The position numbers and the translations under genes are program-made. This document shows positions 1 through 64,000 of a stretch of 64,000 nt of DNA, one piece after another. Source of the DNA: Haloarcula rubra (GTDB lineage: Archaea; Halobacteriota; Halobacteria; Halobacteriales; Haloarculaceae). Every line of letters begins with the position of its first letter. Within the stretch, counting starts at the first letter, position 1. The notes under the pieces were generated by a model. The model was not told the DNA's origin. It did not search any database and was given only the letters and a program-made list of their open reading frames with translations. The DNA lies in NCBI RefSeq assembly GCF_019599465.1, contig NZ_RKLR01000001.1, forward strand, positions 62,001 to 126,000, given 5' to 3'.

Positions 1-88
1 TATCACCCTGCGGGCCAAAGTCGAGGCCTACCCCGCGAAGCGGGAGAAGGCGGTCGCTAACGCCCGCGACCTGCTCGACGAACTGTGA
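1..88 (+). CDS. C-terminal end of an exosome-linked RNA-binding protein (COG1325-like), partial
   Basis: Only the last 28 residues are inside the window, ending at TGA 86-88. The tail has an alternating basic/acidic helix (KVEAYPAKREKAVANAR) that resembles the end of the archaeal dsRBD-fold RNA-binding proteins of COG1325, which usually sit directly upstream of the RNase P protein genes. The stop codon overlaps the start of the next gene (TGATG), so the two are translationally coupled. Identification rests on a short tail plus gene order and is tentative. Confidence 0.5.
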   Translation, partial: ITLRAKVEAYPAKREKAVANARDLLDEL

Positions 89-786
89 TGTACGAGGCCG
101 TCCACGCGCACCCGGACGGCGACAGTACCGTCGCCAGACAGGCGCTCACCGCGGCCGACTACGGCTTCGACGGTGTCGTCGTCCGCAACCACGGCGACGA
201 ACCCGCCGACTACGACGCCGAGGCCGTCGCCGAGGCGTACGGTATCGACGTCGTCGAGGGCGTGGAGGTCCGGGCGGACACCCCCTCGCAGGCCAGCGGC
301 CTCGTCGGGAACCACCGCTCGAAACACACCGTCGTCGTCGTCCACGGCGGCGACCGAGCCATCAATCGGTTCGCCGTCGAGAACCCGGCCGTCGACGTCC
401 TCGCGCACCCGATGCGGGGCGACGGCGACTTCAACCACGTCCTCGCGAACGCCGCGGCCGACAACGGCGTCCGCGTCGAGTTCTCGCTGCGTCAGGTGCT
501 GGGCGACAGCGGCGGGAGTCGGGTCCGGGCCTTGGGAGACCTGCGGAAACTGCGCGAACTCGTCGCCGACGCGGACGCTCCCTACGTCGTCTCCGCCGAC
601 CCCCGGAGCCACCTCGAACTCCGGGCCCCGCGCGAACTCGTCGCGCTCGGGGAGGCCATCGGGTTCACCGGCGACCAGATGCGTGAGGGCCTCGAAGCGT
701 GGAGCCGCCTCGCCGAACGGAACCGCCGAGTGACCGACGACTCGTTCGTCGAACCCGGCGTCCGGCTAGACGAGGACGACGGCTGA
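88..786 (+). CDS. rnp3: Ribonuclease P protein component 3 (Rpp30 homologue)
   Basis: This is the PHP/TIM-barrel-like protein subunit of archaeal RNase P, which with the catalytic RNA and other proteins removes the 5' leader of pre-tRNAs. The 232-residue product starts MYEAVHAHPDG, contains the family pattern GFDGVVVRNH near residue 28 and a DVLAHPM segment near residue 105, and has the usual length. ATG 88 is preferred over GTG 85 because it overlaps the upstream stop codon. The neighbourhood (RNA-binding protein, rnp3, rnp2, psmA, SBDS) is the conserved archaeal arrangement and supports the call. Confidence 0.93.
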   Translation: MYEAVHAHPDGDSTVARQALTAADYGFDGVVVRNHGDEPADYDAEAVAEAYGIDVVEGVEVRADTPSQASGLVGNHRSKHTVVVVHGGDRAINRFAVENPAVDVLAHPMRGDGDFNHVLANAAADNGVRVEFSLRQVLGDSGGSRVRALGDLRKLRELVADADAPYVVSADPRSHLELRAPRELVALGEAIGFTGDQMREGLEAWSRLAERNRRVTDDSFVEPGVRLDEDDG

Positions 787-845
787 CTCTGTCGGCCGGT
801 CGAACTATCGGGAGCATTTTTTACGGGGCGGTACTCGGCGGGAAC

Positions 846-1248
846 ACGACAGAGACGCGGCCGACGTTCGGTGCGCTCGTCCTCGCGTCGCTGGCGGGGG
901 TCGTCGGTACGAAGTACCTGCTCGGCGGCGCACTGGCACTGATAACTGGGTCGGCGAACGGTTCGATGCTGGTGGCGGACTCCGTCGCGCTGACAGTCGG
1001 GTGCGGCGTCCTGCTGGCCGTCGTCGCCGGCGGTCTGGACTCGCTACGCCGCCTTTGCGGTATTCGGTCTCGTGGTCGGTCTCAGCGGCCCGACCGTCTT
1101 GGCCGGGAACTCGATAGTGGTCGCCGAGACCGTCGGGCTGGTGGCCGCCGTGGTCTATCTGGCGGTCCGGAACCCGGTGGACCGAATCGCGGACCCGGCC
1201 GTGGCGTCCGACGACAGCGCCAGTCGGTTCGGGTCGACGCTGCGCTGA
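846..1248 (+). pseudogene. Broken small membrane-protein gene between rnp3 and rnp2
   Basis: Two hydrophobic halves lie in different frames. From 846 the reading is TETRPTFGALVLASLAG, continuing to about 1034 with membrane-like segments. From about 1036 the reading continues in the next frame as WTRYAAFAVFGLVVGLSG to a TGA at 1246-1248. At the expected start (846-848) the codon is ACG, placed 25 bases after a TTTTTTA box at 816-822, so a former ATG may have become ACG. Together the halves would give about 133 residues with roughly four membrane helices. A sequencing error could explain the frameshift but not easily both lesions. The family is not recognised. Confidence 0.6.
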
Positions 1249-1297
1249 CCGGCGCCGACACCGCACCGTTCTTTACGCCGATACGCGAACGACAGGT

Positions 1298-1330
1298 ATG
1301 GGACAGTCACTGACGGAGGGAGGCCGATGA
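1298..1330 (+). other. Ten-codon leaderless reading frame ahead of rnp2
   Basis: An ATG at 1298 lies about 25 bases after a CTTTAC box (1271-1276), the spacing of haloarchaeal leaderless transcripts. It opens a ten-codon frame (MGQSLTEGGR) whose TGA at 1328-1330 overlaps the ATG of rnp2 at 1327. A purine-rich GGAGGGAGG stretch (1315-1323) precedes rnp2. It may be a leader peptide that couples translation to rnp2. The short length means chance cannot be excluded. Confidence 0.4.
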
Positions 1331-1806
1331 AACACCTCCCGAAACACCTCCAGCCACGGTGGCGTTACCTCGCCGTCGAACTGGAGACGTGGCCCGACGC
1401 CGACGTGGACCGCCGGGCGTTCCAGCGCGAGGTGTGGTACGCCACGCAGAACTTGCTGGGCGACACCGGCAGTGCCGACGTCGACGCGACGGTCCTCCGG
1501 TTCGAACACGACGACGGAACCGGACACGCCATCGTCCGCGTCCGCCGGAACCACACCGACGCGGCCCGCGCGGCGCTGGCCTGTATCGACGCCGTCGACG
1601 GGGCCCCGGTGGGCTTGCGCGTGACGGGCACGAGCGGGACCGTGCGCGCCTGTGAAGAAAAATATATACGCGGGCCGGCGGAACCGTTCGGACAGAGACA
1701 CGTCGTGTTCGAGAACGCAGAACGGAGCGCCCTCGCCCGTCAGAAGCGAGTCGACGTGCGCACCGACCACTCGTTCGTGGGCGCGACAGACCTCGATTTC
1801 CGATAA
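1327..1806 (+). CDS. rnp2: Ribonuclease P protein component 2 (Pop5 homologue)
   Basis: Pop5-family protein, partner of Rpp30 in archaeal RNase P. The 159-residue product begins MKHLPKHLQPRWRYLAVELE, the characteristic N terminus, and carries the RRM-like pattern ending in GHAIVRVRRNH near residue 70. ATG 1327 overlaps the stop of the ten-codon upstream frame and is preceded by GGAGG, so this start probably uses a Shine-Dalgarno sequence. The next gene, psmA, starts three bases after the stop, so co-transcription is very likely. Confidence 0.93.
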   Translation: MKHLPKHLQPRWRYLAVELETWPDADVDRRAFQREVWYATQNLLGDTGSADVDATVLRFEHDDGTGHAIVRVRRNHTDAARAALACIDAVDGAPVGLRVTGTSGTVRACEEKYIRGPAEPFGQRHVVFENAERSALARQKRVDVRTDHSFVGATDLDFR

Positions 1807-1808
1807 CT

Positions 1809-2582
1809 ATGCAGGGACAAAATCAACAGCAGGCGTACGACCGCGGGATTACTATCTTCTCTCCGGACGGACGTCTCTATCAGGTAGAGTACGCCCGCGA
1901 AGCGGTCAAGCGGGGTACCGCGAGCATCGGCATCCGGACCAGCGACGGCGTGGTGCTGGCCGTCGACAAGCGCATCCGCTCGCCGCTGATGGAGCGCTCC
2001 TCCGTCGAGAAGATTCACAAGGCCGACGACCACATCGGCATCGCCTCGGCCGGCCACGTCGCCGACGCCCGACAGCTCATCGACTTCGCCCGCCGACAGG
2101 CGCAGGTCAACCAGCTCCGGTACGGCGAACCGGTCGGCGTCGAGACGCTCACCAAGGAGATTACGGACTACATCCAGCAGTACACGCAGGTCGGTGGCGC
2201 TCGGCCGTTCGGCGTCGCACTCATCATCGCCGGTATCGCCAACGGCGAACCCCGCCTCTACGAGACGGACCCGTCGGGGACGCCCTACGAGTGGAAGGCC
2301 CTCGCAGTGGGCGCCGACCGCGGCGAAATCCGGGACTACCTCGAAGCCAACTACGACGAGGAGATGGACCTAGACGCCGGTGTCGACCTCGCACTCGCGG
2401 CGCTGGCGTCGGTCAACGACGGCGGCCTCTCGCCGGAGGGCATCGGCATCGCCGTCATCGACGTCGAGACAGAGCAGTTCCGCGAACTCTCCGACGAGGA
2501 GAAAGAGAGCCACCTCGTCGAGGCGGACCTACTCGCCAGCGAGGACGACGCGGCGGACGAACCCGACGAAGACGAAGAGTAA
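1809..2582 (+). CDS. psmA: Proteasome alpha subunit
   Basis: Alpha-ring subunit of the 20S proteasome (257 residues). It has the signature YDRGITIFSPDGRLYQVEYA at residues 10-29, which marks the N-terminal gate region of alpha subunits. The C-terminal tail is strongly acidic (DDAADEPDEDEE), as is usual in haloarchaea. It lacks the active-site threonine, as expected for an alpha subunit. It sits immediately after rnp2, the standard archaeal order. No beta subunit gene is in the window. Confidence 0.97.
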   Translation: MQGQNQQQAYDRGITIFSPDGRLYQVEYAREAVKRGTASIGIRTSDGVVLAVDKRIRSPLMERSSVEKIHKADDHIGIASAGHVADARQLIDFARRQAQVNQLRYGEPVGVETLTKEITDYIQQYTQVGGARPFGVALIIAGIANGEPRLYETDPSGTPYEWKALAVGADRGEIRDYLEANYDEEMDLDAGVDLALAALASVNDGGLSPEGIGIAVIDVETEQFRELSDEEKESHLVEADLLASEDDAADEPDEDEE

Positions 2583-2684
2583 GTCCCGACGACGCGCCCG
2601 CTTTCTGGCTCCCAGCGGGTTCCAGCCACTGCGTGACCGCCCGACGCAGTAAGGCCTTTAACTAACCCACCGTTACCGACAGGT

Positions 2685-3413
2685 ATGATATCGCTTGACG
2701 AGGCGGTGACGGCGCGCCTCGAGACCCACGGACAGCGGTTCGAGGTACTGGTCGACCCCGACGCCGCCCTCGCCATCAAACGCGGGGAGTTCGACGGCGA
2801 GCTAGAGGACGTCATCGCCGCCGAGGACGTCTTCGAGAACGCCTCGCGCGGCGACCGACCGCCGGAAGAGAGTCTGGAGGAAGTGTTCGGGACGACGGAA
2901 CCGATGGAGATTATCCCGGAGGTCATCAAGCGGGGCGAGATACAGATAACGGCAGAACAGCGCCGGGAGATGCAGGAACAGAAACACAAGCAACTCGTCC
3001 AGCGCATCACCCGCAACGCCGTCAACCCCCAGATGGACGACGCACCGCACCCGCCCGAACGCATCGAGTCGGCGCTGGAGGAGACGGACTTCCGCGTCGA
3101 CCCGATGGAGCCAGTCGAGACGCAGGTCGACGACGCGCTGGACGCCCTGCGGCCGGTCATCCCCATCCGGTTCGACGAGATAACGGTCGCCGTGCAGGTC
3201 CCCGCCGAGTACGCGGGGAGCGCGCAAGCGAAGATTCGCCAGTTCGGCGACTTAGAGCGCGAGGAGTGGCAGGCCGACGGGTCGTGGGTCGGTGTGTTGA
3301 CGTTCCCGGCGGGGATGCAGAACGACTTCTACGACGTGGTCAACGAGAACACGAGCGGCGAGGCCGAGACGCGCATCATCAAGGACGAAGACGACATCAG
3401 TACTCGCGGATAG
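2685..3413 (+). CDS. Ribosome maturation protein SBDS
   Basis: Archaeal homologue of the Shwachman-Bodian-Diamond protein, which acts in late large-subunit maturation. The 242-residue product has the FYSH-domain features (RFEVLVDPDAALAIKRG near residue 19, then VFENASRGDRP near residue 49), a central helical domain with ITAEQRREM, and a C-terminal ferredoxin-like domain. ATG 2685 lies about 30 bases after a CTTTAACT box (2654-2661), so it has its own leaderless promoter downstream of psmA. Confidence 0.95.
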   Translation: MISLDEAVTARLETHGQRFEVLVDPDAALAIKRGEFDGELEDVIAAEDVFENASRGDRPPEESLEEVFGTTEPMEIIPEVIKRGEIQITAEQRREMQEQKHKQLVQRITRNAVNPQMDDAPHPPERIESALEETDFRVDPMEPVETQVDDALDALRPVIPIRFDEITVAVQVPAEYAGSAQAKIRQFGDLEREEWQADGSWVGVLTFPAGMQNDFYDVVNENTSGEAETRIIKDEDDISTRG

Positions 3414-3449
3414 CCAGCGGTTCCGACGAGGAGACCGAGGAGTCGCGAG

Positions 3450-3797
3450 CTATCCCTTCTTGAAGCCGACGAGGAACCCGCCGGTGAACCCGGCGCTGAC
3501 GGGGAGCGCCGAGAGAATCGACATGAGCCACGACGGTGGCTGTCCGGCCGCGGCGTCCGTCGCTCCGCTGGTCGCGTTCTGTGCGGCCCCGCCGATTGCC
3601 TGCCAGTTGACTTCGAGTATCCCGCGCGTCTCGAGGAACTTGAACAGGGCCAGTTCGAGGCCGACGATGACCGCGATGAGTTTCGCGACCTTCTTGGCGG
3701 CGAAACCGATGATGCCGCCGATGAGGCCCCCGGCCCCGAACTCCAGTCCCATCTGCTGGAGACCGAACCCGTCCATCTGGAGAGCAAACTCTACCAT
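3450..3797 (-). CDS. FUN14-family membrane protein
   Basis: Small membrane protein of 115 residues, rich in glycine, with FUN14-type pattern GLEFGAGGLIGGIIGFAAKK (residues 17-36), a hydrophobic segment IAVIVGLELALFKFL, and a final SAGFTGGFLVGFKKG. The FUN14 family is widespread in archaea but its role there is not established. Transcription is convergent with SBDS. A TATTTTAAAT box (3817-3826, minus strand) lies 20-29 bases before the ATG, matching a leaderless promoter shared back to back with hflX. Confidence 0.85.
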   Translation of the reverse strand: MVEFALQMDGFGLQQMGLEFGAGGLIGGIIGFAAKKVAKLIAVIVGLELALFKFLETRGILEVNWQAIGGAAQNATSGATDAAAGQPPSWLMSILSALPVSAGFTGGFLVGFKKG

Positions 3798-3876
3798 ACC
3801 GGATACCAGACTGTCGTATTTTAAATCCTTTGTGCTAACAGCGGTGCCGTCCCCGACTCCTCGGCCCCACCCCGCA

Positions 3877-3886
3877 GATTAAATAA
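3877..3886 (+). promoter_or_regulatory. TATA box of hflX
   Basis: GATTAAATAA lies 24-33 bases upstream of the GTG start of hflX, which fits a haloarchaeal leaderless transcript and supports the GTG as the start. Confidence 0.55.
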
Positions 3887-3909
3887 CCGGACGGCGTAGT
3901 AACAGCCGA

Positions 3910-5220
3910 GTGACGGCGACACACACCACGGACCGGGCGGTTGTCGCGAAACGGGTCGACAGTGGCACGGCCGACACCGAGGAGATACGCGACCTCGCGC
4001 GTGCCGCTGGCTACGAGGTGGTCGGCGAGATTACCCAGACTCGGACCGAGGACCCCGCCTACCACCTCGGCGAGGGCAAGGTCGTACGACTGGGGAACAC
4101 CGTCGCCCGCGAACAGGCGACGACGGTCATCTTCGACAACCAGTTGGGGCCGTACCAGACGTACAACATCGGGAACGAACTCCCCGAGGGCGTCACGGTC
4201 ATGGACCGGTTCCGCCTCATCATCGAGATATTCGGCCAGCGAGCCCAGACCCGGAAGGCCCAGTTGCAGGTCGAACTGGCCGAACTGCGCTACGAACTGC
4301 CCCGGGCCGAAGCGAAGGCGAGTCTCGCGAAACGCGACGAACGCCCCGGGTTCATGGGGCTGGGCGAGTACGACGAGAGCCGCGAAGAGGACATCAAGAA
4401 GCAGATATCCAACATCCGCGACGAGTTGGCGTCCATCGAGGAGACGGAGCAACACCGGCGCGAACAGCGTCGGGAGTCCGGATTCGACCTCGTCGCGCTG
4501 GCCGGGTACACGAACGCCGGGAAGTCGACGCTGTTACGGCGTCTCGCCGACGACCTCGACGTCGACGAGAACGAGGACCTCCACCCCGACCTCGACACGA
4601 CCGCCGAGAGCGAGGACCGGCTGTTCACGACGCTCGGAACGACGACGCGCCGCGCGGAGGTGGGGAAACGCGAGGTGCTGGTGACCGACACCGTCGGCTT
4701 CATCCAGAACCTCCCCCACTGGCTGGTCGAGTCGTTCAAGTCCACACTGGACTCGGTGTACCGGGCCGACCTCGTCTTGCTCGTGGTCGACGTCTCGGAG
4801 TCCGTCGAGGAGATACGCGAGAAACTGGTGACGAGCCACGACACGCTGTACGAGCGCAACGAGGCCCCCATCGTCACGGTGCTGAACAAGACGGACAAGG
4901 TCGACGACGAGGAGGTCGCCCGCAAGCGCGCGGCGCTCTCGAAACTCGCACCCAACCCCGTGGCCGTCAGCGGCAAAGAGGGGCTGAACATCGACGAGTT
5001 GGCCGCCCGCATCGACGAGGAACTCCCCGACTACCAGCACGAGCGGCTCGTCCTGCCCATGACCGATGAGACGATGAGCGTCGTCTCGTGGATTCACGAC
5101 CACGCCCACGTCGAGACGGTGGACTACGGCGACGAGGTGGTCATCGAGTTCGAAGCGAGGCCGGCCATCGTCGAGCAGTCCCGTGCGAAAGCCGGTGACC
5201 TGGTGGGCGCGTCAGCCTGA
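3910..5220 (+). CDS. hflX: GTPase HflX
   Basis: Ribosome-associated GTPase of 436 residues that splits stalled ribosomes in bacteria; the archaeal role is assumed to be similar. The N-terminal HflX domain contains the glycine-rich HLGEGKVV stretch. The G domain has the P-loop GYTNAGKST (199-207), switch region DTVGFIQNLP, and NKTDK. A coiled region rich in Glu and Arg separates the domains. The start is GTG at 3910, supported by the TATA box. The 3' end overlaps the convergent gene that follows by nine bases. Confidence 0.95.
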   Translation: MTATHTTDRAVVAKRVDSGTADTEEIRDLARAAGYEVVGEITQTRTEDPAYHLGEGKVVRLGNTVAREQATTVIFDNQLGPYQTYNIGNELPEGVTVMDRFRLIIEIFGQRAQTRKAQLQVELAELRYELPRAEAKASLAKRDERPGFMGLGEYDESREEDIKKQISNIRDELASIEETEQHRREQRRESGFDLVALAGYTNAGKSTLLRRLADDLDVDENEDLHPDLDTTAESEDRLFTTLGTTTRRAEVGKREVLVTDTVGFIQNLPHWLVESFKSTLDSVYRADLVLLVVDVSESVEEIREKLVTSHDTLYERNEAPIVTVLNKTDKVDDEEVARKRAALSKLAPNPVAVSGKEGLNIDELAARIDEELPDYQHERLVLPMTDETMSVVSWIHDHAHVETVDYGDEVVIEFEARPAIVEQSRAKAGDLVGASA

Positions 5221-6177
5221 CGACGCGTTTCGGTCGCGCTCACGGATGTTCTCGTCGAGGAAGCGGAGCGTCTTCGTCCACGCGTCTCGCGTCGCGTTCG
5301 GGTGGAAACTCTCACCGCTCGGGTTGGCGAAGGCGTGGGAGGCACCCTCGTAGACGTGTATCTCCTTCTCGACACCGAGGCGGGCCAGCGTTCGGTCGAA
5401 CTCGCGGACGGTCTCGATACCTACGACCTGGTCTTCGGACCCGAAGATGCCCAGCACCGGCCCGTCGATACGCTGTAGCGTCGTCTCGTTCGTCGTCAGG
5501 GTCCCGTAGTAGACGACCGTCGCGTTCAGGTCGGCGTCGCTCAGGCTCAACTGGAGGCTCTGGCCGCCGCCGAAACACCAGCCCAGACTGGCGACACGTC
5601 GGGTCGTGTCCGACCGGTTTCGGAGGCCAGCGGTCGCACGGCTCATCTTCGTCACGGCTTCGTCGGGGTTGTTCCGCACTTCGCCCGACAGTTCGGCGGC
5701 GTACGATGAGTTGGTCGCCACGCGCCCGTCGTAGAGGTCGACGGCGAAGACGACGTAGCCGTGGCCGGCGAGGATGTCGGCCATGTGCCTGATGTTCTCG
5801 TTGAGGCCCCACCACTCGTGGATCATGACGACGGCGGGGTAGGTCCCGTTGCCGGCCGGTCGGGCCAGATACCCCGGCGTCCCGTTTATCGTGGTGTTCG
5901 TCGCCGTTATGGCCGAGAGGTTCTCGGCGCCGAATATCTCGGCGTTCGACCCCGAGGTGACCACTCGACAGGTACCGTTCTTCTCGATTGCGCCCGGCTG
6001 ACACCCCATGTGTGGCGTCTGTGTGTAGGATGCTTCCGCGCTAGTCGGCTGGGGGATCGGTGTCTCCGTCGCCGTACTCGTCTCGGTCGGTGTCGTCTCA
6101 CCGCTCTGAGAGAGGCCGGCACAACCGCTCAGGACGACCAGCACTGCGACCACCACCGCGAGCGAACTGGAGCGCAT
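5212..6177 (-). CDS. Dienelactone-hydrolase-family lipoprotein
   Basis: Surface-anchored alpha/beta hydrolase of 321 residues. The N terminus is a lipoprotein signal (hydrophobic stretch then LSGCAG), followed by a Thr/Glu/Pro-rich linker. The hydrolase domain has the nucleophile elbow GWCFGGG with Cys201, an acid in GSEDQV (Asp249) and a His in GASHAF (His281), the Cys-Asp-His triad of dienelactone hydrolases. The substrate cannot be told. A GATTTAC box at about -27 (minus strand, 6201-6207) supports the start. The gene ends convergently with hflX. Confidence 0.85.
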   Translation of the reverse strand: MRSSSLAVVVAVLVVLSGCAGLSQSGETTPTETSTATETPIPQPTSAEASYTQTPHMGCQPGAIEKNGTCRVVTSGSNAEIFGAENLSAITATNTTINGTPGYLARPAGNGTYPAVVMIHEWWGLNENIRHMADILAGHGYVVFAVDLYDGRVATNSSYAAELSGEVRNNPDEAVTKMSRATAGLRNRSDTTRRVASLGWCFGGGQSLQLSLSDADLNATVVYYGTLTTNETTLQRIDGPVLGIFGSEDQVVGIETVREFDRTLARLGVEKEIHVYEGASHAFANPSGESFHPNATRDAWTKTLRFLDENIRERDRNASSG

Positions 6178-6299
6178 GGTCTACCCAGAAGGGCAGTTCG
6201 TGTAAATCGATTGTTACTAGTTGTCTCGCAGATAGATTCGCGCCGCGAGGCGACGGGAACGAGCGACCGCACACTGCCGGTAAGGTTTCGAAACTGCCG

Positions 6300-7742
6300 T
6301 CAGTCGTCGGCGTCGGCCGACCACAGCGCCGGTGGCACCGCGTCGAGGAGGTCGGTCGCGACCAGTCCGTACCCCCGTTCGTCGACGACAGCGTCGCCAG
6401 CGCCGCCGACGGCGTAGGCCGCGATGCTCGCGGCGTGGCGCGGTTCCTGCACGCACGCCAGCGCGCCGGTGACGCCCGCTAACACGTCGCCGGTGCCGCC
6501 GACGGTCATCCCGGGGTTGCCGGTACGGTTGACGCGGGTCCGTTCGCCGTCGGAGACGACGTCGTACGGACCTTTCACGAGGAGCGTGTGGCCGAGGTCG
6601 GCCGCGAACGACTCCACGAGGTCCGCGCGTTCGCGCCAGTCGTCGCTCGTCTCGCCGCCCATCCCGACGAGTTCCTCCTGATGGGGCGTACAGACGAGGT
6701 CGGCGTCGGTGTCTACGTCCGGGACCACCGAGAGCGCGTCTGCGTCGACGACGGCCGTGCCGTCGAATCGTTCGAGGAGGGCTGCGACGGCTTCGAGGGT
6801 CGCGTCGGCGTCGCCCAGTCCCGGCCCGAGGACGAGCGTGTCGTGGTCGGCCGCGAGGTCGGCGAGTCGGTCGACGTGCGGCGGTGCGAGCACGTCTCCG
6901 TCGTACGGGCGGACGATGAGGTTCTCGCTGTACCCCTGGATCTCGCGGGCGACGGGTTCCGGTGCGGCGACCCGAACGAGGTCGGCACCGCCGCGCAGCG
7001 CCGCCTGTGCGGAGAGGGCCGGCGCGCCGGTGTAGGGGCCACCACCGACCACCAGTACCTCCCCGTTGTCGCCCTTGTGACTCGCCGGGTCCCGCGTCAG
7101 TCGCCGGAGGTCGCCCCGTTCGACGAACAGTTCGGCGGCCTCGGGGATGCCGATGTCGGCGACGGTGACGCCCGCGTCGAGGTCCGACAGGCCCGGTTTC
7201 GTGTCGTGGAACGTGACGACGTGGTCGGCGTCGACGGCGTTGTCGGCGAGGGTGCCGTCCGCGGCGTCCAGACCGGACGGCACGTCCACCGAGAGGACCG
7301 TCGCGTCGCTCGCGGTCATCGCCGCCGCGGCGGTGGCTTCGGGTTCGCGGAGCGCCCCGCTGATGCCGGTCCCCAGCATCGCGTCGACGACGAGGTCAGG
7401 GTCGCCGAGGGCGAACTGGGACGCGTCGCCGACCTGTTCAGTCGGGTACTCGGCGGACTGGAGGGCGTCCCAGTTCTCGCGGGCGATGTCGGTCGTGATC
7501 GTCTCGGGACGGCCGAGCAGGAGAACCCGCAGGTCGTAGTCGTCGAGGAACCGGGCCGCGACGAGTGCGTCGCCGCCGTTGTTGCCGCGACCGGCGACGA
7601 CGGTGACGCTGGCACCGGTGTCGGCGTGGGCCCGGACCGCCTGCGCGACGGCGTTGCCCGAGGACTCCATCAACTGCTTGCGCGGCACGCCCAGCGCCGC
7701 CGCGTTCTCGTCGACGACGCCCATCTCTGAGCCAGTGAGCAT
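6300..7742 (-). CDS. nnr: Bifunctional NAD(P)H-hydrate repair enzyme (epimerase plus ADP-dependent dehydratase)
   Basis: Repairs damaged NAD(P)H hydrates. The N-terminal half (about residues 1-210) is the YjeF_N epimerase domain with VAGRGNNGGDALVAARFL near residue 49. The C-terminal half is the YjeF_C/carbohydrate-kinase-like dehydratase with GNPGMTVGGTGDVLAGVTGA near residue 432, which contains the catalytic Asp. The length of 480 residues matches the fused form found in many bacteria and archaea. Confidence 0.95.
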   Translation of the reverse strand: MLTGSEMGVVDENAAALGVPRKQLMESSGNAVAQAVRAHADTGASVTVVAGRGNNGGDALVAARFLDDYDLRVLLLGRPETITTDIARENWDALQSAEYPTEQVGDASQFALGDPDLVVDAMLGTGISGALREPEATAAAAMTASDATVLSVDVPSGLDAADGTLADNAVDADHVVTFHDTKPGLSDLDAGVTVADIGIPEAAELFVERGDLRRLTRDPASHKGDNGEVLVVGGGPYTGAPALSAQAALRGGADLVRVAAPEPVAREIQGYSENLIVRPYDGDVLAPPHVDRLADLAADHDTLVLGPGLGDADATLEAVAALLERFDGTAVVDADALSVVPDVDTDADLVCTPHQEELVGMGGETSDDWRERADLVESFAADLGHTLLVKGPYDVVSDGERTRVNRTGNPGMTVGGTGDVLAGVTGALACVQEPRHAASIAAYAVGGAGDAVVDERGYGLVATDLLDAVPPALWSADADD

Positions 7743-7797
7743 GCGTAGCGGTTCGCCCGCCTCCGTGGTAACGGTACGGGACCAGCGGCGCGGGCGC

Positions 7798-8073
7798 CTA
7801 CCAGCGGACCTCGAACCCGTCTAGCCCCTCGGGTGCTTCCTCGTTGACCTCGACGTCGGTGACGTTGGCTCTGGTGCTGCCCTCGTGACAGTACTCGACC
7901 ATCGCGTCGACGGCCTCCGGGTCGCCCTCGAAGACGGCCTCGACCCGGCCGTCGTCGAGGTTCTTCACCCAGCCGTCGACCCCCTGCTCTCTTGCGGTAT
8001 CCCGCGTCGTCGCCCGGTAGTAGACGCCCTGCACCCGGCCGGAGACGAAGACGTGGACTCGCTTGCGAGACAT
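7798..8073 (-). CDS. acyP: Acylphosphatase
   Basis: Small enzyme (91 residues) that hydrolyses acyl phosphates. The signature SGRVQGVYYRATTRDTA carries the catalytic Arg, and VDGWVKNLDDGRVEAVFEG carries the catalytic Asn. ATG 8073 gives the usual family length; a GTG at 8082 would add three residues. It lies between nnr and the glycosylase gene, all on the minus strand with short gaps, but shared function is not implied. Confidence 0.95.
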   Translation of the reverse strand: MSRKRVHVFVSGRVQGVYYRATTRDTAREQGVDGWVKNLDDGRVEAVFEGDPEAVDAMVEYCHEGSTRANVTDVEVNEEAPEGLDGFEVRW

Positions 8074-8126
8074 GCGAGACACTCCCGCCGGCGGCTACAA
8101 AAATCAATCCCCGGCGGACGGCACAG

Positions 8127-9029
8127 TTAGTCGCCGCCGGAGCGGAGGTAGTGGAAGAGGTACGTCTGCGTGTACCCGGCGTACTCGCCGCCCAGCGTCT
8201 CGCGGATAGCGCGCGAGGTGTCGGTGTAGTTGCCGCGCTCGCACTCCGGGTAGTACTCCTCAATGGTCTGGCGAATCCACGTGTCGAGCGGGACGGCTTC
8301 CAGATATCCCAGCGAGAACAGGAGGATGCAGTCGGCCACCTTGTCGCCGACGCCGACGAACGCGGTCAGTTCCTCCCGGGCCTCTTCGTAGGGGAGTCCT
8401 CGTGCGTCCGCCGGGTCGGCCTCGCCCTCGGCGACCATCTCGGCCGAGCGCTCGACGTAGGGCGCTCGATAGCCGAGGTTCAGGTCCCGCAGGTCGGCCT
8501 CGCTCGCGTCGGCCAGCGCGTCCGGCGTCGGGAAGGCGTGGTAGGTCCGGCCGTCGAAGGTGACCGTCTCGCCGAACTCGCGGCGCATCGCCTGTTGCAT
8601 CCCGTGGATGCGGCCGACGCGCATCTGGGCCGAACAGATGAACGATATCAGCGTCGGGAACGGCGGGTCGCGGACGATGCGCATCCCCCAGTAGGCGTCG
8701 TAGGCGTCGTCGACCACGGCGTCCGGCGGGGCCGTCTCGCGAATCGCGGGCAGGTCGTCGTCGAGGCCGAGGAGCGTCCGGAGGCGCGGTTCGGCGTCGA
8801 ACGACGACTCCCAGACGAGTTCGCCGTCGGTCTGCCGGACGCGGAGTACGTGAGGGTCACCGTCGACCCGGACCGTCGTCCAGTACCACGCGTCGCCGCC
8901 GCTCGCGGCCGTTCGCTCGTACATCTCGCCGTCCTCGCGGTCCCAGAGGTAGGACTGGCCGCTCTCGACGGTCGCTTGCAGGTCGATACCGCCCGAGAGC
9001 GCCCCAACGTCGATGCGTCCGCGTTCCAT
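8127..9029 (-). CDS. OGG1/AlkA-type DNA glycosylase, probable 8-oxoguanine DNA glycosylase/lyase
   Basis: Base-excision-repair enzyme of the helix-hairpin-helix-GPD superfamily (300 residues). The hairpin FVGVGDKVADCILLFSLG carries Lys230, the Schiff-base lysine position of OGG1-type bifunctional enzymes, and the following AVPLDTW carries the conserved Asp249. The N-terminal beta domain (DLQATVESGQSYLWDRE) matches the OGG1 N-domain. The Lys makes it a glycosylase/AP lyase rather than an AlkA-type monofunctional enzyme. Damage specificity is inferred from the family. Confidence 0.85.
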   Translation of the reverse strand: MERGRIDVGALSGGIDLQATVESGQSYLWDREDGEMYERTAASGGDAWYWTTVRVDGDPHVLRVRQTDGELVWESSFDAEPRLRTLLGLDDDLPAIRETAPPDAVVDDAYDAYWGMRIVRDPPFPTLISFICSAQMRVGRIHGMQQAMRREFGETVTFDGRTYHAFPTPDALADASEADLRDLNLGYRAPYVERSAEMVAEGEADPADARGLPYEEAREELTAFVGVGDKVADCILLFSLGYLEAVPLDTWIRQTIEEYYPECERGNYTDTSRAIRETLGGEYAGYTQTYLFHYLRSGGD

Positions 9030-9096
9030 CGTGGTGTGGGACGGGGCGGAGGCCTTTCGGGGTTTCTATCGCCGAGCGTGACGCGTCGGCCGACCG

Positions 9097-10497
9097 TCAG
9101 GTCGCGGGGTCGACGCGGGTTCGGAGCAGGGCGATAGCGCCCACCACGCCGAGAACGGCGATGCCCGCCGCCTGCGGCGCGGTGACCGCGACGCCGACGG
9201 CGCCGCCGAGGCCGGAGACGAGCGTGAACGCCAGAAACAGCGGCAGGACGACGGCGACGGCGTAGTACCACGGCAGGCCAGCGGCCCGGGCGACCGGGCC
9301 AGCGCCCTTCTCGTACTCGTCGAGCGCCGCCCGCCCGAGGACCCAACCATCGAACAGCAGGAACCCGAGCAGGCCGGCGGTGAGAACGATGTTAGCGACG
9401 GTGTTCGCCAGCAATGCGAACAGCGACGGCGACAGCGCGGTGGCGCTCCCCGTGAGGAGGAACAGTCCGCCGACGCCGGCGGTCGCTCGCGAGCGCGTGA
9501 CGGCGTGCTCGTCGACGAGGTACGAGACGAGCACCTCGAAGATGCTGATGGCCGAGGACAGCGCCGCCAGCAGGACGACGCCGAAGAAGACGACGCCGAC
9601 GACGCGACTGTACGGCAGGTCGGCGAAGGCGCCGGCGAGGCTGACGAACAGCGCGCCCGGCCCCCCTGCGCCCGGCGAGACGCCCAGCGAGAACAGGAGC
9701 GGGAAGATGACGAGGCCGGCGAGGACGCCGATGCCGGTGTTCAGTCCGGCGATGATGGTGCCGTCGGCGGCCAGCGAGCGGTCCTCGTCGACGTAGGAGG
9801 CGTAGGTGAGCATCGCGCCAGCCCCGACAGAGAGGGTGAAGAGCGCCTGCCCCGCCGCGGCGACGAGGACGTCGACGAAGTTCGCGCGGAGGTAGCCAAC
9901 GTCCAGCGAGAGGTAGAACTCGTAGCCGGCGGCGCTCCCCGGCAGGGTCGCGGCCCACGCCGCGAGCGCGCCGAACAGGACGACGATGCCCGGCACCATC
10001 ACCGTCGTCGCCACCTCGATGCCACGGTCGACGCCCGCGTAGACGACGGCCACCGTCGCCAGCAGGAAGAGGGCGTGAAAGCCCGCCGCGCCGACGCCGT
10101 AGTCGATGGCGGCGAAGTACTGCTGGGGCGCGCCGAAGTACGCGCCGGTCGCGCTGGCGAGCGTGTAGCGCAGGATCCACCCGCCGACCACCGAGTAAAA
10201 CGAGAGGACGACGACGGAGGCGAGCAGGGCCACGCCCCCGAGGGCACGCCATCGCCGTCCGGCCAGCGCGCCGAAGGCTCCGACCGGGTTCCGGCGACTC
10301 CGCCGCCCGATGACCATCTCGCCGAGCAGTCCGGGGACGCCGACGAGGACGATGACGACGAGGTACAACAGCAGGAACGCCGCCCCGCCGTTGGTCGCGG
10401 TCAACCACGGGAACCGCCAGATGTTCCCGAGACCGACGGCGCTACCGACGGCGGCGAGGACGAACCCGAGTCGGGTGCGCCACGTGGCTCGCGTCAT
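9097..10497 (-). CDS. Sodium-dependent transporter of the NSS (SNF) family, copy 1
   Basis: Polytopic protein of 466 residues with the NSS hallmark in the first helix, RLGFVLAAVGSAVGLGNIWR, where GSAVGLGNIWRFP forms the unwound sodium/substrate site. About eleven to twelve helices are visible. NSS proteins import amino acids or related solutes with sodium; the substrate is not predictable here. It is followed on the same strand by a short gap (54 bp) from a paralogue with the same signature, so the pair probably arose by duplication. Confidence 0.9.
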   Translation of the reverse strand: MTRATWRTRLGFVLAAVGSAVGLGNIWRFPWLTATNGGAAFLLLYLVVIVLVGVPGLLGEMVIGRRSRRNPVGAFGALAGRRWRALGGVALLASVVVLSFYSVVGGWILRYTLASATGAYFGAPQQYFAAIDYGVGAAGFHALFLLATVAVVYAGVDRGIEVATTVMVPGIVVLFGALAAWAATLPGSAAGYEFYLSLDVGYLRANFVDVLVAAAGQALFTLSVGAGAMLTYASYVDEDRSLAADGTIIAGLNTGIGVLAGLVIFPLLFSLGVSPGAGGPGALFVSLAGAFADLPYSRVVGVVFFGVVLLAALSSAISIFEVLVSYLVDEHAVTRSRATAGVGGLFLLTGSATALSPSLFALLANTVANIVLTAGLLGFLLFDGWVLGRAALDEYEKGAGPVARAAGLPWYYAVAVVLPLFLAFTLVSGLGGAVGVAVTAPQAAGIAVLGVVGAIALLRTRVDPAT

Positions 10498-10551
10498 CGT
10501 CTCACCGTCCGCCCGTGCGTCCTCGTTGGCCCGAAGTGCGATGCAGCCACG

Positions 10552-11895
10552 TCAGAACACCTGGAAGAAGTCGGCGTTCTCGACGAGGAACATCTCGTTG
10601 ATGCCGAGGCCGAGCGTGGCGAGGATAGCGACGACGACGACCAACCGGAGCGTCCAGAGCCACACTGGCCCGAGAGGGCCGAGACCCTCGGCGCCCTGCC
10701 GGAGTTCGGCGACGGCGTCGCGACCGACGACCCACCCGACGAAGACGACCAGCGCGAGCACCGAGACCGGCAGGAACACCTGATAGGCGAACCGGTCGAA
10801 CCACGTCAGCCACGCGGTGTCCCACGCCGACGGGAGGCCGAGCAGGAACAGGCCAACCCCGACGACGGACGCGAGGACGGGGCGTGAGACTCCGAAGTTG
10901 TCGTTCGCGTAGGCGACGGTCACCTCCAGCAGACTGATGGCCGAGGACAGCGCCGCGATGAGGACGACACCGAAGAAGACGACGCCGAACACGCGGCCGA
11001 ACGGCACGGACCCGAACCCGGCGGCGGTCGCGACGAACAGCGCGCCCGCCCCGCCGCTCACGGAGTTCACGTCCGCGCCGATGGTGAGCAGGATGGGGAA
11101 GACGACGAGGCCGGCGAGGATGCCGACCAGCGTGTTCGTCACGACGACGGTGCCGCCGTCTAAGACGAGGTTGTCGTCGCTCCCGACGTACGAGGAGTAG
11201 GTCACCATGATGGCCATCCCCAGCGAGAGCGTGAAGAAGGCCTGTCCCACGGCGAAGGGGATGATGCTCCCGGCGTTGGCGACCATCGTGCCGACGTCCG
11301 GGGAGAGGAAGAAGGCGTACCCCTCGGCGGCGCCGGGCAGGGTCGCCACCCACGCGGCGAGTGCGACCATCAGCACGACGATGCTGGGGACCATCACCTT
11401 CGTCGCTCGCTCGATGCCGTCCTCGATACCCAGCGCGACGATGCCGACGACGATGGCGAGGAAGGCGGCCTGTGCGAGAACCGCGCCCGGCCCGGACGAG
11501 ACGGCCGCGAAGTAGCCGCCGGGGTCGGCGAAGTACGCGCCGGTGAAACTCCCGACGACGTAGCGGATGACCCACCCGCCGACGACGTTGTAGTACGACA
11601 GAATCCAGAACCCGGTGAAGACGGCGAGGCCGCCGACGACGCGCCACTGTCTGTGGCCCAGTTCGGCGAACGCGTCGACGGCGTTGACGTTGGTCCGCCG
11701 GCCGACGACGAACTCCGCGAGCATCGCCGGGAACCCGACGACCACGACGGCCGCCAGATAGAAGACGACGAAGGCCGCCCCGCCGTTGGTCGCGGTCTTG
11801 AACGGGAACTGCCAGAGGTTCCCGAGACCGACTGCACTCCCGATGGCCGCGAGGATGAACCCGACTCGCGTGGCCCACGTCTCTCGTTCGCTCAT
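10552..11895 (-). CDS. Sodium-dependent transporter of the NSS (SNF) family, copy 2
   Basis: Paralogue of the next gene on the minus strand (447 residues). It begins MSERETWATRVGFILAAIGS and contains GSAVGLGNLWQFPF, the NSS sodium-binding signature; copy 1 has Ile-Trp-Arg where this has Leu-Trp-Gln. A GGTTAACC box (11922-11929) is 27-34 bases before the ATG, so this is the first gene of a likely two-gene transcript. Divergence along the whole length suggests the two carriers differ in substrate. Confidence 0.9.
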   Translation of the reverse strand: MSERETWATRVGFILAAIGSAVGLGNLWQFPFKTATNGGAAFVVFYLAAVVVVGFPAMLAEFVVGRRTNVNAVDAFAELGHRQWRVVGGLAVFTGFWILSYYNVVGGWVIRYVVGSFTGAYFADPGGYFAAVSSGPGAVLAQAAFLAIVVGIVALGIEDGIERATKVMVPSIVVLMVALAAWVATLPGAAEGYAFFLSPDVGTMVANAGSIIPFAVGQAFFTLSLGMAIMVTYSSYVGSDDNLVLDGGTVVVTNTLVGILAGLVVFPILLTIGADVNSVSGGAGALFVATAAGFGSVPFGRVFGVVFFGVVLIAALSSAISLLEVTVAYANDNFGVSRPVLASVVGVGLFLLGLPSAWDTAWLTWFDRFAYQVFLPVSVLALVVFVGWVVGRDAVAELRQGAEGLGPLGPVWLWTLRLVVVVAILATLGLGINEMFLVENADFFQVF

Positions 11896-12237
11896 GTCGA
11901 CGCGCCCTATCCCGTTGCTCCGGTTAACCGCTGTGATTCGCTCCCGATATCACCGGGTGCGTCTCCGGCGTCGCTCTCCCGTCGCCCATAGAGCGCTATA
12001 TACCGATATTACCAACGTACTAGTGGCCCGACCCGAGAGATAGACCTGTCCACACTCGCCGCCAGTAGACCCCGTCGACCCTACCCCATCGTCGTGGTGT
12101 CCCGTCGTCTCTCGTCTCCCGCCAGTGTGGACAGGCAATCGTGCGACGCGGTGGCGACTCTCCCCCGCCGCCGTCGTCCACTCTTTCGTCGTCGCCCGAC
12201 ACGACCACGATACTCGCCAGCGACGCCGCCTCCGTTC
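11896..12237. other. Intergenic region upstream of the NSS pair and downstream of the SDR gene
   Basis: No convincing coding region. It contains the NSS promoter at its left end and an AT-richer patch near 11996-12022. At its right end (about 12194-12240) is a degenerate extra copy of part of the 62-bp repeat described next. Open frames here are short, arginine-rich and look like shadows. Confidence 0.5.
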
Positions 12238-12383
12238 GGTCTACGCCTCCCCGTAGACCGGGACGACTATGACACTGCTAATCGGCGCCGCCTTCGCTCG
12301 GTCTACGCCTCCCCGTAGACCGGGACGACCTCGACACTGCTAATCGGCGCCGCCTTCGCTCGGTCTACGCCTCCCCGTAGACC
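12238..12383. repeat. 62-bp tandem repeat with a hairpin, spanning the SDR stop codon
   Basis: The segment GGTCTACGCCTCCCCGTAGA plus CC occurs at 12238-12259, 12300-12321 and 12362-12383. Each copy is a perfect 8-bp stem (GGTCTACG/CGTAGACC) with loop CCTCCC. The full 62-bp units 12241-12302 and 12303-12364 differ at only three adjacent bases (TAT against CTC at 12269-12271 and 12331-12333). The third copy keeps only the hairpin, then enters the SDR coding sequence. On the minus strand each unit reads as the SDR tail VVPVYGEA followed by TAG. Termination or a relic of repeated 3'-end duplication are both possible. Confidence 0.85.
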
Positions 12384-13075
12384 GGCACGGCGGCGCCACT
12401 CGTGACCGACGCCGCGTCGGAACACAGGAACAACATCGTGGCGGCGATGTCGGCCGGGTCGACCCACTCGTCGAAGTCCGAGTCCGGCATCATCTCGCGG
12501 TTCATCGGGGTGTCGATGACGCTCGGCATGACGCTGTTCGCCCTGACGGTCCCGAGGTTCTCCTCGGCGATGGTCTCGGTCAGCAGCCGAATCCCGGCCT
12601 TCGTCGCGCGGTAGAGGCCGTCTCCCTCGCCGCCTTCGAGCGACGACCGGGCGGAGACCGAGACGATTGCTCCCTCTGTCTCCTGTAGGTGGGGCAGAGC
12701 GTGTTTCGAGGCGAGGAACATGGTCTTCAGGTTGACGTCGAACAGGAAGTCGAACGTGTCGACCTCGGTCTCGTGTATCGGGTCGCCGCCGCGCCACGTG
12801 CCCGCGATGTTCAACAGGTAGTCGAGGCGACCGTGTTCGTCGACGACGCTCTTGACGACCGACGCGACGTCGTCCTCGTCGGTGAAGTCGCCCCGATGGA
12901 AGTGGATGCGGTCGGGGTCCGACAACTGGAAGTCGTCGCTGTCGGGTTCGACCACGTCGGCGCCACAGACCGTCGCGTCCGCTTCGAGGAACGCGTTCGC
13001 GACGGAACTCCCGAGTGCGCCGCCGACGCCGGTGACCAGTGCGACCTCCCCGTCGAAGTCGAAGGTGACGGACAT
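12365..13075 (-). CDS. SDR-family oxidoreductase
   Basis: Short-chain dehydrogenase/reductase of 236 residues. It has the Rossmann motif VTGVGGALGSSVANAF near the N terminus, NIAGTW (variant of NNAG), a Ser in VSVSARSS, and YRATKAG carrying the catalytic Tyr and Lys (YxxxK). ATG 13075 is chosen over 13096 because a TTTTACC box lies about 30 bases upstream. The C-terminal tail TSGAAVPVYGEA is the usual haloarchaeal SDR ending, and its final codons form the first hairpin of the 62-bp repeat array. Substrate unknown. Confidence 0.88.
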   Translation of the reverse strand: MSVTFDFDGEVALVTGVGGALGSSVANAFLEADATVCGADVVEPDSDDFQLSDPDRIHFHRGDFTDEDDVASVVKSVVDEHGRLDYLLNIAGTWRGGDPIHETEVDTFDFLFDVNLKTMFLASKHALPHLQETEGAIVSVSARSSLEGGEGDGLYRATKAGIRLLTETIAEENLGTVRANSVMPSVIDTPMNREMMPDSDFDEWVDPADIAATMLFLCSDAASVTSGAAVPVYGEA

Positions 13076-13108
13076 GTGAACGGAGAGGTACGGCACCGGG
13101 GTAAAACT

Positions 13109-14065
13109 TCAGGGCGTGACGACCAGTTTCCCGAGGAAACTCTCGGAGACGACGTCGGTCTGTGCGTCGTCGACCTCGCCGAGGTGGTAGGTCTCGGCGA
13201 CGTCGGCCGTCAGGTGGCCGTCTTCGAGCAGGTTCGCCAGACGGCCGAGTACCGCGCCGAAGTCGGGCGTGTTGAACATCGAGACGTGGTGGACCGACAC
13301 GTCCTTCGCGCGACACTGCGGGACGCTCTCGAAGGTCGCGTCCGGGTCCGAGTTGCCGATGGCGGCGATGCGGGCGCTCTGTGCGGCGACGTCGACGTCG
13401 AACGAGAGGTAGTCGTCGAGGCGGTGGTCCAGAATCACGTCGGGCCGACCGGCCGCCACGACGGCGTCTTCGAGGTCGTCCCGGCGGTAGTCCAGTACGT
13501 CGTCGGCGCCCAGTTCCCGCAGGCGGTCGTGGTACTCCGGCGAGGCCGTCGTCGTGACCCGCGCCCCCGTGGCGGCGGCCAACTGGACGGCCACGTGGCC
13601 GACGCCGCCGCTCCCGCCGTGAATCAGGGCTCGCTCGCCGGGTTCGAGCGAGCAGGCGTCGACGAGCGTCTGCCACGCGGTGACGCCGACGAGTGCGATG
13701 GCCGCGCCCGTCTCGAAGTCGACGCTCTCGGGGAGGTGCGCGAGGTGTGACTCGGGGACGACGGCGTACTCCGCGCAGGTCCCCTGCAACCAGTTCCCCA
13801 GTCCCGTCGCGAACACCCGGTCGCCCTCGGCGTAGCCCTCGACGTCGGCCCCGACCTCGGCGACCGTCCCGGCACAGTCAGAGCCCGGAATCCACGGCAG
13901 TTCGCCGGGGGCGTACCCGCCCTCGCGGAAGTAGGTGTCGACGGGGTTGACCGCGGCGGCGTCCACCGCGACCAGTACCTCGTCGGCGTCGGGTTCCGGC
14001 CGGGGAATCTCCTCGACTGTGAGTACATCTGGACCGCCGTGCTCGTGGAATCTGACAGCGCGCAT
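13109..14065 (-). CDS. NADPH:quinone reductase-like MDR oxidoreductase
   Basis: Medium-chain dehydrogenase/reductase of 318 residues without the structural or catalytic zinc cysteines, as in quinone oxidoreductases. The N-terminal GroES-like domain begins MRAVRFHEHGGPDVL, followed by VNPVDTYFREG. The nucleotide-binding motif is ALIHGGSGGVGHVAVQLA near residue 145. It is on the same strand as the SDR gene and 33 bp upstream of it, so the two oxidoreductases may share a transcript, although the SDR has its own TATA-like box. Confidence 0.87.
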   Translation of the reverse strand: MRAVRFHEHGGPDVLTVEEIPRPEPDADEVLVAVDAAAVNPVDTYFREGGYAPGELPWIPGSDCAGTVAEVGADVEGYAEGDRVFATGLGNWLQGTCAEYAVVPESHLAHLPESVDFETGAAIALVGVTAWQTLVDACSLEPGERALIHGGSGGVGHVAVQLAAATGARVTTTASPEYHDRLRELGADDVLDYRRDDLEDAVVAAGRPDVILDHRLDDYLSFDVDVAAQSARIAAIGNSDPDATFESVPQCRAKDVSVHHVSMFNTPDFGAVLGRLANLLEDGHLTADVAETYHLGEVDDAQTDVVSESFLGKLVVTP

Positions 14066-14103
14066 GTACTCACGATGTGCCGCGAGCGAGCAAAAGGGTG
14101 GGG

Positions 14104-14832
14104 TTAGAGGCTAGCGAGGTTCTGCCGGAGTTTGATGGTCGCCGTCATCAGCGTCGTCGCCGTCATGATGACGAACACCACCTGTATGTGGAGGACGACG
14201 ACGCGGTCCAGTCCGACCAGTACGGCGAGTTCGACGGCGGGGACCAGCGACGCGAACAGCAGGACCGGGAGGAGGTGACGGAGGAGCGTGTCGACGACGG
14301 TCCCCTGCACGCGCGTCTCGGCGGCGCCGCGTCGGCCGAAGGAGAACCCGGCCACGGCGAAGGCCAGCGCGCTCCCGCTCAGTGCCGCCAGCAACGCCGG
14401 ACTGCGGCCGACGAGAGCGAACCCGACGAAGACGACGGCGACGGCGAGGACCGCGGCCCGTGTCAGCGTGCGCTCGCGAGTCGTCCCCCCGTCGGTCGCA
14501 GCGGGGACGACGCTCCGGTAGAGAATCCGCATCGTCACCGCGAGCAGGAACACGTGTGCGAGCAACAGCGCGCTCTTGAACGGCAACACGTACGTCGTCA
14601 GTATCTCGACCAACCCGAGGACCGCGAACCCGACCGCGAGGAGGCCGACGAGGGCCAGATAGTCCCACAGTCTGTGTTCGGCCACGAGGTCACTCTCCCG
14701 CCGGTTCCGGTAGGCGTAGAAACTGAACCGAAGTCCAAGCACCACCAGCAGGGTGAGCGCGACGAAGAAGATGAACGTCAGGTTCGGGTTGTTCGGCGCG
14801 AACGGCAACCCCACCTCGATGCTACCCACCAT
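14104..14832 (-). CDS. Multi-spanning membrane protein of unknown function paired with the pseudokinase
   Basis: Predicted membrane protein of 242 residues with about seven hydrophobic segments, starting MVGSIEVGLPFAPNNPN at ATG 14832. The first segment (FIFFVALTLLVVLGLRFSFYAY) is followed by a charged loop RNRRESDLVAEHRLWDY. It contains no motif I can assign. Its start overlaps the end of the pseudokinase gene by 11 bases, so the two are translationally coupled and probably work together at the membrane. It is not a retinal protein: there is no Lys in a retinal-binding last helix. Confidence 0.75.
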   Translation of the reverse strand: MVGSIEVGLPFAPNNPNLTFIFFVALTLLVVLGLRFSFYAYRNRRESDLVAEHRLWDYLALVGLLAVGFAVLGLVEILTTYVLPFKSALLLAHVFLLAVTMRILYRSVVPAATDGGTTRERTLTRAAVLAVAVVFVGFALVGRSPALLAALSGSALAFAVAGFSFGRRGAAETRVQGTVVDTLLRHLLPVLLFASLVPAVELAVLVGLDRVVVLHIQVVFVIMTATTLMTATIKLRQNLASL

Positions 14833-16228
14833 CGTCCACCTCTGGGTCCCTGAGGGCACGTAGCTCTTGCGCAAGGTGTGTCGCCGTCTCGTAGCGCGTG
14901 AGTTTCTTCCTCGCCATCGCCTTCGCGACGACGGCGTCGAGTTCCTCCGGGACGTCGGCCACGGCGGTCGGTGCCGGTGGCGGCCCGTGGAGCACTTCGT
15001 CACGGACGGCCTCGAACTCGCCCCGATAGGGCGGCCGGCCGGTGAACAGGCGGTAACAGACGGCACCGAGTTGGTAGACGTCGGTGGCGTGGTCGATGCG
15101 GCCGAACCGGCGCTCGTAGTACTCCGGCGCGGCGTAGCGGGGGTCGAGGAACTGCGACGGGTCCGCGTGGCGTCTGTACACCGAGAGGAGGCCGACGTTG
15201 TCGAGCAACGGTGGCTGTCGGTCCCCCTCTCGGAGGACGTTCCCGTAGTACGCGACGGCGTTCGGGTCGATACCGGCGTGGACGACACCTCGCTCGTGGA
15301 GCGTCGAGAGAGCGCTCGCGAGTCGTTCGGCGTGCCACGCGGCCTCGGCCGGCGGGAGTCGGTCGCGGTCGGCCAGTCGCAGGTCCGTGTACTCGGTCGC
15401 CATCCAGAAGCGCGGGTCCGCGGCCCAGTCGTACAGCGTCACGACGTTGTCAACGTCGCCGACCGACGCCCAGTCGGACAGGCGGGCCCGGAGGCCCGAA
15501 CAGAAGTCCGTGTCGCCGGTGTCGCCGCCACGCAGGACGCGGAGTGCGACGGCGTACTCCTCGTCGTCGACGACGCCGAGCGTCCGGTACGTGTCGCTGT
15601 ACTGTCGCCGGTCCCGAGGTGCCAGCACCGTGAACGAGTCGAACCGACTCTCGTACTCGACGAGCGAGAGCCACTCGGCGTCGTTCGCCCGTGGGCGCTG
15701 GCCGATAGTCCGTCCCGATTCCTCGGTCAGTTCGTCCGTCTCGTCGTCCGTGGCGTCGGCGTCGGTCGCGTCCTCGCCCTCCTCGTCGGTGTACACCCGG
15801 CGGGGTCCGGGTGCGGGACCGCCCCCGGCGAGCGTCGTCCGTCCGAGGTCCCGGTTGCCGAGGCCGCCACGCGTCGGGTTCGACTTCTCGACGTCGTGAG
15901 ACGACTCTTCGGGACCGAGGAGTGCCTCGAGTTCGCGCTCGACGGTGTCGGGGTGGCGAGCGGCGAGATAGTCGAGGGCGAGGCCGGCCGCGAGGTCGTC
16001 GTCGCTCCGTATCCGGTCCGCGAGTCGTCCGGTGAGGTACGCGACCGTATCGGGGTGCTCCTCGGCGAGGACACAGAGCGCCGTCGCCACCCCGAGACGG
16101 ACCTGCCGGTCGCCGACCTCCAGCAACCCCAGCAGCGTCGGCAGACGGTCCCTGTCGACGTCCGTCCCGGTCAGCACGTCCGCCACGACGGTGCTGGGTG
16201 CCCCTCCCCCACCTGACTCCGATGTCAT
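14822..16228 (-). CDS. HEAT-like plus protein-kinase-fold protein, probable pseudokinase
   Basis: The 468-residue protein has a helical repeat region (about 25-105, HEAT-like), an acidic linker (about 145-170) and a kinase fold (about 195-465). Fold landmarks remain: AAPEYY (APE, 366-371) and DVYQLGAV with Asp383. The catalytic residues are altered: the beta-3 Lys is Arg230 in YAVALRVL, HRD is HAG (317-319) in VVHAGIDPN, and the DFG region reads LLDNVGLL. ATP phosphotransfer is therefore unlikely; a scaffold or sensor role is inferred. The gene is divergent from htrII with a 131-bp gap. Confidence 0.8.
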   Translation of the reverse strand: MTSESGGGGAPSTVVADVLTGTDVDRDRLPTLLGLLEVGDRQVRLGVATALCVLAEEHPDTVAYLTGRLADRIRSDDDLAAGLALDYLAARHPDTVERELEALLGPEESSHDVEKSNPTRGGLGNRDLGRTTLAGGGPAPGPRRVYTDEEGEDATDADATDDETDELTEESGRTIGQRPRANDAEWLSLVEYESRFDSFTVLAPRDRRQYSDTYRTLGVVDDEEYAVALRVLRGGDTGDTDFCSGLRARLSDWASVGDVDNVVTLYDWAADPRFWMATEYTDLRLADRDRLPPAEAAWHAERLASALSTLHERGVVHAGIDPNAVAYYGNVLREGDRQPPLLDNVGLLSVYRRHADPSQFLDPRYAAPEYYERRFGRIDHATDVYQLGAVCYRLFTGRPPYRGEFEAVRDEVLHGPPPAPTAVADVPEELDAVVAKAMARKKLTRYETATHLAQELRALRDPEVDDGG

Positions 16229-16328
16229 TGGCGCGATACGATGACAATCGAGTGCAGGAACGTATCACTGTTTTGGTGCGAGTGGAGAGCATAGTCGGCT
16301 TATCAGGGTTGAGAATGGCGGAGGAAGG

Positions 16329-16334
16329 TTTTAA
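16329..16334 (+). promoter_or_regulatory. TATA box of the htrII-sopII operon
   Basis: TTTTAA within GGTTTTAACGG lies 26-31 bases before ATG 16360. It fixes the htrII start at 16360 rather than at upstream in-frame codons, and implies a leaderless transcript. Confidence 0.55.
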
Positions 16335-16359
16335 CGGTGGTTTTCCATATTCCCTCGGG

Positions 16360-18681
16360 ATGCCAACAGACAGGGATTCGCCGCTCCCCAGCGTCGTCGG
16401 CGATAGCTACGCCGCGCGGCTGGGAGTCGCGCTCGCGTTCGCTATCGTCGTCATCGTCGCGTTCGGCGCCGTCGTCAGCTTGCAGGCCTCTGCGACGCTC
16501 GAAGACGACGTCGCCGGCGACATGACGGCGCTGTCGGATACGCAGGCCGGCCAACTGGACGCCTGGTTGACGACGACACGGCGCAACGTGCGGACGACGT
16601 CTCGGTTGCCCGTCTTCTCCGACGGCTCACAGACGGCGATACAGGACAGACTGACCGGCCTCGTCGAGAACGACGAGGTGCCGCCCGACGTGGTCGCGGT
16701 CCACTACGTGAACACCGACACCGGTGAAATCGTCGCCAGTTCGAACGAGCAGTTCGTCGGCGTCGACGCCGCCGAACAGGGCGCGCCGTTCGCGACGGAC
16801 CCGCCCTCGTTCAGTAGTCCGGACGACACCCACGTCACCGACCCGTTCACCGTCTCCGTCGTCGACCACCCGATAATCGCGGTGGTGTCGCCGGTTCCCG
16901 GGGCGGAGAACCGCGCCGTCGTCTACATGACGGACCTCGAATCGAAAGCACAGGACATCTCGAACCAGCGGGCCGGGTCGTACACCACCGTCGTCGACAC
17001 CGACGGGGAGTTCGTCGCCCACCCGAACACGTCGAAGATAGGGACGACCGCACCCGTCTCCCGACTGGACGGTGCCCCCGTCGCCTCGCTGGCACCGGGC
17101 AACAGCACGTTCGTCGAGACGGGGGCGATGCTGATGGGACTCACCCGTCTGGACTCCCACGACTGGGTCGTGATGGTCCACGCGAACCCGGAGCAGGCCT
17201 ACGCCCTGAGCGACCAGATAAACTCCGACCTCGTCGCGCTCATCCTGCTGGCCGTCATCAACCTCGGTCTGGTCGGTGTGACCATCGGCGGGAACACGAT
17301 AGCCTCACTCCGTCGCCTCTCCGCGAAGGCCGAGGCGATGGCCGAGGGCGACCTCGACGTCGAACTCAGGACGTCGCGGACCGACGAGTTCGGGACGCTG
17401 TACGGCGCGTTCGACGACATGCGCGCCAGCCTCCGGGAACAGATATCCGAGGCCGAGGCCGCTCGTGAGGAGGCCGAGCAGGCCAAGCAGGAGGCGCAGG
17501 CCGCCAAGGAGGACGTCGAACAGGAGCGCAACGAGATGCAGGCGCTCAGCGGCCACCTCGAACTCAAGGCCGACGAGTACAGTGACGCGCTAGAGGCCGC
17601 CGCGAACGGCGACCTCACGGCCCGCGTCGACGACGACAGCATGAGCGACGCGATGGCCGACGTCGGGACGGAGATAAACGCCACACTCGACGCACTGGAG
17701 GAGACTATCGCGGACATGAAGACGTTCGCGGCGAACGTCCTCCAGTCGACCGAGCGCGTCGGGTCGAACGCCGAACGCGTCGACCAGGCCAGCCAGCAGG
17801 TCTCGAAGTCGATTCAGGAGATATTCGAGGGGACCACGGAACAGAGCGAACGCCTCCAGGAGGCCTCCAGCGAGATGGACAACCTCTCGGCGACGGCCGA
17901 GGAAGTCGCCGCCTCCGCCCAGCAGGTGGCAGACACCTCACAGTCCGCCGCCGAGGTGGGCGAAGACGGCCGCGAGGCCGCACAGGAGGCCATCGCGGAG
18001 ATGAACGCCATCGAGGCCGAGACCGAGGAGACCGTCGAGGAGATTACCGCACTCGACGAGGAACTCGACGAGATCGGCGAGATCGTCGGCGTCATCACGA
18101 ACATCGTCGAGCAGACGAACATGCTCGCGCTGAACGCCTCCATCGAGGCCGCACACGCCGACGGCGACGGGGCCGGGTTCGCCGTCGTCGCGGACGAGAT
18201 CAAGGGCCTCGCGGAAGAGACCAAATCCGCCGCCGGAGACATCGAACAGCGCATCGAGCGCATCCAGACCCAGGCCGGCGACACCGTCGAGACGATGGAG
18301 TCGACGAGCGAGCGCATCACCGAGGGCGTCGACACCGTCGAGGAGACGGTCGACGCACTGGAGACCATCGTCGAGTACACTGAGGAGGTCGACACCGGTA
18401 TCCAGGAGATAGACCGAGCGACCGAGGAACAGGCCCGGACCGCACAGGAGGTCATGGGCACCATCGACGACCTCTCCACTATCTCACAGCAGACCGCGAC
18501 CGAGGCCGACACCGTCGCCGGTGCGGCCGAGGACCAGTCTGCCTCCATCGCGGAGGTGGCCGACTCCGCACGGGAACTCCGTGAGCGCGCGGCCGACCTC
18601 GAATCGCTACTCGACCGCTTCGACGTCGACACCACCGAGGCGACCGGTGCCGGCGGCGCGACGGCCACGACGGACGACTGA
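16360..18681 (+). CDS. htrII: Sensory rhodopsin II transducer HtrII with extracellular Cache-like domain
   Basis: Methyl-accepting transducer (773 residues) that passes the sensory rhodopsin signal to the CheA/CheW system. Order: TM1 (21-43), large extracellular domain (44-288) with the Cache-type segment VVDTDGEFVAHPN near 211-223, TM2 (291-311), HAMP (312-365), long coiled coil, and the conserved signalling tip VEQTNMLALNASIEAAHA. Candidate methylation sites are Glu/Gln pairs in flanking helices. Its length is close to the long, chemosensing Halobacterium-type HtrII rather than the short Natronomonas type. Its stop is two bases before sopII, so the two are co-translated as a pair. Confidence 0.9.
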   Translation: MPTDRDSPLPSVVGDSYAARLGVALAFAIVVIVAFGAVVSLQASATLEDDVAGDMTALSDTQAGQLDAWLTTTRRNVRTTSRLPVFSDGSQTAIQDRLTGLVENDEVPPDVVAVHYVNTDTGEIVASSNEQFVGVDAAEQGAPFATDPPSFSSPDDTHVTDPFTVSVVDHPIIAVVSPVPGAENRAVVYMTDLESKAQDISNQRAGSYTTVVDTDGEFVAHPNTSKIGTTAPVSRLDGAPVASLAPGNSTFVETGAMLMGLTRLDSHDWVVMVHANPEQAYALSDQINSDLVALILLAVINLGLVGVTIGGNTIASLRRLSAKAEAMAEGDLDVELRTSRTDEFGTLYGAFDDMRASLREQISEAEAAREEAEQAKQEAQAAKEDVEQERNEMQALSGHLELKADEYSDALEAAANGDLTARVDDDSMSDAMADVGTEINATLDALEETIADMKTFAANVLQSTERVGSNAERVDQASQQVSKSIQEIFEGTTEQSERLQEASSEMDNLSATAEEVAASAQQVADTSQSAAEVGEDGREAAQEAIAEMNAIEAETEETVEEITALDEELDEIGEIVGVITNIVEQTNMLALNASIEAAHADGDGAGFAVVADEIKGLAEETKSAAGDIEQRIERIQTQAGDTVETMESTSERITEGVDTVEETVDALETIVEYTEEVDTGIQEIDRATEEQARTAQEVMGTIDDLSTISQQTATEADTVAGAAEDQSASIAEVADSARELRERAADLESLLDRFDVDTTEATGAGGATATTDD

Positions 18682-18683
18682 CA

Positions 18684-19385
18684 ATGGACACGATAACACT
18701 CTGGTTCACGCTGGGACTGCTCGGAGAACTGCTCGGGACGGCCGTGCTGGCCTACGGCTACACGCTCGTCCCCGAAGCGACGCGGAGGCGTTACCTCCTG
18801 CTCGTGGCGATTCCGGGCGTCGCCATCGTCGCGTACGTCCTGCTAGCGCTCGGTGTGGGCCGGATACAGGCGGCCGGGCACACGGTGTACGTCGTCCGCT
18901 ACGCGGACTGGCTGGTGACGACGCCCATCAACGTCCTCTATCTGGGACTGCTCGCACAGGCCAGCAGGAGCGACATCGGCAAACTCGTCGGCCTGCAGGC
19001 GCTGACCATCGTCTTCGGGTTCGCCGGGACCCTCGTCCCCGACCCGCTGAACTACGGCCTGTTCGCGCTCGGTGCGGCCTGTTTCGGCGGCGTCGTCTAC
19101 CTCCTGTACGGCCCAGTCGCGGCCGCCGCCGAGACGGTGCTCTCGGAACTCGAAGAGAGTCTCTACCGGACGCTGCGGAACTTCGTCGTCGTCCTCTGGC
19201 TCGTGTACCCCGTCGTCTGGGTACTGGGCGTGTCGGGTATCGGCCTGATGGACGTCGAGACGGCGTCGCTGGTCATCGTCTACCTCGACGTAGTGACGAA
19301 AGTCGGGTTCGGCGTCATCGCACTGCAGGCGTGGACGACGATGCGCGAAGTCACCGTCGGCGACAGCGTCGTGACTGCCGACTAG
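18684..19385 (+). CDS. sopII: Sensory rhodopsin II (phoborhodopsin), photophobic receptor
   Basis: Seven-helix retinal protein of 233 residues. Helix C has RYADWLVTTP with Arg72 and counterion Asp75. The proton-donor position (Asp96 in bacteriorhodopsin) is Tyr86, so it is not a proton pump type. Helix F has WLVYPVVW with Tyr175. Helix G has YLDVVTKVGFG with Asp202, Thr205 and Schiff-base Lys206. Thr205 and Tyr175 correspond to the SRII residues needed for signal relay. The gene follows its cognate transducer by two bases. Confidence 0.9.
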   Translation: MDTITLWFTLGLLGELLGTAVLAYGYTLVPEATRRRYLLLVAIPGVAIVAYVLLALGVGRIQAAGHTVYVVRYADWLVTTPINVLYLGLLAQASRSDIGKLVGLQALTIVFGFAGTLVPDPLNYGLFALGAACFGGVVYLLYGPVAAAAETVLSELEESLYRTLRNFVVVLWLVYPVVWVLGVSGIGLMDVETASLVIVYLDVVTKVGFGVIALQAWTTMREVTVGDSVVTAD

Positions 19386-19439
19386 GCGAGTTCGGCTCTC
19401 GAAGAAACGGCGACGGTGCGAGCGTGGCGACGTGGGCAG

Positions 19440-20399
19440 TCAGTGGATGCCCATCGCTTCGATCTGCTCTTGATACCGGTTGCGGATGGTGACCTCCGTC
19501 ACCTGTGCCACGTCGGCGACTTCGCGCTGTGTCTTCTTCTCGTTACACAGCAGCGAGGCGGCGTAGATGGCCGCGGCGGCGTAGCCGGTGGGGGACTTCC
19601 CCGAGAGCAGGCCCTGTTCGGCGGTGGTGTCGATTATCTCGTTGGCCTTCGACTGGACCTCCTCGGAGAGGTCGAGTTCGGAGGCGAACCGGGGGACGTA
19701 CTGCTTGGGGTCGACCGGTTCCATCTTGAGTTCGAGTTCCTGTGCGACGTACCGGTACGTGCGCCCGATCTCCTTCTGTTCGACGCGGGAGACGTCGGAC
19801 ACCTCTTCGAGACTCCGCGGGATGCCTTCCTGCCGACAGGCGGCGTACAGGCAGGCGGTGGCGACGCCCTCGATGGAGCGACCGCGGATGAGGTCCTCGT
19901 TGAGTGCCCGTCGATAGATGACCGAGGCCACCTCTCGCACGGAGCGTGGGACGCCCAGTGCGGAGGCCATCCGGTCGATTTCGGAGAGCGCGAACTGGAG
20001 GTTCCGTTCGCCGGCGTCTTTCGTCCGGATTCGCTCTTGCCACTTTCGGAGGCGGTGCATCTGGGAGCGTTTCTCCGACGACAGGGACCGACCGTAGGCG
20101 TCCTTGTCCTTCCAGTCGATCTGGGTGGTCAGGCCCTTGTCGTGCATCGTCTGTGTCGTCGGCGCTCCGACGCGTGACTTGGACTGGCGTTCGGAGTGAT
20201 TGAACGCGCGCCACTCGGGCCCGCGGTCGATGTTCTCGTCCTCGATGACTAGCCCACAGTCCTCGCAGACGAGTTCTCCGCCGCCGTCACTGGAGATATT
20301 CTCCGACTCACATTCGGGACAGGTTTGTTGACCAGTGTCCTCGGACTCCTGCTCACGCTCCTCCTGGTCCGTATCCCGCTGGCGCGTCGGCCGTTCCAT
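19440..20399 (-). CDS. tfb: Transcription initiation factor IIB (TFB)
   Basis: General archaeal transcription factor of 319 residues that bridges TBP and RNA polymerase. It has an N-terminal zinc ribbon (CPECES then CEDCG), a B-finger region, and two cyclin-like repeats, the second ending [10 protein letters not shown] and a recognition helix [14 protein letters not shown] 20399 is chosen because the upstream extension to 20456 does not resemble TFB N termini. Haloarchaea carry several TFB genes; which one this is cannot be told. Confidence 0.95.
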
Positions 20400-20428
20400 G
20401 TGTTCTTTTACGGAGAAAGGCCTATTAC

Positions 20429-20437
20429 GTATAAATG
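20429..20437 (-). promoter_or_regulatory. TATA box of tfb
   Basis: On the minus strand CATTTATAC lies 30-38 bases before the tfb ATG, which suggests a transcript with a short leader of about 5-10 bases. Confidence 0.5.
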
Positions 20438-20537
20438 TTTGGGTGGTTGGCACCACTTATCGGGGGTGAAACCCGGGGGCCGTCGGTGAATCGAGGCCGA
20501 ATAAACGCTTAACCCGAGGGAGTGCGGTAGTTGGTTC

Positions 20538-21410
20538 ATGAACGTGGCCGTACTGGGGGCCGGCCCGCGTGGGCGAGTCCTCACCCGACGGTGCGTACGT
20601 GCAGGCCACGCCGTCCGTCTGTACGACGAGAACGCGAACGCGGTGATGGACAGCGTCGACGCCGTCGCACAGGCCGTAGACGACGGCACCGTCACGGACT
20701 CGGTCGACGGGACGACTGGGCTCCAGAGCGCCATGGACGGGGCCGACGTCGTCCTCGACGCGACCGACGGCGAGACGGCGGCCCGCCGGGAGTTGCTTGC
20801 AGACGTCGAGACGATGGTCGCCGACGACACCCTCGTCGCGACCGGCGACACGACCGTGTCGGTGACGGCCGTCGCGGCGGGGTTACGAGCACCCAACCGT
20901 GCGGTAGGACTCCACTTCCCCGACCCGGATGCGGGCGACGTCGTCGAGGTCGTCCTCGCGGACCAGACGACGGCGACGACGCGTGACCGCGCGACGGCGT
21001 TCGTCCGCGGACTCGACGGCGTCCCGGTCGTCGTCCGGGACAGTCCCGGTTTCGCCGCGGCACGCTACGAACTCGCGAGCATCCGTGAGGCCGTCCAGAT
21101 GGTCGAGGACGGCGTCGCCACCGTCCCCGACGTCGACCGGGCGGCCACGCGCACCGGAGACGGCCGCGGACCGCTCGCGCGCGCCGACGCGATGGGACTC
21201 GACGCCGTCCTCGACGGACTGACGGACCTGACCGAACGGCTGGGGGCGCGCTTCGAGCCACCGTCGCTGCTCAGGGACGCCGTCGCGGCGGGCCGACTCG
21301 GGCAGTCGACCGGCGAGGGGTTCTACGTGTGGACGAACGGTGAACCGACTCGCCCCGGCGAACTGAACCCGACCATCGACGCCCGCGCCGACGGGGTCGA
21401 CGAGCGATGA
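20538..21410 (+). CDS. 3-hydroxyacyl-CoA dehydrogenase family protein
   Basis: NAD-dependent dehydrogenase of 290 residues. It begins MNVAVLGAGPRGRVLTRRC (GxGxxG nucleotide fold), and the C-terminal domain has FVRGLDGVPVVVRDSPGF and GQSTGEGFYVW, typical of the HAD_N/HAD_C family that oxidises 3-hydroxyacyl-CoA in beta-oxidation. The usual catalytic His falls in VGLHFPDPD. A GCTTAACC box (20508-20515) about 27 bases upstream supports the start. The next gene overlaps by four bases (ATGA). Confidence 0.88.
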   Translation: MNVAVLGAGPRGRVLTRRCVRAGHAVRLYDENANAVMDSVDAVAQAVDDGTVTDSVDGTTGLQSAMDGADVVLDATDGETAARRELLADVETMVADDTLVATGDTTVSVTAVAAGLRAPNRAVGLHFPDPDAGDVVEVVLADQTTATTRDRATAFVRGLDGVPVVVRDSPGFAAARYELASIREAVQMVEDGVATVPDVDRAATRTGDGRGPLARADAMGLDAVLDGLTDLTERLGARFEPPSLLRDAVAAGRLGQSTGEGFYVWTNGEPTRPGELNPTIDARADGVDER

Positions 21411-22000
21411 GCGTCGACGACACCGTCGAAGTCGACGACGACGACGGCATCAGCGAGTTGTTCGACGAACTGGAGGAGTTAGAGTCGCTCGTCGACTCAC
21501 CGGAAGAACGCAGGCAGGTCAGAGAAGCGATGCGGGCGGCGGCCGAGGCTCAGGACGACGAACCGGTCGTCTTCGGTCGCGTCGTCTACGGGTTCGACCG
21601 CGAAGACCTCGCGGAGTCCGTCCTCGGGTCGCTGCTGTTCGGGATTCCGATGGCCGTCGAGGGCGGGACCGTCGACGCCGGTCGCCACATCGCTCAGCAC
21701 CCGCTGTATCTGGCCGGGACGCTCGTCTCGGCCATCGCGATGGTCGTCGGTATCCTCTACGTCGCCGACTTCCAGGACGTCCGGGTCGCCAGGCGAATCT
21801 TCGGCATCGTCCCGCGCCGACTGGCCGGGGTCACCCTCACGGCGTTCGTCGTCGCCGTCGCCCTGTTGACGGGATGGGGCGTGGTCGAATGGTCGACAAC
21901 GGACCTGACGGCCACGTGGGAGTCGCTGTGCGTCTGTAGCGTGGCGTTCGTGCCGATGGCCATCGGTGCCGCGCTGGGCGACATCCTGCCGGGGAGCTGA
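21407..22000 (+). CDS. DUF2391-type integral membrane protein
   Basis: Membrane protein of 197 residues: an acidic cytoplasmic N terminus with coiled-coil-like ELFDELEELESLVDSPEERR, then about four to five hydrophobic segments (LGSLLFGIPMAVEGG, LAGTLVSAIAMVVGILYV, LAGVTLTAFVVAVALLTGW, VAFVPMAIGAALGDILPG). The pattern matches the uncharacterised DUF2391 family as I remember it. It overlaps the stop of the dehydrogenase gene by ATGA, so they are co-translated. Function unknown. Confidence 0.7.
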   Translation: MSVDDTVEVDDDDGISELFDELEELESLVDSPEERRQVREAMRAAAEAQDDEPVVFGRVVYGFDREDLAESVLGSLLFGIPMAVEGGTVDAGRHIAQHPLYLAGTLVSAIAMVVGILYVADFQDVRVARRIFGIVPRRLAGVTLTAFVVAVALLTGWGVVEWSTTDLTATWESLCVCSVAFVPMAIGAALGDILPGS

Positions 22001-22072
22001 GCGTGCCACTCTTTGCCGTGACGACGACGACGTTTGGCAACCGTTAAAAGCCGCGGTCGGATACGGGGTGGT

Positions 22073-22252
22073 ATGAGCGAGAGCCAGCAAAAGCGGACGC
22101 AAAAGTGCGTCTCGTGTGGCATCAACATCGCCGGCACGAACGCCGCCGCGTTCAAGTGCCCGGACTGCGGCCAGCAGATTTACCGCTGTTCGACCTGCCG
22201 CAAGCAGAGTAACCTCTACAAGTGCCCCGACTGCGGATTCACGGGTCCATAA
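22073..22252 (+). CDS. Small two-zinc-finger protein (HVO_2753-type)
   Basis: A 59-residue protein with four CxxC pairs (CVSC, CPDC, CSTC, CPDC) that should bind two zinc ions. It resembles the Haloferax volcanii zinc micro-protein HVO_2753, which sits beside the EF-1 beta gene as here. The start is ATG 22073, not the upstream in-frame codon at 22034. The next gene begins two bases after the stop, so co-expression with translation factor aEF1B is very likely. Its molecular role is not known. Confidence 0.85.
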
Positions 22253-22254
22253 CC

Positions 22255-22521
22255 ATGGGAAAGGTAGCCGCCAAGATCAAGATCATGCCGCAGAGCCCGG
22301 AAGTCGACCTCGACGACCTGCAGGAGCGTCTCGAAGGGTCGCTTCCCGAAGGAGCGAAGATCAAGGGCTTCGAGCGTGACGACGTCGCGTTCGGCCTCGT
22401 CGCACTCCTCCCGACGGTCATCGTCCCCGACGACGCCGGCGGGACCGAGGCCGTCGAGGAAGCGTTCAGCGGAGTCGACGGCGTCGAGTCCGTCGAAGTC
22501 GACAGCGTCGGCCGCCTCTGA
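22255..22521 (+). CDS. ef1b: Translation elongation factor 1 beta (aEF1B)
   Basis: Nucleotide-exchange factor for aEF1A, 88 residues. It begins [20 protein letters not shown] and has the archaeal form of the guanine-exchange ferredoxin-like fold, with [13 protein letters not shown] and a final [15 protein letters not shown] 22255 is chosen because upstream extension adds the tail of the zinc-protein frame. It lies between the zinc micro-protein and rpl21e. Confidence 0.95.
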
Positions 22522-22641
22522 GCACTGGCTCCCGTTTTCGCGTTCCCCGAATCCGGTAGCCGCAGCACTGCGAGAACCCGTCACGCCCGCGGCCGTGGAA
22601 CGCACGTTTTATTAGGGCGACCGGACAAGCGGTGAGCAAGA

Positions 22642-22935
22642 ATGCCTAGTTCAAACGGCCCTCTCGAAGGAACTCGGAACAAACTCAAGAACAAGCCCCG
22701 CGACGGCGGTACCTCGCCGCCCCAGCGCGCCGTCGAGCAGTTCGAGAACGGCGAAAAGGTCCACCTCAAAATCGACCCCTCGGTGCCCGACGGTCGCTTC
22801 CACCCGCGGTTCGACGGCCAGACCGGCACCGTCGCCGGCCAGCAGGGACGTGCCTACCAGGTCGAAATCGTCGACGGCGGCAAGGAGAAGACGGTCGTCG
22901 TCAAGCCCGCACACCTGCGCCGGCAAGAGAACTGA
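22642..22935 (+). CDS. rpl21e: 50S ribosomal protein L21e
   Basis: Ribosomal protein of 97 residues, starting [20 protein letters not shown] and containing the family pattern [32 protein letters not shown] box (22606-22616) lies about 26-36 bases upstream of ATG 22642. The rpo4 gene starts three bases after its stop. Confidence 0.96.
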
Positions 22936-22938
22936 GCG

Positions 22939-23295
22939 ATGACCATCTTCAAAGAGAAGGTCGACGAGGAGTACCTGACCCTCGCCGAGACGAAAGCGGT
23001 CCTCGAAGACCTCGAGATGGAGCGCGCGGCCGACGAGGAGCGCGAGATGCGCTACGAACTCAAGCGTGCCATCGAGCACGTCAACCGCTTCGCCCTGCTC
23101 GACCCCGAGGAATCCCTCGAGTTCGTCGAGCAACTGCAGGAACTGGAGAAGGTCGACGAGGCGACGGCCTACAAGATAGCGAACCTCCGTCCCCTCGACC
23201 GGGACGAACTCCGCGCGGTCTTCGCACAGGAGCGGTACACGCTCAGCGGCGACGAACTCGACGACATTCTCGATATCGTCAAGCAGTACGCCTGA
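22939..23295 (+). CDS. rpoF: DNA-directed RNA polymerase subunit Rpo4 (RpoF)
   Basis: Subunit F of archaeal RNA polymerase (118 residues), which forms the stalk with Rpo7. It begins MTIFKEKVDEEYLTLAETK and has the HRDC-like helical C-terminal part IANLRPLDRDELRAVFAQER. It follows rpl21e by three bases, the usual archaeal pairing. Confidence 0.96.
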   Translation: MTIFKEKVDEEYLTLAETKAVLEDLEMERAADEEREMRYELKRAIEHVNRFALLDPEESLEFVEQLQELEKVDEATAYKIANLRPLDRDELRAVFAQERYTLSGDELDDILDIVKQYA

Positions 23296-23371
23296 GCGGT
23301 CGGGTTTCGACCCACCGGGCGTAGTGTGTCTATCCATCGCCATTAAGTGCGTTCTCGTCGTACCGCAGTAC

Positions 23372-23950
23372 ATGAGCAGCACGGAGAGCGGTGGCGACGA
23401 CATGGTCGCGGCAGTGCTCGACGTCCTCCCACACGGTCGGAGCGACGACGACAGGCCACAGCACCAGAAAGAGCCGCTCGCGTACGCCCTCGGTATCGAG
23501 GAGTTCTACATCTACGAACTCACGCTTTCCGACGACGCCGACATCGCGTTCGGGGACCGCATCGACCTGACCGAGTTCGGTCGCGTGCGGGAGCGAGAGT
23601 TCGACGACCTCCCCAGCGGCGCCCGCTCGGAACTGGAGTACGCCGTCGAAGAGGTAGTCGAGGCAGACGAAGGGCGGTTCGTCGACTTCTACAACGACGC
23701 CCAGCCGATCACCCTGCGACTCCACCAGTTGAACCTCCTGCCGGGCATCGGGAAGAAACTCCGGAACACGATTCTCGACGAGCGAAAGCGCAAGCCCTTC
23801 GAGAGCTTCGAGGACCTCGGAGAGCGGGTCAGCGGCCTCCACAATCCAGAGGAAGTGCTCGTCGAGCGCATCCTCGAAGAACTGCGCGAAGACGACCTGA
23901 AGTATCGGTTGTTCGTGCGCCGGAGCGAGCAAGGCGAGGGCGGCGAGTAA
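23372..23950 (+). CDS. DUF655-family RNA-associated protein
   Basis: A 192-residue protein with an N-terminal beta-rich region and a C-terminal helix-hairpin-helix, LLPGIGKKLRNTILDERK, typical of DUF655 proteins found between rpoF and ksgA in archaea. The context suggests a role in RNA or nucleic-acid transactions; no biochemical role is established. ATG 23372 gives the conserved length; the upstream in-frame codon at 23324 adds a hydrophobic, unrelated stretch. Confidence 0.85.
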   Translation: MSSTESGGDDMVAAVLDVLPHGRSDDDRPQHQKEPLAYALGIEEFYIYELTLSDDADIAFGDRIDLTEFGRVREREFDDLPSGARSELEYAVEEVVEADEGRFVDFYNDAQPITLRLHQLNLLPGIGKKLRNTILDERKRKPFESFEDLGERVSGLHNPEEVLVERILEELREDDLKYRLFVRRSEQGEGGE

Positions 23951-24030
23951 ACGGAGTTCAGGAGCCACCCTCGTCGCGGAACGGCCCGAGTAGTCGCCCT
24001 TTTCAATCGCCGACCGTCTACGGAGTCACG

Positions 24031-24888
24031 ATGACCGACACGCCGACCGGTACCCGTGACCCCGACGCCCTCGTCCGCCGGGCGGGCAAGCGGGCCGACA
24101 CCCGGCAGGACCAGCACTTCCTCGTCGACGACCGAGTCCTCGACCGCATCCCCGAGTACGCCGTCGAGGCGGAGATGGACCTCGCGCACGTCCTCGAAAT
24201 CGGTGGCGGCCCCGGCGCCCTGACCGACCGCTTGCTGGCGGTCGCGGACCGAGTCACGGTCGTCGAACGCGACCGCGACTTCGCGGCCCACCTGCGCGAG
24301 GAGTTCGCCGAGGAAATCGAGGCAGACCGGCTGACCGTCGTCGAAGGGGACGCCCTCGACGTCGACCTGCCGGCGTTCACCGCGAGCGTCTCGAACCTGC
24401 CGTACGGGGCGTCGTCCGAAATCGCGTTCCGGTTACTGCCCCACGGTCGCCCGATGGTGCTGATGTTCCAGCAGGAGTTCGCCGAGCGGATGGCCGCGGC
24501 CCCCGGAACGGACGACTACGGTCGACTCTCCGTCACGGCAGGTCACTACGCCGACGTCGAGGTGGTCGAGACGGTGCCGAAAGGGGCGTTCGACCCCCAG
24601 CCACGCGTCACGAGCGCGCTCGTGCGGACGACCCCCCGCGAACCCGACTACACCGTCCCCGACGACGAGTTCTTCATGGAGTTCCTGAAGGCCGTGTTCA
24701 CCCAGCGTCGCAAGACGATGCGCAACGCCGTCCGGAACACCGCCCACATCTCGGGGCTGGGCGACCCCGACGCGGTGGTCGACGCCGCCGACGATGATCT
24801 GATGAGCGCCCGCGCGGGGAACCTCACACCGGCCGGCTTCGCCGACCTCGCGACGCTGGCCTACGACGTGGGCGACCCGGAGGCCTGA
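24031..24888 (+). CDS. ksgA: Dimethyladenosine transferase KsgA/RsmA
   Basis: SAM-dependent enzyme (285 residues) that dimethylates two adjacent adenosines near the 3' end of 16S rRNA. It has KRADTRQDQHFLVDDRVL, the SAM loop LEIGGGPGALTDRLL, and catalytic motif NLPYGASSEIAFRLL, all in the expected order. The C-terminal RNA-binding region carries FTQRRKTMRNAVRN. ATG 24031 follows an intergenic gap of 80 bases and gives the usual length. Confidence 0.96.
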   Translation: MTDTPTGTRDPDALVRRAGKRADTRQDQHFLVDDRVLDRIPEYAVEAEMDLAHVLEIGGGPGALTDRLLAVADRVTVVERDRDFAAHLREEFAEEIEADRLTVVEGDALDVDLPAFTASVSNLPYGASSEIAFRLLPHGRPMVLMFQQEFAERMAAAPGTDDYGRLSVTAGHYADVEVVETVPKGAFDPQPRVTSALVRTTPREPDYTVPDDEFFMEFLKAVFTQRRKTMRNAVRNTAHISGLGDPDAVVDAADDDLMSARAGNLTPAGFADLATLAYDVGDPEA

Positions 24889-24891
24889 CAG

Positions 24892-25506
24892 ATGACCGGT
24901 GAGGGCGGGAACGACGGTGCCGATGACGCCGGACGGCCGTCGCTCGCGGACCAGCGTGGCGTCGAATCGGTGTACCAACCGGCCGAGGACTCGGCCCTAC
25001 TCGCACGGGCAGTGCGAGAACGCGTCGGCGACGGTGACCAGACGCTCGACGTGGGAACCGGGTCGGGGTTCGTCGCCGCGGCGATGGCCGAGGCCGGTGC
25101 CGACGCCGTCGGCGTCGACGTGAATCCGCTCGCCTGCCAGCAGGCCCGAGAGCGTGGTGTGACAGTCGTCCGAGGCAACCTCGTCGACCCGTTCCACGAG
25201 GAGTCGTTCGACCTCGTGGCGTTCAACCCGCCCTACCTCCCGACGCCGTCGGAGAGAGAGTGGGACGACTGGATGGAACAGGCACTGTCGGGCGGCGAAG
25301 ACGGGCGGCGACTCGTCGACCCGTTCCTCGAATCCGTCGGTCGAGTGCTCGCCCCCGACGGGGAGGCGCTCCTGTTGGTCAGCAGCCTCACCGACCCCGA
25401 CGCTGTCCGCGAGTACGCCCGTCAGCACGGACTCGCGGGAGAGCGGGTCGCGAGCGAGAAACACCCCTACGAACAGCTCGTCGTCCTGCGGTTCGTACGA
25501 GTATGA
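24892..25506 (+). CDS. HemK2-type protein (release-factor) glutamine methyltransferase
   Basis: SAM-dependent methyltransferase of 204 residues with LDVGTGSGFVAAAMAEAGAD (SAM motif) and FNPPYLPTP, the NPPY signature of enzymes that methylate glutamine. Small size and archaeal context fit the HemK2/Mtq2 group, whose known target is the GGQ glutamine of aRF1. It follows ksgA by three bases. Target assignment is by family. Confidence 0.85.
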   Translation: MTGEGGNDGADDAGRPSLADQRGVESVYQPAEDSALLARAVRERVGDGDQTLDVGTGSGFVAAAMAEAGADAVGVDVNPLACQQARERGVTVVRGNLVDPFHEESFDLVAFNPPYLPTPSEREWDDWMEQALSGGEDGRRLVDPFLESVGRVLAPDGEALLLVSSLTDPDAVREYARQHGLAGERVASEKHPYEQLVVLRFVRV

Positions 25507-25533
25507 TTACTACTGAGCATTTTCTCGAATAGG

Positions 25534-25543
25534 AAATATTAAA
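25534..25543 (+). promoter_or_regulatory. TATA box of the MetE pair
   Basis: AAATATTAAA lies 26-35 bases upstream of ATG 25569, which marks the start of a two-gene leaderless transcript. Confidence 0.6.
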
Positions 25544-25568
25544 GTCCGTCATTTCGTAGCCGGGTGCA

Positions 25569-26564
25569 ATGACACAGATAGTCGCCACGACACCCGGCCT
25601 GTTCCCGTTGCCGGACTGGGCCAAGGACGAACTGTCCGACCTGAAGGGTCACCAGAAGACGGACCTCGTCAGCGGTGACGAAGGTGCGGCAATCGTCGAC
25701 GCCTACGACCGCGCCCGCGAAGACGTCGTCTCGCTCCAGCAGGACGCCGGCCTCGACCGCGTCGTCGAGGGGCAACTCCGCTGGGACGACATGCTCGCCC
25801 ACCCGCTGGCGGTCCACGACAGCGTCGAGACCCGTGGCATCGTCCGCTACTACGACAACAACAACTTCTACCGAGAGCCGGTCGTGCAGGACGACCTGAC
25901 GCCGGACGGCGACGTCGCCGCCGAACTCGACGCGGCCGCCGAACTGGTCGACGACGGCCTGCAGGCGGTCTTGCCGGGCCCGTACTCGCTGTCGGACCTC
26001 GCGACGGACGAACACTACGGCGACGAGGCCGCGTTCCTCGACGCCGTCGCCGAGTTCCTCGCCGGCGAGGTCGAACAGTTCCCCGAGGTCGAGACGCTGT
26101 TCCTGCTGGAACCCTCGCTGGTCGAGAACGACCCCGCAGACGGCACGGACGAGCGAGTGAGCGAGGCCATCGACGCCGTCGCGAACGCCACCGACGCCGA
26201 CGTCGTCACCCACACCTACTGGGGCGCCATCGAGGAGAAGACCTACGCGCACCTGATGGACGCCGACGTCGACGCCATCGGCTTCGACCTCGTCGCCGAC
26301 CACGACAGCAACGTCTACAACGTTCAGGAGTACGGGACGAAAGACGACGTCGCACTGGGCGTCGTCGACGGCCAGAACACGCTGGTCGAGTCCCCCGAGA
26401 CCATCCGCGACCGCATCGACTGGTTCGAACAGCAGACCAACACGGTGTACGACACCGTCTACGCCACCGCGAACACCGAACTGTTCTATCTCCCCGTCAA
26501 CAAGTTCGCGGACAAACTGGAAGCGCTTGCGAACGCCGCCGACCTCGAAGAGGTGGAAGCATGA
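25569..26564 (+). CDS. MetE-like protein, first of a split pair (methionine synthase homologue without zinc ligands)
   Basis: TIM-barrel protein of 331 residues related to the UROD/MetE-like superfamily: MTQIVATTPGLFPLPDWAK start, FLLEPSLVEND and SPETIRDRIDWF segments. It lacks the His-x-Cys and second Cys zinc ligands present in its neighbour, so it is unlikely to catalyse methyl transfer alone. The downstream gene overlaps by ATGA (26561-26564). I infer that the two products form one functional unit, equivalent to the two barrels of bacterial MetE. Confidence 0.8.
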   Translation: MTQIVATTPGLFPLPDWAKDELSDLKGHQKTDLVSGDEGAAIVDAYDRAREDVVSLQQDAGLDRVVEGQLRWDDMLAHPLAVHDSVETRGIVRYYDNNNFYREPVVQDDLTPDGDVAAELDAAAELVDDGLQAVLPGPYSLSDLATDEHYGDEAAFLDAVAEFLAGEVEQFPEVETLFLLEPSLVENDPADGTDERVSEAIDAVANATDADVVTHTYWGAIEEKTYAHLMDADVDAIGFDLVADHDSNVYNVQEYGTKDDVALGVVDGQNTLVESPETIRDRIDWFEQQTNTVYDTVYATANTELFYLPVNKFADKLEALANAADLEEVEA

Positions 26565-27634
26565 CAGGCCCACGAGAGCAGTTCCGACCGGAGAATCACC
26601 CGAACGACCACTTCCTGCTGACGACCGTCGTCGGCTCCTACCCCAAGCCGAAGTGGCACGACCGCGCCCGCGAGATGTTCGAGGACGAGGACGCCGACTT
26701 CGGCGCCGAAGAGTGGGAGGAGTCGAAGGACGACGCCTCGCGACTCGTCACGCACGAACACGAGCGCTGTGGCCTCGACGTCGTCTGTGACGGCGAGATG
26801 CGCCGCAACGAGATGGTCGAGTACTTCGCCCACCGCATCGACGGCTACGAGTTCAACGGCCGCGTGAAGGTGTGGGGACACAACTACTTCGACAAGCCGA
26901 GCGTCGCCGACGAGGTGGAGTACGGCGAGCAGTGGCTGGTCGAGGAGTTCGAGTTCACCGACGAGGTGGCCGACCGCCCCGTGAAGGTCCCCATCACCGG
27001 TCCGTACACGCTGGCGAACTGGTCGTTCAACGAGGTGTACGACAGCGAGGAGCAACTGGCCTACGAACTGGCCGACCTCGTCAACGAGGAGATAGAGGCG
27101 CTCGTCGACGCCGGTGCCCGCTACATCCAGATAGACGAACCGGCGCTGGCGACGACGCCGGACGACCACGCTATCGTCGGCGAGTGTCTCGAACGCATCG
27201 TCGACGAGATTCCGGACGACGTCCGTCTCGGCCTCCACGTCTGTTACGGCGACTACTCGCGCATCTACCCCGAGATTCTTGACTACCCCGTCCACGAGTA
27301 CGACCTCGAACTCGCCAACGGCGACTTCGACCAGCTAGACGTGTTCAAGGAACACGAGTTCACGAAGGACTTCGCGATGGGTGTCCTGGACGCCCACACC
27401 GCCGAAGTGGAGTCCGTCGAGGAGATCAAGGACAACATCAAGAAGGGGCTGGAAGTCGTCCCACCGGAGCGACTCACCGTCTCGCCGGACTGCGGCGTGA
27501 AGCTCCTGCCCCGCGAAATCGCGCGTGGCAAGATGGAGAACATGGTGCAGGCCGCCCGCGAAATCGAACAGGAACTCGACGCCGGCGAAATCGACGTCGT
27601 CGCGACCGGTGCGGAAGCGAGCGCGGACGACTAA
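26561..27634 (+). CDS. metE: Methionine synthase, MetE C-terminal type (core)
   Basis: Catalytic TIM barrel of cobalamin-independent methionine synthase, 357 residues. The zinc site is visible as GLHVCYGD (His226, Cys228) and VSPDCGVK (Cys311), and IDEPAL contains an acidic residue of the substrate pocket. Archaeal core enzymes may take the methyl group from methylcobalamin-type donors rather than methyl-tetrahydrofolate; the donor here is unknown. Start ATG overlaps the stop of the first MetE-like gene. Confidence 0.9.
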   Translation: MTGPREQFRPENHPNDHFLLTTVVGSYPKPKWHDRAREMFEDEDADFGAEEWEESKDDASRLVTHEHERCGLDVVCDGEMRRNEMVEYFAHRIDGYEFNGRVKVWGHNYFDKPSVADEVEYGEQWLVEEFEFTDEVADRPVKVPITGPYTLANWSFNEVYDSEEQLAYELADLVNEEIEALVDAGARYIQIDEPALATTPDDHAIVGECLERIVDEIPDDVRLGLHVCYGDYSRIYPEILDYPVHEYDLELANGDFDQLDVFKEHEFTKDFAMGVLDAHTAEVESVEEIKDNIKKGLEVVPPERLTVSPDCGVKLLPREIARGKMENMVQAAREIEQELDAGEIDVVATGAEASADD

Positions 27635-28022
27635 CTGGACTGTTCTCTCCTTCTGCGACCGACGCCCGAAGTACCCGTCTCCGAGAGGCCCCTTGTTTCG
27701 GACAGCGACTGGTGTCGACGGTAGCTACAGCCGGACACATTGGGACCGACCGGCTCGCTCCCGAAGCAATCACCGACTAATACTCGCCAGTGGTGTGGCG
27801 TGCGTTTCTTCGACGTCGGACGAAACGCTCATCGACCACCGCAGAAATATAGTTTTCTTTTGTTGTCACGTTGCGACAATCTGGATATCGTATCAAGTGG
27901 ATATTTTCCGTATTTCGGGCCTCGAAAGACGCAGTTCCTTCGTGAGTTCGTATAGTTTTACGAACACGAGAATCTGGGAAAGAGTTTAGTCGTCGTCCGG
28001 AGATGGTTCGAACGAGAGGGCC
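27635..28022. other. Intergenic region with AT-rich core
   Basis: No gene is supported over 388 bases. A 7-bp inverted repeat GCGTTTC/GAAACGC spans 27802-27828, and TTGTC/GACAA flank a 7-base spacer at 27863-27879. The stretch 27840-27960 is much more AT-rich than the surroundings, as expected for promoter or regulatory DNA upstream of the next gene. Confidence 0.45.
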
Positions 28023-28535
28023 ATGACAACCGACACACACCTTCGGGCGGAACTGTATCTTCGGGGAGACACCTACGGCACGTTCGATGCCCAGCAGCAG
28101 GTGCTCAACAGGGTGAAGCGACTCGAGGCCAACGGCGTCTTCACCGACTCGATGGTCGCCGGCGAGTGGCAGCGCATCCGGACGATGGCCGAGGACAAGC
28201 GGTCGGGGGCGCTGGCGACCTACGAGGAGTTCCGCGACTGGGCCGAGCGGAACGGGTCGTCGCTCGAACCGGCCTTCGAGCGCCGGACCCGGAGTTACGT
28301 CGGACTGGACCGGGTCGACGACGTCGTCGTGTTCCCCGTCGTCTCGCTGGCTGTCTACGACGACAAGCGGTTGCAGGCGGTGTTCCCCTGCACCGACGAC
28401 GACATGACCTACACGGTGGGCGACGCGCTGGACGCGTTCGAACGCGGCGACGAGAACTGGCTCGTCCAGTTCGATTCGGTGACAGTGGGGCGGACCGAAC
28501 CGTGGCTCGAACCGGGCGTCGAGACGACCCCCTGA
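28023..28535 (+). CDS. Haloarchaeal HTH-like protein of unknown function
   Basis: A 170-residue soluble protein. The N terminus LRAELYLRGDTYGTFDAQQQ followed by LNRVKRLEANGVFTDSMVAG resembles a haloarchaeal HTH-domain family that I recall as HTH_63; the match is from memory. The C-terminal half contains VFPVVSLAVYDDKRLQAVFP and no catalytic motif. It is monocistronic with a long, AT-rich upstream region. A regulatory role is possible but not shown. Confidence 0.6.
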   Translation: MTTDTHLRAELYLRGDTYGTFDAQQQVLNRVKRLEANGVFTDSMVAGEWQRIRTMAEDKRSGALATYEEFRDWAERNGSSLEPAFERRTRSYVGLDRVDDVVVFPVVSLAVYDDKRLQAVFPCTDDDMTYTVGDALDAFERGDENWLVQFDSVTVGRTEPWLEPGVETTP

Positions 28536-28663
28536 CTGCGTACCGCTACGGCTGGTTCTTCACTCGTTTCTCTCCACGTCGATAGCGGCCGCCGACGATA
28601 TCGGTCAGGATGCCGGAGGCGGCGTATCGTCGCGACGGGACGAGTGCCGAGCGGCGAAAGGCC

Positions 28664-29677
28664 TCAGGAGGGAACCGCCTCGACGAGGCGCTCGAACTGC
28701 TGGCGGTACTGCGCCTCCGCGCGGGCCTGTGCCAGCCCCGACTCGTCGGCGAAGGCCGCCTCGAACCCCGCCATCCGCCACAGCAGCGTCGACAGTTGGT
28801 ACAGCGGGCGTCGCTCCTCGTAGCCGTCCTCGAAGGCCATCGAGCGCTGTGAGCGGTAGCCCTCGTGGAACGCCGACCGGAGCGTCTCGCACGTCTCCGG
28901 GTCGCGAAACGAGGAGTCGATGAAGAGGAACTCCGTCTGAGCGAGGTTGTACTCGGGGAGGGCCGCCAGCACGTCCTGCCAGTCGAGGACCGCCGTTATC
29001 GGGGCCTCGGCTCCGGGGTCGAACAGGAGGTTCGCGGGCCGGAAGTCGTCGTGGACGAGTCGCGGGACGCCGTCTTCGGGGACGACGTCCAGCGCCGGTT
29101 CGATGCGCGACGTCGCACGGTCAGCGACGTCGGCGAACCGTGTCTCGTCGAGGCGGGAGAGATGCGTCCGGGTGAGTTGTTCGAAGTACTCCCGCCAGCT
29201 CCCCATCCAGTCGCGGACGATGAGACGGTCGTCGTGGAGGTCGAGGCGACCGAACGCCTCGAACCCTATCTCTGAGTGCATGTCTCCCAGTATCTCGCCC
29301 GCCTGTCGGAGAATCCGTTGGCGGTGGTCCGTCGAGAGGCCCGCGAACTTCTCGGCGAGGTTCTCGCCGTGGACGCGTTCGGTGACGAAGTACGGCGGGA
29401 CGTCGACGGCCGGGTCGCGTTCGAACACGAGGATTCGCGGGACCGGCACGTCCGTCCGGTTGGCGACGTACTCGTGGAGTTTCGGTTCGACGTCGAACGG
29501 AACGTCGCCGGGCGGTTTGAACTTCACCACTACTTCGTACTGCTCGCCGCCGTGGTCGAGGGTCACCAGATAGACGTCGCTCTGGTGACCGCCGCCCGGC
29601 GTCTCGAACGAGAAGCCGTCGTAGTCCGGTCCTGACTCGTCGAGGACGGCCCCGATGTCGCGTTCCGGCGTCGACAC
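28664..29677 (-). CDS. Phosphotransferase-family (APH-like) kinase
   Basis: Aminoglycoside-phosphotransferase-fold protein of 337 residues. The catalytic loop is LVHDDFRPANLLFD with the catalytic Asp and Asn, and AVLDWQ carries the metal-binding Asp. The N-lobe has YEVVVKFKPPG with the likely ATP-binding Lys. Members phosphorylate small molecules; the natural substrate is unknown. The catalytic residues are intact, unlike the pseudokinase at 14.8-16.2 kb. Confidence 0.88.
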   Translation of the reverse strand: MSTPERDIGAVLDESGPDYDGFSFETPGGGHQSDVYLVTLDHGGEQYEVVVKFKPPGDVPFDVEPKLHEYVANRTDVPVPRILVFERDPAVDVPPYFVTERVHGENLAEKFAGLSTDHRQRILRQAGEILGDMHSEIGFEAFGRLDLHDDRLIVRDWMGSWREYFEQLTRTHLSRLDETRFADVADRATSRIEPALDVVPEDGVPRLVHDDFRPANLLFDPGAEAPITAVLDWQDVLAALPEYNLAQTEFLFIDSSFRDPETCETLRSAFHEGYRSQRSMAFEDGYEERRPLYQLSTLLWRMAGFEAAFADESGLAQARAEAQYRQQFERLVEAVPS

Positions 29678-29700
29678 ACTGACCGGCTAAGCGGGAGGGC

Positions 29701-29709
29701 TAAATAAAA
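29701..29709 (-). promoter_or_regulatory. TATA box of the phosphotransferase gene
   Basis: On the minus strand TTTTATTTA lies 24-32 bases before ATG 29677, supporting a leaderless transcript from that start. Confidence 0.6.
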
Positions 29710-29804
29710 CTGTCAGTCGCCTCGTCACGGCACCCCGTCTCGGATGGGCGACAGTCGCCACCGCGGCTAGCCGAGCAGGTCCCCTTCGGGCACCGACGGG
29801 CGGC

Positions 29805-31217
29805 TCACCGGTACCCCAGTTGTTCGAGGTGACGGGCCGTGCCGTCGTCGAGAATCGCCGTCGAGGACCGGCCGACCGCACGCTGTTTGGCTGACTCGAC
29901 GGGGACGCCGAACGGCGGGTCGGTGTCTGCGGCCGGGACGCCGTCTCGCCGTCCGGCCTCGGACTGCCAACTCGGTCGGTCGGCGGCGAGGTCGTACCGC
30001 CGCGTCTCGCCGGTCGTGTCCCAGACCGTCTTCACGTCGCCGTCGTAGACGCAACGCATCGCCCGGTCCCATCGAGGGTCGTCCGGGGGGTCGTCCCACG
30101 TCGGCGTCCGTCCGACGACTTCGGCGGCGGCCCGGTCGGCGGTCACGTCTCGGAGGTGGTCGTCGACGAGGCCCTCGACGAACGAGCCCAACCGTCTGAG
30201 CGGGAGGTGACGACCGTCGTTCAGCGACGGGACGGCGCCGTCGGTCGGGGGGTTCACGACGGCGAAGGGGACGTGTAACAGTCCCTCGGTGAGGCTACTG
30301 GTGTGGTCGAGCAAACCCCTGTCGGCCGGGTACGCGAGGTTGTGGCCGTGGTCGCTCGTGACGACGACGGTGGTCTCGCGGGCCGTCGCCGCGACGACCG
30401 AGTCGAGGAACTCCGCGACGATGCGGTCGAGATACCGGACCCGCGCGTCGTAGAGGGCTCTGAGCGCGCCGACGTCGTCGGCGAACGGCCCCATGTCCCC
30501 GGCCGTGTTGACGGCCCACGTGTCCAGTCGCCGGTCGGACCACCGTCTGGAGACCCCGTGGTCGGCCATCCCCCGCCAGTGCCAGTAGGGTGCGTGTGCG
30601 TCCATGAGGTTCGCGAAACAGACCACTGGGTCGTCGCGGTCGACGACCGCCCGCCGGGCCCGTTCGAGGACGGCGGTGCCGCCGTTGTCCGTGGGCGCGG
30701 GGACGGGCAGTCCTTGCAGTCGGGGATGGTCGAGCATCGCCGCACGGACCCGGTCGGCGGCGACGTTGGCGAGGGCCCCGAGCGACTGGTCGCCCGTCAG
30801 CGCGTCGTGGAGCGCCGACAGCGTGCCGTCGGCCTCCCACACCGGGTTCGGTGCGTCGGGAACGACGGTGCCGCCGGGGACGAACGTCGTCTCGTCGAAG
30901 AACCGGTCGACGCCGAAGGCGTCGCTCACCCAGCGGTTCGCGCTGATACAGGCGGTGTGGTACGCGTCCGGGAGGTCGCCGAGGAACGTGTCGCTCGGCC
31001 CGACGCCGTCGTAGTGTCGGGCGTGCGTGTGGACGCCGTGCCGGTGGGGTAACTCGCCGGTGAACAGGCTGGCGTGGCTCGGGACGCTCCACGCACTGGG
31101 TGCCCGACAGCCACCGTGGACGATGGCGGCCCGGTCGCGTATCCTGTCGGCGTGGACGCGGAAACTGTCGGCACGGACCGTGTCGAGACAGAGGACGACG
31201 ACGTTTCGGTGGGCCAT
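29805..31217 (-). CDS. Sulfatase-like / alkaline-phosphatase-superfamily hydrolase
   Basis: A 470-residue enzyme of the sulfatase/phosphoglycerol-transferase superfamily. It has VLCLDTVRADSF with the metal-binding Asp, and VVTSDHGHNL with the conserved Asp-His pair. At the nucleophile position the sequence is WSVPSHASLFTG: Ser takes the place of the modified Cys, and His follows where sulfatases have Arg (C/S-x-P-S-R). It is therefore uncertain whether it is a sulfatase; phosphatase or transferase activity is equally possible. ATG 31217 is preferred over the upstream GTG-type start at 31256. No signal peptide. Confidence 0.82.
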   Translation of the reverse strand: MAHRNVVVLCLDTVRADSFRVHADRIRDRAAIVHGGCRAPSAWSVPSHASLFTGELPHRHGVHTHARHYDGVGPSDTFLGDLPDAYHTACISANRWVSDAFGVDRFFDETTFVPGGTVVPDAPNPVWEADGTLSALHDALTGDQSLGALANVAADRVRAAMLDHPRLQGLPVPAPTDNGGTAVLERARRAVVDRDDPVVCFANLMDAHAPYWHWRGMADHGVSRRWSDRRLDTWAVNTAGDMGPFADDVGALRALYDARVRYLDRIVAEFLDSVVAATARETTVVVTSDHGHNLAYPADRGLLDHTSSLTEGLLHVPFAVVNPPTDGAVPSLNDGRHLPLRRLGSFVEGLVDDHLRDVTADRAAAEVVGRTPTWDDPPDDPRWDRAMRCVYDGDVKTVWDTTGETRRYDLAADRPSWQSEAGRRDGVPAADTDPPFGVPVESAKQRAVGRSSTAILDDGTARHLEQLGYR

Positions 31218-31319
31218 CGTGACGCGTGCGTTGTCCGCCGTTAGGTCTGCCTCCAAAAATACGTATCGAGCACCGCCGGAAGTGGAGGGTCTATGTAGAC
31301 GCAGTCCTCAGTCCCGGCC

Positions 31320-32477
31320 ATGCGCACGGTCGACATCGACGGCCTTCCGGTGGGGGACGGTCACCCGACGCGAGTCATGAGCGTGTTGAACATGAGTTCG
31401 AACTCGGGGTACAAGCCGAGCGTCTACCTGGACCCCGCCGAGGCCGCCGACGCCATCGAGAACACCCTCGTCCCTGCGGGGGCCGACATCGTCGACGTCG
31501 GCCTCCAGTCGGCCAACCCGAAGTACGAGTCCAAACCGGTCGAGAAGGAACTCGACCGACTCGAGGAGGTCGCCCCGCTCGTCGACGAACTGGACGCCGA
31601 CGTGCCCCTCTCGCTGGAGACCCGCTACGCCGAGGTTGCCGAGGCGGCCATCGGCTACGGGTTCGACCTCATCAACGACGTCTGTGGCTTCGCCGACCCC
31701 GACATGAAGTCGGTGGTCGAGGCCCACGACATGCCGGTCGTGAAGATGGCGAGTCCGCCGGACCTCTCCGCGCCCGGTGCGCTGAAGACGATGGACGAAC
31801 TGTTCGAGGCCCTCCAGCGCGGCGGGTTCACCGACCAGACCATCATCGACCCGGCCTTCGGCGGGTGGTACGACGGCAAGGAGTTCGAGGACAACTGGGA
31901 GATGTTCCGTCGCCTGCGGGAGTTCCGCGCGTTCGGCCGGCCGATGCTCACCGCGACCAACCGCGAGGACTTCCTCGGTGACCTCGCCGGGCGACCGGAG
32001 ACGGAGGACCAACTGGCCGTCAGCCTCGCCGCGGCGACCATGGAGGCCGAACGCGGCGCCCACGTCATCCGCACCCACGACACCAGTGAGACACACGACG
32101 TCGTGAAGGTGGCCGACGCACTCGGTGACGAGCGGACCGTCCGACCGGAGACGGACCCGGGACCGACCGTCGCCGAACTGACCGACGTGACCGTGCGGGA
32201 GGTCGAGCGCAACCGCTCGCTGGGCGAGACGCTGGCCGGCGACACCGAGGACGGCGCGACGCTGACGTTCCTGCTCGGTGACCTCGCCGAGGACGAAGCG
32301 GCGAGCGTCCGGGCCGTCGCAGACGTCGTCGACGTGGTACTGGTCGAGAAGTCCAGCGGTGCCCTGTATCTCGGCGGGTCGGCGGCCGCCGTGAAAGTCG
32401 TCGCCGACAGCCTCGCCGAGGACGGCCACCGCGAACTGGCCGGAACGCTCCGCGAGTCACTCTCGCGCCGAGTCTGA
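31320..32477 (+). CDS. Dihydropteroate-synthase-like pterin-binding protein
   Basis: A 385-residue protein with a pterin-binding TIM barrel in the first 270 residues: GADIVDVGLQSANP matches the GADIIDVGGEST motif of DHPS, LINDVCGFADPDM matches the INDVSGG region, and VVKMASPP and FGRPMLTATNRE follow. A further domain of about 100 residues at the C terminus is not part of standard FolP. The motifs deviate from bacterial DHPS, so the condensation partner may differ from p-aminobenzoate. A MptE-like pterin kinase gene lies 2.6 kb downstream. Confidence 0.75.
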   Translation: MRTVDIDGLPVGDGHPTRVMSVLNMSSNSGYKPSVYLDPAEAADAIENTLVPAGADIVDVGLQSANPKYESKPVEKELDRLEEVAPLVDELDADVPLSLETRYAEVAEAAIGYGFDLINDVCGFADPDMKSVVEAHDMPVVKMASPPDLSAPGALKTMDELFEALQRGGFTDQTIIDPAFGGWYDGKEFEDNWEMFRRLREFRAFGRPMLTATNREDFLGDLAGRPETEDQLAVSLAAATMEAERGAHVIRTHDTSETHDVVKVADALGDERTVRPETDPGPTVAELTDVTVREVERNRSLGETLAGDTEDGATLTFLLGDLAEDEAASVRAVADVVDVVLVEKSSGALYLGGSAAAVKVVADSLAEDGHRELAGTLRESLSRRV

Positions 32478-32481
32478 GTCG

Positions 32482-33162
32482 TCAGTCCAGTTCGTTCAGG
32501 AGGTCGTGGAACGACCCGATGGTCAGGTCGGGGTCGCCGGCGAACGAGTCCCACGGGCCGTCATCGCGGTTCACCCACACGCCCTGCATCCCGGCGTGCA
32601 TCGCGCCGTAGACGTCGAAGTACCCCGCCGTGACGTGGGCTATCTCGTCGATAGGTGTGCCGGTCCGAGCGGCGGCGTGGCGGTACAGTTCGGCGTCGGG
32701 CTTGAACGTCCCTATCTCGTCTGCGCTGACCGTGTCCTCGACGAGGCCGCCGATGCCGGCGTGGTCGAGCATCGAGTCGAGCATCTCGGGGTTGCCGTTC
32801 GAGACCACGTAGAGGTCGTAGTCGGCGTCGTACAGTCGGTTCATCCCGTCTCGAACGTCGTCGAAGACGTCGAGTTCGTGGTAGACCGCCAGAATCTCGT
32901 CGCGTTCCTCGGTTGCGATATCGACGCCGTGGGCGTCCAGCGCGTACTGGAGGGCGTCGCGGTTCATCTCGTAGAACGGCTTGTAGGCGTCGACGGCGTT
33001 GGCGATGAACGTGTAGGCCAGCGACCGCGAGCGCCAGAGCCGCGACACTGGCTGTGGGTCGGGAACTCGCTCCCGGAGGGCCTTCTCTGCGGCCTCGACG
33101 TCGACGATGGTGCTGTACGAGTCGAACGTTATCGTCGTGACGCGGTCGGGGTCGAACGTCAT
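32482..33162 (-). CDS. HAD-family hydrolase (haloacid dehalogenase type II-like)
   Basis: A 226-residue HAD phosphatase-fold enzyme. Motif I is TITFDSYSTIVDVE, where the nucleophile Asp is followed by Ser-Tyr as in L-2-haloacid dehalogenases; motif II is LYVVSNGNPEML; the Lys is in GTFKPDAELYRHA; motif IV is HVTAGYFDVYGA. The usual second Asp of phosphatases is replaced in motif I, which favours a dehalogenase-type rather than phosphatase reaction. ATG 33162 gives a clean N terminus. It is convergent with the DHPS-like gene. Confidence 0.83.
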   Translation of the reverse strand: MTFDPDRVTTITFDSYSTIVDVEAAEKALRERVPDPQPVSRLWRSRSLAYTFIANAVDAYKPFYEMNRDALQYALDAHGVDIATEERDEILAVYHELDVFDDVRDGMNRLYDADYDLYVVSNGNPEMLDSMLDHAGIGGLVEDTVSADEIGTFKPDAELYRHAAARTGTPIDEIAHVTAGYFDVYGAMHAGMQGVWVNRDDGPWDSFAGDPDLTIGSFHDLLNELD

Positions 33163-33277
33163 AGCACCCCATTCGCGGGCCGGACGGAAAAGAACGGGCG
33201 GGGGATTGAACTCCGTTTGAACACTGCGACCCGGACGCGCCTGTGGGTTTATGCCACACCCGGACGCAGTCCGGGCC

Positions 33278-34042
33278 ATGCCGGACAGGTTCAGCGTCGA
33301 CGGGCCAGCGGTGGTCACCGGCGCGTCGAGGGGTATCGGGCGGGCCGTCGCCGCGACGTTCGCGGCCGACGGAGCGGACGTCGCCATCTGTTCGCGCGAC
33401 GAGGGAGAGATTACCGGGACGGCGGCGGCCCTCTCCGACGCCCATCCCGGCGAGGTCATCGGCGTCGAGTGCGACGTGCGTGACCGGGACAGCGTCGAGG
33501 CACTCGTCGAGGCGGCCGTCGCGGAGTTCGGCGGCCTCGGCGTTCTCGTGAACAACGCGGGGGCCTCGTTCGTGGCGTCGTTCGACGACATCTCGCCGAA
33601 CGGGTGGCAGTCCGTCGTCGACGTCAACCTCACCGGGACGGTCAACTGCGCGCAGGCGGCCAGCGACCACATCGCCGGCGGCGGGAGCGTCGTCAACGTC
33701 GCCAGCGTCGCCGGCGAGGACGGCGCGCCCTACATGAGCCACTACGCCGCCTCGAAGGCCGCCATCATCAACCTCACGCGCACGCTGGCCTACGAGTGGG
33801 CCGGCGACGACGTCCGCGTGAACTGCGTCGCGCCCGGCTACGTCGCGACGCCGGGCCTCGAATCACAGATGGGAATCAGTGCAGACGCGGTCGACCGCGA
33901 CGAGGTGGACCGCAACGTCGGCGTCAGCGAGGAGATAGCGGACGTGGTGCGGTTCCTCGCCAGCGACGCCGCATCCTTCGTCACGGGGCAGACGCTGACC
34001 CCGCGCGGTGTGCCGCCGATAGAGGAGACTCCAGACCTATGA
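33278..34042 (+). CDS. SDR-family oxidoreductase (FabG-like)
   Basis: A 254-residue classical SDR: VVTGASRGIGRAVAATFA nucleotide motif, NNAGASF, Ser in NVASVAGED, and YAASKAA (Tyr-x3-Lys). ATG 33278 is chosen over 33251 because a TTTA box lies about 28 bases upstream of it. It overlaps the following LLM oxidoreductase gene by ATGA, which implies a shared process; the reaction is unknown. Confidence 0.87.
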   Translation: MPDRFSVDGPAVVTGASRGIGRAVAATFAADGADVAICSRDEGEITGTAAALSDAHPGEVIGVECDVRDRDSVEALVEAAVAEFGGLGVLVNNAGASFVASFDDISPNGWQSVVDVNLTGTVNCAQAASDHIAGGGSVVNVASVAGEDGAPYMSHYAASKAAIINLTRTLAYEWAGDDVRVNCVAPGYVATPGLESQMGISADAVDRDEVDRNVGVSEEIADVVRFLASDAASFVTGQTLTPRGVPPIEETPDL

Positions 34043-35037
34043 CAGTCAGAGACATCTACCTGCCAGTCGCCGCACAGCCCTCCGTCGACACGCTCGTCGA
34101 GATGAGTCAACTCGCCGAAGACGCCGGCTACGAGCGCGTCTGGCTCCCGGAGACGTGGGGCCGAGACGCCGTCACGACGCTCACGAGCATCGCCGAACGC
34201 ACCGACGACGTGGGTATCGGGACGTCGGTGATGAACGTCTACTCCCGGTCGCCGGCGCTCATCGGGCAGACGGCGGTGACGCTGCAGGAAGTCTCGGACG
34301 GCCGCCTCCGAATGGGCGTCGGCCCGTCGGGCCCCATCGTCGTCGAGGGGTGGCACGGCGTCGACTTCGAGCGACCGCTCCGTCGGACCCGCGAGACCAT
34401 CGACGTCGTCAAGCAGGTGCTCTCCGGCGAGACGGTCGACTACGACGGCGACGTCTTCCAGCTATCCGGCTTTCGCCTGCGCTGTGACCCGCCGGACCCC
34501 GTCCCGCCCGTCGACGCCGGCGGCCTCGGCCCGAAGTCCGTCGAACTCGCCGGCCGGTTCGCCGACGGGTGGCACGCCCTCCTGATGACGAGAGCGGGCC
34601 TCGAGGACCGACTGGACGACTTCGAGCGCGGGACGGACCTCGGGGACCGGAACCGCGAGGACCAGCGCGTGACCCTGTCGCTGCCCTGCTGTGCGCTCGA
34701 CGACCGGGAGCGTGCCCGTGACCTGACCCGTCAGCACGTCGCCTTCTACGTCGGCGGGATGGGGACCTACTACCGGGACGCGCTGGCGAGACAGGGGTAC
34801 GAGGACACGGCGTACGAGGTGGCCGAGAAGTGGGCCTCCGGCGAACAGGACGCTGCCACCGACGCCATCGGCGACGACTTGCTGGACGCCATCGCCGTCG
34901 CCGGGACGCCGTCGGAGTGCCGGGAGCAAATCGAGCGGTTCGAGTCCGTCGACGGCGTCGACGCTCTGAACGTCTCCTTCCCGCGGGCCGCGGACCGAGC
35001 GGACATCGACGCCACTATCGACGTGCTGGCGCCCTGA
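34039..35037 (+). CDS. LLM-class F420-dependent oxidoreductase
   Basis: Luciferase-like TIM-barrel oxidoreductase of 332 residues. Typical features are LAEDAGYERVWLPETWGRDA near the N terminus, IGTSVMNVYSRSPALIG, GRLRMGVGPSGP, and AGTPSECREQIERF near the C terminus. Haloarchaeal members of this class are expected to use coenzyme F420. It is translationally coupled to the preceding SDR and convergent with the MptE-like gene. Substrate unknown. Confidence 0.88.
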   Translation: MTVRDIYLPVAAQPSVDTLVEMSQLAEDAGYERVWLPETWGRDAVTTLTSIAERTDDVGIGTSVMNVYSRSPALIGQTAVTLQEVSDGRLRMGVGPSGPIVVEGWHGVDFERPLRRTRETIDVVKQVLSGETVDYDGDVFQLSGFRLRCDPPDPVPPVDAGGLGPKSVELAGRFADGWHALLMTRAGLEDRLDDFERGTDLGDRNREDQRVTLSLPCCALDDRERARDLTRQHVAFYVGGMGTYYRDALARQGYEDTAYEVAEKWASGEQDAATDAIGDDLLDAIAVAGTPSECREQIERFESVDGVDALNVSFPRAADRADIDATIDVLAP

Positions 35038-35048
35038 CCGGCGGCCGT

Positions 35049-35744
35049 CTACAGCGACCGTTCGACTGGGTCGATGCCGTCTCTGCGACCGTCGAGGACG
35101 TCGAACCGGTCACCACGTCGCGACTCCAGCCAGTGCAGCAACCGCTCTGCCCACGCGAGTTTCCGTCGTTTCTCCGGGCCGACGTCCGGGTCGTCGAAGT
35201 TCCATCCGACGAATCGCAGGGCCTCGGCTCCGAAGTGGTCCGCGAAGAACGCCGCCCGGTCGCCGTCTGTGAACCCCCCGAAGTTGTGGACGGTGTCGGT
35301 GGGTGCCGCCTGTGTCGTCGGGACGACGAAGGCGGCGTCGTACGTCGGGACGTACGTTTCGACGGCGGGGACGTTGTCGCCGTGGGCGTGGACGAGCACC
35401 GGGGTCCCCGACTCGGTGAGTTCCCGTGCCGTCTCGGGGTTCTTGTCGAGGTCGGTCACCATGCAGTCGACGGCGACGCCCACGTCTCGGAGTCGGTCGG
35501 CGGCCGTCGAGGCGGCCAGCACCGCGTCGGCCTCGGCCGCCCGGTCGGCCTCGCTCTCTAACGAGGGGCCCGCACCGACGATGGCCACCGTCGCCGATTC
35601 CAGCCCGAGTCTCGACGGCCGATACGTCTCGCTCTCGGCGAGCGTCGCGCCGAGTCTGTCACGCGCCCGTTCGTCGCCGCCGCGACCGTAGCCGAAGTCG
35701 TCGAGGATGGCGGTGTAGACGGGTTCCCATGTGTCGAACTCCAT
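35049..35744 (-). CDS. mptE: MptE-like 6-hydroxymethyl-7,8-dihydropterin pyrophosphokinase
   Basis: A 231-residue DUF115/MptE-type protein that would transfer pyrophosphate from ATP to hydroxymethyl-dihydropterin, the archaeal replacement of FolK. Visible features are TVAIVGAGPSLE, ADAVLAASTAADRL, VTDLDKNPET, VLVHAHGDN and LRFVGWNFDDPDVG, in the order seen in the family. With the DHPS-like gene nearby it points to pterin cofactor synthesis. Confidence 0.85.
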   Translation of the reverse strand: MEFDTWEPVYTAILDDFGYGRGGDERARDRLGATLAESETYRPSRLGLESATVAIVGAGPSLESEADRAAEADAVLAASTAADRLRDVGVAVDCMVTDLDKNPETARELTESGTPVLVHAHGDNVPAVETYVPTYDAAFVVPTTQAAPTDTVHNFGGFTDGDRAAFFADHFGAEALRFVGWNFDDPDVGPEKRRKLAWAERLLHWLESRRGDRFDVLDGRRDGIDPVERSL

Positions 35745-35856
35745 AGCTGTCGCTGGTAGGTCGGTACCAGATAAACCGGGTTGAGCCGAAATGGCACGTC
35801 CGTGTACCCCTACCCGGGTGCCCTTTCGGCTTTCACCCAGTTCTTCTGACGCCTCC

Positions 35857-35865
35857 GGTATAAGC
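35857..35865 (+). promoter_or_regulatory. TATA box upstream of the trehalose-6-phosphate synthase gene
   Basis: GGTATAAGC lies 21-29 bases before a GTG at 35886 and about 93-101 bases before ATG 35958. The transcript should begin near 35886, so the gene has either a 72-base leader or a GTG-initiated N-terminal extension. Confidence 0.45.
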
Positions 35866-35957
35866 TTTCTCTTACTCCCACTTGTGTGACGGCAACGTAC
35901 CGGGCCCTTACCACGTTCGCGACAACCTCAAGGGCCGGAGGCACCAACGAGACGAGA

Positions 35958-37415
35958 ATGAGAGCCGAGGCGCTCCCCGACTCACTGGTCGTCGTCTCGA
36001 ACAGACAGCCCTACAGCCACGAGTGGGCGTCTGGCCCCGTCGACGGCCCCATCGAGGACGACGACGTGACCGTCTCGGAGGCGACCGGTGGCGTCACGAG
36101 TGCGCTCGACCCGCTGATGCGGGCCCGCGGCGGGACGTGGGTCGCGTGGGCCAGCGGTGGGGCCGACATGGCCGTCGCCGAGGACGGCGTCGTGGAAGTA
36201 CCTCCCGGTGAGGGGTCCTACCGCCTGAAACGCGTCCCGCTGTCGGACGAGGCCATCGACGGCTACTACCACGGCTACGCGAACCAGGTCCTCTGGCCGC
36301 TCTGTCACGAGGACACCGGGCGGATGTGGGGCGATCCCACCTTCTGGGAGCAGTACCGGGCGGTCAACGACCGGTTCGCGGACGCCGTCAGGTCCGTGAC
36401 CGACGCCGACGACTTCGTCTGGTTTCAGGACTACCACCTCGCACTCGCCCCGCGGGTGGTGCGTCGCGCCCGGCCCGGCGCGACGCTCCACCACTTCTGG
36501 CACATCCCGTGGCCCGCGCCGTCGGTGTTCGACCACTGTCCCCACGCACGACAGATTCTCGACGGGTTGCTGGCGTGTGACGTAATCGGCTTCCACACGA
36601 CGGTGTTCGTCGCCCGGTTCCTCCGGTGTGTCGAGTCGACGCTCCCGGACGCGACGGTCGACGAGGACGCCGGCGTCGTCCACTACGACGGGGCGTCCAC
36701 CCACGTCGTCGCGAACCCGCTCGGTATCGACGTCGAGGGCGTCCGCCAGCGGGCAACAGCGGCGGACACCGCCGCAGTCAGGCGGCGTGTCCTCGGTGAG
36801 ACGGTCCCCGACCCGTCGATTCCGATCGTACTGGGCGTCGAACGGCTCGACTACTCGAAGGGGATTCCCGAACGCATCGCGGCACTCGACCACCTCTGGG
36901 AGCGCCGTCCCGACCTGCGGGGGGCGTTCACCTACGTCCAGAAGGCGAGTCGGACCCGGGAGGGAATCGCCACGTACCGGCGCTATCGGCAAGACGTGGT
37001 CGCAGAGATTCAGCGCGTCAACGACCTCTACGCCACCGACGACTGGCAACCGATAGCGTACACGGAGCGGAAACTCAGCACGGAGACGCTGGACGGCCTC
37101 TACCGGGTCGCGGACGTGGCACTTGTGACGCCACACCGGGACGGAATGAACCTCGTCGCCCACGAGTACCCGACCGCCTGCGTCGACGGCGACGGCGCAC
37201 TCGTCCTGAGCGAACTCGCCGGCGCGGCGACCCAACTCGACGGCGCGCTCACCGTCAACCCCCACGACATCGCCGGCATCGCCGACGCGCTCGAACGAGC
37301 GCTCGAACTCGACGACGACGAGCGCCGGGACCGACTCGAACGGTTACAGGAGAGTGTCGCGGCCCTCGACAGTCGGCACTGGGTCGAGCGACAGTTCGCC
37401 ACCGGGCCAGACTGA
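35958..37415 (+). CDS. otsA: Alpha,alpha-trehalose-phosphate synthase (GT20)
   Basis: Makes trehalose-6-phosphate from a nucleotide sugar and glucose-6-phosphate, probably for the compatible solute trehalose. The 485-residue product has LVVVSNRQPYSH at the N terminus, WFQDYHLALAP, GVERLDYSKGIPERI and TPHRDGMNLVAHEY, all GT20 hallmarks. ATG 35958 is preferred because the open extension to 35886 does not resemble the family. No trehalose-phosphate phosphatase gene is next to it. Confidence 0.92.
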   Translation: MRAEALPDSLVVVSNRQPYSHEWASGPVDGPIEDDDVTVSEATGGVTSALDPLMRARGGTWVAWASGGADMAVAEDGVVEVPPGEGSYRLKRVPLSDEAIDGYYHGYANQVLWPLCHEDTGRMWGDPTFWEQYRAVNDRFADAVRSVTDADDFVWFQDYHLALAPRVVRRARPGATLHHFWHIPWPAPSVFDHCPHARQILDGLLACDVIGFHTTVFVARFLRCVESTLPDATVDEDAGVVHYDGASTHVVANPLGIDVEGVRQRATAADTAAVRRRVLGETVPDPSIPIVLGVERLDYSKGIPERIAALDHLWERRPDLRGAFTYVQKASRTREGIATYRRYRQDVVAEIQRVNDLYATDDWQPIAYTERKLSTETLDGLYRVADVALVTPHRDGMNLVAHEYPTACVDGDGALVLSELAGAATQLDGALTVNPHDIAGIADALERALELDDDERRDRLERLQESVAALDSRHWVERQFATGPD

Positions 37416-37518
37416 GACGGGCCCGACAACCCATGATTGTATAGTGTTCGCACGGTAGAGGGGCTCTAGGCCGAAGTTGTCCGGGTATTCGATTCCCAAA
37501 GTACGAGAACCATCCCGT

Positions 37519-37527
37519 AGATATATC
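37519..37527 (+). promoter_or_regulatory. TATA box of the DoxX-family gene
   Basis: AGATATATC lies 25-33 bases before ATG 37552, in an AT-rich intergenic patch, consistent with a leaderless promoter. Confidence 0.6.
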
Positions 37528-37551
37528 TCGTCTTACAGTCTACTATTAGAC

Positions 37552-38124
37552 ATGAGTACGAAACAGACACTCCAATCGGAGATACTCGGGCGGGACGTGA
37601 CCTTCGACTACTCGGAGACGTGGGTCGGCTACTCGCTGTTCCTCCTCCGCATCGTGATGGGCTGGACGCTGTTCCAGGGCGGGGTGACGAAACTCGTCAC
37701 CTACCTCGACGGCAACCCGGAGAACAACTGGACGGCGGCGGGCTTCCTCGCCAACGCCATCCCCGAGGGGAACCCCTTCACCGGGATGTTCGTCGCGATG
37801 GCCGGCAATCCGCTCGTCGACTGGCTGAACATGCTGGGCCTGACGCTGGCCGGGTTGGCGCTCCTACTGGGCGTGCTGGTCCGCTTCGCCGCGTTCTGGG
37901 GCGCCGTGATGATGCTGTTCTACTGGCTCGCGGCGCTGCAGGGCGGCCTGCTGGCCGGACTCCCGGTCGCGCACGGCTGGGTCGTCGACGACCACATCGT
38001 CTACGCCGCCCTGCTGTTCGGCCTCGGCGCGTTCGGTGCCGGTCGCATCCTCGGGCTGGACAGCTACCTCGAAGACCTCTCGGTCGTCGAGAACAACCGG
38101 TGGCTCCGCCTCCTGCTCGGGTAG
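37552..38124 (+). CDS. DoxX-family membrane protein
   Basis: A 190-residue membrane protein of the DoxX/DoxD (TQO small subunit) group: four hydrophobic segments including LFLLRIVMGWTLFQGGVTK, LTLAGLALLLGVLVRFAAF and GAVMMLFYWLAALQGG. DoxD proteins are quinone-linked in some archaea, but in haloarchaea the role is not known. The ATG at 37552 is fixed by the TATA box; the frame is open further upstream without homology. Confidence 0.85.
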   Translation: MSTKQTLQSEILGRDVTFDYSETWVGYSLFLLRIVMGWTLFQGGVTKLVTYLDGNPENNWTAAGFLANAIPEGNPFTGMFVAMAGNPLVDWLNMLGLTLAGLALLLGVLVRFAAFWGAVMMLFYWLAALQGGLLAGLPVAHGWVVDDHIVYAALLFGLGAFGAGRILGLDSYLEDLSVVENNRWLRLLLG

Positions 38125-38172
38125 GACAGCCACACCGCGCTCTTTTAGTCTCGCTGCCGACTACGGCGGCGT

Positions 38173-38697
38173 ATGGCCAAGGTCAACATCGGACTCCGCG
38201 GGTGGCGGTTCGACGAAGACGTACTGAACGACGAGGGGAGAGTGCGACCCCTGAAGACGCTCGAACCCGACGTTCGACAGCGCATCCTCGTGTTGGCAGA
38301 CCGCGTCGTCGACCCCTGTGACGCCTGCTGGCTCGTCCACGGCGAGGCGGACGTCGAGGAGTGCAACGTCGCCGAAGTCATCTACGGTGAACCGCGCGGG
38401 TCGGTCGTCCTCTGCTCGGTCCACGAACCCGACTTCCTCTACTGGTTCCGGGAGGCCGGCGGTGACGCCTACGCCGGGGAGCTCGAACTCCGCGACGCCT
38501 TCTACGAGTGGTTCGACGACGGGAACCGCGCCCCCGACGGCTACGAGGGCCTCGACCACGTCGAGGAGGACCCAACCGCCCTCCCCGAGGCCCCGGACGC
38601 GTCGGAGGCCGTCCCGGGTCTGCAGGAGGAGGTCGAGGAACTCGACGACGAGGACTTAGACGCCATCGAGATGGACCTCGGCGACCTGGACGTATGA
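38173..38697 (+). CDS. Conserved haloarchaeal acidic protein of unknown function
   Basis: A 174-residue soluble protein: basic-to-neutral N-terminal half with CDACWLVHGEADVEECNV (three cysteines that might bind a metal), a middle part VVLCSVHEPDFLYWF, and a very acidic C terminus (EEVEELDDEDLDAIEMDLGD). I cannot place it in a named family. It overlaps the TrmJ-type gene by ATGA, so the two are co-translated and may be linked to RNA modification. Confidence 0.7.
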   Translation: MAKVNIGLRGWRFDEDVLNDEGRVRPLKTLEPDVRQRILVLADRVVDPCDACWLVHGEADVEECNVAEVIYGEPRGSVVLCSVHEPDFLYWFREAGGDAYAGELELRDAFYEWFDDGNRAPDGYEGLDHVEEDPTALPEAPDASEAVPGLQEEVEELDDEDLDAIEMDLGDLDV

Positions 38698-39440
38698 TAT
38701 CGGTCGCCGTCGTCGACGCCGAGACGCCGGGCAATATCGGCACCATCGCCCGCTCGATGAAGAACTTCGGCCTCTCGGAGTTACTGCTCGTCGATCCGCC
38801 GGAACTGGACCCCGACGGCGAGGCCTACGGGTTCGCCGGACAGGCCCGCGAGGACATCCTCCCCGAGGCGCGCGAAGTCACGTTCGACTACCTCGTCGAG
38901 AACTACCACACGGTCGCCTGCACGGCGACGACGAACGAGGACGCCTCCAACCACGTCCGCTACCCCGCCAAGACGCCGGCGGAACTCGCCGACTCGCTGA
39001 CCGGCGTCAACAGCGACACCTGCGTCGTCTTCGGCCGGGAACGGGTCGGCCTGACCAACGACGAACTCGCCCGGTTGGACGAACTCTGTTCGATTCCGGC
39101 CAGCGCCGACTACCCCGTGTTGAACCTCGGGCAAGCCGCCACTATCGTCCTGTACGAACTCCGGTCGGTGACCGTCGAGCGCGACCAGCACCCCGACGAG
39201 CTACACGCTCGCGCCGACGAACGGGCCGTCGAAGGCCTCCACGGCGAGTTCGAGACGTTCCTCGAGACCATCGGTCACCCGGCGGAGAAGCAGGCGAAGA
39301 CCCAGCGGATGTTCCGCCGGTTGCTGGGGCGGGCCCATCCGACGGGCCGGGAGACACGGACGCTCCGGGGCCTCTTCCGACGGGCCAGACAGCGCATCGA
39401 CCGGGCCACCGCCGAGTCCGACCCCGGAGACGAGACCTGA
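38694..39440 (+). CDS. trmJ: SpoU/TrmJ-type RNA 2'-O-methyltransferase
   Basis: SPOUT-fold methyltransferase of 248 residues. The three SpoU motifs are visible: AETPGNIGTIARSMKNFGL, CVVFGRERVGLTNDEL, and YPVLNLGQAATIVLYEL, which form the SAM knot. Length and the C-terminal charged helix match TrmJ, which methylates nucleotide 32 of tRNAs. The target is inferred from the family. Start ATG 38694 overlaps the upstream stop. Confidence 0.9.
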   Translation: MISVAVVDAETPGNIGTIARSMKNFGLSELLLVDPPELDPDGEAYGFAGQAREDILPEAREVTFDYLVENYHTVACTATTNEDASNHVRYPAKTPAELADSLTGVNSDTCVVFGRERVGLTNDELARLDELCSIPASADYPVLNLGQAATIVLYELRSVTVERDQHPDELHARADERAVEGLHGEFETFLETIGHPAEKQAKTQRMFRRLLGRAHPTGRETRTLRGLFRRARQRIDRATAESDPGDET

Positions 39441-39441
39441 G

Positions 39442-40926
39442 TCAGTCGGTCACCGGTTCGCGTTCCCGTCCCGTCGAGGCGTCGCCGTACGTCTCCGTGA
39501 GGTACGCGTCGACGCGCCCGACGATGTCGCTGTCGTACGTCCAGAACCCTTCGTACCCCTCGCCAGCGTCTCGCTCGACGGCGAGCAGCGCGGCCCGACG
39601 TGTCGGGTCACCGTCGCCGTCGAAGACGACGAACCACGACTCGGCGAGTTCGGTCGTCTCGCCGCCGTGGACGGTCACGCCGGGGAGCGGCGAGTCGGTG
39701 TCGTCGGCGCCGTAGACGTGGACGTCGACGCCGGTGTCGGCCAGTCGCTCGTAGATGCGGGCGCTCCGTGGGTCGTCGACCAGCCGGGAGAGTTGCTGGA
39801 AGCCCGCGTGGAGACGCCCACTCCCGACCCGGTCGGCCAGCAACTCGATGGTGTGGCTCACGTCGACGAGGAGGTTCTTGTCCGCCGCCGCCGCGCCGAA
39901 CACCGACCGGTCGAGTTGCCGCAACAGGTCGCTCGTCCGTCGGTCGGTGAACGCGTCGTCCCCGTCGGACTGGATGTCGATAGCCGCGGCCAACGCCGTC
40001 ACGGACTCACTGGCCAGCAGGTCGTCGCCGTGGTGCAGGAGCGCCACGGAGCGGGGCTGGGCCACGTCGAGGGAGGCTTCCCGGACGGTGACGCCGTGCC
40101 TGTCGAAGTACCGCTCGACCGATTCGAGCGCGTCTGGCGGCCCCTCGTAGTTACAGACCGTCAGCGTCGGCGAGTCCGCCCGGACCGAGTCCAACACCGA
40201 GCGGAGCGAATCCGGGAGCGGTCTATCGGTCTGGTCGACCCGTGGCGAGCGGTCGGTCGGGTCGGGCGACCCGTCGGTCTGGTCGAACGGCGTCCACGGC
40301 GTCGGTTCTGGCTCGACGCCGAGCACCCGGAGTTCGGACCGGCCGTCGGCCTCCCTGACCTCGACGACGCCGTCGACGAACGAGCGGAGTCGCTGGAGGT
40401 GCTCGGGGTCCATCGTGTCCGAGTGGGCGACGACGAACCCGACGCCGTTCGCCTCGCTGATGCGGTTCGTGACGACGTGCAGGAACCGGACGACCTGCTC
40501 GGGCGACGTGTAGAGCGACATCGTCGTCAGCGAGAAGAGCCCGAACCGGATGCGGGTCGAGTACTCCGTGTACAGGGCTTCCAGTACCTGCGTCAGTTCC
40601 ATACCGAGACCGGTCAGGTCGGCGGGCGACCCGACGCTGCCGTCGAGCGACGCGAGCTCGGTCGCCCCGTGCGAGTCGCTCACGCAGTCGACGACGCCGA
40701 CGGGGAGGGTGTCGACCGGTCGACCGGCGGCGTCTGAGAGCGACTCCCGGACGTCCGCGGCGCTGGCGTCCGTGGAGAGGACGGCGACGGCCTCACCGTG
40801 GTCGAAGCCGTGGGCGAGTAGTCGGGTTACGAGGGTGCGTTTGCCCGTCATCGGCGGCCCCACGACGAGCAGAGTGGACCCGGGTTCGAACCCCTCGACG
40901 GGGAGGTCGTCCCCGATAGCGTACAT
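39442..40926 (-). CDS. RecA/KaiC-like ATPase domain fused to a DICT-like sensory domain
   Basis: A 494-residue protein. The N-terminal half resembles RAD55/KaiC-type RecA domains with Walker A GPPMTGKRTL (23-32) and GFVVAHSD; the Walker B acidic residue is not obvious (FGLFSLTTMSLY). After a Thr/Pro/Asp-rich linker (about 212-240), the C-terminal part (about 260-480) has PRSVALLHHGDDLLAS and other segments like the DICT sensory domain. This suggests a signalling rather than repair role. It is convergent with trmJ. Confidence 0.65.
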   Translation of the reverse strand: MYAIGDDLPVEGFEPGSTLLVVGPPMTGKRTLVTRLLAHGFDHGEAVAVLSTDASAADVRESLSDAAGRPVDTLPVGVVDCVSDSHGATELASLDGSVGSPADLTGLGMELTQVLEALYTEYSTRIRFGLFSLTTMSLYTSPEQVVRFLHVVTNRISEANGVGFVVAHSDTMDPEHLQRLRSFVDGVVEVREADGRSELRVLGVEPEPTPWTPFDQTDGSPDPTDRSPRVDQTDRPLPDSLRSVLDSVRADSPTLTVCNYEGPPDALESVERYFDRHGVTVREASLDVAQPRSVALLHHGDDLLASESVTALAAAIDIQSDGDDAFTDRRTSDLLRQLDRSVFGAAAADKNLLVDVSHTIELLADRVGSGRLHAGFQQLSRLVDDPRSARIYERLADTGVDVHVYGADDTDSPLPGVTVHGGETTELAESWFVVFDGDGDPTRRAALLAVERDAGEGYEGFWTYDSDIVGRVDAYLTETYGDASTGREREPVTD

Positions 40927-40987
40927 ACGGTCCGTACGGCCGGGGAGAATAGAAGTGTACCGGCCCAGCTATCGACGCAGGAGTACG

Positions 40988-42862
40988 TCAGGCGCGTTTC
41001 TGAATCTCTTCGCGGAGCACGTCACTGACCGTGTCCCCGTCGGCCTTCCCGCGTAGCGCGCCCATACACTCGCCCATGAGTGCGGAGAACGCACCCATCC
41101 CTTCCTCGGCGACCTGTTCCTCGTGGCGGTCGACCACGTCGGCGACGGCCGAACGGACCTCGTCCTCGTCGACGCCACCGAGGTCCTCCTGTTCGACGGC
41201 CGCCTCGGCGGTGAGCGAGGGATCGTTCGCCAACGCCGTCAGCAGGTCCTCGATACCCTCGCGAGGCACCTCGCCGCTGTCGACCAGGACGAGCGTCGCA
41301 CGGAGGTGGTCGTCGGTGAGGTTCTCGACGGGCACGTCGTCACGCCGGAGTTCCGTCAGCGTCGATTCGAGCGTCCCCGCGGCGAGCGTCGGGTCGACAC
41401 CGTCGTCGACGACAGCCTCGAACAGGGGCCAGCGCTGCCCGTAGGCCACCTGTTCGGCCAGTCCCGAGTCGAGACCGAACTCGTCCTCGTAGCGCGCGAC
41501 CTTCTCGGTGAGCAGTTCCGGCGTCTCGACCTCGGTCACGTCCGGTTCGACGGGCGGCACGTCCGTCTCGGGGTACATCCGCGCCGCCCCGGGGAGCGGC
41601 CGCAAGTATCGAGAAGTTCCGTCTTCGAGGGCGTCGCGCGTCTCTTCGGGGACCCCCTCCAGCGCCGTCTCCGCCCGTTCGACGACGGCCTCGATGGCGA
41701 GTTCGGCCGTCTCCGGGTCGTCCGCGACGAGGGCGACGGCGTCGTCGGGACCGGCACCGACTGCCTCGCGGAGCGCCTCGACTTCCGCCTCGGTGACGCC
41801 GTAGGCCGGCAGTTCGTCCGTGTGGAAGATGCCGCCGGCGCCGTGGCGCTTGGCGTGGTCGGAGAACTCCGTCCCGAGGCGGCGGTCCGGCTGAATCTCC
41901 CGGCCGACGAGGCCGTCGAAGCCTTCGAGCAGGACCGCCTGCACCCGCCCGCCGCTGTCGAGCGCACCACCGATAACGCCCGACTCCGTGCCCTCGAAGA
42001 CGTCGGTCAGGTCCTCTGGGTCCCCGACCGACGCGTCTCGCTCGGCGAGTTCCGCGGCGACGTCGACGAGTTCGACCTGTCGCCGGACCTCGTTTCGCAC
42101 GAGGTCGTCGATGTCGTCGAGGCTCTGGACGCCCTTGAGTTCGATGCGGGCGCCCTCCTCGATGGAGACGTTGACGTCCTGCCGGATGGTGCCGAGGCCG
42201 CGCTTGACCTTCCCCGTCGACCGGAGCAACATCCCGATGCGCTCGGCGGCCTCTCGGGCCTGTTCGGGCGAGCGGATGTCCGGTTTGGTCCCGATTTCGA
42301 CCAGCGGGATGCCCAGTCGGTCCAGCGAGAACCGGACGCCGTCGTCGGTCTCCGCGACGCGCTGGCAGGACTCCTCCTCCAGTAGCATGTCCTCGATGCC
42401 GACCGGGCCGTCGCTCGTCTCTATCACGCCGTCGTTGGCGACGAGCATCGAGCGCTGGAACCCGGTGGTGTTCGACCCGTCGACGACTATCTTCCGCATC
42501 ACGTTCACCTGGTCGACCACGTGCATGTCCATGAGTTGGCCTATCTCCATGGCCGTCTCCATGGCCTCGCGGTCGACGCGGTGTGGCGGTTCGTCGTCCT
42601 CCTCGACGAGACAGGTGGTGTCGTAGGCCAGATACTCGAACTCTCGGTCGACCATGCTCTCTTCGAGGGCGGCGTCGTCTATCTCGCCGAGTTCGCTCTT
42701 CGTCGGGTGGAGGTACCGCGTGAACGAGCGGTCGGACGCCTCCGGTTCGCGCAGTTCCGTCGGGCAGTCACAGAACAGTTTCGTGGCCGTGTCGAGTTGC
42801 TGGTGAATCTCCAGCCCGGCCACGAGGCCCAGGTCCTCGTAGTCGAAGTCGGCAGCAGTCAT
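40988..42862 (-). CDS. gatE: Glu-tRNA(Gln) amidotransferase subunit E
   Basis: Archaeal GatDE amidotransferase subunit that recognises Glu-tRNA(Gln) and, with GatD, converts it to Gln-tRNA(Gln). The 624-residue product begins MTAADFDYEDLGLVAGLEIH, which with QLDTATKLFCDCPTELRE is the GatB/GatE hallmark. It also contains the AspRS-like insertion that separates GatE from GatB, and a C-terminal YqeY-like tail (EEQVAEEGMGAFSALMGECM). ATG 42862 is chosen over the GTG at 42898. GatD is outside the window. Confidence 0.95.
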   Translation of the reverse strand: MTAADFDYEDLGLVAGLEIHQQLDTATKLFCDCPTELREPEASDRSFTRYLHPTKSELGEIDDAALEESMVDREFEYLAYDTTCLVEEDDEPPHRVDREAMETAMEIGQLMDMHVVDQVNVMRKIVVDGSNTTGFQRSMLVANDGVIETSDGPVGIEDMLLEEESCQRVAETDDGVRFSLDRLGIPLVEIGTKPDIRSPEQAREAAERIGMLLRSTGKVKRGLGTIRQDVNVSIEEGARIELKGVQSLDDIDDLVRNEVRRQVELVDVAAELAERDASVGDPEDLTDVFEGTESGVIGGALDSGGRVQAVLLEGFDGLVGREIQPDRRLGTEFSDHAKRHGAGGIFHTDELPAYGVTEAEVEALREAVGAGPDDAVALVADDPETAELAIEAVVERAETALEGVPEETRDALEDGTSRYLRPLPGAARMYPETDVPPVEPDVTEVETPELLTEKVARYEDEFGLDSGLAEQVAYGQRWPLFEAVVDDGVDPTLAAGTLESTLTELRRDDVPVENLTDDHLRATLVLVDSGEVPREGIEDLLTALANDPSLTAEAAVEQEDLGGVDEDEVRSAVADVVDRHEEQVAEEGMGAFSALMGECMGALRGKADGDTVSDVLREEIQKRA

Positions 42863-42943
42863 AGTCGACTGTCCGGAACCGGGGGGCAAAAAACGCACCC
42901 TTCCGGCCCTCGTGTTTTTGTCGGTCCCGACGCTGTATCACGT

Positions 42944-43732
42944 GTGCGGTTCCACCCCGTCCTGCTGGCCGGTCTGCTCGTGCTGAGCGCGGGGTGTAGT
43001 GGTATCGCCGGCCTCGGCAGCGACCCGGCAGAGTCCGTCACGCCGGCGCCGGTCCCCGAGGCGACGACCGGGAGCGAGCAGCGGCCGGCACCCCCGCCGG
43101 GCATCGGCGACGGTGGCATCGAACGAGTAGAGACGCTCGCCGCGAGTCACCAGACGGCCCTCTGGAACCAGTCGTACACCTTCTACGAACGGTACGAACG
43201 GCAGCGGGAGACGCCGAACGGGACGGTCACGCTCGTGCGGAACGAGACGACGCTGGTCGCCGGCCCCCAGCGGTACCTCCACCGACTGCACCGACAGCGG
43301 TACCGGGGCAGCGAGACGCTGAGCCGGTACGAGCAGACGGCGTTCGCCGACGGGGAGCGCTGGTACGAACGCCGAGACGACGGCACCGTCACCGAGACGT
43401 CGGGGACGCTCCGGTTCACGGAGGACAAGTTCGCCTCGGAAGCCGCGTTCTACGTAGCGCGGTACGTCACCGTCACCGAGAGCCGGACGCGGCGAACCCG
43501 GTGGGACGGTCGCGAGTACTTCCGCGTGACCGGGACGGACGGGACACCCCCGTCCGGCCGAGACGTCGACGCCTACACCGTCTCGCTCGTCGTCGACAGT
43601 GACGGGTTGATTCACCGGCTCGACGTCCGGTATCGGACCGGGACGAGGACAGTGTGGTACAGTTTCTGGTACGAGCGCGTCGGCCAGACCAGCGTCCCGA
43701 CGCCGGGATGGGTCGGCGCCGACGGAGGGTGA
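42944..43732 (+). CDS. Haloarchaeal lipoprotein of unknown function
   Basis: A 262-residue exported protein. The signal VRFHPVLLAGLLVLSAGCSG ends in a lipobox Cys at residue 18. The mature part has a Pro/Thr/Glu-rich linker, then a Tyr/Arg/Glu-rich region with many short beta-like repeats (SYTFYERYERQRETPNGTV) similar to uncharacterised haloarchaeal surface proteins. The start is GTG 42944, which places the lipobox at a normal distance. Divergent from gatE. Confidence 0.75.
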   Translation: MRFHPVLLAGLLVLSAGCSGIAGLGSDPAESVTPAPVPEATTGSEQRPAPPPGIGDGGIERVETLAASHQTALWNQSYTFYERYERQRETPNGTVTLVRNETTLVAGPQRYLHRLHRQRYRGSETLSRYEQTAFADGERWYERRDDGTVTETSGTLRFTEDKFASEAAFYVARYVTVTESRTRRTRWDGREYFRVTGTDGTPPSGRDVDAYTVSLVVDSDGLIHRLDVRYRTGTRTVWYSFWYERVGQTSVPTPGWVGADGG

Positions 43733-43879
43733 GAAACCATCACGCCAGTCGTCGTTCCTCGTTCGCTATTCGAGGACCGACTCCCGCACTATCGTTCGGT
43801 CGCCGCTCCTCACTACTCCTCCACGGCTCCCGATGGTTGCCGTTCCAGTACGAGACCCCTCGCTTCGCTCGGCGTCTCG

Positions 43880-45286
43880 CTACTCGTCGCCGAGAATCCC
43901 GCGCTCGGTCATCTTCGCGGGGTCCAGCACCTCGTCGACTTCGTCCTCGTCTAGGTACCCCTCTTCGAGGACGACCTCTCGAATCGTCTTGTCCTCGGCA
44001 AGGGCCTTCTTCGCGACCTTGCTGGCCTTGTCGTAGCCGATAGCGGGGTTGAGCGCCGTCGCCAGCGCCATGCTCTGTTCGACGCGCTCGGCGCAGTACT
44101 CCTCGTCTGCCTCCAGTTTGGCGACGAACTTCTCGGCGAACACCTCGCTCCCGTTGGCGATGAGACGGGCCGACTGCAGGAAGTTCGAGGCCAGCACCGG
44201 CTTGTAGAGGTTGAGGTCTATCTGTCCCTCGGCGGCACCGGCCGAGACGGCCGCGTCGTTGCCGACGACCTGCTTGTGGAGTTGATTGACCGCCTCGGCG
44301 ACGACGGGGTTGATCTTGCCGGGCATGATAGAGGACCCGGGCTGGTTCTCCGGTTGGTCGATTTCGCCGAGGCCGTTCCGTGGCCCCGACGCGAGGAGTC
44401 GCAGGTCGTTCGCGATCTTGTTCAGCGACCCCGCGACGGTCCGGAGTGCGCCGTGGGCCTCGCTCATCGCGTCGTGAGCGGCCTGCGCCTCGAAGTGGTT
44501 GTCGGCCTCGCGGAAGTCGACGCCGCTCTCCTCGCTGATGTACTCGGCCGCTTTCTCGGGGAACTCGGGGTGGGTGTTGAGGCCGGTGCCGACGGCAGTC
44601 CCACCGAGCGCGAGTTCCGAGAGTCGGCCCTCCACGTCCTGGACGCGGGAGATGCCCTTCTCTACCTGCGTGCGGTAGCCCGAGAACTCCTGTCCGAGCA
44701 TGATGGGCGTCGCGTCCTGCAGGTGGGTTCGGCCGGTCTTGACGACGTTCTCGAACTCGGATTCTTTCTCGGCGAGGGCGTCACGCAGGGTCTTCAGCGC
44801 CGGGAGGACGTCCTTCTCGACGGCCTCGAGCGAGGCGACGTGCATCGCCGTCGGGACGACGTCGTTCGAGGACTGCCCGAAGTTGACGTGGTCGTTCGGG
44901 TGAATCTCGCGAGTGCCGATTTCGCCGCCGTACAGTTCGGTCGCGCGGTTCGAGATGACCTCGTTGGCGTTCATGTTCGAGGAGGTGCCCGACCCGGTCT
45001 GGAACACGTCGACCGGGAACTGGTCGTCGTGGTCCCCCGCGATGACCTCGTCTGCGGCCTCGATGATACACTCGGCCTTGTCCTCGGGAATCATCTCCAG
45101 GTCGCGGTTGGCCTGTGCGGCGGCCTTCTTGACGATACCGAGTGCCCGGACGAAACGGCGTCCGAAGGTGACGTCGCTGATGGGGAAGTTCTGAATCGCA
45201 CGCTGTGTCTGTGCGCCCCAGTACGCGTCGGCCGGAACCTCCATCTCGCCGAGACTGTCCCGTTCGGTCCTGAACTCGTCACTCAT
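43880..45286 (-). CDS. fumC: Class II fumarase
   Basis: Tricarboxylic-acid-cycle enzyme interconverting fumarate and malate, 468 residues. Signature GSSIMPGKINPVVAEAVNQL is in the C-terminal third, and TGSGTSSNMNANEVISNRA and GRTHLQDATPIMLGQEFSGY complete the three conserved regions of the fumarase/aspartase superfamily. It is monocistronic. A perfect 9-bp inverted repeat surrounds its promoter and is listed separately. Confidence 0.96.
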   Translation of the reverse strand: MSDEFRTERDSLGEMEVPADAYWGAQTQRAIQNFPISDVTFGRRFVRALGIVKKAAAQANRDLEMIPEDKAECIIEAADEVIAGDHDDQFPVDVFQTGSGTSSNMNANEVISNRATELYGGEIGTREIHPNDHVNFGQSSNDVVPTAMHVASLEAVEKDVLPALKTLRDALAEKESEFENVVKTGRTHLQDATPIMLGQEFSGYRTQVEKGISRVQDVEGRLSELALGGTAVGTGLNTHPEFPEKAAEYISEESGVDFREADNHFEAQAAHDAMSEAHGALRTVAGSLNKIANDLRLLASGPRNGLGEIDQPENQPGSSIMPGKINPVVAEAVNQLHKQVVGNDAAVSAGAAEGQIDLNLYKPVLASNFLQSARLIANGSEVFAEKFVAKLEADEEYCAERVEQSMALATALNPAIGYDKASKVAKKALAEDKTIREVVLEEGYLDEDEVDEVLDPAKMTERGILGDE

Positions 45287-45290
45287 ACGT

Positions 45291-45326
45291 CCGGTGGGTC
45301 GAACGCCCGCTCGTAAAACCCACCGG
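45291..45326 (-). promoter_or_regulatory. Promoter of fumC with a perfect 9-bp inverted repeat (putative operator)
   Basis: CCGGTGGGT (45291-45299) and ACCCACCGG (45318-45326) are exact reverse complements separated by 18 bases. On the minus strand the upstream arm adjoins and partly enters the TTTTAC box (45313-45318), which lies 27-32 bases before the fumC ATG; the downstream arm lies 5 bases before the ATG. This is the layout expected for a dimeric regulator that blocks the promoter or initiation. Confidence 0.55.
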
Positions 45327-45689
45327 TACGCGCCGGCACACCCCGTCGAACCCCACGCAGTTGTGAAAATACGAGGTACTTCTACAACAATATTTTCCCA
45401 CTCTCCAGTCGAAACGTGGGTCGAGGAGGGGCCGGTTGCAGCGTGTGGCAGTCGAGAGTTAAACTCGGGAGTGAGTTAATTATTGTACTGAGCTAAACTG
45501 CCGAAATGTGTCTCCTCAGCACTCGAGTGTCGAAAATCGCCTACTGTGATAACTCCACCCAAGCGGGAGAAAGTTACAGCCGAAACCTCTCACAAGATAA
45601 CTCCCAGACTGCCGATTTCGGGCGTCTGAGGGGCCGAATGACATGCATGAATATTCGGAAGCATTAAGTGTTGCGTGTATCCACTTAGG
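45327..45689. other. Intergenic region between fumC and the ABC importer
   Basis: No gene is supported in these 363 bases. AT-rich patches occur near 45363-45400 and 45470-45490. At the right end GCATTAAGTG (45661-45670) lies 20-29 bases before an ATG at 45690 and is probably the promoter of the importer operon. Confidence 0.5.
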
Positions 45690-46018
45690 ATGAGTTCGAC
45701 TCCACGGTGACACCCATGATTGACGACCCCGTCTCACACCTGTCACGTTCTCGGTCGGTCGGTTCGAGAGCGTCGTCGGGTGTGTTTCTCGTCGTCGGTC
45801 CTGGCGGCCGCGTCGCCGACGACCGATACGGCGGAACGACGACGGGCGACAGTGGTACACCAGCGGTTTCGACGGCAGGCAGACGCGTTCACTGGTGGGT
45901 GAACGACTCGACAGCAGGCAGCGGCGGACCCGTGACGACGGCGTCCCGTCCGTCCCGAACCCGGGGCGCCCGGCCCGCCGCAGTGGTGTACGACGAACTC
46001 ACGTCCGCGTACGACTGA
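45690..46018 (+). pseudogene. Possible remnant of a sugar-binding-protein gene ahead of the ABC permeases
   Basis: ATG 45690 sits 20-29 bases after a TATA-like box and opens MSSTPR before a TGA at 45708-45710. The frame from ATG 45716 to TGA 46016-46018 has a poorly biased, Arg/Ser-rich body but ends ARPAAVVYDELTSAYD, which resembles the C-terminal tail of ABC sugar-binding proteins, and stops seven bases before the first permease. The pattern fits a binding-protein gene reduced to its ends. An alternative is a short regulatory leader. I do not see homology in the middle part. Confidence 0.35.
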
Positions 46019-46025
46019 CACAACT

Positions 46026-47096
46026 ATGCGCGAGATACTCAATAGACTCAGAACTGCCGGAGATTCACTCCGGTCGGTGGTATCGAGAGACGAATCGGAC
46101 GGGCAAACACTTGCGACAGACGGTGGGACCGAAACAGCAGTGGGCGACCGACGGCGCGATACTCTCAGAAACTCGCTGCCGGTCGAGTGGGAACTCATCG
46201 AATCCGCGCCGTTCTGGCTCCCCCCGGTGCTACTGGCGGCGTTCTTCGTCTACGGGGCTATCGCGTGGAACGCCGTCCTCTCGCTGACGGACTTCCAGGG
46301 ACTGGGTGAGCCCAGTTACGGCCAACTGGACCTCAGCATGTACGCCCAGATGGCCAGCGACGGGGCGTTCTGGCAGGCCACACAGAACACGCTCGTCTTG
46401 CTGGTGGTGTTTACCATATTCTGTCTGGCACTCGGCCTCTTCGTGGCCATCCTCATCGACCAGAACATCCGCTTCGAGAACACCTTCCGGACCATCTACT
46501 TGCTGCCGATGGCCCTGTCCTTCGTCGTGACGGCGACGATGTGGTCGTGGGTGTACAACGCGAAGAACGGCGTGTTCAATCAACTGCTTCGACTGCTCAA
46601 CCTCGAAGGACTCATCATCACCCTGCTGAAGCCCGCAGGGGTTACCGCCGAAGTGGTGCAGTGGCTGTCGTGGAACACGACGGCCCTCGCCGCCGTCATC
46701 TTCGCGCTCATCTGGCAGTTCAGCGGCTACGCGATGGTCGTGTTCCTCGCCGGGTTGCGCGCGATTCCGACCGAACACTACGAGGCCGCACGCGTCGACG
46801 GCGCGTCGACCGTGCGGATGTACATGCGCGTCATCATCCCGCAACTCCGAGCCTCGGCCGTCTCGGCGTCGGTCGTGCTGATGGTGTTCGCGCTGAAGGC
46901 GTTCGACTTCATCTACTCGCTCCGCGGCTCACAGCCAGGGGCGAACATGGACATCCTGGCGACGATGATGTACCGCGTGGCGTTCGACAGTCTCCGATGG
47001 GCCTACGGGTCGGCCATCGCGATCGTGCTGTTCCTGCTCGCGTTGCTGGTCATCGGACCGTATCTATACAGCGAATACAGACGAGGTGAACTATGA
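46026..47096 (+). CDS. Sugar ABC transporter permease (MalF-type)
   Basis: Inner-membrane permease of 356 residues with a cytoplasmic N terminus of about 60 residues, then six membrane helices. The EAA loop, which contacts the ATPase, reads YEAARVDGASTVRMYMRVII near residue 256. It resembles the CUT1 family of sugar importers. It overlaps the second permease by ATGA. No substrate-binding protein gene is present upstream, where one is normally found. Confidence 0.9.
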   Translation: MREILNRLRTAGDSLRSVVSRDESDGQTLATDGGTETAVGDRRRDTLRNSLPVEWELIESAPFWLPPVLLAAFFVYGAIAWNAVLSLTDFQGLGEPSYGQLDLSMYAQMASDGAFWQATQNTLVLLVVFTIFCLALGLFVAILIDQNIRFENTFRTIYLLPMALSFVVTATMWSWVYNAKNGVFNQLLRLLNLEGLIITLLKPAGVTAEVVQWLSWNTTALAAVIFALIWQFSGYAMVVFLAGLRAIPTEHYEAARVDGASTVRMYMRVIIPQLRASAVSASVVLMVFALKAFDFIYSLRGSQPGANMDILATMMYRVAFDSLRWAYGSAIAIVLFLLALLVIGPYLYSEYRRGEL

Positions 47097-48025
47097 GTAC
47101 CGAGAGTCGTAACCCCCTGTCGAAGATACAGGAGATGGAGAACAGCCGCATCGGACTGTACGCCGTCCTCCTGTTCGGTCTGGTCTTCTACCTCTTCCCG
47201 GTGGAGACGGCCGTGATGACGATGTTCAAGACACAGCAGTCGTTCATCGAGACGGTGCCGTTCGCACCGCCGAGCGCCGACGGGTTCACCCTCGAGGCGC
47301 TCACGACGGCGTGGAACACGCTCCGTCCCGGCCTTATCAACTCGATGATAATGGCCATCCCGGCCACTATCCTCTCGGCGCTGTTCGGGAGCCTCACCGC
47401 GTACGGGCTGACGACTATCAGTTGGCGCGGACAGGTCGGCGTCGTCGTGTTCATCATCGCCGGTATCTTCATCCCGTATCAGGCGGTGCTGGTGCCGCTC
47501 GCACAGTTCTGGTACCAGATTCTGCCGGACCTCCTCAACGGGTTCGTCAACACCGTCTTCGGCTTCGCCACCGGTGGCAACTGGACGTATCCGATTCGAA
47601 ACGGTTACCTCCAGCTGTTCCAGCTCTCGGTGACCCACGCCGCCTACGGGATTCCCATCTGTACGCTGCTGTTCCGGTCGTACTACCAGAGCATCTCCGA
47701 CGAGATGATAGAGGCCGCCCGCCTCGACGGCGCGACGGCGTTCAGCATCTACAAGAACATCATCCTGCCGCTGTCGCTTCCGATGTTCGCGGTGACGCTC
47801 ATCTACCAGTTCACGCAGGTGTACAACGACCTGCTGTTCGCGCTGGTGCTCGTCAACGAGCCGTCCTCACAGGTGGCGACCCAGCGACTCGCCGCACTGA
47901 CCGGCGGTGTCGTCCAGTCGTTCAACACCACGATGGCCGGTGCCATCGTCGCAGCACTCCCGACGCTACTGGTCTACATCGTCTTCGGTGAACAGTTCGC
48001 GAAGGGTGTCGCGGGGGAGACCTAA
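47093..48025 (+). CDS. Sugar ABC transporter permease (MalG-type)
   Basis: Second permease of the CUT1 importer, 310 residues and six helices. The EAA motif is MIEAARLDGATAFSIYKNII. The N terminus contains GLYAVLLFGLVFYLFPVETA. ATG 47093 overlaps the stop of the first permease, and the ATPase gene starts 14 bases after its stop, so the three genes form one operon. Substrate is probably a sugar or polyol by family. Confidence 0.9.
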   Translation: MSTESRNPLSKIQEMENSRIGLYAVLLFGLVFYLFPVETAVMTMFKTQQSFIETVPFAPPSADGFTLEALTTAWNTLRPGLINSMIMAIPATILSALFGSLTAYGLTTISWRGQVGVVVFIIAGIFIPYQAVLVPLAQFWYQILPDLLNGFVNTVFGFATGGNWTYPIRNGYLQLFQLSVTHAAYGIPICTLLFRSYYQSISDEMIEAARLDGATAFSIYKNIILPLSLPMFAVTLIYQFTQVYNDLLFALVLVNEPSSQVATQRLAALTGGVVQSFNTTMAGAIVAALPTLLVYIVFGEQFAKGVAGET

Positions 48026-48039
48026 CGGAGGCTGACACG

Positions 48040-49182
48040 ATGGCACAACTCACACTCGACGACGTAACGAAGATATTCCACGACGACGACGAGGGCGAAA
48101 TCGTCGCCGTCGACGAGGTATCGGTCGACATCGAGGACGGCGAGTTCCTCTGTGTCGTCGGTCCCTCCGGATGCGGGAAGTCCACGACGCTCCGGATGAT
48201 AGCCGGCCTCGAAGACATCAGCTCCGGCGAGATTCGACTCGGCGGCGAGATAATCAACGACCAACCGCCCGCCCAGCGAGACGTGGCGATGGTGTTCCAG
48301 TCCTACGCCCTCTACCCGCACATGACCGTGCGGGAGAACATGGCGTTCGGACTGGAGCAGTCAACCGACATGTCCGACGAGCAGATAGCACAGCAGGTCG
48401 AAGAGGCGACGGACCTGCTCGGCATCGACGACCTAATCGACCGCAAGCCCGGCGAACTCTCCGGTGGGCAGCAACAGCGCGTCGCACTGGGCCGCGCTAT
48501 CGTCCGTGACCCGGAGGTGTTCCTGATGGACGAGCCGCTGGCGAATCTGGACGCCAAACTGCGGGCGGAGATGCGCACCGAACTCCAGCATCTCCAGGAA
48601 CGACTCGGCGTGACCACCGTCTACGTCACGCACGACCAGACGGAGGCGATGACGATGTCCGACCGCATCGCCATCCTCAACGACGGGAAACTCCAGCAGG
48701 CCGCGACGCCGCTGGAGTGTTACCACGAACCGAACAACATGTTCGTCGCCGGGTTCATCGGCGAACCCTCGATGAACTTCTTCGACGTCGACCGACGTGG
48801 CTCGACGCTCGTCGCCGACGACTTCGAGTACGACCTCTCCGAGGAGACGGCGCGCGAACTGGGCGACCGCACCGACCTCACACTCGGTATCCGACCGGAG
48901 GACATCGAACTCGTCGAGGGCGGTTCCGGCGCCCACGACTACGCCGGCGTCGTCGACGTCGTCGAACCGCGTGGGAGCGAGAACACCGTCCACATGACGT
49001 TCGACGCGAGCGACAGTGCGAACTTCGTCGCCACCGTCGACGGGATGCGCGACGTCGAATGGGGCGAACACGTCACCGTCCGGTTCCCCGAGGAGGCCAT
49101 CCACGTCTTCGACTCGGCGACCGGCGAAGCGGTTCGGAACCGGGAACTCGACTCCGTCGAGAAGGTCGAACCTATCGTCTGA
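48040..49182 (+). CDS. Sugar ABC transporter ATP-binding protein (MalK/UgpC-type)
   Basis: ATPase of 380 residues with Walker A GPSGCGKSTT, Q-loop QSYALYPHM, signature LSGGQQQRVALGRA and Walker B VFLMDEPLANLD. A regulatory TOBE/OB domain follows (about 240-380) with DLTLGIRPEDIELVEGGS. This C-terminal domain is typical of CUT1 ATPases that can be shared among several permeases, so this importer could be served by a binding protein encoded elsewhere. Confidence 0.93.
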   Translation: MAQLTLDDVTKIFHDDDEGEIVAVDEVSVDIEDGEFLCVVGPSGCGKSTTLRMIAGLEDISSGEIRLGGEIINDQPPAQRDVAMVFQSYALYPHMTVRENMAFGLEQSTDMSDEQIAQQVEEATDLLGIDDLIDRKPGELSGGQQQRVALGRAIVRDPEVFLMDEPLANLDAKLRAEMRTELQHLQERLGVTTVYVTHDQTEAMTMSDRIAILNDGKLQQAATPLECYHEPNNMFVAGFIGEPSMNFFDVDRRGSTLVADDFEYDLSEETARELGDRTDLTLGIRPEDIELVEGGSGAHDYAGVVDVVEPRGSENTVHMTFDASDSANFVATVDGMRDVEWGEHVTVRFPEEAIHVFDSATGEAVRNRELDSVEKVEPIV

Positions 49183-49209
49183 CTCGGCCGCGTCCTTCGC
49201 GGTCAGTTC

Positions 49210-50190
49210 TCAGGTCCAGCGGTCCAACCCCGTCTGGACGACCGATTCTTCGATGCGTTCGAACCCACGAGCCACTTCCTCGGCGTCGACCTCCCACTCC
49301 TCGGTGACGAACCGTCGGGCCGCGTCGAGGTCGGGGTCGACGTCGGTCGGAATCTCGTACTCGTCGGTGACGGCGGGGTCGAGGAACAGCGACCGAATCC
49401 GGTCGGCGTGGTCGACGTGCTCGCCGCGCGCCTCGAGGACGCCGTAGAGGTCACCGTGCTCGTGAATCTCCTTGACTGCCGTCTTGGGGCCGATACCCGA
49501 GACGCCCTCGTTGAAGTCGGTCCCCATGAGGATGGCGGCGTCGACGAGTTGCTCCCACGTGAGGTCGTGTCGCGTCAGGGTCGCCTCGAACTCCATCAGT
49601 TCCGGGTCGCCGCTGGACGTGAGTTGCCGGAGCGTGTACGGCGCCCCGAACAGCAGTGCGTCGTAGTCTTCGGTCCCGACGTAGTCGACGTCACCCTGCC
49701 GAGCCATGTAGGCGGCCTGTCCCTCGCCCTCGGCCGGCGCGTCGACGACCGGGACGTCCAGTATCTCCAGCAGTTCCCGCGTCGTCTCGACGATGGTGTC
49801 GGTGAGCCGCTGGGTGCGGGAGTCGAGTTTCGCCACGCGAACCGAGTCGCCGGCCTCGCGGGCGTCCTCGAGTTCGTCCTCGTACCGTTCACGCTGTTCG
49901 CGCCGCTTCGCCACCTCGTCGTCCTTCAGGTCGGTGACGGCGCCGTCGAAGACGAACACGGGCGTCAGGTCGTGCTCGAAGAACTTCGGCAGCCCCTGCA
50001 CGACGCCTATGAGGTTCGCCACCTCGGTGCCGTCGGCCGTGGTGTACTTCGCGTCGCTCGTGAACTTCACCGTCGTCGTCAGGTAGCGGTAGAGCCAGTT
50101 GTGGGCGTCGACGGCGACGACGCTCCCGTCGAGGTCCTCGAACGACACGTCCTCGATGGCCGCCAGCGAGCGGAGGTCTGCGTTTCCCAT
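49210..50190 (-). CDS. fen1: Flap endonuclease 1
   Basis: Structure-specific nuclease that removes flaps in replication and repair, 326 residues. It has [15 protein letters not shown] and [13 protein letters not shown] at the N terminus, [20 protein letters not shown] (XPG-I acidic cluster) and a helix-hairpin-helix [17 protein letters not shown]. The last residues, [11 protein letters not shown], hold a PCNA-binding-like motif QTGLDRW. ATG 50190 gives the normal N terminus; the extension to 50265 does not. It is convergent with the ABC operon. Confidence 0.95.
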
Positions 50191-50270
50191 TGGCGAGCGT
50201 TGGACGGACAGCGGTTTGAATCTCCCGGGACGAGCAAGATTGAACTGCGTGTGGGACGTCGTCACACGAC

Positions 50271-51077
50271 ATGTCCGTGGTGGACAGGCTCAGGCGGCCG
50301 GAGTACACCGGTGCCGACCGCTGTCTCCCGTGTACGGTCGTCAACGGCCTCGTCGCCGTGGTGCTCTCGGTACTGGCGGCTGGCGTCGCCGTCGCGGCCG
50401 GTGCGACGGCGCTCGCACTGCCGGCCGCGCTGGCCGTCGCGCTCCCGTCGGCGGCCGCCATCTATCTGCGGGGCTACCTCGTCCCCGGCACGCCGACGCT
50501 GACGAAGCGGTACCTGCCCGAGCGAGTCCGCCGGATGTTCGGGAAGGCCCCGACGAGCAAGTCCCAGAGTCCCGGCCCGCCGCCCGACGTCGACGTCGAA
50601 GCGATACTCCTCGAGGTGGGTGCCGTCGAGCCCTGCGGCGACGACCTGTGTCTGACCGAGTGGTACGGCGAGATGTGGCGAGACGCGCTCGACAGTCACG
50701 ACCCGGACCGAGCGACGTTGCTGGACCGACTGGACGTCGACGCGTCGACGGTCGAGTTCGAGGAACACGGCGACGCCTTCCGCGCACGCGTCGGCGAGCG
50801 GTACGTCGGGACGTGGGAGTCCCGTCCGGCGTTCGAAGCCGACGTCGCCAACGCGGCGGTCCTACGGGAGACCTACGACGACTGGGACCACCTCTCGGTC
50901 GCACAGCGCGGACAGGTCCTGAACGGTCTTCGCCTGTTCGTCGATACCTGCCCGCGCTGTGGCGGGACGCCGACGTTCGACACCGAGACGGTCCAGTCGT
51001 GCTGTAGCGAACACGAGGTCGCGGCGGTCACCTGTGAGAACTGTGCGGCGCGCCTGTTCGAATCGAACCCGGTCTAG
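50271..51077 (+). CDS. Membrane-anchored cysteine-rich protein of unknown function
   Basis: A 268-residue protein: N-terminal CLPCTVVNG, two adjacent hydrophobic segments (about 24-68), a polar linker, and a C-terminal soluble domain with CPRCGG and CENCAARL, suggesting a zinc ribbon, plus CGDDLCL. Such proteins are often found beside fen1 in haloarchaea, but no function is known to me. It is divergent from fen1 and overlaps the convergent acetyltransferase gene by four bases at the stop codons. Confidence 0.65.
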
Positions 51078-51598
51078 ACGGGGGCCGGGACCACGTCGGG
51101 CGGGCCGGCGTCGCGTTTCTCGGCCAGAAACGACTCCTCGGCGTCGGAGAGGTCGCGGTCGCGGTACACGTCGAGGCCGGCCTGATAGCGAGCGTCCTCG
51201 CGCGTCCCGGGCCACTCCAGCGTGAGTTCTCCGAGGCCGCGCTCCTCGCCGGTGAAGGCGAACCCCGCGCGGTACGCCGCCTGATACGAGAACGGGTTGT
51301 TGACGCCGATGGTGACCCGGTCGTACCCCCGTTCGACGGCCCGGTCGCGGACGAACCGGAGGAGTCTGGCACCGAGACGGTCACCCTGCCGGTCCTGTCG
51401 GACAGTGACGTACCGGATACACAGCGTGTCGGCGTCGGTGCGGTCCGCGTCGAACGCCGCCGCCGCTACGACGCCGTCGTCCCCGACGACGGCCTTCCCC
51501 GTCGACGTCATCACGAACTTCCCGGCGTAGGCGAACCGTTCGTGGTCGAGGCGAAGCCGATGCCCGTCCTCGGGCCACCCGAGCAACGCGAACTCCAT
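51074..51598 (-). CDS. GNAT-family N-acetyltransferase
   Basis: A 174-residue acetyltransferase with the acetyl-CoA loop QDRQGDRLGARLLRFVRDRA (Q/R-x-x-G-x-G/A-like) and INHAPFSY-like GVNNPFSYQAAYRAGFAF in motif B. ATG 51598 is chosen since the extension to 51742 is Arg-rich and unrelated. It is divergent from the methyltransferase gene. Acceptor substrate unknown. Confidence 0.83.
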   Translation of the reverse strand: MEFALLGWPEDGHRLRLDHERFAYAGKFVMTSTGKAVVGDDGVVAAAAFDADRTDADTLCIRYVTVRQDRQGDRLGARLLRFVRDRAVERGYDRVTIGVNNPFSYQAAYRAGFAFTGEERGLGELTLEWPGTREDARYQAGLDVYRDRDLSDAEESFLAEKRDAGPPDVVPAPV

Positions 51599-51675
51599 AC
51601 GGCAACTGCGGCTTCGAGCGAGTAGTACCCTGCGACCGGCGGAGCGGTTTAGTGACCGCTGGGTGAACGCAGCGT

Positions 51676-52257
51676 ATGCACGGTGACGTCGGCCCGTTCG
51701 ACCGGTTCGCGCCGCTGTACGACCTCGTGATGCCGCCGGCACGAGCGAGCAAGTTACGACGCGGACTCGCGCTGGCGACCCGAGAGGTCGACCGAGTCGT
51801 CGACGTGGGCGGTGGCCCGGGGCGGGCCATCAGACGGCTCGACCTGCCGGAGCGAATCGTCGTCGACGCCGCGCCCGGGATGCTCCGGCGAGCACGCAGT
51901 CACGGCCTCGTCGCAATCGCGGGTGACGCCGGCCGTCTCCCGCTCGCGACAGAGAGCGCCGACGCGGTGCTGATAGTCGACGCTCTCCACCACATGCCGG
52001 CGGTCGACGCAGTCTTCGCGGAGGCCGCGCGCGTCCTCAGACCCGGCGGGGTCCTCGTCGTCCGGGAGTTCGACCCCGCGACGCTCCGCGGGCGAGGCCT
52101 CGTCGCGGCGGAGCATCTCGTCGGGTTCGACTCGGCGTTCTTCACGCCGGACGAACTGGCGACGCGGCTGGCGTCGGCCGGACTGGACCCGACAGTGCTC
52201 GAACGCGGCTTCGGATACACGGTCGTCGGTGTCGAGGAAAGCGAGAGAGCAAAGTGA
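51676..52257 (+). CDS. Class I SAM-dependent methyltransferase (UbiE/COQ5-like)
   Basis: A 193-residue methyltransferase. Motif I is VDVGGGPGRAIRRLD; motif II-like IVVDAAPGMLRRAR; and LIVDALHHMP followed by EAARVLRPGGVLVVREF are typical of small-molecule methyltransferases such as UbiE/MenG. The family cannot be resolved further from sequence alone. It is followed by a DUF3054-type gene 20 bases later on the same strand. Confidence 0.85.
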   Translation: MHGDVGPFDRFAPLYDLVMPPARASKLRRGLALATREVDRVVDVGGGPGRAIRRLDLPERIVVDAAPGMLRRARSHGLVAIAGDAGRLPLATESADAVLIVDALHHMPAVDAVFAEAARVLRPGGVLVVREFDPATLRGRGLVAAEHLVGFDSAFFTPDELATRLASAGLDPTVLERGFGYTVVGVEESERAK

Positions 52258-52277
52258 CCCGGGGTCGAAGCGCGAGC

Positions 52278-52697
52278 ATGAGCGTCTCGACGGTCGGTCG
52301 GGGTCGCATCGAACTGTCGGCCACGTCGGCGACACTGGCGGCCGGCGACGTCGCCGCGATACTCCTCTTCGTCGCCGTCGGCGAGTACACGCACGGCTAC
52401 AACCCGTTCGTCGACATCGGCCGCGTCGCGGGGACGCTGGCACCGTTTCTCGTCGGCTGGCTTCTCGTGGCCGGCCTCAGCGGGATGTACGCCAGCGACG
52501 CCACGGTGGACCTCAAGCGGTCGCTGAGCGTCACTCTCGTGAGTTGGGTCCTCGCCGTCGTCGTCGCACAGGCCTTGCGTGCGACGGCGTACTTCCACGG
52601 TGACGCGGCGCTCACGTTCGCCGTCGTCTCCGTCGTCGTCGGCGGGACGCTCCTGTGTCTCTGGCGAGCGGGTGCGACGGTGCTCCTCTCTGAGTGA
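52278..52697 (+). CDS. DUF3054-family membrane protein
   Basis: A 139-residue protein with four membrane segments: AAGDVAAILLFVAVGEYTHG, VAGTLAPFLVGWLLVAGLSG, LSVTLVSWVLAVVVAQAL and LTFAVVSVVVGGTLLCLW. The spacing and the GDxAAILLF pattern match DUF3054. Start ATG 52278 follows the methyltransferase stop; a GTG at 52254 would overlap it. Function unknown. Confidence 0.82.
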   Translation: MSVSTVGRGRIELSATSATLAAGDVAAILLFVAVGEYTHGYNPFVDIGRVAGTLAPFLVGWLLVAGLSGMYASDATVDLKRSLSVTLVSWVLAVVVAQALRATAYFHGDAALTFAVVSVVVGGTLLCLWRAGATVLLSE

Positions 52698-52780
52698 AAA
52701 TACCGCATTAAACGCCTCGGAATCGGATTCCGTCTGTGCTCAGCAGACACACCGACAGGAAGCCGGGTGTCGAGCCACGG

Positions 52781-52948
52781 TTATCTGAGTTGGTCTACGT
52801 CGAGCGACAGTGTGGACTGAATCCACGCCTGATGGTTCTCTCGGTCGTAGATGACGAACTCCTCGTCACCGATGTTCAGCTCGGCGTACCGCCGTGCCGA
52901 ATCGTCTGTGCCGGCCTCACTCGTGTTGTCCGTGGCGTTCGTACTCAT
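52781..52948 (-). CDS. Small acidic haloarchaeal protein of unknown function
   Basis: A 55-residue hydrophilic protein, MSTNATDNTSEAGTDDSARR then YAELNIGDEEFVIYDRENHQ and a Trp-containing tail. The second half has the look of a short conserved domain found in haloarchaea. The chosen ATG is 52948. A TATA-like TTATTAA on the minus strand (53011-53017) is 21-27 bases before another in-frame ATG at 52990, so a 69-residue leaderless form starting there is possible. Confidence 0.65.
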   Translation of the reverse strand: MSTNATDNTSEAGTDDSARRYAELNIGDEEFVIYDRENHQAWIQSTLSLDVDQLR

Positions 52949-52990
52949 AGTCCTGATGGCAGTCGGCGCCGTCCGCCCCACTGCTGTCAT

Positions 52991-53459
52991 AATGCGATAT
53001 TTCGCCGTTGTTAATAAGGACTATCCCCCAGTTATCACAGCGTAAAACTGGGGGGCTCGTCGGTTAATCACGGGCAAAACCAGTTCTCAGAGTCTGAAAA
53101 TCGCAGGCAGAGGAAGTCCCACACGGTATAGGCCGACGAGGCCGATCGAACTGGCTCGTATCGGCCGCACTTGGTTAAATGTATCACCGCCGTCAAGTTT
53201 CTCGATGCCGTCCTGTATCGGCGAAGCGTAAATAGATTTTTGCTGACACGAATTGCAGCGGTTCACACGACACCGCCCGTACGAACAGAAACCATCGGTA
53301 GACAACCTCTAGCAGCAAAAATCGCCATTTTATATTCTCATAAGTTATGGGTAGTATCGGTAAACTCACTGTACAATCTACCAGATGCCTATATAGAATA
53401 CTATGCAGTGTTTACGGGAAACACTTATGTACCCATAGAGCGAAGTATAATTCACACTT
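52991..53459. other. AT-rich intergenic island
   Basis: Over about 450 bases the composition is clearly more AT-rich than the rest of the window, especially 53205-53459. A hairpin occurs at 53025-53054. A frame from 53171 stays open across the island (start MVKCITAVKFLDAVLYRR) but has no recognisable motif and runs without a break into the out-of-frame 53460 gene, so I do not call it. The island could be foreign DNA or a regulatory region. Confidence 0.45.
53025..53054. other. Hairpin in the AT-rich island
   Basis: CCCCCAGTT (53025-53033) and AACTGGGGG (53046-53054) are exact reverse complements, a 9-bp stem with a 12-base loop. It lies about 35 bases upstream of the small acidic protein's alternative start on the minus strand. 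Terminator, operator or end of a mobile sequence are all possible. Confidence 0.5.
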
Positions 53460-53681
53460 ATGACGGGTTACTACGACGTCGTTCTGGGGCTCATCCCACT
53501 CGCAATGGCTGGAATCACCGGTGTCCTCTCGGTCGCTGGCTTCGCTCTGACGACGGCGATTCCGATGGCATCGGTCGTGGCCGTGGGCCTCATCGGCCAC
53601 GCGATGTTCGTCCGCGCACCGGTCGACCCGGTTCCGGCCGACGCCACCGCACAATCAGACGCCGTCCAGACGGCGGACTGA
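53460..53681 (+). CDS. Small membrane protein of unknown function
   Basis: A 73-residue protein with two hydrophobic segments: VVLGLIPLAMAGITGVLSVA and FALTTAIPMASVVAVGLIGH, then a short hydrophilic tail rich in Ala, Asp and Pro. It looks like the small two-helix proteins common in haloarchaea. CTTATGTA at 53424-53431 lies 29-36 bases before ATG 53460. GC content and codon use return to normal at this gene. Confidence 0.72.
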   Translation: MTGYYDVVLGLIPLAMAGITGVLSVAGFALTTAIPMASVVAVGLIGHAMFVRAPVDPVPADATAQSDAVQTAD

Positions 53682-53764
53682 GAGCACGCACCCGTCACCG
53701 ATTTCTTTCGCTGTCTTCGCGACTCGCCACCGAGGTTAAGGACCGGTCGGCCGAAGACGCATCT

Positions 53765-54766
53765 ATGTCGACCGACGCGACAGCGCTGTTCCTCACGAGC
53801 GACGAGATAGCTGACCTCGCGGACCCGGACGAGTACGTCGACCCCGTCCGGGAGGGGTACAGAGAACGGGGCCACGGCGCCCCGGCGAAACCGCGCACGA
53901 CGCTTTTCAACGACGGTCCTGCGGGGATGCTCACGGGGTATCTCGCCATCCTCCCGGAGACCGGAGCCATGGGCGGCTACACGTACGCCGCTGGGTTCGA
54001 GGGCCGTGACGCCCACTTCACACTGCCGCTCTTCGACGCCGACTCCGGCGAACCGCTGGCGCTGCTCGACGGCGCGAGCATGAACCCGCTGAAGACCGGC
54101 GCGGCGGGCGCCGTCGGTCTGGACGCCCTCGCGCGGGCCGACGCCACCGACCTCGCGGTCATCGGGAGCGGAACGCAGGCCAGAGGGCAGGTGAGAGCGG
54201 CCGCTACCGTCCGGGACTTAGAGCGGGTCGAAGTCTACTCGCCGACACAGGAGCACCGGGAGGCGTTCGCCGCCGAGATGAACGAAGCGCTGGACGCCAC
54301 GGTAGCGGCCGTCGCCTCCTCGGCCGCCGCCGTCGAGGGGGCCGACGTCGTCGTGACGGCGACGAACGCCAGCGACCCGGTCTTCGACGGTGACGTCCTC
54401 GAACCGGGGACACACGTCACGGCGATGGGACAGTACAACCCCGCGAAGCGCGAACTCGACACGACGACTATCGAGCGTGCGACGTACGTGGCCGACCTGC
54501 GCGCCCGTGTGACACAGGACGCCGGGTCGTTCATGTACGCGATGGAGGAGGGCGTCGTCGACGAGGACGACGTCCACGCCGAACTGGGCGAGGTACTCGT
54601 CGGCGACGCGCCGGGCCGAGAGTCCCCGGAGGACATCACCGTCTTCGACTCGGGCGGGACCGCTATCGAGACGGTAGCCGCCGGGAAGATGCTGTACGAC
54701 CGCGCCCGCGAGGCCGGCGTCGGCGAGGAGATTCCGTTCGCGCCCGCGAGCAGAGCGATGGACTAA
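53765..54766 (+). CDS. Ornithine cyclodeaminase / alanine dehydrogenase family protein
   Basis: NAD-binding enzyme of 333 residues from the OCD/mu-crystallin family. It has LAVIGSGTQARGQVRAA (Rossmann motif), ASMNPLKTGAAGAV and MGQYNPAKRELD. The family includes ornithine cyclodeaminase, archaeal alanine dehydrogenase and other imine-forming enzymes; I cannot choose. ATG 53765 is used since the open frame continues upstream into noncoding sequence. It overlaps the convergent protease gene by four bases. Confidence 0.85.
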   Translation: MSTDATALFLTSDEIADLADPDEYVDPVREGYRERGHGAPAKPRTTLFNDGPAGMLTGYLAILPETGAMGGYTYAAGFEGRDAHFTLPLFDADSGEPLALLDGASMNPLKTGAAGAVGLDALARADATDLAVIGSGTQARGQVRAAATVRDLERVEVYSPTQEHREAFAAEMNEALDATVAAVASSAAAVEGADVVVTATNASDPVFDGDVLEPGTHVTAMGQYNPAKRELDTTTIERATYVADLRARVTQDAGSFMYAMEEGVVDEDDVHAELGEVLVGDAPGRESPEDITVFDSGGTAIETVAAGKMLYDRAREAGVGEEIPFAPASRAMD

Positions 54767-55764
54767 CCCAGATACGGCGCGAGGCCCAGCGTCTCGACGA
54801 GCGTGATACCCGCGGCGAGCGACCCGAGGACGTAACCGGCTATCGTCCCTCCGTTGAGCAGCGGTAGGCCGGCGTGTGCCCTGCCTTTGAGGACCATCCA
54901 GAGGAGCACCACCAGTCCGGCGAACGTACCGACCATCGCCGTCAATGCCGGGAGTGGGATGCCCAGCACCGTCTCGACCGTCGCCGGCGCGAAGAAGGCG
55001 GCACTCGCGACCAGCACCGTCGGGATGACGGCGTCACCGAGGCCGATGAAGAGCGCGTCGCGGTCCAGCGGGTCGGCGTCGGCCGCTTCGTCGGGGTCGT
55101 CGGTAGCGTCCCCGCCGCCGTCGGCCGCCGCGTCGTCGCCCGTCGGGTCTGGCGTCGTCGCGTCGAGGAACGAGTACGAGAGCGAGAGCGGGATGACGAG
55201 GACCACGGGCACCTTGAGGTCCATCACGCCGGACGCCAGTGTGAGCATGTGTTCGGTGCCGTAGACGCTGATAGCGTCGTAGACGGCCAGTACCGAGAGC
55301 AGGACCAGCGCCGGGAGAATCCCGAAACTGATGCCGAACAACCCGGCACCCGCGGCGCCCATCACCGCCCCTGCGGCGTCGATGACGTACCACTCCGGGT
55401 GGACGAGGAGTCCGACGCCGAGCAGCGCCGCCAGTCCGACTGCGAGGACGTTGACGCCCCCGGCGACGACGACGGGTGGAATCAGGACCCGGAAGACGTA
55501 CAGCGAGAGCCAGGCCCCCGAGAAGACGATGAGACCGCGAATCAGGGTGTCGGCGTCGTAGCGAAACGCCAGTAGCATCACGGCCGTCGCCACGAGGATA
55601 CCGCCGATGTAGAGGAGGCTGTTCGTCGGGTCGGAGGGGTCCTCGACGGCCTGATACCCGGCGGATTTGAACGGGTCGACCAGTGCCAGCGCTCCTAGCT
55701 GAACGAACAGGAAGATGAGTCCGATGAGTCCACATCCAGCGACGACACGCCAGCGCCTATCCAT
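54763..55764 (-). CDS. Presenilin-type intramembrane aspartyl protease (PSH)
   Basis: Polytopic protease of 333 residues. The two catalytic aspartates are in LAVYDAISVYG and ALFIGLGDAVIP (YD and GxGD motifs), and the third motif is LPLLNGGTIAGY (PAL-like region reads PLL). An acidic, Gly-rich cytoplasmic loop (about 205-235) separates the two halves, as in archaeal PSH enzymes. It would cleave membrane-embedded peptides. It is convergent with the cyclodeaminase gene. Confidence 0.9.
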   Translation of the reverse strand: MDRRWRVVAGCGLIGLIFLFVQLGALALVDPFKSAGYQAVEDPSDPTNSLLYIGGILVATAVMLLAFRYDADTLIRGLIVFSGAWLSLYVFRVLIPPVVVAGGVNVLAVGLAALLGVGLLVHPEWYVIDAAGAVMGAAGAGLFGISFGILPALVLLSVLAVYDAISVYGTEHMLTLASGVMDLKVPVVLVIPLSLSYSFLDATTPDPTGDDAAADGGGDATDDPDEAADADPLDRDALFIGLGDAVIPTVLVASAAFFAPATVETVLGIPLPALTAMVGTFAGLVVLLWMVLKGRAHAGLPLLNGGTIAGYVLGSLAAGITLVETLGLAPYLG

Positions 55765-55823
55765 GCGACAACCTCCGACAGGGCCGGGTTTGAGCGTTAC
55801 GGAGACGCCCGCCGTCCGGCCGG

Positions 55824-56051
55824 TCAGCGAGCGTACAGCGCCGCGCCGACGAGGGCGGGGAGGTGGACACCGTCTGCGGGCGAGACGGACATGTAGGGGC
55901 TGTCTACGGGGCCGAACACGTCCACCACGTCGCCGACCGTCTGGAGTTCCTCGTCTACGAGTGCCGTCCCGAGGGCGGCGTGGCCGTCGTCGGGCGACCG
56001 AACGATGGCCAGCCCCTGGGCAGTCCTGACGACGGACCCCACGCGCTTCAT
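55824..56051 (-). CDS. gar1: H/ACA RNA-protein complex subunit Gar1
   Basis: A 75-residue Gar1 protein, component of the H/ACA pseudouridylation particle. It begins [20 protein letters not shown] and contains [17 protein letters not shown], the Gar1 beta-barrel signature. The gene overlaps srp19 by ATGA, the conserved archaeal pairing of gar1 with srp19. Confidence 0.93.
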
Positions 56052-56326
56052 TCGCGGAGGGCCTGCATGTACGCGGCCACCGCGCCGAGGAGGTCCGTCT
56101 TCGTCGCGTCGTCCGCGTTCTTCACGACCACGCGGCCGCGCTGCTCGTACTCCCGAGGGTACGTCTTGTCACGCTCTATGACCGCGTCGTAGCCGACCTG
56201 TTGGACGGCCTTGGCTATCTCGTCGACCGTCGGGTCCGTGATGGCGAGGTCCCGGGGGACCCGACGCCCGTCGCTTCGGGAGCACTCCGCGTCGAACGCT
56301 GCCGGCCAGATGACGTTCTCGACCAT
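56048..56326 (-). CDS. srp19: Signal recognition particle protein SRP19
   Basis: Binds SRP RNA to help SRP54 assembly. The 92-residue product begins [20 protein letters not shown] and has [20 protein letters not shown] and [16 protein letters not shown], all typical. ATG 56326 is chosen over 56377. First gene of the pair with gar1. Confidence 0.95.
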
Positions 56327-56461
56327 ATCGAGAGTGGCCCCCGCGGGCTTATGTGCCTTTCCGACGGAGAGCCCCACACCGGAGTAGACGGTTCCTACGC
56401 AATCCGGCAGCAGACCGTACGATGCAGTAGTGGGAAACTTACATTACCAACTGGGGTCTGA

Positions 56462-57262
56462 ATGGATACCATGGTTAATAAATCGCTCTTGGGCATCTCG
56501 GTCGTGGTGCTCGTCGCTGCACTCAGCGTCGGCGTCGTCGTCGGGATGCAGATAGGCGGCCCGGCCGCCGCGCCGGAGGACCCCGGGGGGCAGACTGAGA
56601 CGGCCGACGGGGGCGGTGGCGACGGTGGGGACGGCGGTTCCAGTACGTCGACGCCGACGACCGAGACGCCCGCGACCGCGACCGCCACGGTGACGGCGAC
56701 GCCGGTCGAGACGGCGACAGCCCAACAGACCGAACGCGAACCGTACGTTCCGGCACGGTACTACGACGAGGCGGAGATAGAGCGGTTCGTGGTCGAGTTC
56801 GTCAACGAACGCCGCGCGAACCGGAAACTCGACCCGATGTCCGCCAGCGGAACGACGGCGAACCAACTCTCGTCGATGGCCGGCGGGCACAGCGTCGCGA
56901 TGGCCGAGGAGGGACGGACGCTCCACGAGATAGACGGCGTCGACAGTGCCGACCGATATCGCCGGAACGACCTCTACGAGTCCTGTAAGTTCCAGGCGGC
57001 CGGGAAGTCGTACATCCGGTATCCGGACGGCGCCAACTTCGAAGCTATCGGTAAGACCGTCGCCGGACACGTCTACACGGACGACGGGCAGGAACGGTTC
57101 AACGGCGGGGAACGCGAAGTCGCGAAGGCCATCGTCAAGAACTGGTTCGAGACGCAACCGTACCGTGACCGCCTGACCTACCAGAACGCCAAGCGGATGG
57201 GCGTCGGCATCAACGTCACGGAACAGGGCGACGTCTACGCGACTGCGAACGTCTGCGGATAG
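56462..57262 (+). CDS. Exported CAP-domain (SCP/PR1-like) protein
   Basis: A 266-residue protein with an N-terminal membrane anchor (SLLGISVVVLVAALSVGVVV), a long Thr/Pro/Glu/Gly/Asp low-complexity linker (about 35-90), and a CAP-like domain from about residue 100: VEFVNERRANRKLDPM, AGGHSVAMAEEG, and IVKNWFETQPYRDRL. Two Cys (CKFQAAG and NVCG) may form a disulfide. The domain is outside the cell. Its function in archaea is unknown. Start is MDTM or the second Met 9 bases on. Confidence 0.8.
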   Translation: MDTMVNKSLLGISVVVLVAALSVGVVVGMQIGGPAAAPEDPGGQTETADGGGGDGGDGGSSTSTPTTETPATATATVTATPVETATAQQTEREPYVPARYYDEAEIERFVVEFVNERRANRKLDPMSASGTTANQLSSMAGGHSVAMAEEGRTLHEIDGVDSADRYRRNDLYESCKFQAAGKSYIRYPDGANFEAIGKTVAGHVYTDDGQERFNGGEREVAKAIVKNWFETQPYRDRLTYQNAKRMGVGINVTEQGDVYATANVCG

Positions 57263-57333
57263 GTCGCCGGCGTTCTTCCGGTTCGCCGATACGTTTAAGT
57301 TGTCGGCGACGATTTGGTGTGATAGACGTTACC

Positions 57334-57597
57334 ATGCAACAACCAACTGGAGACTCGTCCGCCCCGGTCGACCGGGTGCTGCTACGGACCCTCGAAGCGG
57401 TTGGACCGACCGCGCCGACCGTCGCCGCCGTCCGGTGTCCGCTCTCGGTCGACGCCCCGCGACCCCGGTTCGAGGAACTCGCAGAACGGGACCTCGTCGA
57501 ACGCGTCTCGCCGGAACCCGTCTACAGGGTGACCGACGACGGCGAGCAGTTGCTCGCCGCCGGGAGCGGGACCGCACAGTCGGCCACTGGCGACTAG
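57334..57597 (+). CDS. Small winged-helix-like protein
   Basis: An 87-residue protein: MQQPTGDSSAPVDRVLLRTL, a Cys in VAAVRCPLSVDAP, RFEELAERDLVERVSPEPVY and RVTDDGEQLLAAG, a pattern like archaeal winged-helix regulators (helix, recognition helix, beta wing). ATG 57334 follows a CGTTTAAG box by about 35 bases; a GTG at 57319 is an alternative start. It overlaps the convergent MaoC gene by four bases at the stops. DNA binding is inferred only. Confidence 0.65.
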   Translation: MQQPTGDSSAPVDRVLLRTLEAVGPTAPTVAAVRCPLSVDAPRPRFEELAERDLVERVSPEPVYRVTDDGEQLLAAGSGTAQSATGD

Positions 57598-58025
57598 CGA
57601 CGACGCCAGAGCACCTGTCCGACCATCGAGAGCACCGTCTCGTCTGCCTGCGTGGTCGTGGTCACCTCGGTGGCGACTCGGCCCCGGTCGTCGTCCCACG
57701 CCTCCTTCTCGACGATTTCGGTTCCGACAGAGAGCGTATCACCCGGGTAGACCGGCGTCGGCCACCGCAGCGAGTCGACGCCGAGGGCGCCCATCGCACC
57801 GGACGCCGATAGCTGGTGGTCGACGAGAAGCCGCATCGTCATCGCGGCGGTGTGCCACCCGCTGGCGACGAGGCCGCCGAACATCGAGTCCTCGGCGGCC
57901 GCCGGGTCCGTGTGAAACGGTTGTGGGTCGTACGTCCCGGCGAACGTCGTAATCTCCTCCCGCGTGACCTCGTAGGAGCCGAACTGGTCCGTCTCACCGA
58001 CGGACAGGTCCTCGAAGTAGTCCAT
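57594..58025 (-). CDS. MaoC-like (R)-hydratase / acyl dehydratase
   Basis: Hot-dog-fold protein of 143 residues with DPQPFHTDPAAAEDSMFGGL, which holds the hydratase-2 catalytic Asp and His, and VASGWHTAAMTMRL. MaoC proteins hydrate enoyl-CoA. ATG 58025 is chosen; three more residues (MSG) are possible from 58034. Convergent with the winged-helix gene. Confidence 0.88.
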   Translation of the reverse strand: MDYFEDLSVGETDQFGSYEVTREEITTFAGTYDPQPFHTDPAAAEDSMFGGLVASGWHTAAMTMRLLVDHQLSASGAMGALGVDSLRWPTPVYPGDTLSVGTEIVEKEAWDDDRGRVATEVTTTTQADETVLSMVGQVLWRRR

Positions 58026-58083
58026 ACCGGACACAGTCGACGTCGCCGCCTAACAGTTGCGCCGAGTACCGGAACCGCGAAAA

Positions 58084-58857
58084 TCAGTTGCTGGTCTGGT
58101 TCTGCTGACTACCGTTCTGCTGCCCGCCCGACTGCTGGTCGGCTACCCACTGGTCGTACTCGTCCTGTGGCATCACCTGCACGGTGCCGAGCATCTTCGA
58201 GTGGCCGGAGCCACAGTACTCCGCACAGTAGAGCTGATAGGTGCCCGGTTCCGTCGGGACGGTCCGCAGACGGTTGTACTGGCCGGGGAACGCGTCGGCC
58301 TTCAGACCGAGACTCGGCACGTGGAAGGCGTGGAGCCAGTCCCGTGACGTGATCCGTAACACCACCTCCCTGTCTGCCGGGAGACGGAGCGTTCCGGTCG
58401 ACGTCGCTTCGGCGGGTTGCCCGAAGCTCGAACCGTTGTAGTAGAACGACCAGCCGTATCGGTACGCCTGCACCTCGATGCGTTCGGGGTTCTCCTGTTG
58501 GAGCGCCGCTTGGTCACCCGCTTCGGCGGTGACGTACGGGCTCGCCATCACCTGATACGACGCGACACCGACGAACAGGAGGATGATAGCCGTCGCGATG
58601 GTCCACGTGATCTCGAGGCGACGGTTCTCCATCGTCGGGAGCGGTTCGTCCTGATTGCGGAACCGCCAGACGGTGTAGATGAGAATCCCCTCGACCAGTA
58701 CCGTAATCGGGATGGCGACGTAGAGCAGGTTCATGTTGAGGTCCCAAATCTGTCGTACCGTCGTCGAGGCGGACGGCTGTGCTGCGACCGGTTCGGCGGC
58801 GAGCGCGAGGAACGCGGCGCCGAACAGAGCGACCAGACCGGCGCGTCTCCGAGTCAT
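58084..58857 (-). CDS. coxB: Cytochrome c oxidase subunit II
   Basis: CuA-bearing subunit of the terminal oxidase, 257 residues. A signal peptide (VALFGAAFLALAAEPVAAQ) precedes two membrane helices and a periplasmic cupredoxin domain. The CuA site is YCAEYCGSGHSKM with Cys211, Cys215, His219 and Met222, and DWLHAFHVPSLG gives the other His. The C-terminal tail is Gln/Asn/Gly-rich. It is divergent from the haem synthase gene. The subunit I gene is not in the window. Confidence 0.94.
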   Translation of the reverse strand: MTRRRAGLVALFGAAFLALAAEPVAAQPSASTTVRQIWDLNMNLLYVAIPITVLVEGILIYTVWRFRNQDEPLPTMENRRLEITWTIATAIILLFVGVASYQVMASPYVTAEAGDQAALQQENPERIEVQAYRYGWSFYYNGSSFGQPAEATSTGTLRLPADREVVLRITSRDWLHAFHVPSLGLKADAFPGQYNRLRTVPTEPGTYQLYCAEYCGSGHSKMLGTVQVMPQDEYDQWVADQQSGGQQNGSQQNQTSN

Positions 58858-58880
58858 GTGCGCGGCTTAGGATTTCGGAG

Positions 58881-58890
58881 ATAAATAACT
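58881..58890 (-). promoter_or_regulatory. TATA box of coxB
   Basis: On the minus strand AGTTATTTAT lies 24-33 bases before the coxB ATG, giving a leaderless transcript. On the plus strand CTCTATATA (58969-58977) and TCTAAGTG (59018-59025) are candidate elements for the divergent haem gene. Confidence 0.55.
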
Positions 58891-59048
58891 GCTGTCTTGC
58901 CCTCACCCCGACTCCGTCTTCGACTCACGGGTCTGTCGGCGGACGGTCCCGGAACGGCCCGTCAGCCCTCTATATACTGGGTCACGAGGGGGACGCGTGC
59001 GGGGGCAAAAGCGAGGAGTCTAAGTGTCCGCCGCCGAAGGCTACACTA

Positions 59049-60443
59049 ATGGCAGAGAGCAGGACGTTCTCGGGTCTACTGGCCGCCACGGCCGTCGGCG
59101 TCTATCTGCTCGTCATCGCGGGCGCGACGGCCGCTATCACCGACGCGGTGGCCGCGTGTACGACGTGGCCGCTGTGTCAGGGGCCGGTCACGTTCTCGAA
59201 CCCGGACCTGCTCATCGCGCGCGGCCACAGGTTGACTGCCGCCGTCGTCGGCGTCCTCACGCTGGTGACGGTTGGCATCGGTCTCCGGACCGCGACCCGT
59301 CGCCGCGTCAAGGCGGCGCTCGTGACGGGCCTCGCGCTGTACCCGGTGCAGGTCGCGCTCGGCGCGTTCGTCGCGACCACCGGCGCCGCGGGGCAACTCC
59401 CCAGCGCTCACCTCGCGACTGGCATGGCCATCTTCACCTCGTTCGTCCTCGCGCTCGCGTGGCACCTCGAGGCCGAGACGGGGAGCGACGACGAGGACCC
59501 GGTCGACGACCTCTCGCCGGCCCCGATACCCGACGACGCTGACGACCCGGTGCCGACGCCGGACCTCTCGACGCGGGAGAGACTGCTCGGCACGGTGTTC
59601 GCGTACTTCCGACTGACGAAACCGCGTCTGATGTGGCTCCTGTGTCTGGTCGCCGCCGCGGGGATGACGCTGGCGGCCGGCCCGTCGCTCACCGTCCGGA
59701 CGGTGGTGTTGACGCTCGGCGGCGGCGTCCTCGCCATCGGCGCGTCGGGCACGTTCAACCACGTCCTCGAACGCGACATCGACAAGCGGATGGACCGGAC
59801 CTCGGACAGACCCATCGCGACCCACCAGATTCCGGTCCGGAACGCGCTGACGTTCGGCGGTGCGCTGACCGTGGCCGCGCTGGCGCTGTTCTGGCAGGTG
59901 AACGTCCTCGCGGCGGCACTCGGACTGACCGCCATCCTGTTCTACAGCGTCGTCTACACGCTCGTCCTGAAGCCCAACACCGTCCAGAACACGGTCATCG
60001 GCGGGGCCGCGGGGGCGCTCCCCGCGCTCATCGGCTGGGCCGCCGTCGAGGGGACCATCGGACTGCCCGGACTGGCCCTCGCCGGGGTCATCTTCCTGTG
60101 GACGCCCGCGCACTTCTACAACCTCGCGCTCGCGTACAAGGACGACTACGAGGCCGGCGGATTCCCGATGATGCCCGTCGTCCGCGGCGAGACGGAGACG
60201 CGCAAGCACATCGTCTACTACCTCGGCGCGACGCTCGTCGCCTCGGGCGTGCTGGCGTCGCTGACCTCGCTCGGGTGGCTGTACGCGCTCACGTCGGCGG
60301 CGCTGGGCGCCGTCTTCCTCTGGGCCGTGGTGGCGCTCCACCGTGAACAGACCGAGGCGGCCGCGTTCCGTGCGTTCCACGCTTCGAACGCCTACCTCGG
60401 GACGCTCCTGCTGGCCATCGTCGTCGACGCCCTCGTCCTATGA
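59049..60443 (+). CDS. ctaB: CtaA-like half fused to haem O synthase CtaB
   Basis: A 464-residue fusion. Residues 1-145 form a four-helix half like CtaA/COX15 (haem A synthase), with CTTWPLCQGPV, ARGHRLTAAVVG, QVALGAFVATTG and SAHLATGMAI. An acidic Pro-rich linker (about 146-175) joins the CtaB/COX10 prenyltransferase, with NHVLERDIDKRMDRTSDRP (Asp-rich motif) and LKPNTVQNTVIGGAAGALP. The enzyme would make haem O and possibly haem A for the oxidase. ATG 59049 is preceded by a TCTAAGTG box about 28 bases away. Confidence 0.88.
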   Translation: MAESRTFSGLLAATAVGVYLLVIAGATAAITDAVAACTTWPLCQGPVTFSNPDLLIARGHRLTAAVVGVLTLVTVGIGLRTATRRRVKAALVTGLALYPVQVALGAFVATTGAAGQLPSAHLATGMAIFTSFVLALAWHLEAETGSDDEDPVDDLSPAPIPDDADDPVPTPDLSTRERLLGTVFAYFRLTKPRLMWLLCLVAAAGMTLAAGPSLTVRTVVLTLGGGVLAIGASGTFNHVLERDIDKRMDRTSDRPIATHQIPVRNALTFGGALTVAALALFWQVNVLAAALGLTAILFYSVVYTLVLKPNTVQNTVIGGAAGALPALIGWAAVEGTIGLPGLALAGVIFLWTPAHFYNLALAYKDDYEAGGFPMMPVVRGETETRKHIVYYLGATLVASGVLASLTSLGWLYALTSAALGAVFLWAVVALHREQTEAAAFRAFHASNAYLGTLLLAIVVDALVL

Positions 60444-61114
60444 GCACCATCACCCGCCGTCCGGACTTCTCCGTCGACCGCGAGACGATGGTGTACGCGG
60501 CGTTGGTCCTCAACACCGAACTCCTGTTGGTCACGCTCCACGTCTTCTTCGGCGGCACCAGCGCGACGTCGTGGCAGGGCGTGTTCCAGTACGTCTACCC
60601 GCTGGTCTGGATAAACGTCGCCCTGCTCGCCGTCCTGACGACGACGCCGCCACCGGTGCCGACGAAACAGCGCCGGCGGGCACTCGTCGTCGGCGTCCTC
60701 TACTTCCTCGTGTTGGCGGCCATCGGCGGCATCGTCCGTCCGGGGTCCCCGGAGATACAGTCGTACGTCCAGTTCAACCTCCTCTACCTCCCGCCGGGGT
60801 GGAACCCGATGGTCGCGTACTTCGGGAACGTCGTCTCGGTGACGCTCATCCCGTACAAACTGGCCGGCTACGGCGCGCTGTCGTATCTCGTCTACGTGAT
60901 GGTACTCGACACCGCCGGCATCTCGCTCGGGAGTCTCACGGGACTGTTCTCCTGTGTCTCGTGTGTCCTCGGGATACTCGTGCCGACGCTGTCGAGCGTC
61001 CTCGGCGGGACGGCCGCGGCAGTCGGGCAGTTGATTCCCCAGTCCTACGGCGCGGCGACGGTGGTGTACCTGGTCTCTATCGCACTGCTGTACTGGCGAC
61101 CCATCGGCCGGTAG
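60440..61114 (+). CDS. Haloarchaeal membrane protein associated with haem O synthase
   Basis: A 224-residue protein with about six to seven hydrophobic segments, such as VYAALVLNTELLLVTLHVFF and LAVLTTTPPPVP. A pair of cysteines lies in LFSCVSCVLGILVP, within a membrane segment. It overlaps the ctaB gene by ATGA, so it is translated with it and probably belongs to oxidase maturation or copper handling. I do not recognise a named family with confidence. Confidence 0.72.
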   Translation: MSTITRRPDFSVDRETMVYAALVLNTELLLVTLHVFFGGTSATSWQGVFQYVYPLVWINVALLAVLTTTPPPVPTKQRRRALVVGVLYFLVLAAIGGIVRPGSPEIQSYVQFNLLYLPPGWNPMVAYFGNVVSVTLIPYKLAGYGALSYLVYVMVLDTAGISLGSLTGLFSCVSCVLGILVPTLSSVLGGTAAAVGQLIPQSYGAATVVYLVSIALLYWRPIGR

Positions 61115-61153
61115 GTGCCAGCAGTTTTACCCGGCGGGTCACAAGCGACGGGT

Positions 61154-61384
61154 ATGCCAGCAGTCGAAATCGAGTACTGCGTCCCGTGTGGGTTCCGCGA
61201 GCGCGCGCTCGACGTGGAACGAGCCATCCTGAACGGGGTCGAGGGCGAGTTAGACCGGATGAGTCTCGTCATGGGCGACCACGGCGTGTTCCGTGTCGAC
61301 GTGGACGGCGAGACGGTGTACGACAAGGACGAGGACGACTACGACGTCGACGACATCGTCCGCCGGGTGCGGGAGCGACTGTAA
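61154..61384 (+). CDS. Rdx / SelW-SelT-like thioredoxin-fold protein
   Basis: A 76-residue protein starting MPAVEIEYCVPCGFRERALD. The CxxC motif (CVPC) directly after the first beta strand and the compact length match the Rdx/SelW family of redox proteins. The C terminus is very acidic (DKDEDDYDVDDI). ATG 61154 gives the family N terminus. Its place next to oxidase assembly genes is suggestive of a thiol-redox role, but this is inference. Confidence 0.85.
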   Translation: MPAVEIEYCVPCGFRERALDVERAILNGVEGELDRMSLVMGDHGVFRVDVDGETVYDKDEDDYDVDDIVRRVRERL

Positions 61385-61433
61385 CCGCGGCCAGAGCGGA
61401 ACGGCTTTCGGCGGGGGTACCCGACGGAGAGAC

Positions 61434-62375
61434 ATGGACGAGGTACTGGTCGCCGAGGACGTCCGCCGGGCGTACGGCGACACCGTCGCACTCGACGGCG
61501 TATCGCTCTCGGCGACGGCGGGGGAGGTGCTCGCACTGGTCGGGCCGAACGGCGCGGGGAAGACGACACTGGTCAGAGCGCTGACCGGGACGACGGACGC
61601 CGAGGGTCGTGTCGAGTTGTTCGGCGAGTCGCCGACCGCCGTCGAGCGGGACCGTATCGGCCTGTTGCCACAGTCGTTCGCACCGCACGAGCGCCTGACC
61701 GCCCGCGAACTCGTCACCTACTACGCGGGCCTCTACGACGAGACGCGCGACGTCGAGCGCGTGCTCGCCGACGTGGGGCTGGCTGAGACGGCCGACACCG
61801 CCTACGAGAACCTCTCGGGCGGCCAAAAACGCCGGACCTGCGTGGCGACGGCGCTCATCAACGACCCCGACCTGCTGTTTCTGGACGAACCGACGACGGG
61901 CATCGACCCCGCCGGCCGGCAGTCGCTGTGGGACCTGCTGGAGGGACTGGCCGACCGCGGGGTGACCATCGTCGTGACGACACACTACATGGAGGAGGCA
62001 CGGCGCCTCGCGGACCGGGTCGGCCTGCTCTCGGAGGGACGACTCGTCGCGCTGGACGACCCGGAGACGCTCATCGCCGACCACGGCGGCGACAGCCAAC
62101 TGCTCGTCGAGGGGACGTTCGACGAGGGAACGCCGGACGCAATCGACTACCCCGCCCGGACGGCACTCCGGAACGGCACGCTCGTCGTCTACGGCGTGCG
62201 CCCGGAGTCCATCGGCAACGTGGTGGACGAACTGGACGCCGCGGGCGTCGGCTACGACAGTCTGACGTGGACGGAACCGGACCTCGAGGCCGTCTACCTC
62301 GAACTGACCGGGACGGGGGTCGGGAGCGGCGGGGAACCGCGCGCCGACGAGGTAGCGGCGGGGGGTGCCCGATGA
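61434..62375 (+). CDS. ABC transporter ATP-binding protein (ABC-2 exporter type)
   Basis: ATPase of 313 residues: Walker A GPNGAGKTTL, signature LSGGQKRR, Walker B LLFLDEPTTGIDP and H-loop VTTHYMEEARR. It belongs to the CcmA/NatA-like group with a C-terminal extension. The permease gene starts within its last codons (ATGA-type overlap at 62372-62375). Cargo unknown; haem-oxidase context (copper or haem handling) is possible. Confidence 0.92.
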   Translation: MDEVLVAEDVRRAYGDTVALDGVSLSATAGEVLALVGPNGAGKTTLVRALTGTTDAEGRVELFGESPTAVERDRIGLLPQSFAPHERLTARELVTYYAGLYDETRDVERVLADVGLAETADTAYENLSGGQKRRTCVATALINDPDLLFLDEPTTGIDPAGRQSLWDLLEGLADRGVTIVVTTHYMEEARRLADRVGLLSEGRLVALDDPETLIADHGGDSQLLVEGTFDEGTPDAIDYPARTALRNGTLVVYGVRPESIGNVVDELDAAGVGYDSLTWTEPDLEAVYLELTGTGVGSGGEPRADEVAAGGAR

Positions 62376-63112
62376 GCCGACTCGGCCGTCTCCGGTCGGA
62401 GTCCCGGGCGGCGTCGCTGGCGTTCCTGCGCCGGCGGACCGCCGTCTTCTTCACGTTCTTCTTCCCGCTCATCATCGTCGTCATCTTCGGCGTCCTCGTC
62501 CAGACCCGCCCCGGCGGCGGGGGCCTGTTCACCGAACCGCCGGCGTACTACGCGCCGGGGTACCTCGCCGTCGTCGTCCTGTTCACACCGCTCTCCCGAG
62601 TGGGGAGCGAAGTCGCGCGACACCGCGACGGCAACCGGTTCGAGAAACTGGCGACGACGCCGCTGACCCGGCCGGAGTGGTTGCTCGCGCAGACGCTCGT
62701 CAACGTCGTCATCATCGGCCTCGCAGGCATCGTCCTACTGGGGCTGATGGTGGCGCTGACCGGGGCCCAGATTCGGCCGTCACCGCTGTTGGTCCCGTTC
62801 GTCGTCCTCGGCGTGGCGCTGTTCTGCGGCGTCGGCGCGATGCTCGGGAGTCTGGCAGACTCACAGGACGGCGTCATCTCGGCGAGCAACGGCATCGCGA
62901 TCCCCCTCCTGTTCCTCTCGGAGACGTTCGTCCCGCCCTCGCTGCTCCCCGGATGGCTCCCGACGTGGCTGTCGCCGCTGACGTACTTCTCGCGCGGCGT
63001 GCGCGCGGCGACGACGGGCACGGGGGATTCACTGCTCCCACTGGCCGTCCTGACAGCGTGTGCCGTCGTCGGGTTCCTCGTCGGTGCGCGTCTGCTCCCG
63101 CGGACCGACTGA
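62372..63112 (+). CDS. ABC-2-type permease
   Basis: Membrane subunit (246 residues) for the preceding ATPase. It has a cytoplasmic N terminus, then six segments, starting with AVFFTFFFPLIIVVIFGVLV; NRFEKLATTPLTRPEWLLAQ is the typical ABC-2 loop, and LSETFVPPSLLPGWLPTWLS lies in the last extracellular loop. Co-translated with the ATPase. Substrate unknown. Confidence 0.9.
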   Translation: MSRLGRLRSESRAASLAFLRRRTAVFFTFFFPLIIVVIFGVLVQTRPGGGGLFTEPPAYYAPGYLAVVVLFTPLSRVGSEVARHRDGNRFEKLATTPLTRPEWLLAQTLVNVVIIGLAGIVLLGLMVALTGAQIRPSPLLVPFVVLGVALFCGVGAMLGSLADSQDGVISASNGIAIPLLFLSETFVPPSLLPGWLPTWLSPLTYFSRGVRAATTGTGDSLLPLAVLTACAVVGFLVGARLLPRTD

Positions 63113-63152
63113 GTGGCCGTTCTGGACCGACGGTGCGGGAGCGGCCGAGCGC

Positions 63153-63341
63153 GTGGCGGCCACCTATGTCAACGTCGAACCGAGCAACGAGTACTTCGAC
63201 ACGGGACCCGAGTTCGACTACGTCGAGAACGCCCCAGTCGACCGGGAGGAAACGGTGGTCGGCTCCGAGGACTACGGCGAGTACCGGAACGTCGAAGTTG
63301 ACGCCACCCAGTACAAGTTCGCGGCGCCAAAGACGGGTTGA
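63153..63341 (+). CDS. Short protein or gene fragment of unknown identity
   Basis: A 62-residue frame from GTG 63153: VAATYVNVEPSNEYFDTGPE, then acidic VENAPVDREETVVGSEDYGE and YKFAAPKTG at the end. Codon use is like neighbouring genes, and the same frame also reads sensibly from about 63111 (EWPFWTDGAGAAERV) without a start codon there. It may be the tail of a truncated gene. There is no clear promoter. Confidence 0.4.
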   Translation: MAATYVNVEPSNEYFDTGPEFDYVENAPVDREETVVGSEDYGEYRNVEVDATQYKFAAPKTG

Positions 63342-63533
63342 CGCTGGCACAGTTGCCGTTCACGTCGCTCTAGCGCGGCCGGCGTAGAACCCGGGGCGAC
63401 TCCGGCCGCTCGTCGTCTGTAGCATTATTCGACCTCTAATGTGATTCTCGTGGACGTGAACGGATTATTTAGCGACGCTATATGGTGAACAATCGTTGGA
63501 TTTATGATGTGCGTCTTCGCCTATGCTCGTGGA
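63342..63533. other. Intergenic promoter region of the GH97 gene
   Basis: No gene. AT-rich near 63420-63510, with GATTATTTAG at 63463-63472 as a TATA candidate. Transcription would start near 63495, giving either a short leader to ATG 63504 or a 39-base leader to ATG 63534. Confidence 0.5.
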
Positions 63534-64000
63534 ATGGTTAGTAGACAATCTCAACAATCACTTAACAAACTGGGTCGGCGAGAGTTCCTCGGCGGCGTCG
63601 CGTCGCTGGTGGCGGCGGCGGCGTACACGCAGGACGTTCCGGCGTCGGCGGCGGCACAGGTCACAGGTGGCGACGACAGCGACAGACAGACGGTCACCTC
63701 CCCCGACGGCAGCATCGACGTACGGGTCGACGTGTCTGGTGGGACACCGACCTACAGCGTCGCCTTCGACGGGACGACCTACGTCGAACCGTCGGCGCTG
63801 GGCTTCGACTTCCAGAACCAGGCGACGTTCGGCGTCAGTGACGACGGCAGTAGCGGCGCCGGCATCACGGTCACCGGCAGTGAGCGCGGCACCGAGACGG
63901 AGTCGTGGACCCCCGAGTGGGACCAGTACGACAGCGTCACGGCGGAGTACAGCTATCTCCGCCTCGGCCTCGAGGAGACGGCCGGTCCGGGCCGGTCGGC
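63534..64000 (+). CDS. Tat-exported glycoside hydrolase family 97 protein, partial
   Basis: The gene runs off the right end with at least 155 codons. The N terminus MVSRQSQQSLNKLGRREFLG is a twin-arginine signal, followed by GVASLVAAAAYTQDVPASAA. After it TVTSPDGSIDVRVDVSGGTP and YSVAFDGTTYVEPSALGFDF match the GH97_N domain of alpha-glucosidase/alpha-galactosidase-type enzymes (SusB family). In-frame ATGs at 63504 and 63507 would lengthen the signal region. The catalytic barrel lies outside the window, so its specificity is unknown. Confidence 0.78.
   Translation, partial: MVSRQSQQSLNKLGRREFLGGVASLVAAAAYTQDVPASAAAQVTGGDDSDRQTVTSPDGSIDVRVDVSGGTPTYSVAFDGTTYVEPSALGFDFQNQATFGVSDDGSSGAGITVTGSERGTETESWTPEWDQYDSVTAEYSYLRLGLEETAGPGRS

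Follow-up and report, generated by a model that had tools for sequence, protein, structure and literature searches.

A stop-codon-overlapping minisatellite with a well-conserved hairpin in each unit at the end of an SDR gene of Haloarcula rubra

Known repeats and hairpins at gene ends

MIRUs are found at many dispersed loci. The array described here, which lies across the stop codon of an SDR gene in Haloarcula rubra, is unlike them in that its unit is a copy of the end of the adjacent gene and is confined to one locus. On the other hand it resembles the mycobacterial MIRU-VNTR of the rnc-fpg1 intergenic repeats in being a lineage-specific intergenic expansion within a gene cluster, without counterpart in the outgroups (PMC2734929). 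In Yersinia pestis, stop codons are overlapped by 10 of 88 VNTRs (PMC3689786). These are similar to the SDR array in having head-to-tail copies which contain the stop codon, with a copy number that changes while the protein is unaltered. Unlike the Y. pestis VNTRs, the SDR unit contains a perfect hairpin that is conserved across non-coding copies and across species although drift has altered the remainder of the unit, and the variation of the SDR array is known between species so far. The kind of element is already known, as stop-codon-overlapping VNTRs, and the hairpin in each unit is what is unusual.

Hairpins at gene ends have also been described in haloarchaea. In Haloferax volcanii hairpins lie upstream of 503 mapped 3' ends, and one hairpin tested there terminated transcription, though with lower efficiency than a T stretch did (PMC7237163). 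The SDR hairpin is like those ends in that a stem is found at or just past the gene end and a T-tract is not always required. The H. volcanii ends were mapped from transcripts and the SDR array from sequence, and a description of tandem multiplication was not found in the part of that report consulted.

The array and its repeat unit

The window, by which is meant the whole stretch of 64,000 nucleotides that was analysed, contains the SDR gene (PF13561/PF00106; Pfam, ORF and orthologue evidence) on the minus strand at 12365-13075 with a probable ATG at 13075. The minus strand at the end of the gene reads ...GTG CCG GTC TAC GGG GAG GCG TAG ACCG..., where GTC to TAG are the last codons. A 24-nt hairpin, CGGTCTACGGGGAGGCGTAGACCG, is present in three identical copies spaced by 62 and 62 bp, and on the minus strand it has the form CGGTCTACG-GGGAGG-CGTAGACCG, a perfect 9-bp stem with a 6-nt loop. 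The initial annotation had reported three exact copies at 62-bp spacing with a stem of 8 bp; copies and spacing stand, and the stem is longer by one pair. Repeat and hairpin searches and folding place the coding copy at 12361-12384, where it covers the closing codons of the SDR gene with their TAG stop, as had been proposed. The two non-coding copies lie beyond it at 12299-12322 and 12237-12260 and were identified by repeat search and copy comparison. The spacer of unit 1 (12323-12360) is a diverged copy of the SDR tail 5' of the hairpin and differs from the SDR gene at 12 of 34 aligned positions. The spacer of unit 2 (12261-12298) departs from it at three adjacent bases, TAT (12267-12269) against CTC (12329-12331), which is the sole difference between the two units and, read on the minus strand in the frame of the SDR tail, gives ATA/Ile against GAG/Glu, just as first annotated. 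A suspected degenerate fourth copy also proved real. It occupies 12196-12236 on the minus strand like the others and consists of the spacer part only, without an intact hairpin after it. Its closest counterpart is the H. pellucida unit, with 34 of 41 positions matching, whereas only 29 of 41 match unit 1 of the window itself, so an older unit must have preceded the two recent ones.

Tandem Repeats Finder (TRF) reported a single array here (12201-12389, period 62, 3.0 copies, score 292), the next best score in the window being 81. A hairpin pattern search of the 4.67-Mb genome gave one locus, and a 301-bp query from the locus matched its own genome only at the array. In a 464-kb sample of the genome, on which the genome-wide hairpin controls rest, there were 61 perfect stems of at least 9 bp, and the array hairpin was the only recurring sequence among them, so the array is not a product of chance. 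A separate array of 67 bp x 2.2 was noticed in the same genome at a predicted gene end (G000 contig C11, ~341774-341923; 15774-15923 of L146).

Each 38-nt spacer is a diverged copy of the stretch of coding sequence immediately 5' of the hairpin. Given this homology to the SDR tail, the unit comprises the final ~55 nt of the gene and about eight bases beyond the stop codon. The same homology bears on whether the hairpins are the footprint of a site-specific mobile element, either a tyrosine-recombinase attachment core with 9-bp arms around a 6-bp spacer, or else REP-like units that a Y1 transposase had mobilised. The hairpin geometry does resemble a recombinase core site, and tails that restore the 3' end of a gene are common in integrating elements. 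However, plain tandem duplication is enough to explain spacers derived from the SDR tail, and the hairpin is not dispersed in the genome. No match to an integrase (PF00589) and no Y1 transposase was found on the 859-kb contig (C11), and neither here nor in the relatives is there an integrated element at the site. A tyrosine-recombinase attachment site was rejected on these grounds, and a dispersed palindrome of the REP/BIME type is excluded by the single locus in 4.67 Mb. The mobile-element reading is largely refuted and we consider it very improbable.

Translated in the tail frame, the SDR gene ends in DAASVTSGAAVPVYGEA and unit 1 in AKAAPISSVEVVPVYGEA, each followed by a stop. One possibility raised at first was that of spare C-terminal ends; as a reservoir, these could recombine into the SDR gene and vary its protein. 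The spares do read ...VPVYGEA-stop in the tail frame, and the two differ by one residue. Against this, neither 62 (the period in the window) nor 61 is divisible by three, the interiors of the spares drift freely and are unlike every SDR tail, and the interior of a spare was seen in none of the SDRs examined. The tails of the SDR proteins are moreover uniform with or without arrays, the orthologues ending in (V/I)PVYGE(A/V/S/T) in both cases. A reservoir of spare ends is hardly credible. Part of the palindrome follows from the code itself, since the codons GTC TAC GGN GAR GCG TAG always yield CTACG...CGTAG. In the array species the palindrome is completed by the TAG stop and the following ACC; relatives mostly end in GCC TGA.

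Array-bearing relatives and divergence of the copies

SDR orthologues were collected from GTDB genomes and gave 181 distinct loci. The collections hold one genome per species, so copy number is compared between species. Four hairpins, 61, 62 and 62 bp apart, are present in H. pellucida (L005 = G016), and G013 has three with a period of 57 bp. G022 has two 127-bp units, which include the SDR tail together with a second hairpin, and H. rara (L004 = G017) and G021 have one diverged unit further downstream of the SDR gene. The array is absent in G002, G010 and G011 of the same Haloarcula subclade and in the remaining Haloarcula species that were examined. Copy number across species is thus 3 in the window and 4, 3, 2 or none elsewhere. 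Single, non-repeated SDR ends in related genomes had been put forward, together with a transcript that runs through all hairpins, as a sign of a neutral duplication. Some close relatives are indeed single-ended; others carry arrays with other copy numbers. The SDR gene is directly followed by the symporter gene in the array-bearing relatives, and there is no element between the copies in any relative. A tree built from SDR and the genes beside it places the array species among one group of close species, and a single origin of the array was not rejected (tree test, p-AU 0.17). A relaxed hairpin pattern searched in 146 genomes of the family gave eight matches within the genus, all at the SDR locus and fully complementary. 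The seven matches outside the genus have arms that are not complementary and were set aside as chance. The sister species form a clean natural series of 0, 2, 3 and 4 units with three periods, in which one can study the seeding of tandem duplications by hairpins and the means by which identity between non-coding copies and a coding copy is maintained.

The spacers and the hairpins of these species have diverged to very different extents. When the SDR copy is compared with its own spares, spacer differences are found at 12-13 of 34 positions in the window, 9-10 of 34 in H. pellucida and 7 of 29 in G013, whereas the SDR copy and its own non-coding hairpins show 0/24 differences in each of these three species (type A). 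Spacer divergence of ~24-38% therefore stands beside identical non-coding hairpins. Non-coding units compared between the window and H. pellucida repeat the contrast, with 9-11 of 34 spacer positions and 0 of 24 hairpin positions different. For the pairs tested, which are not independent, Fisher p was 0.0006-0.05. In G013 the one loop change, from G to A, is shared by all three copies, the coding copy included, which is the outcome expected from homogenisation. From the sequences, identical hairpins beside drifting spacers are what copy exchange anchored on a selected coding copy would give.

The array is a genuine, lineage-limited minisatellite that overlaps a stop codon and whose units each contain a hairpin, an unusual feature that is well conserved. 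Our preferred account of it, to which we give a probability of about 0.6, is that the repeat changes its length by slippage or unequal exchange and that the hairpins are homogenised against the coding copy. A first tandem duplication would have occurred once, in an ancestor of the Haloarcula subclade, helped by the near-palindrome in the terminal codons. Repeated expansion and contraction would have followed, by replication slippage or by unequal exchange between identical hairpins. Selection on the protein end (VPVYGEA-stop) would hold the coding copy intact, and exchange with it would maintain the identity of the non-coding hairpins even as the spacers drift. The 3' UTR of the operon would gain extra stable hairpins, possibly without consequence. 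The account is supported by an array that is statistically real and restricted to a single locus, by species that differ in copy number and period, and by near-identical neighbouring units. Expansion by slipped strands had been among the possibilities raised at the outset, and the differences between sister species and the likeness of neighbouring units support it, with unequal exchange as the other route. Two observations tell against this account. Homogenisation limited to 24 bp, beside spacers 24-38% diverged, requires frequent short exchanges. In addition, the non-coding hairpins of H. rara, G021 and G022 (type B) differ from the SDR copy and yet pair fully, so homogenisation with the coding copy is insufficient as the only explanation.

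The hairpin as a possible RNA element and the SDR end as a possible site of recurrent repeats

The type-B hairpins bring in the main rival to the minisatellite account, in which the hairpin is selected as RNA because it terminates or protects the SDR mRNA, by hairpin-type termination or by blocking a 3' exonuclease, and the extra copies give added strength. In H. rara and G022 the type-B hairpin is CGGTCGCCG-N6-CGGCGACCG, and in G021 it is CGGTCGCCG-N6-CGGTGACTG, each with 9/9 pairs. Relative to type A two pairs are changed on both sides, and in G021 two become G-U on the sense strand. All nine pairs thus persist in both types, with two compensatory changes and two G-U pairs between them, and the covariation score was reached by 0 of 500 shuffles, slid versions coming nowhere near it. 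The homology of the two types rests on similarity of the flanks: they are called homologous because the H. rara flank is identical to the G013 unit at 19 of 22 positions. The double changes are perhaps one evolutionary transition, so that independent events are few, and correction of a quasi-palindrome by template switching yields the same paired changes. The predicted fold of the hairpin has -16.2 kcal/mol (z -5.1), the 221-nt region has z -4.8, and the SDR gene is the last one ahead of a 470-bp gap. Stems of at least 8 bp lie near the stop in 16 of 181 SDR orthologues against 18 of 741 control stops, a count that includes the related array species. Three members of the subclade (G002, G010 and G011) and most of the genus do without such an array. 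Selection of the hairpin as RNA is on balance possible but less likely than the minisatellite account.

Serial terminators had been among the possibilities named in the initial annotation, and the one feature of them that sequence can show, a T-tract, does not support them. In the array species no T-run of at least four lies within 500 nt of the SDR stop, and a scan of the region for bacterial-type terminators gave no match. The absence of a T-tract agrees with an end formed by a hairpin, but G002, G010 and G011 also have no such T-run, so its absence does not mark out the array species. No Rfam family scored above its gathering score, matches being at chance level. Hairpin-only termination may nevertheless act at the SDR end, by analogy with the mapped Haloferax volcanii ends, some of which are preceded by hairpins (PMC7237163). 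If the hairpins do act on the mRNA end, the locus would be a simple test case for 3'-end formation without a T-tract in haloarchaea. As a separate observation, the first ~250 nt past the SDR stop of H. rara and G021 (L089/L090) contain a run of hairpins with co-varying stems. In the first of them the loop GACCGCAGGGA is constant and the stem varies in a compensatory manner, CGAGGGTCC/GGACCCTCG against CGAGGTGCT/AGCACCTCG. A dispersed family of hairpins with the GACCGCAGGGA loop was considered for this group and rejected in the 464-kb sample of the window's genome.

Unrelated arrays cross the stop of SDR orthologues in three other haloarchaeal lineages (L059 3700-3832, L061 3693-3771 and L030 3705-3742). 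These arrays of other sequence belong to Halosimplex aquaticum (18 bp, palindromic), Halorarius litoreus (56 bp, including a hairpin predicted to be stable) and a Haloferacaceae MAG (25 bp). Arrays across the SDR stop number 7 in 181 distinct orthologues against 4 in 680 control stops (p=0.0025), four of the seven being in one subclade, and counted by lineage, with the Haloarcula group as one, 4 in 181 against 4 in 680 (p=0.065). Because of that subclade, the idea of the SDR stop as a hotspot for arrays is suggestive only. A wider proposal would make the hairpin a functional, T-tract-free 3'-end RNA element that was tandemly amplified with its pairing kept by compensatory changes, and the SDR end a recurrent haloarchaeal site for arrays of stop codon plus hairpin. 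We regard this proposal as rather unlikely.

The neighbourhood was also considered. Upstream of the SDR gene, on the same minus strand, is a zinc-type alcohol dehydrogenase/quinone oxidoreductase gene (13109-14065; ORF, Pfam), and the two likely share one operon with SDR as the last gene. The next gene downstream, also on the minus strand, encodes a member of the sodium:neurotransmitter symporter family (PF00209; 10552-11895; ORF, Pfam). Three or four copies of a perfect 9-6-9 dyad precede this gene and could form an operator array for a transcription factor that controls the symporter, and the symmetrical base changes of type B likewise preserve the dyad. However, the core of the half-site shifts from TA to GC, the spacing varies (62, 61, 57 and 127) and so keeps no fixed helical phase, and the hairpins lie 340-490 bp from the symporter start codon. 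The hairpin sequence has no other occurrence in the genome, and outgroup species have the symporter gene without the array. Judged from sequence, an operator array is improbable.

Other features of the neighbourhood were seen in passing. Two genes of the symporter family stand in tandem in the window, at 9097-10497 and 10552-11895. An inverted repeat, CTGTCCACACT ... AGTGTGGACAG, at 12045-12135 spans ~86 nt and is conserved inside (ACACCAYGACRATG). It is a single copy in the genome, lies between the SDR and symporter genes in 6 of 9 species of the subclade, and is possibly a structured RNA or a regulatory site upstream of the symporter promoter. In H. amylovorans (L006) an element of ~85 bp is found within this inverted repeat, ~110-200 nt past the SDR stop, and with its long terminal inverted repeats ATACGGACTGCTGTAG...CTACAGCAGTCCGTAT it looks like a MITE.
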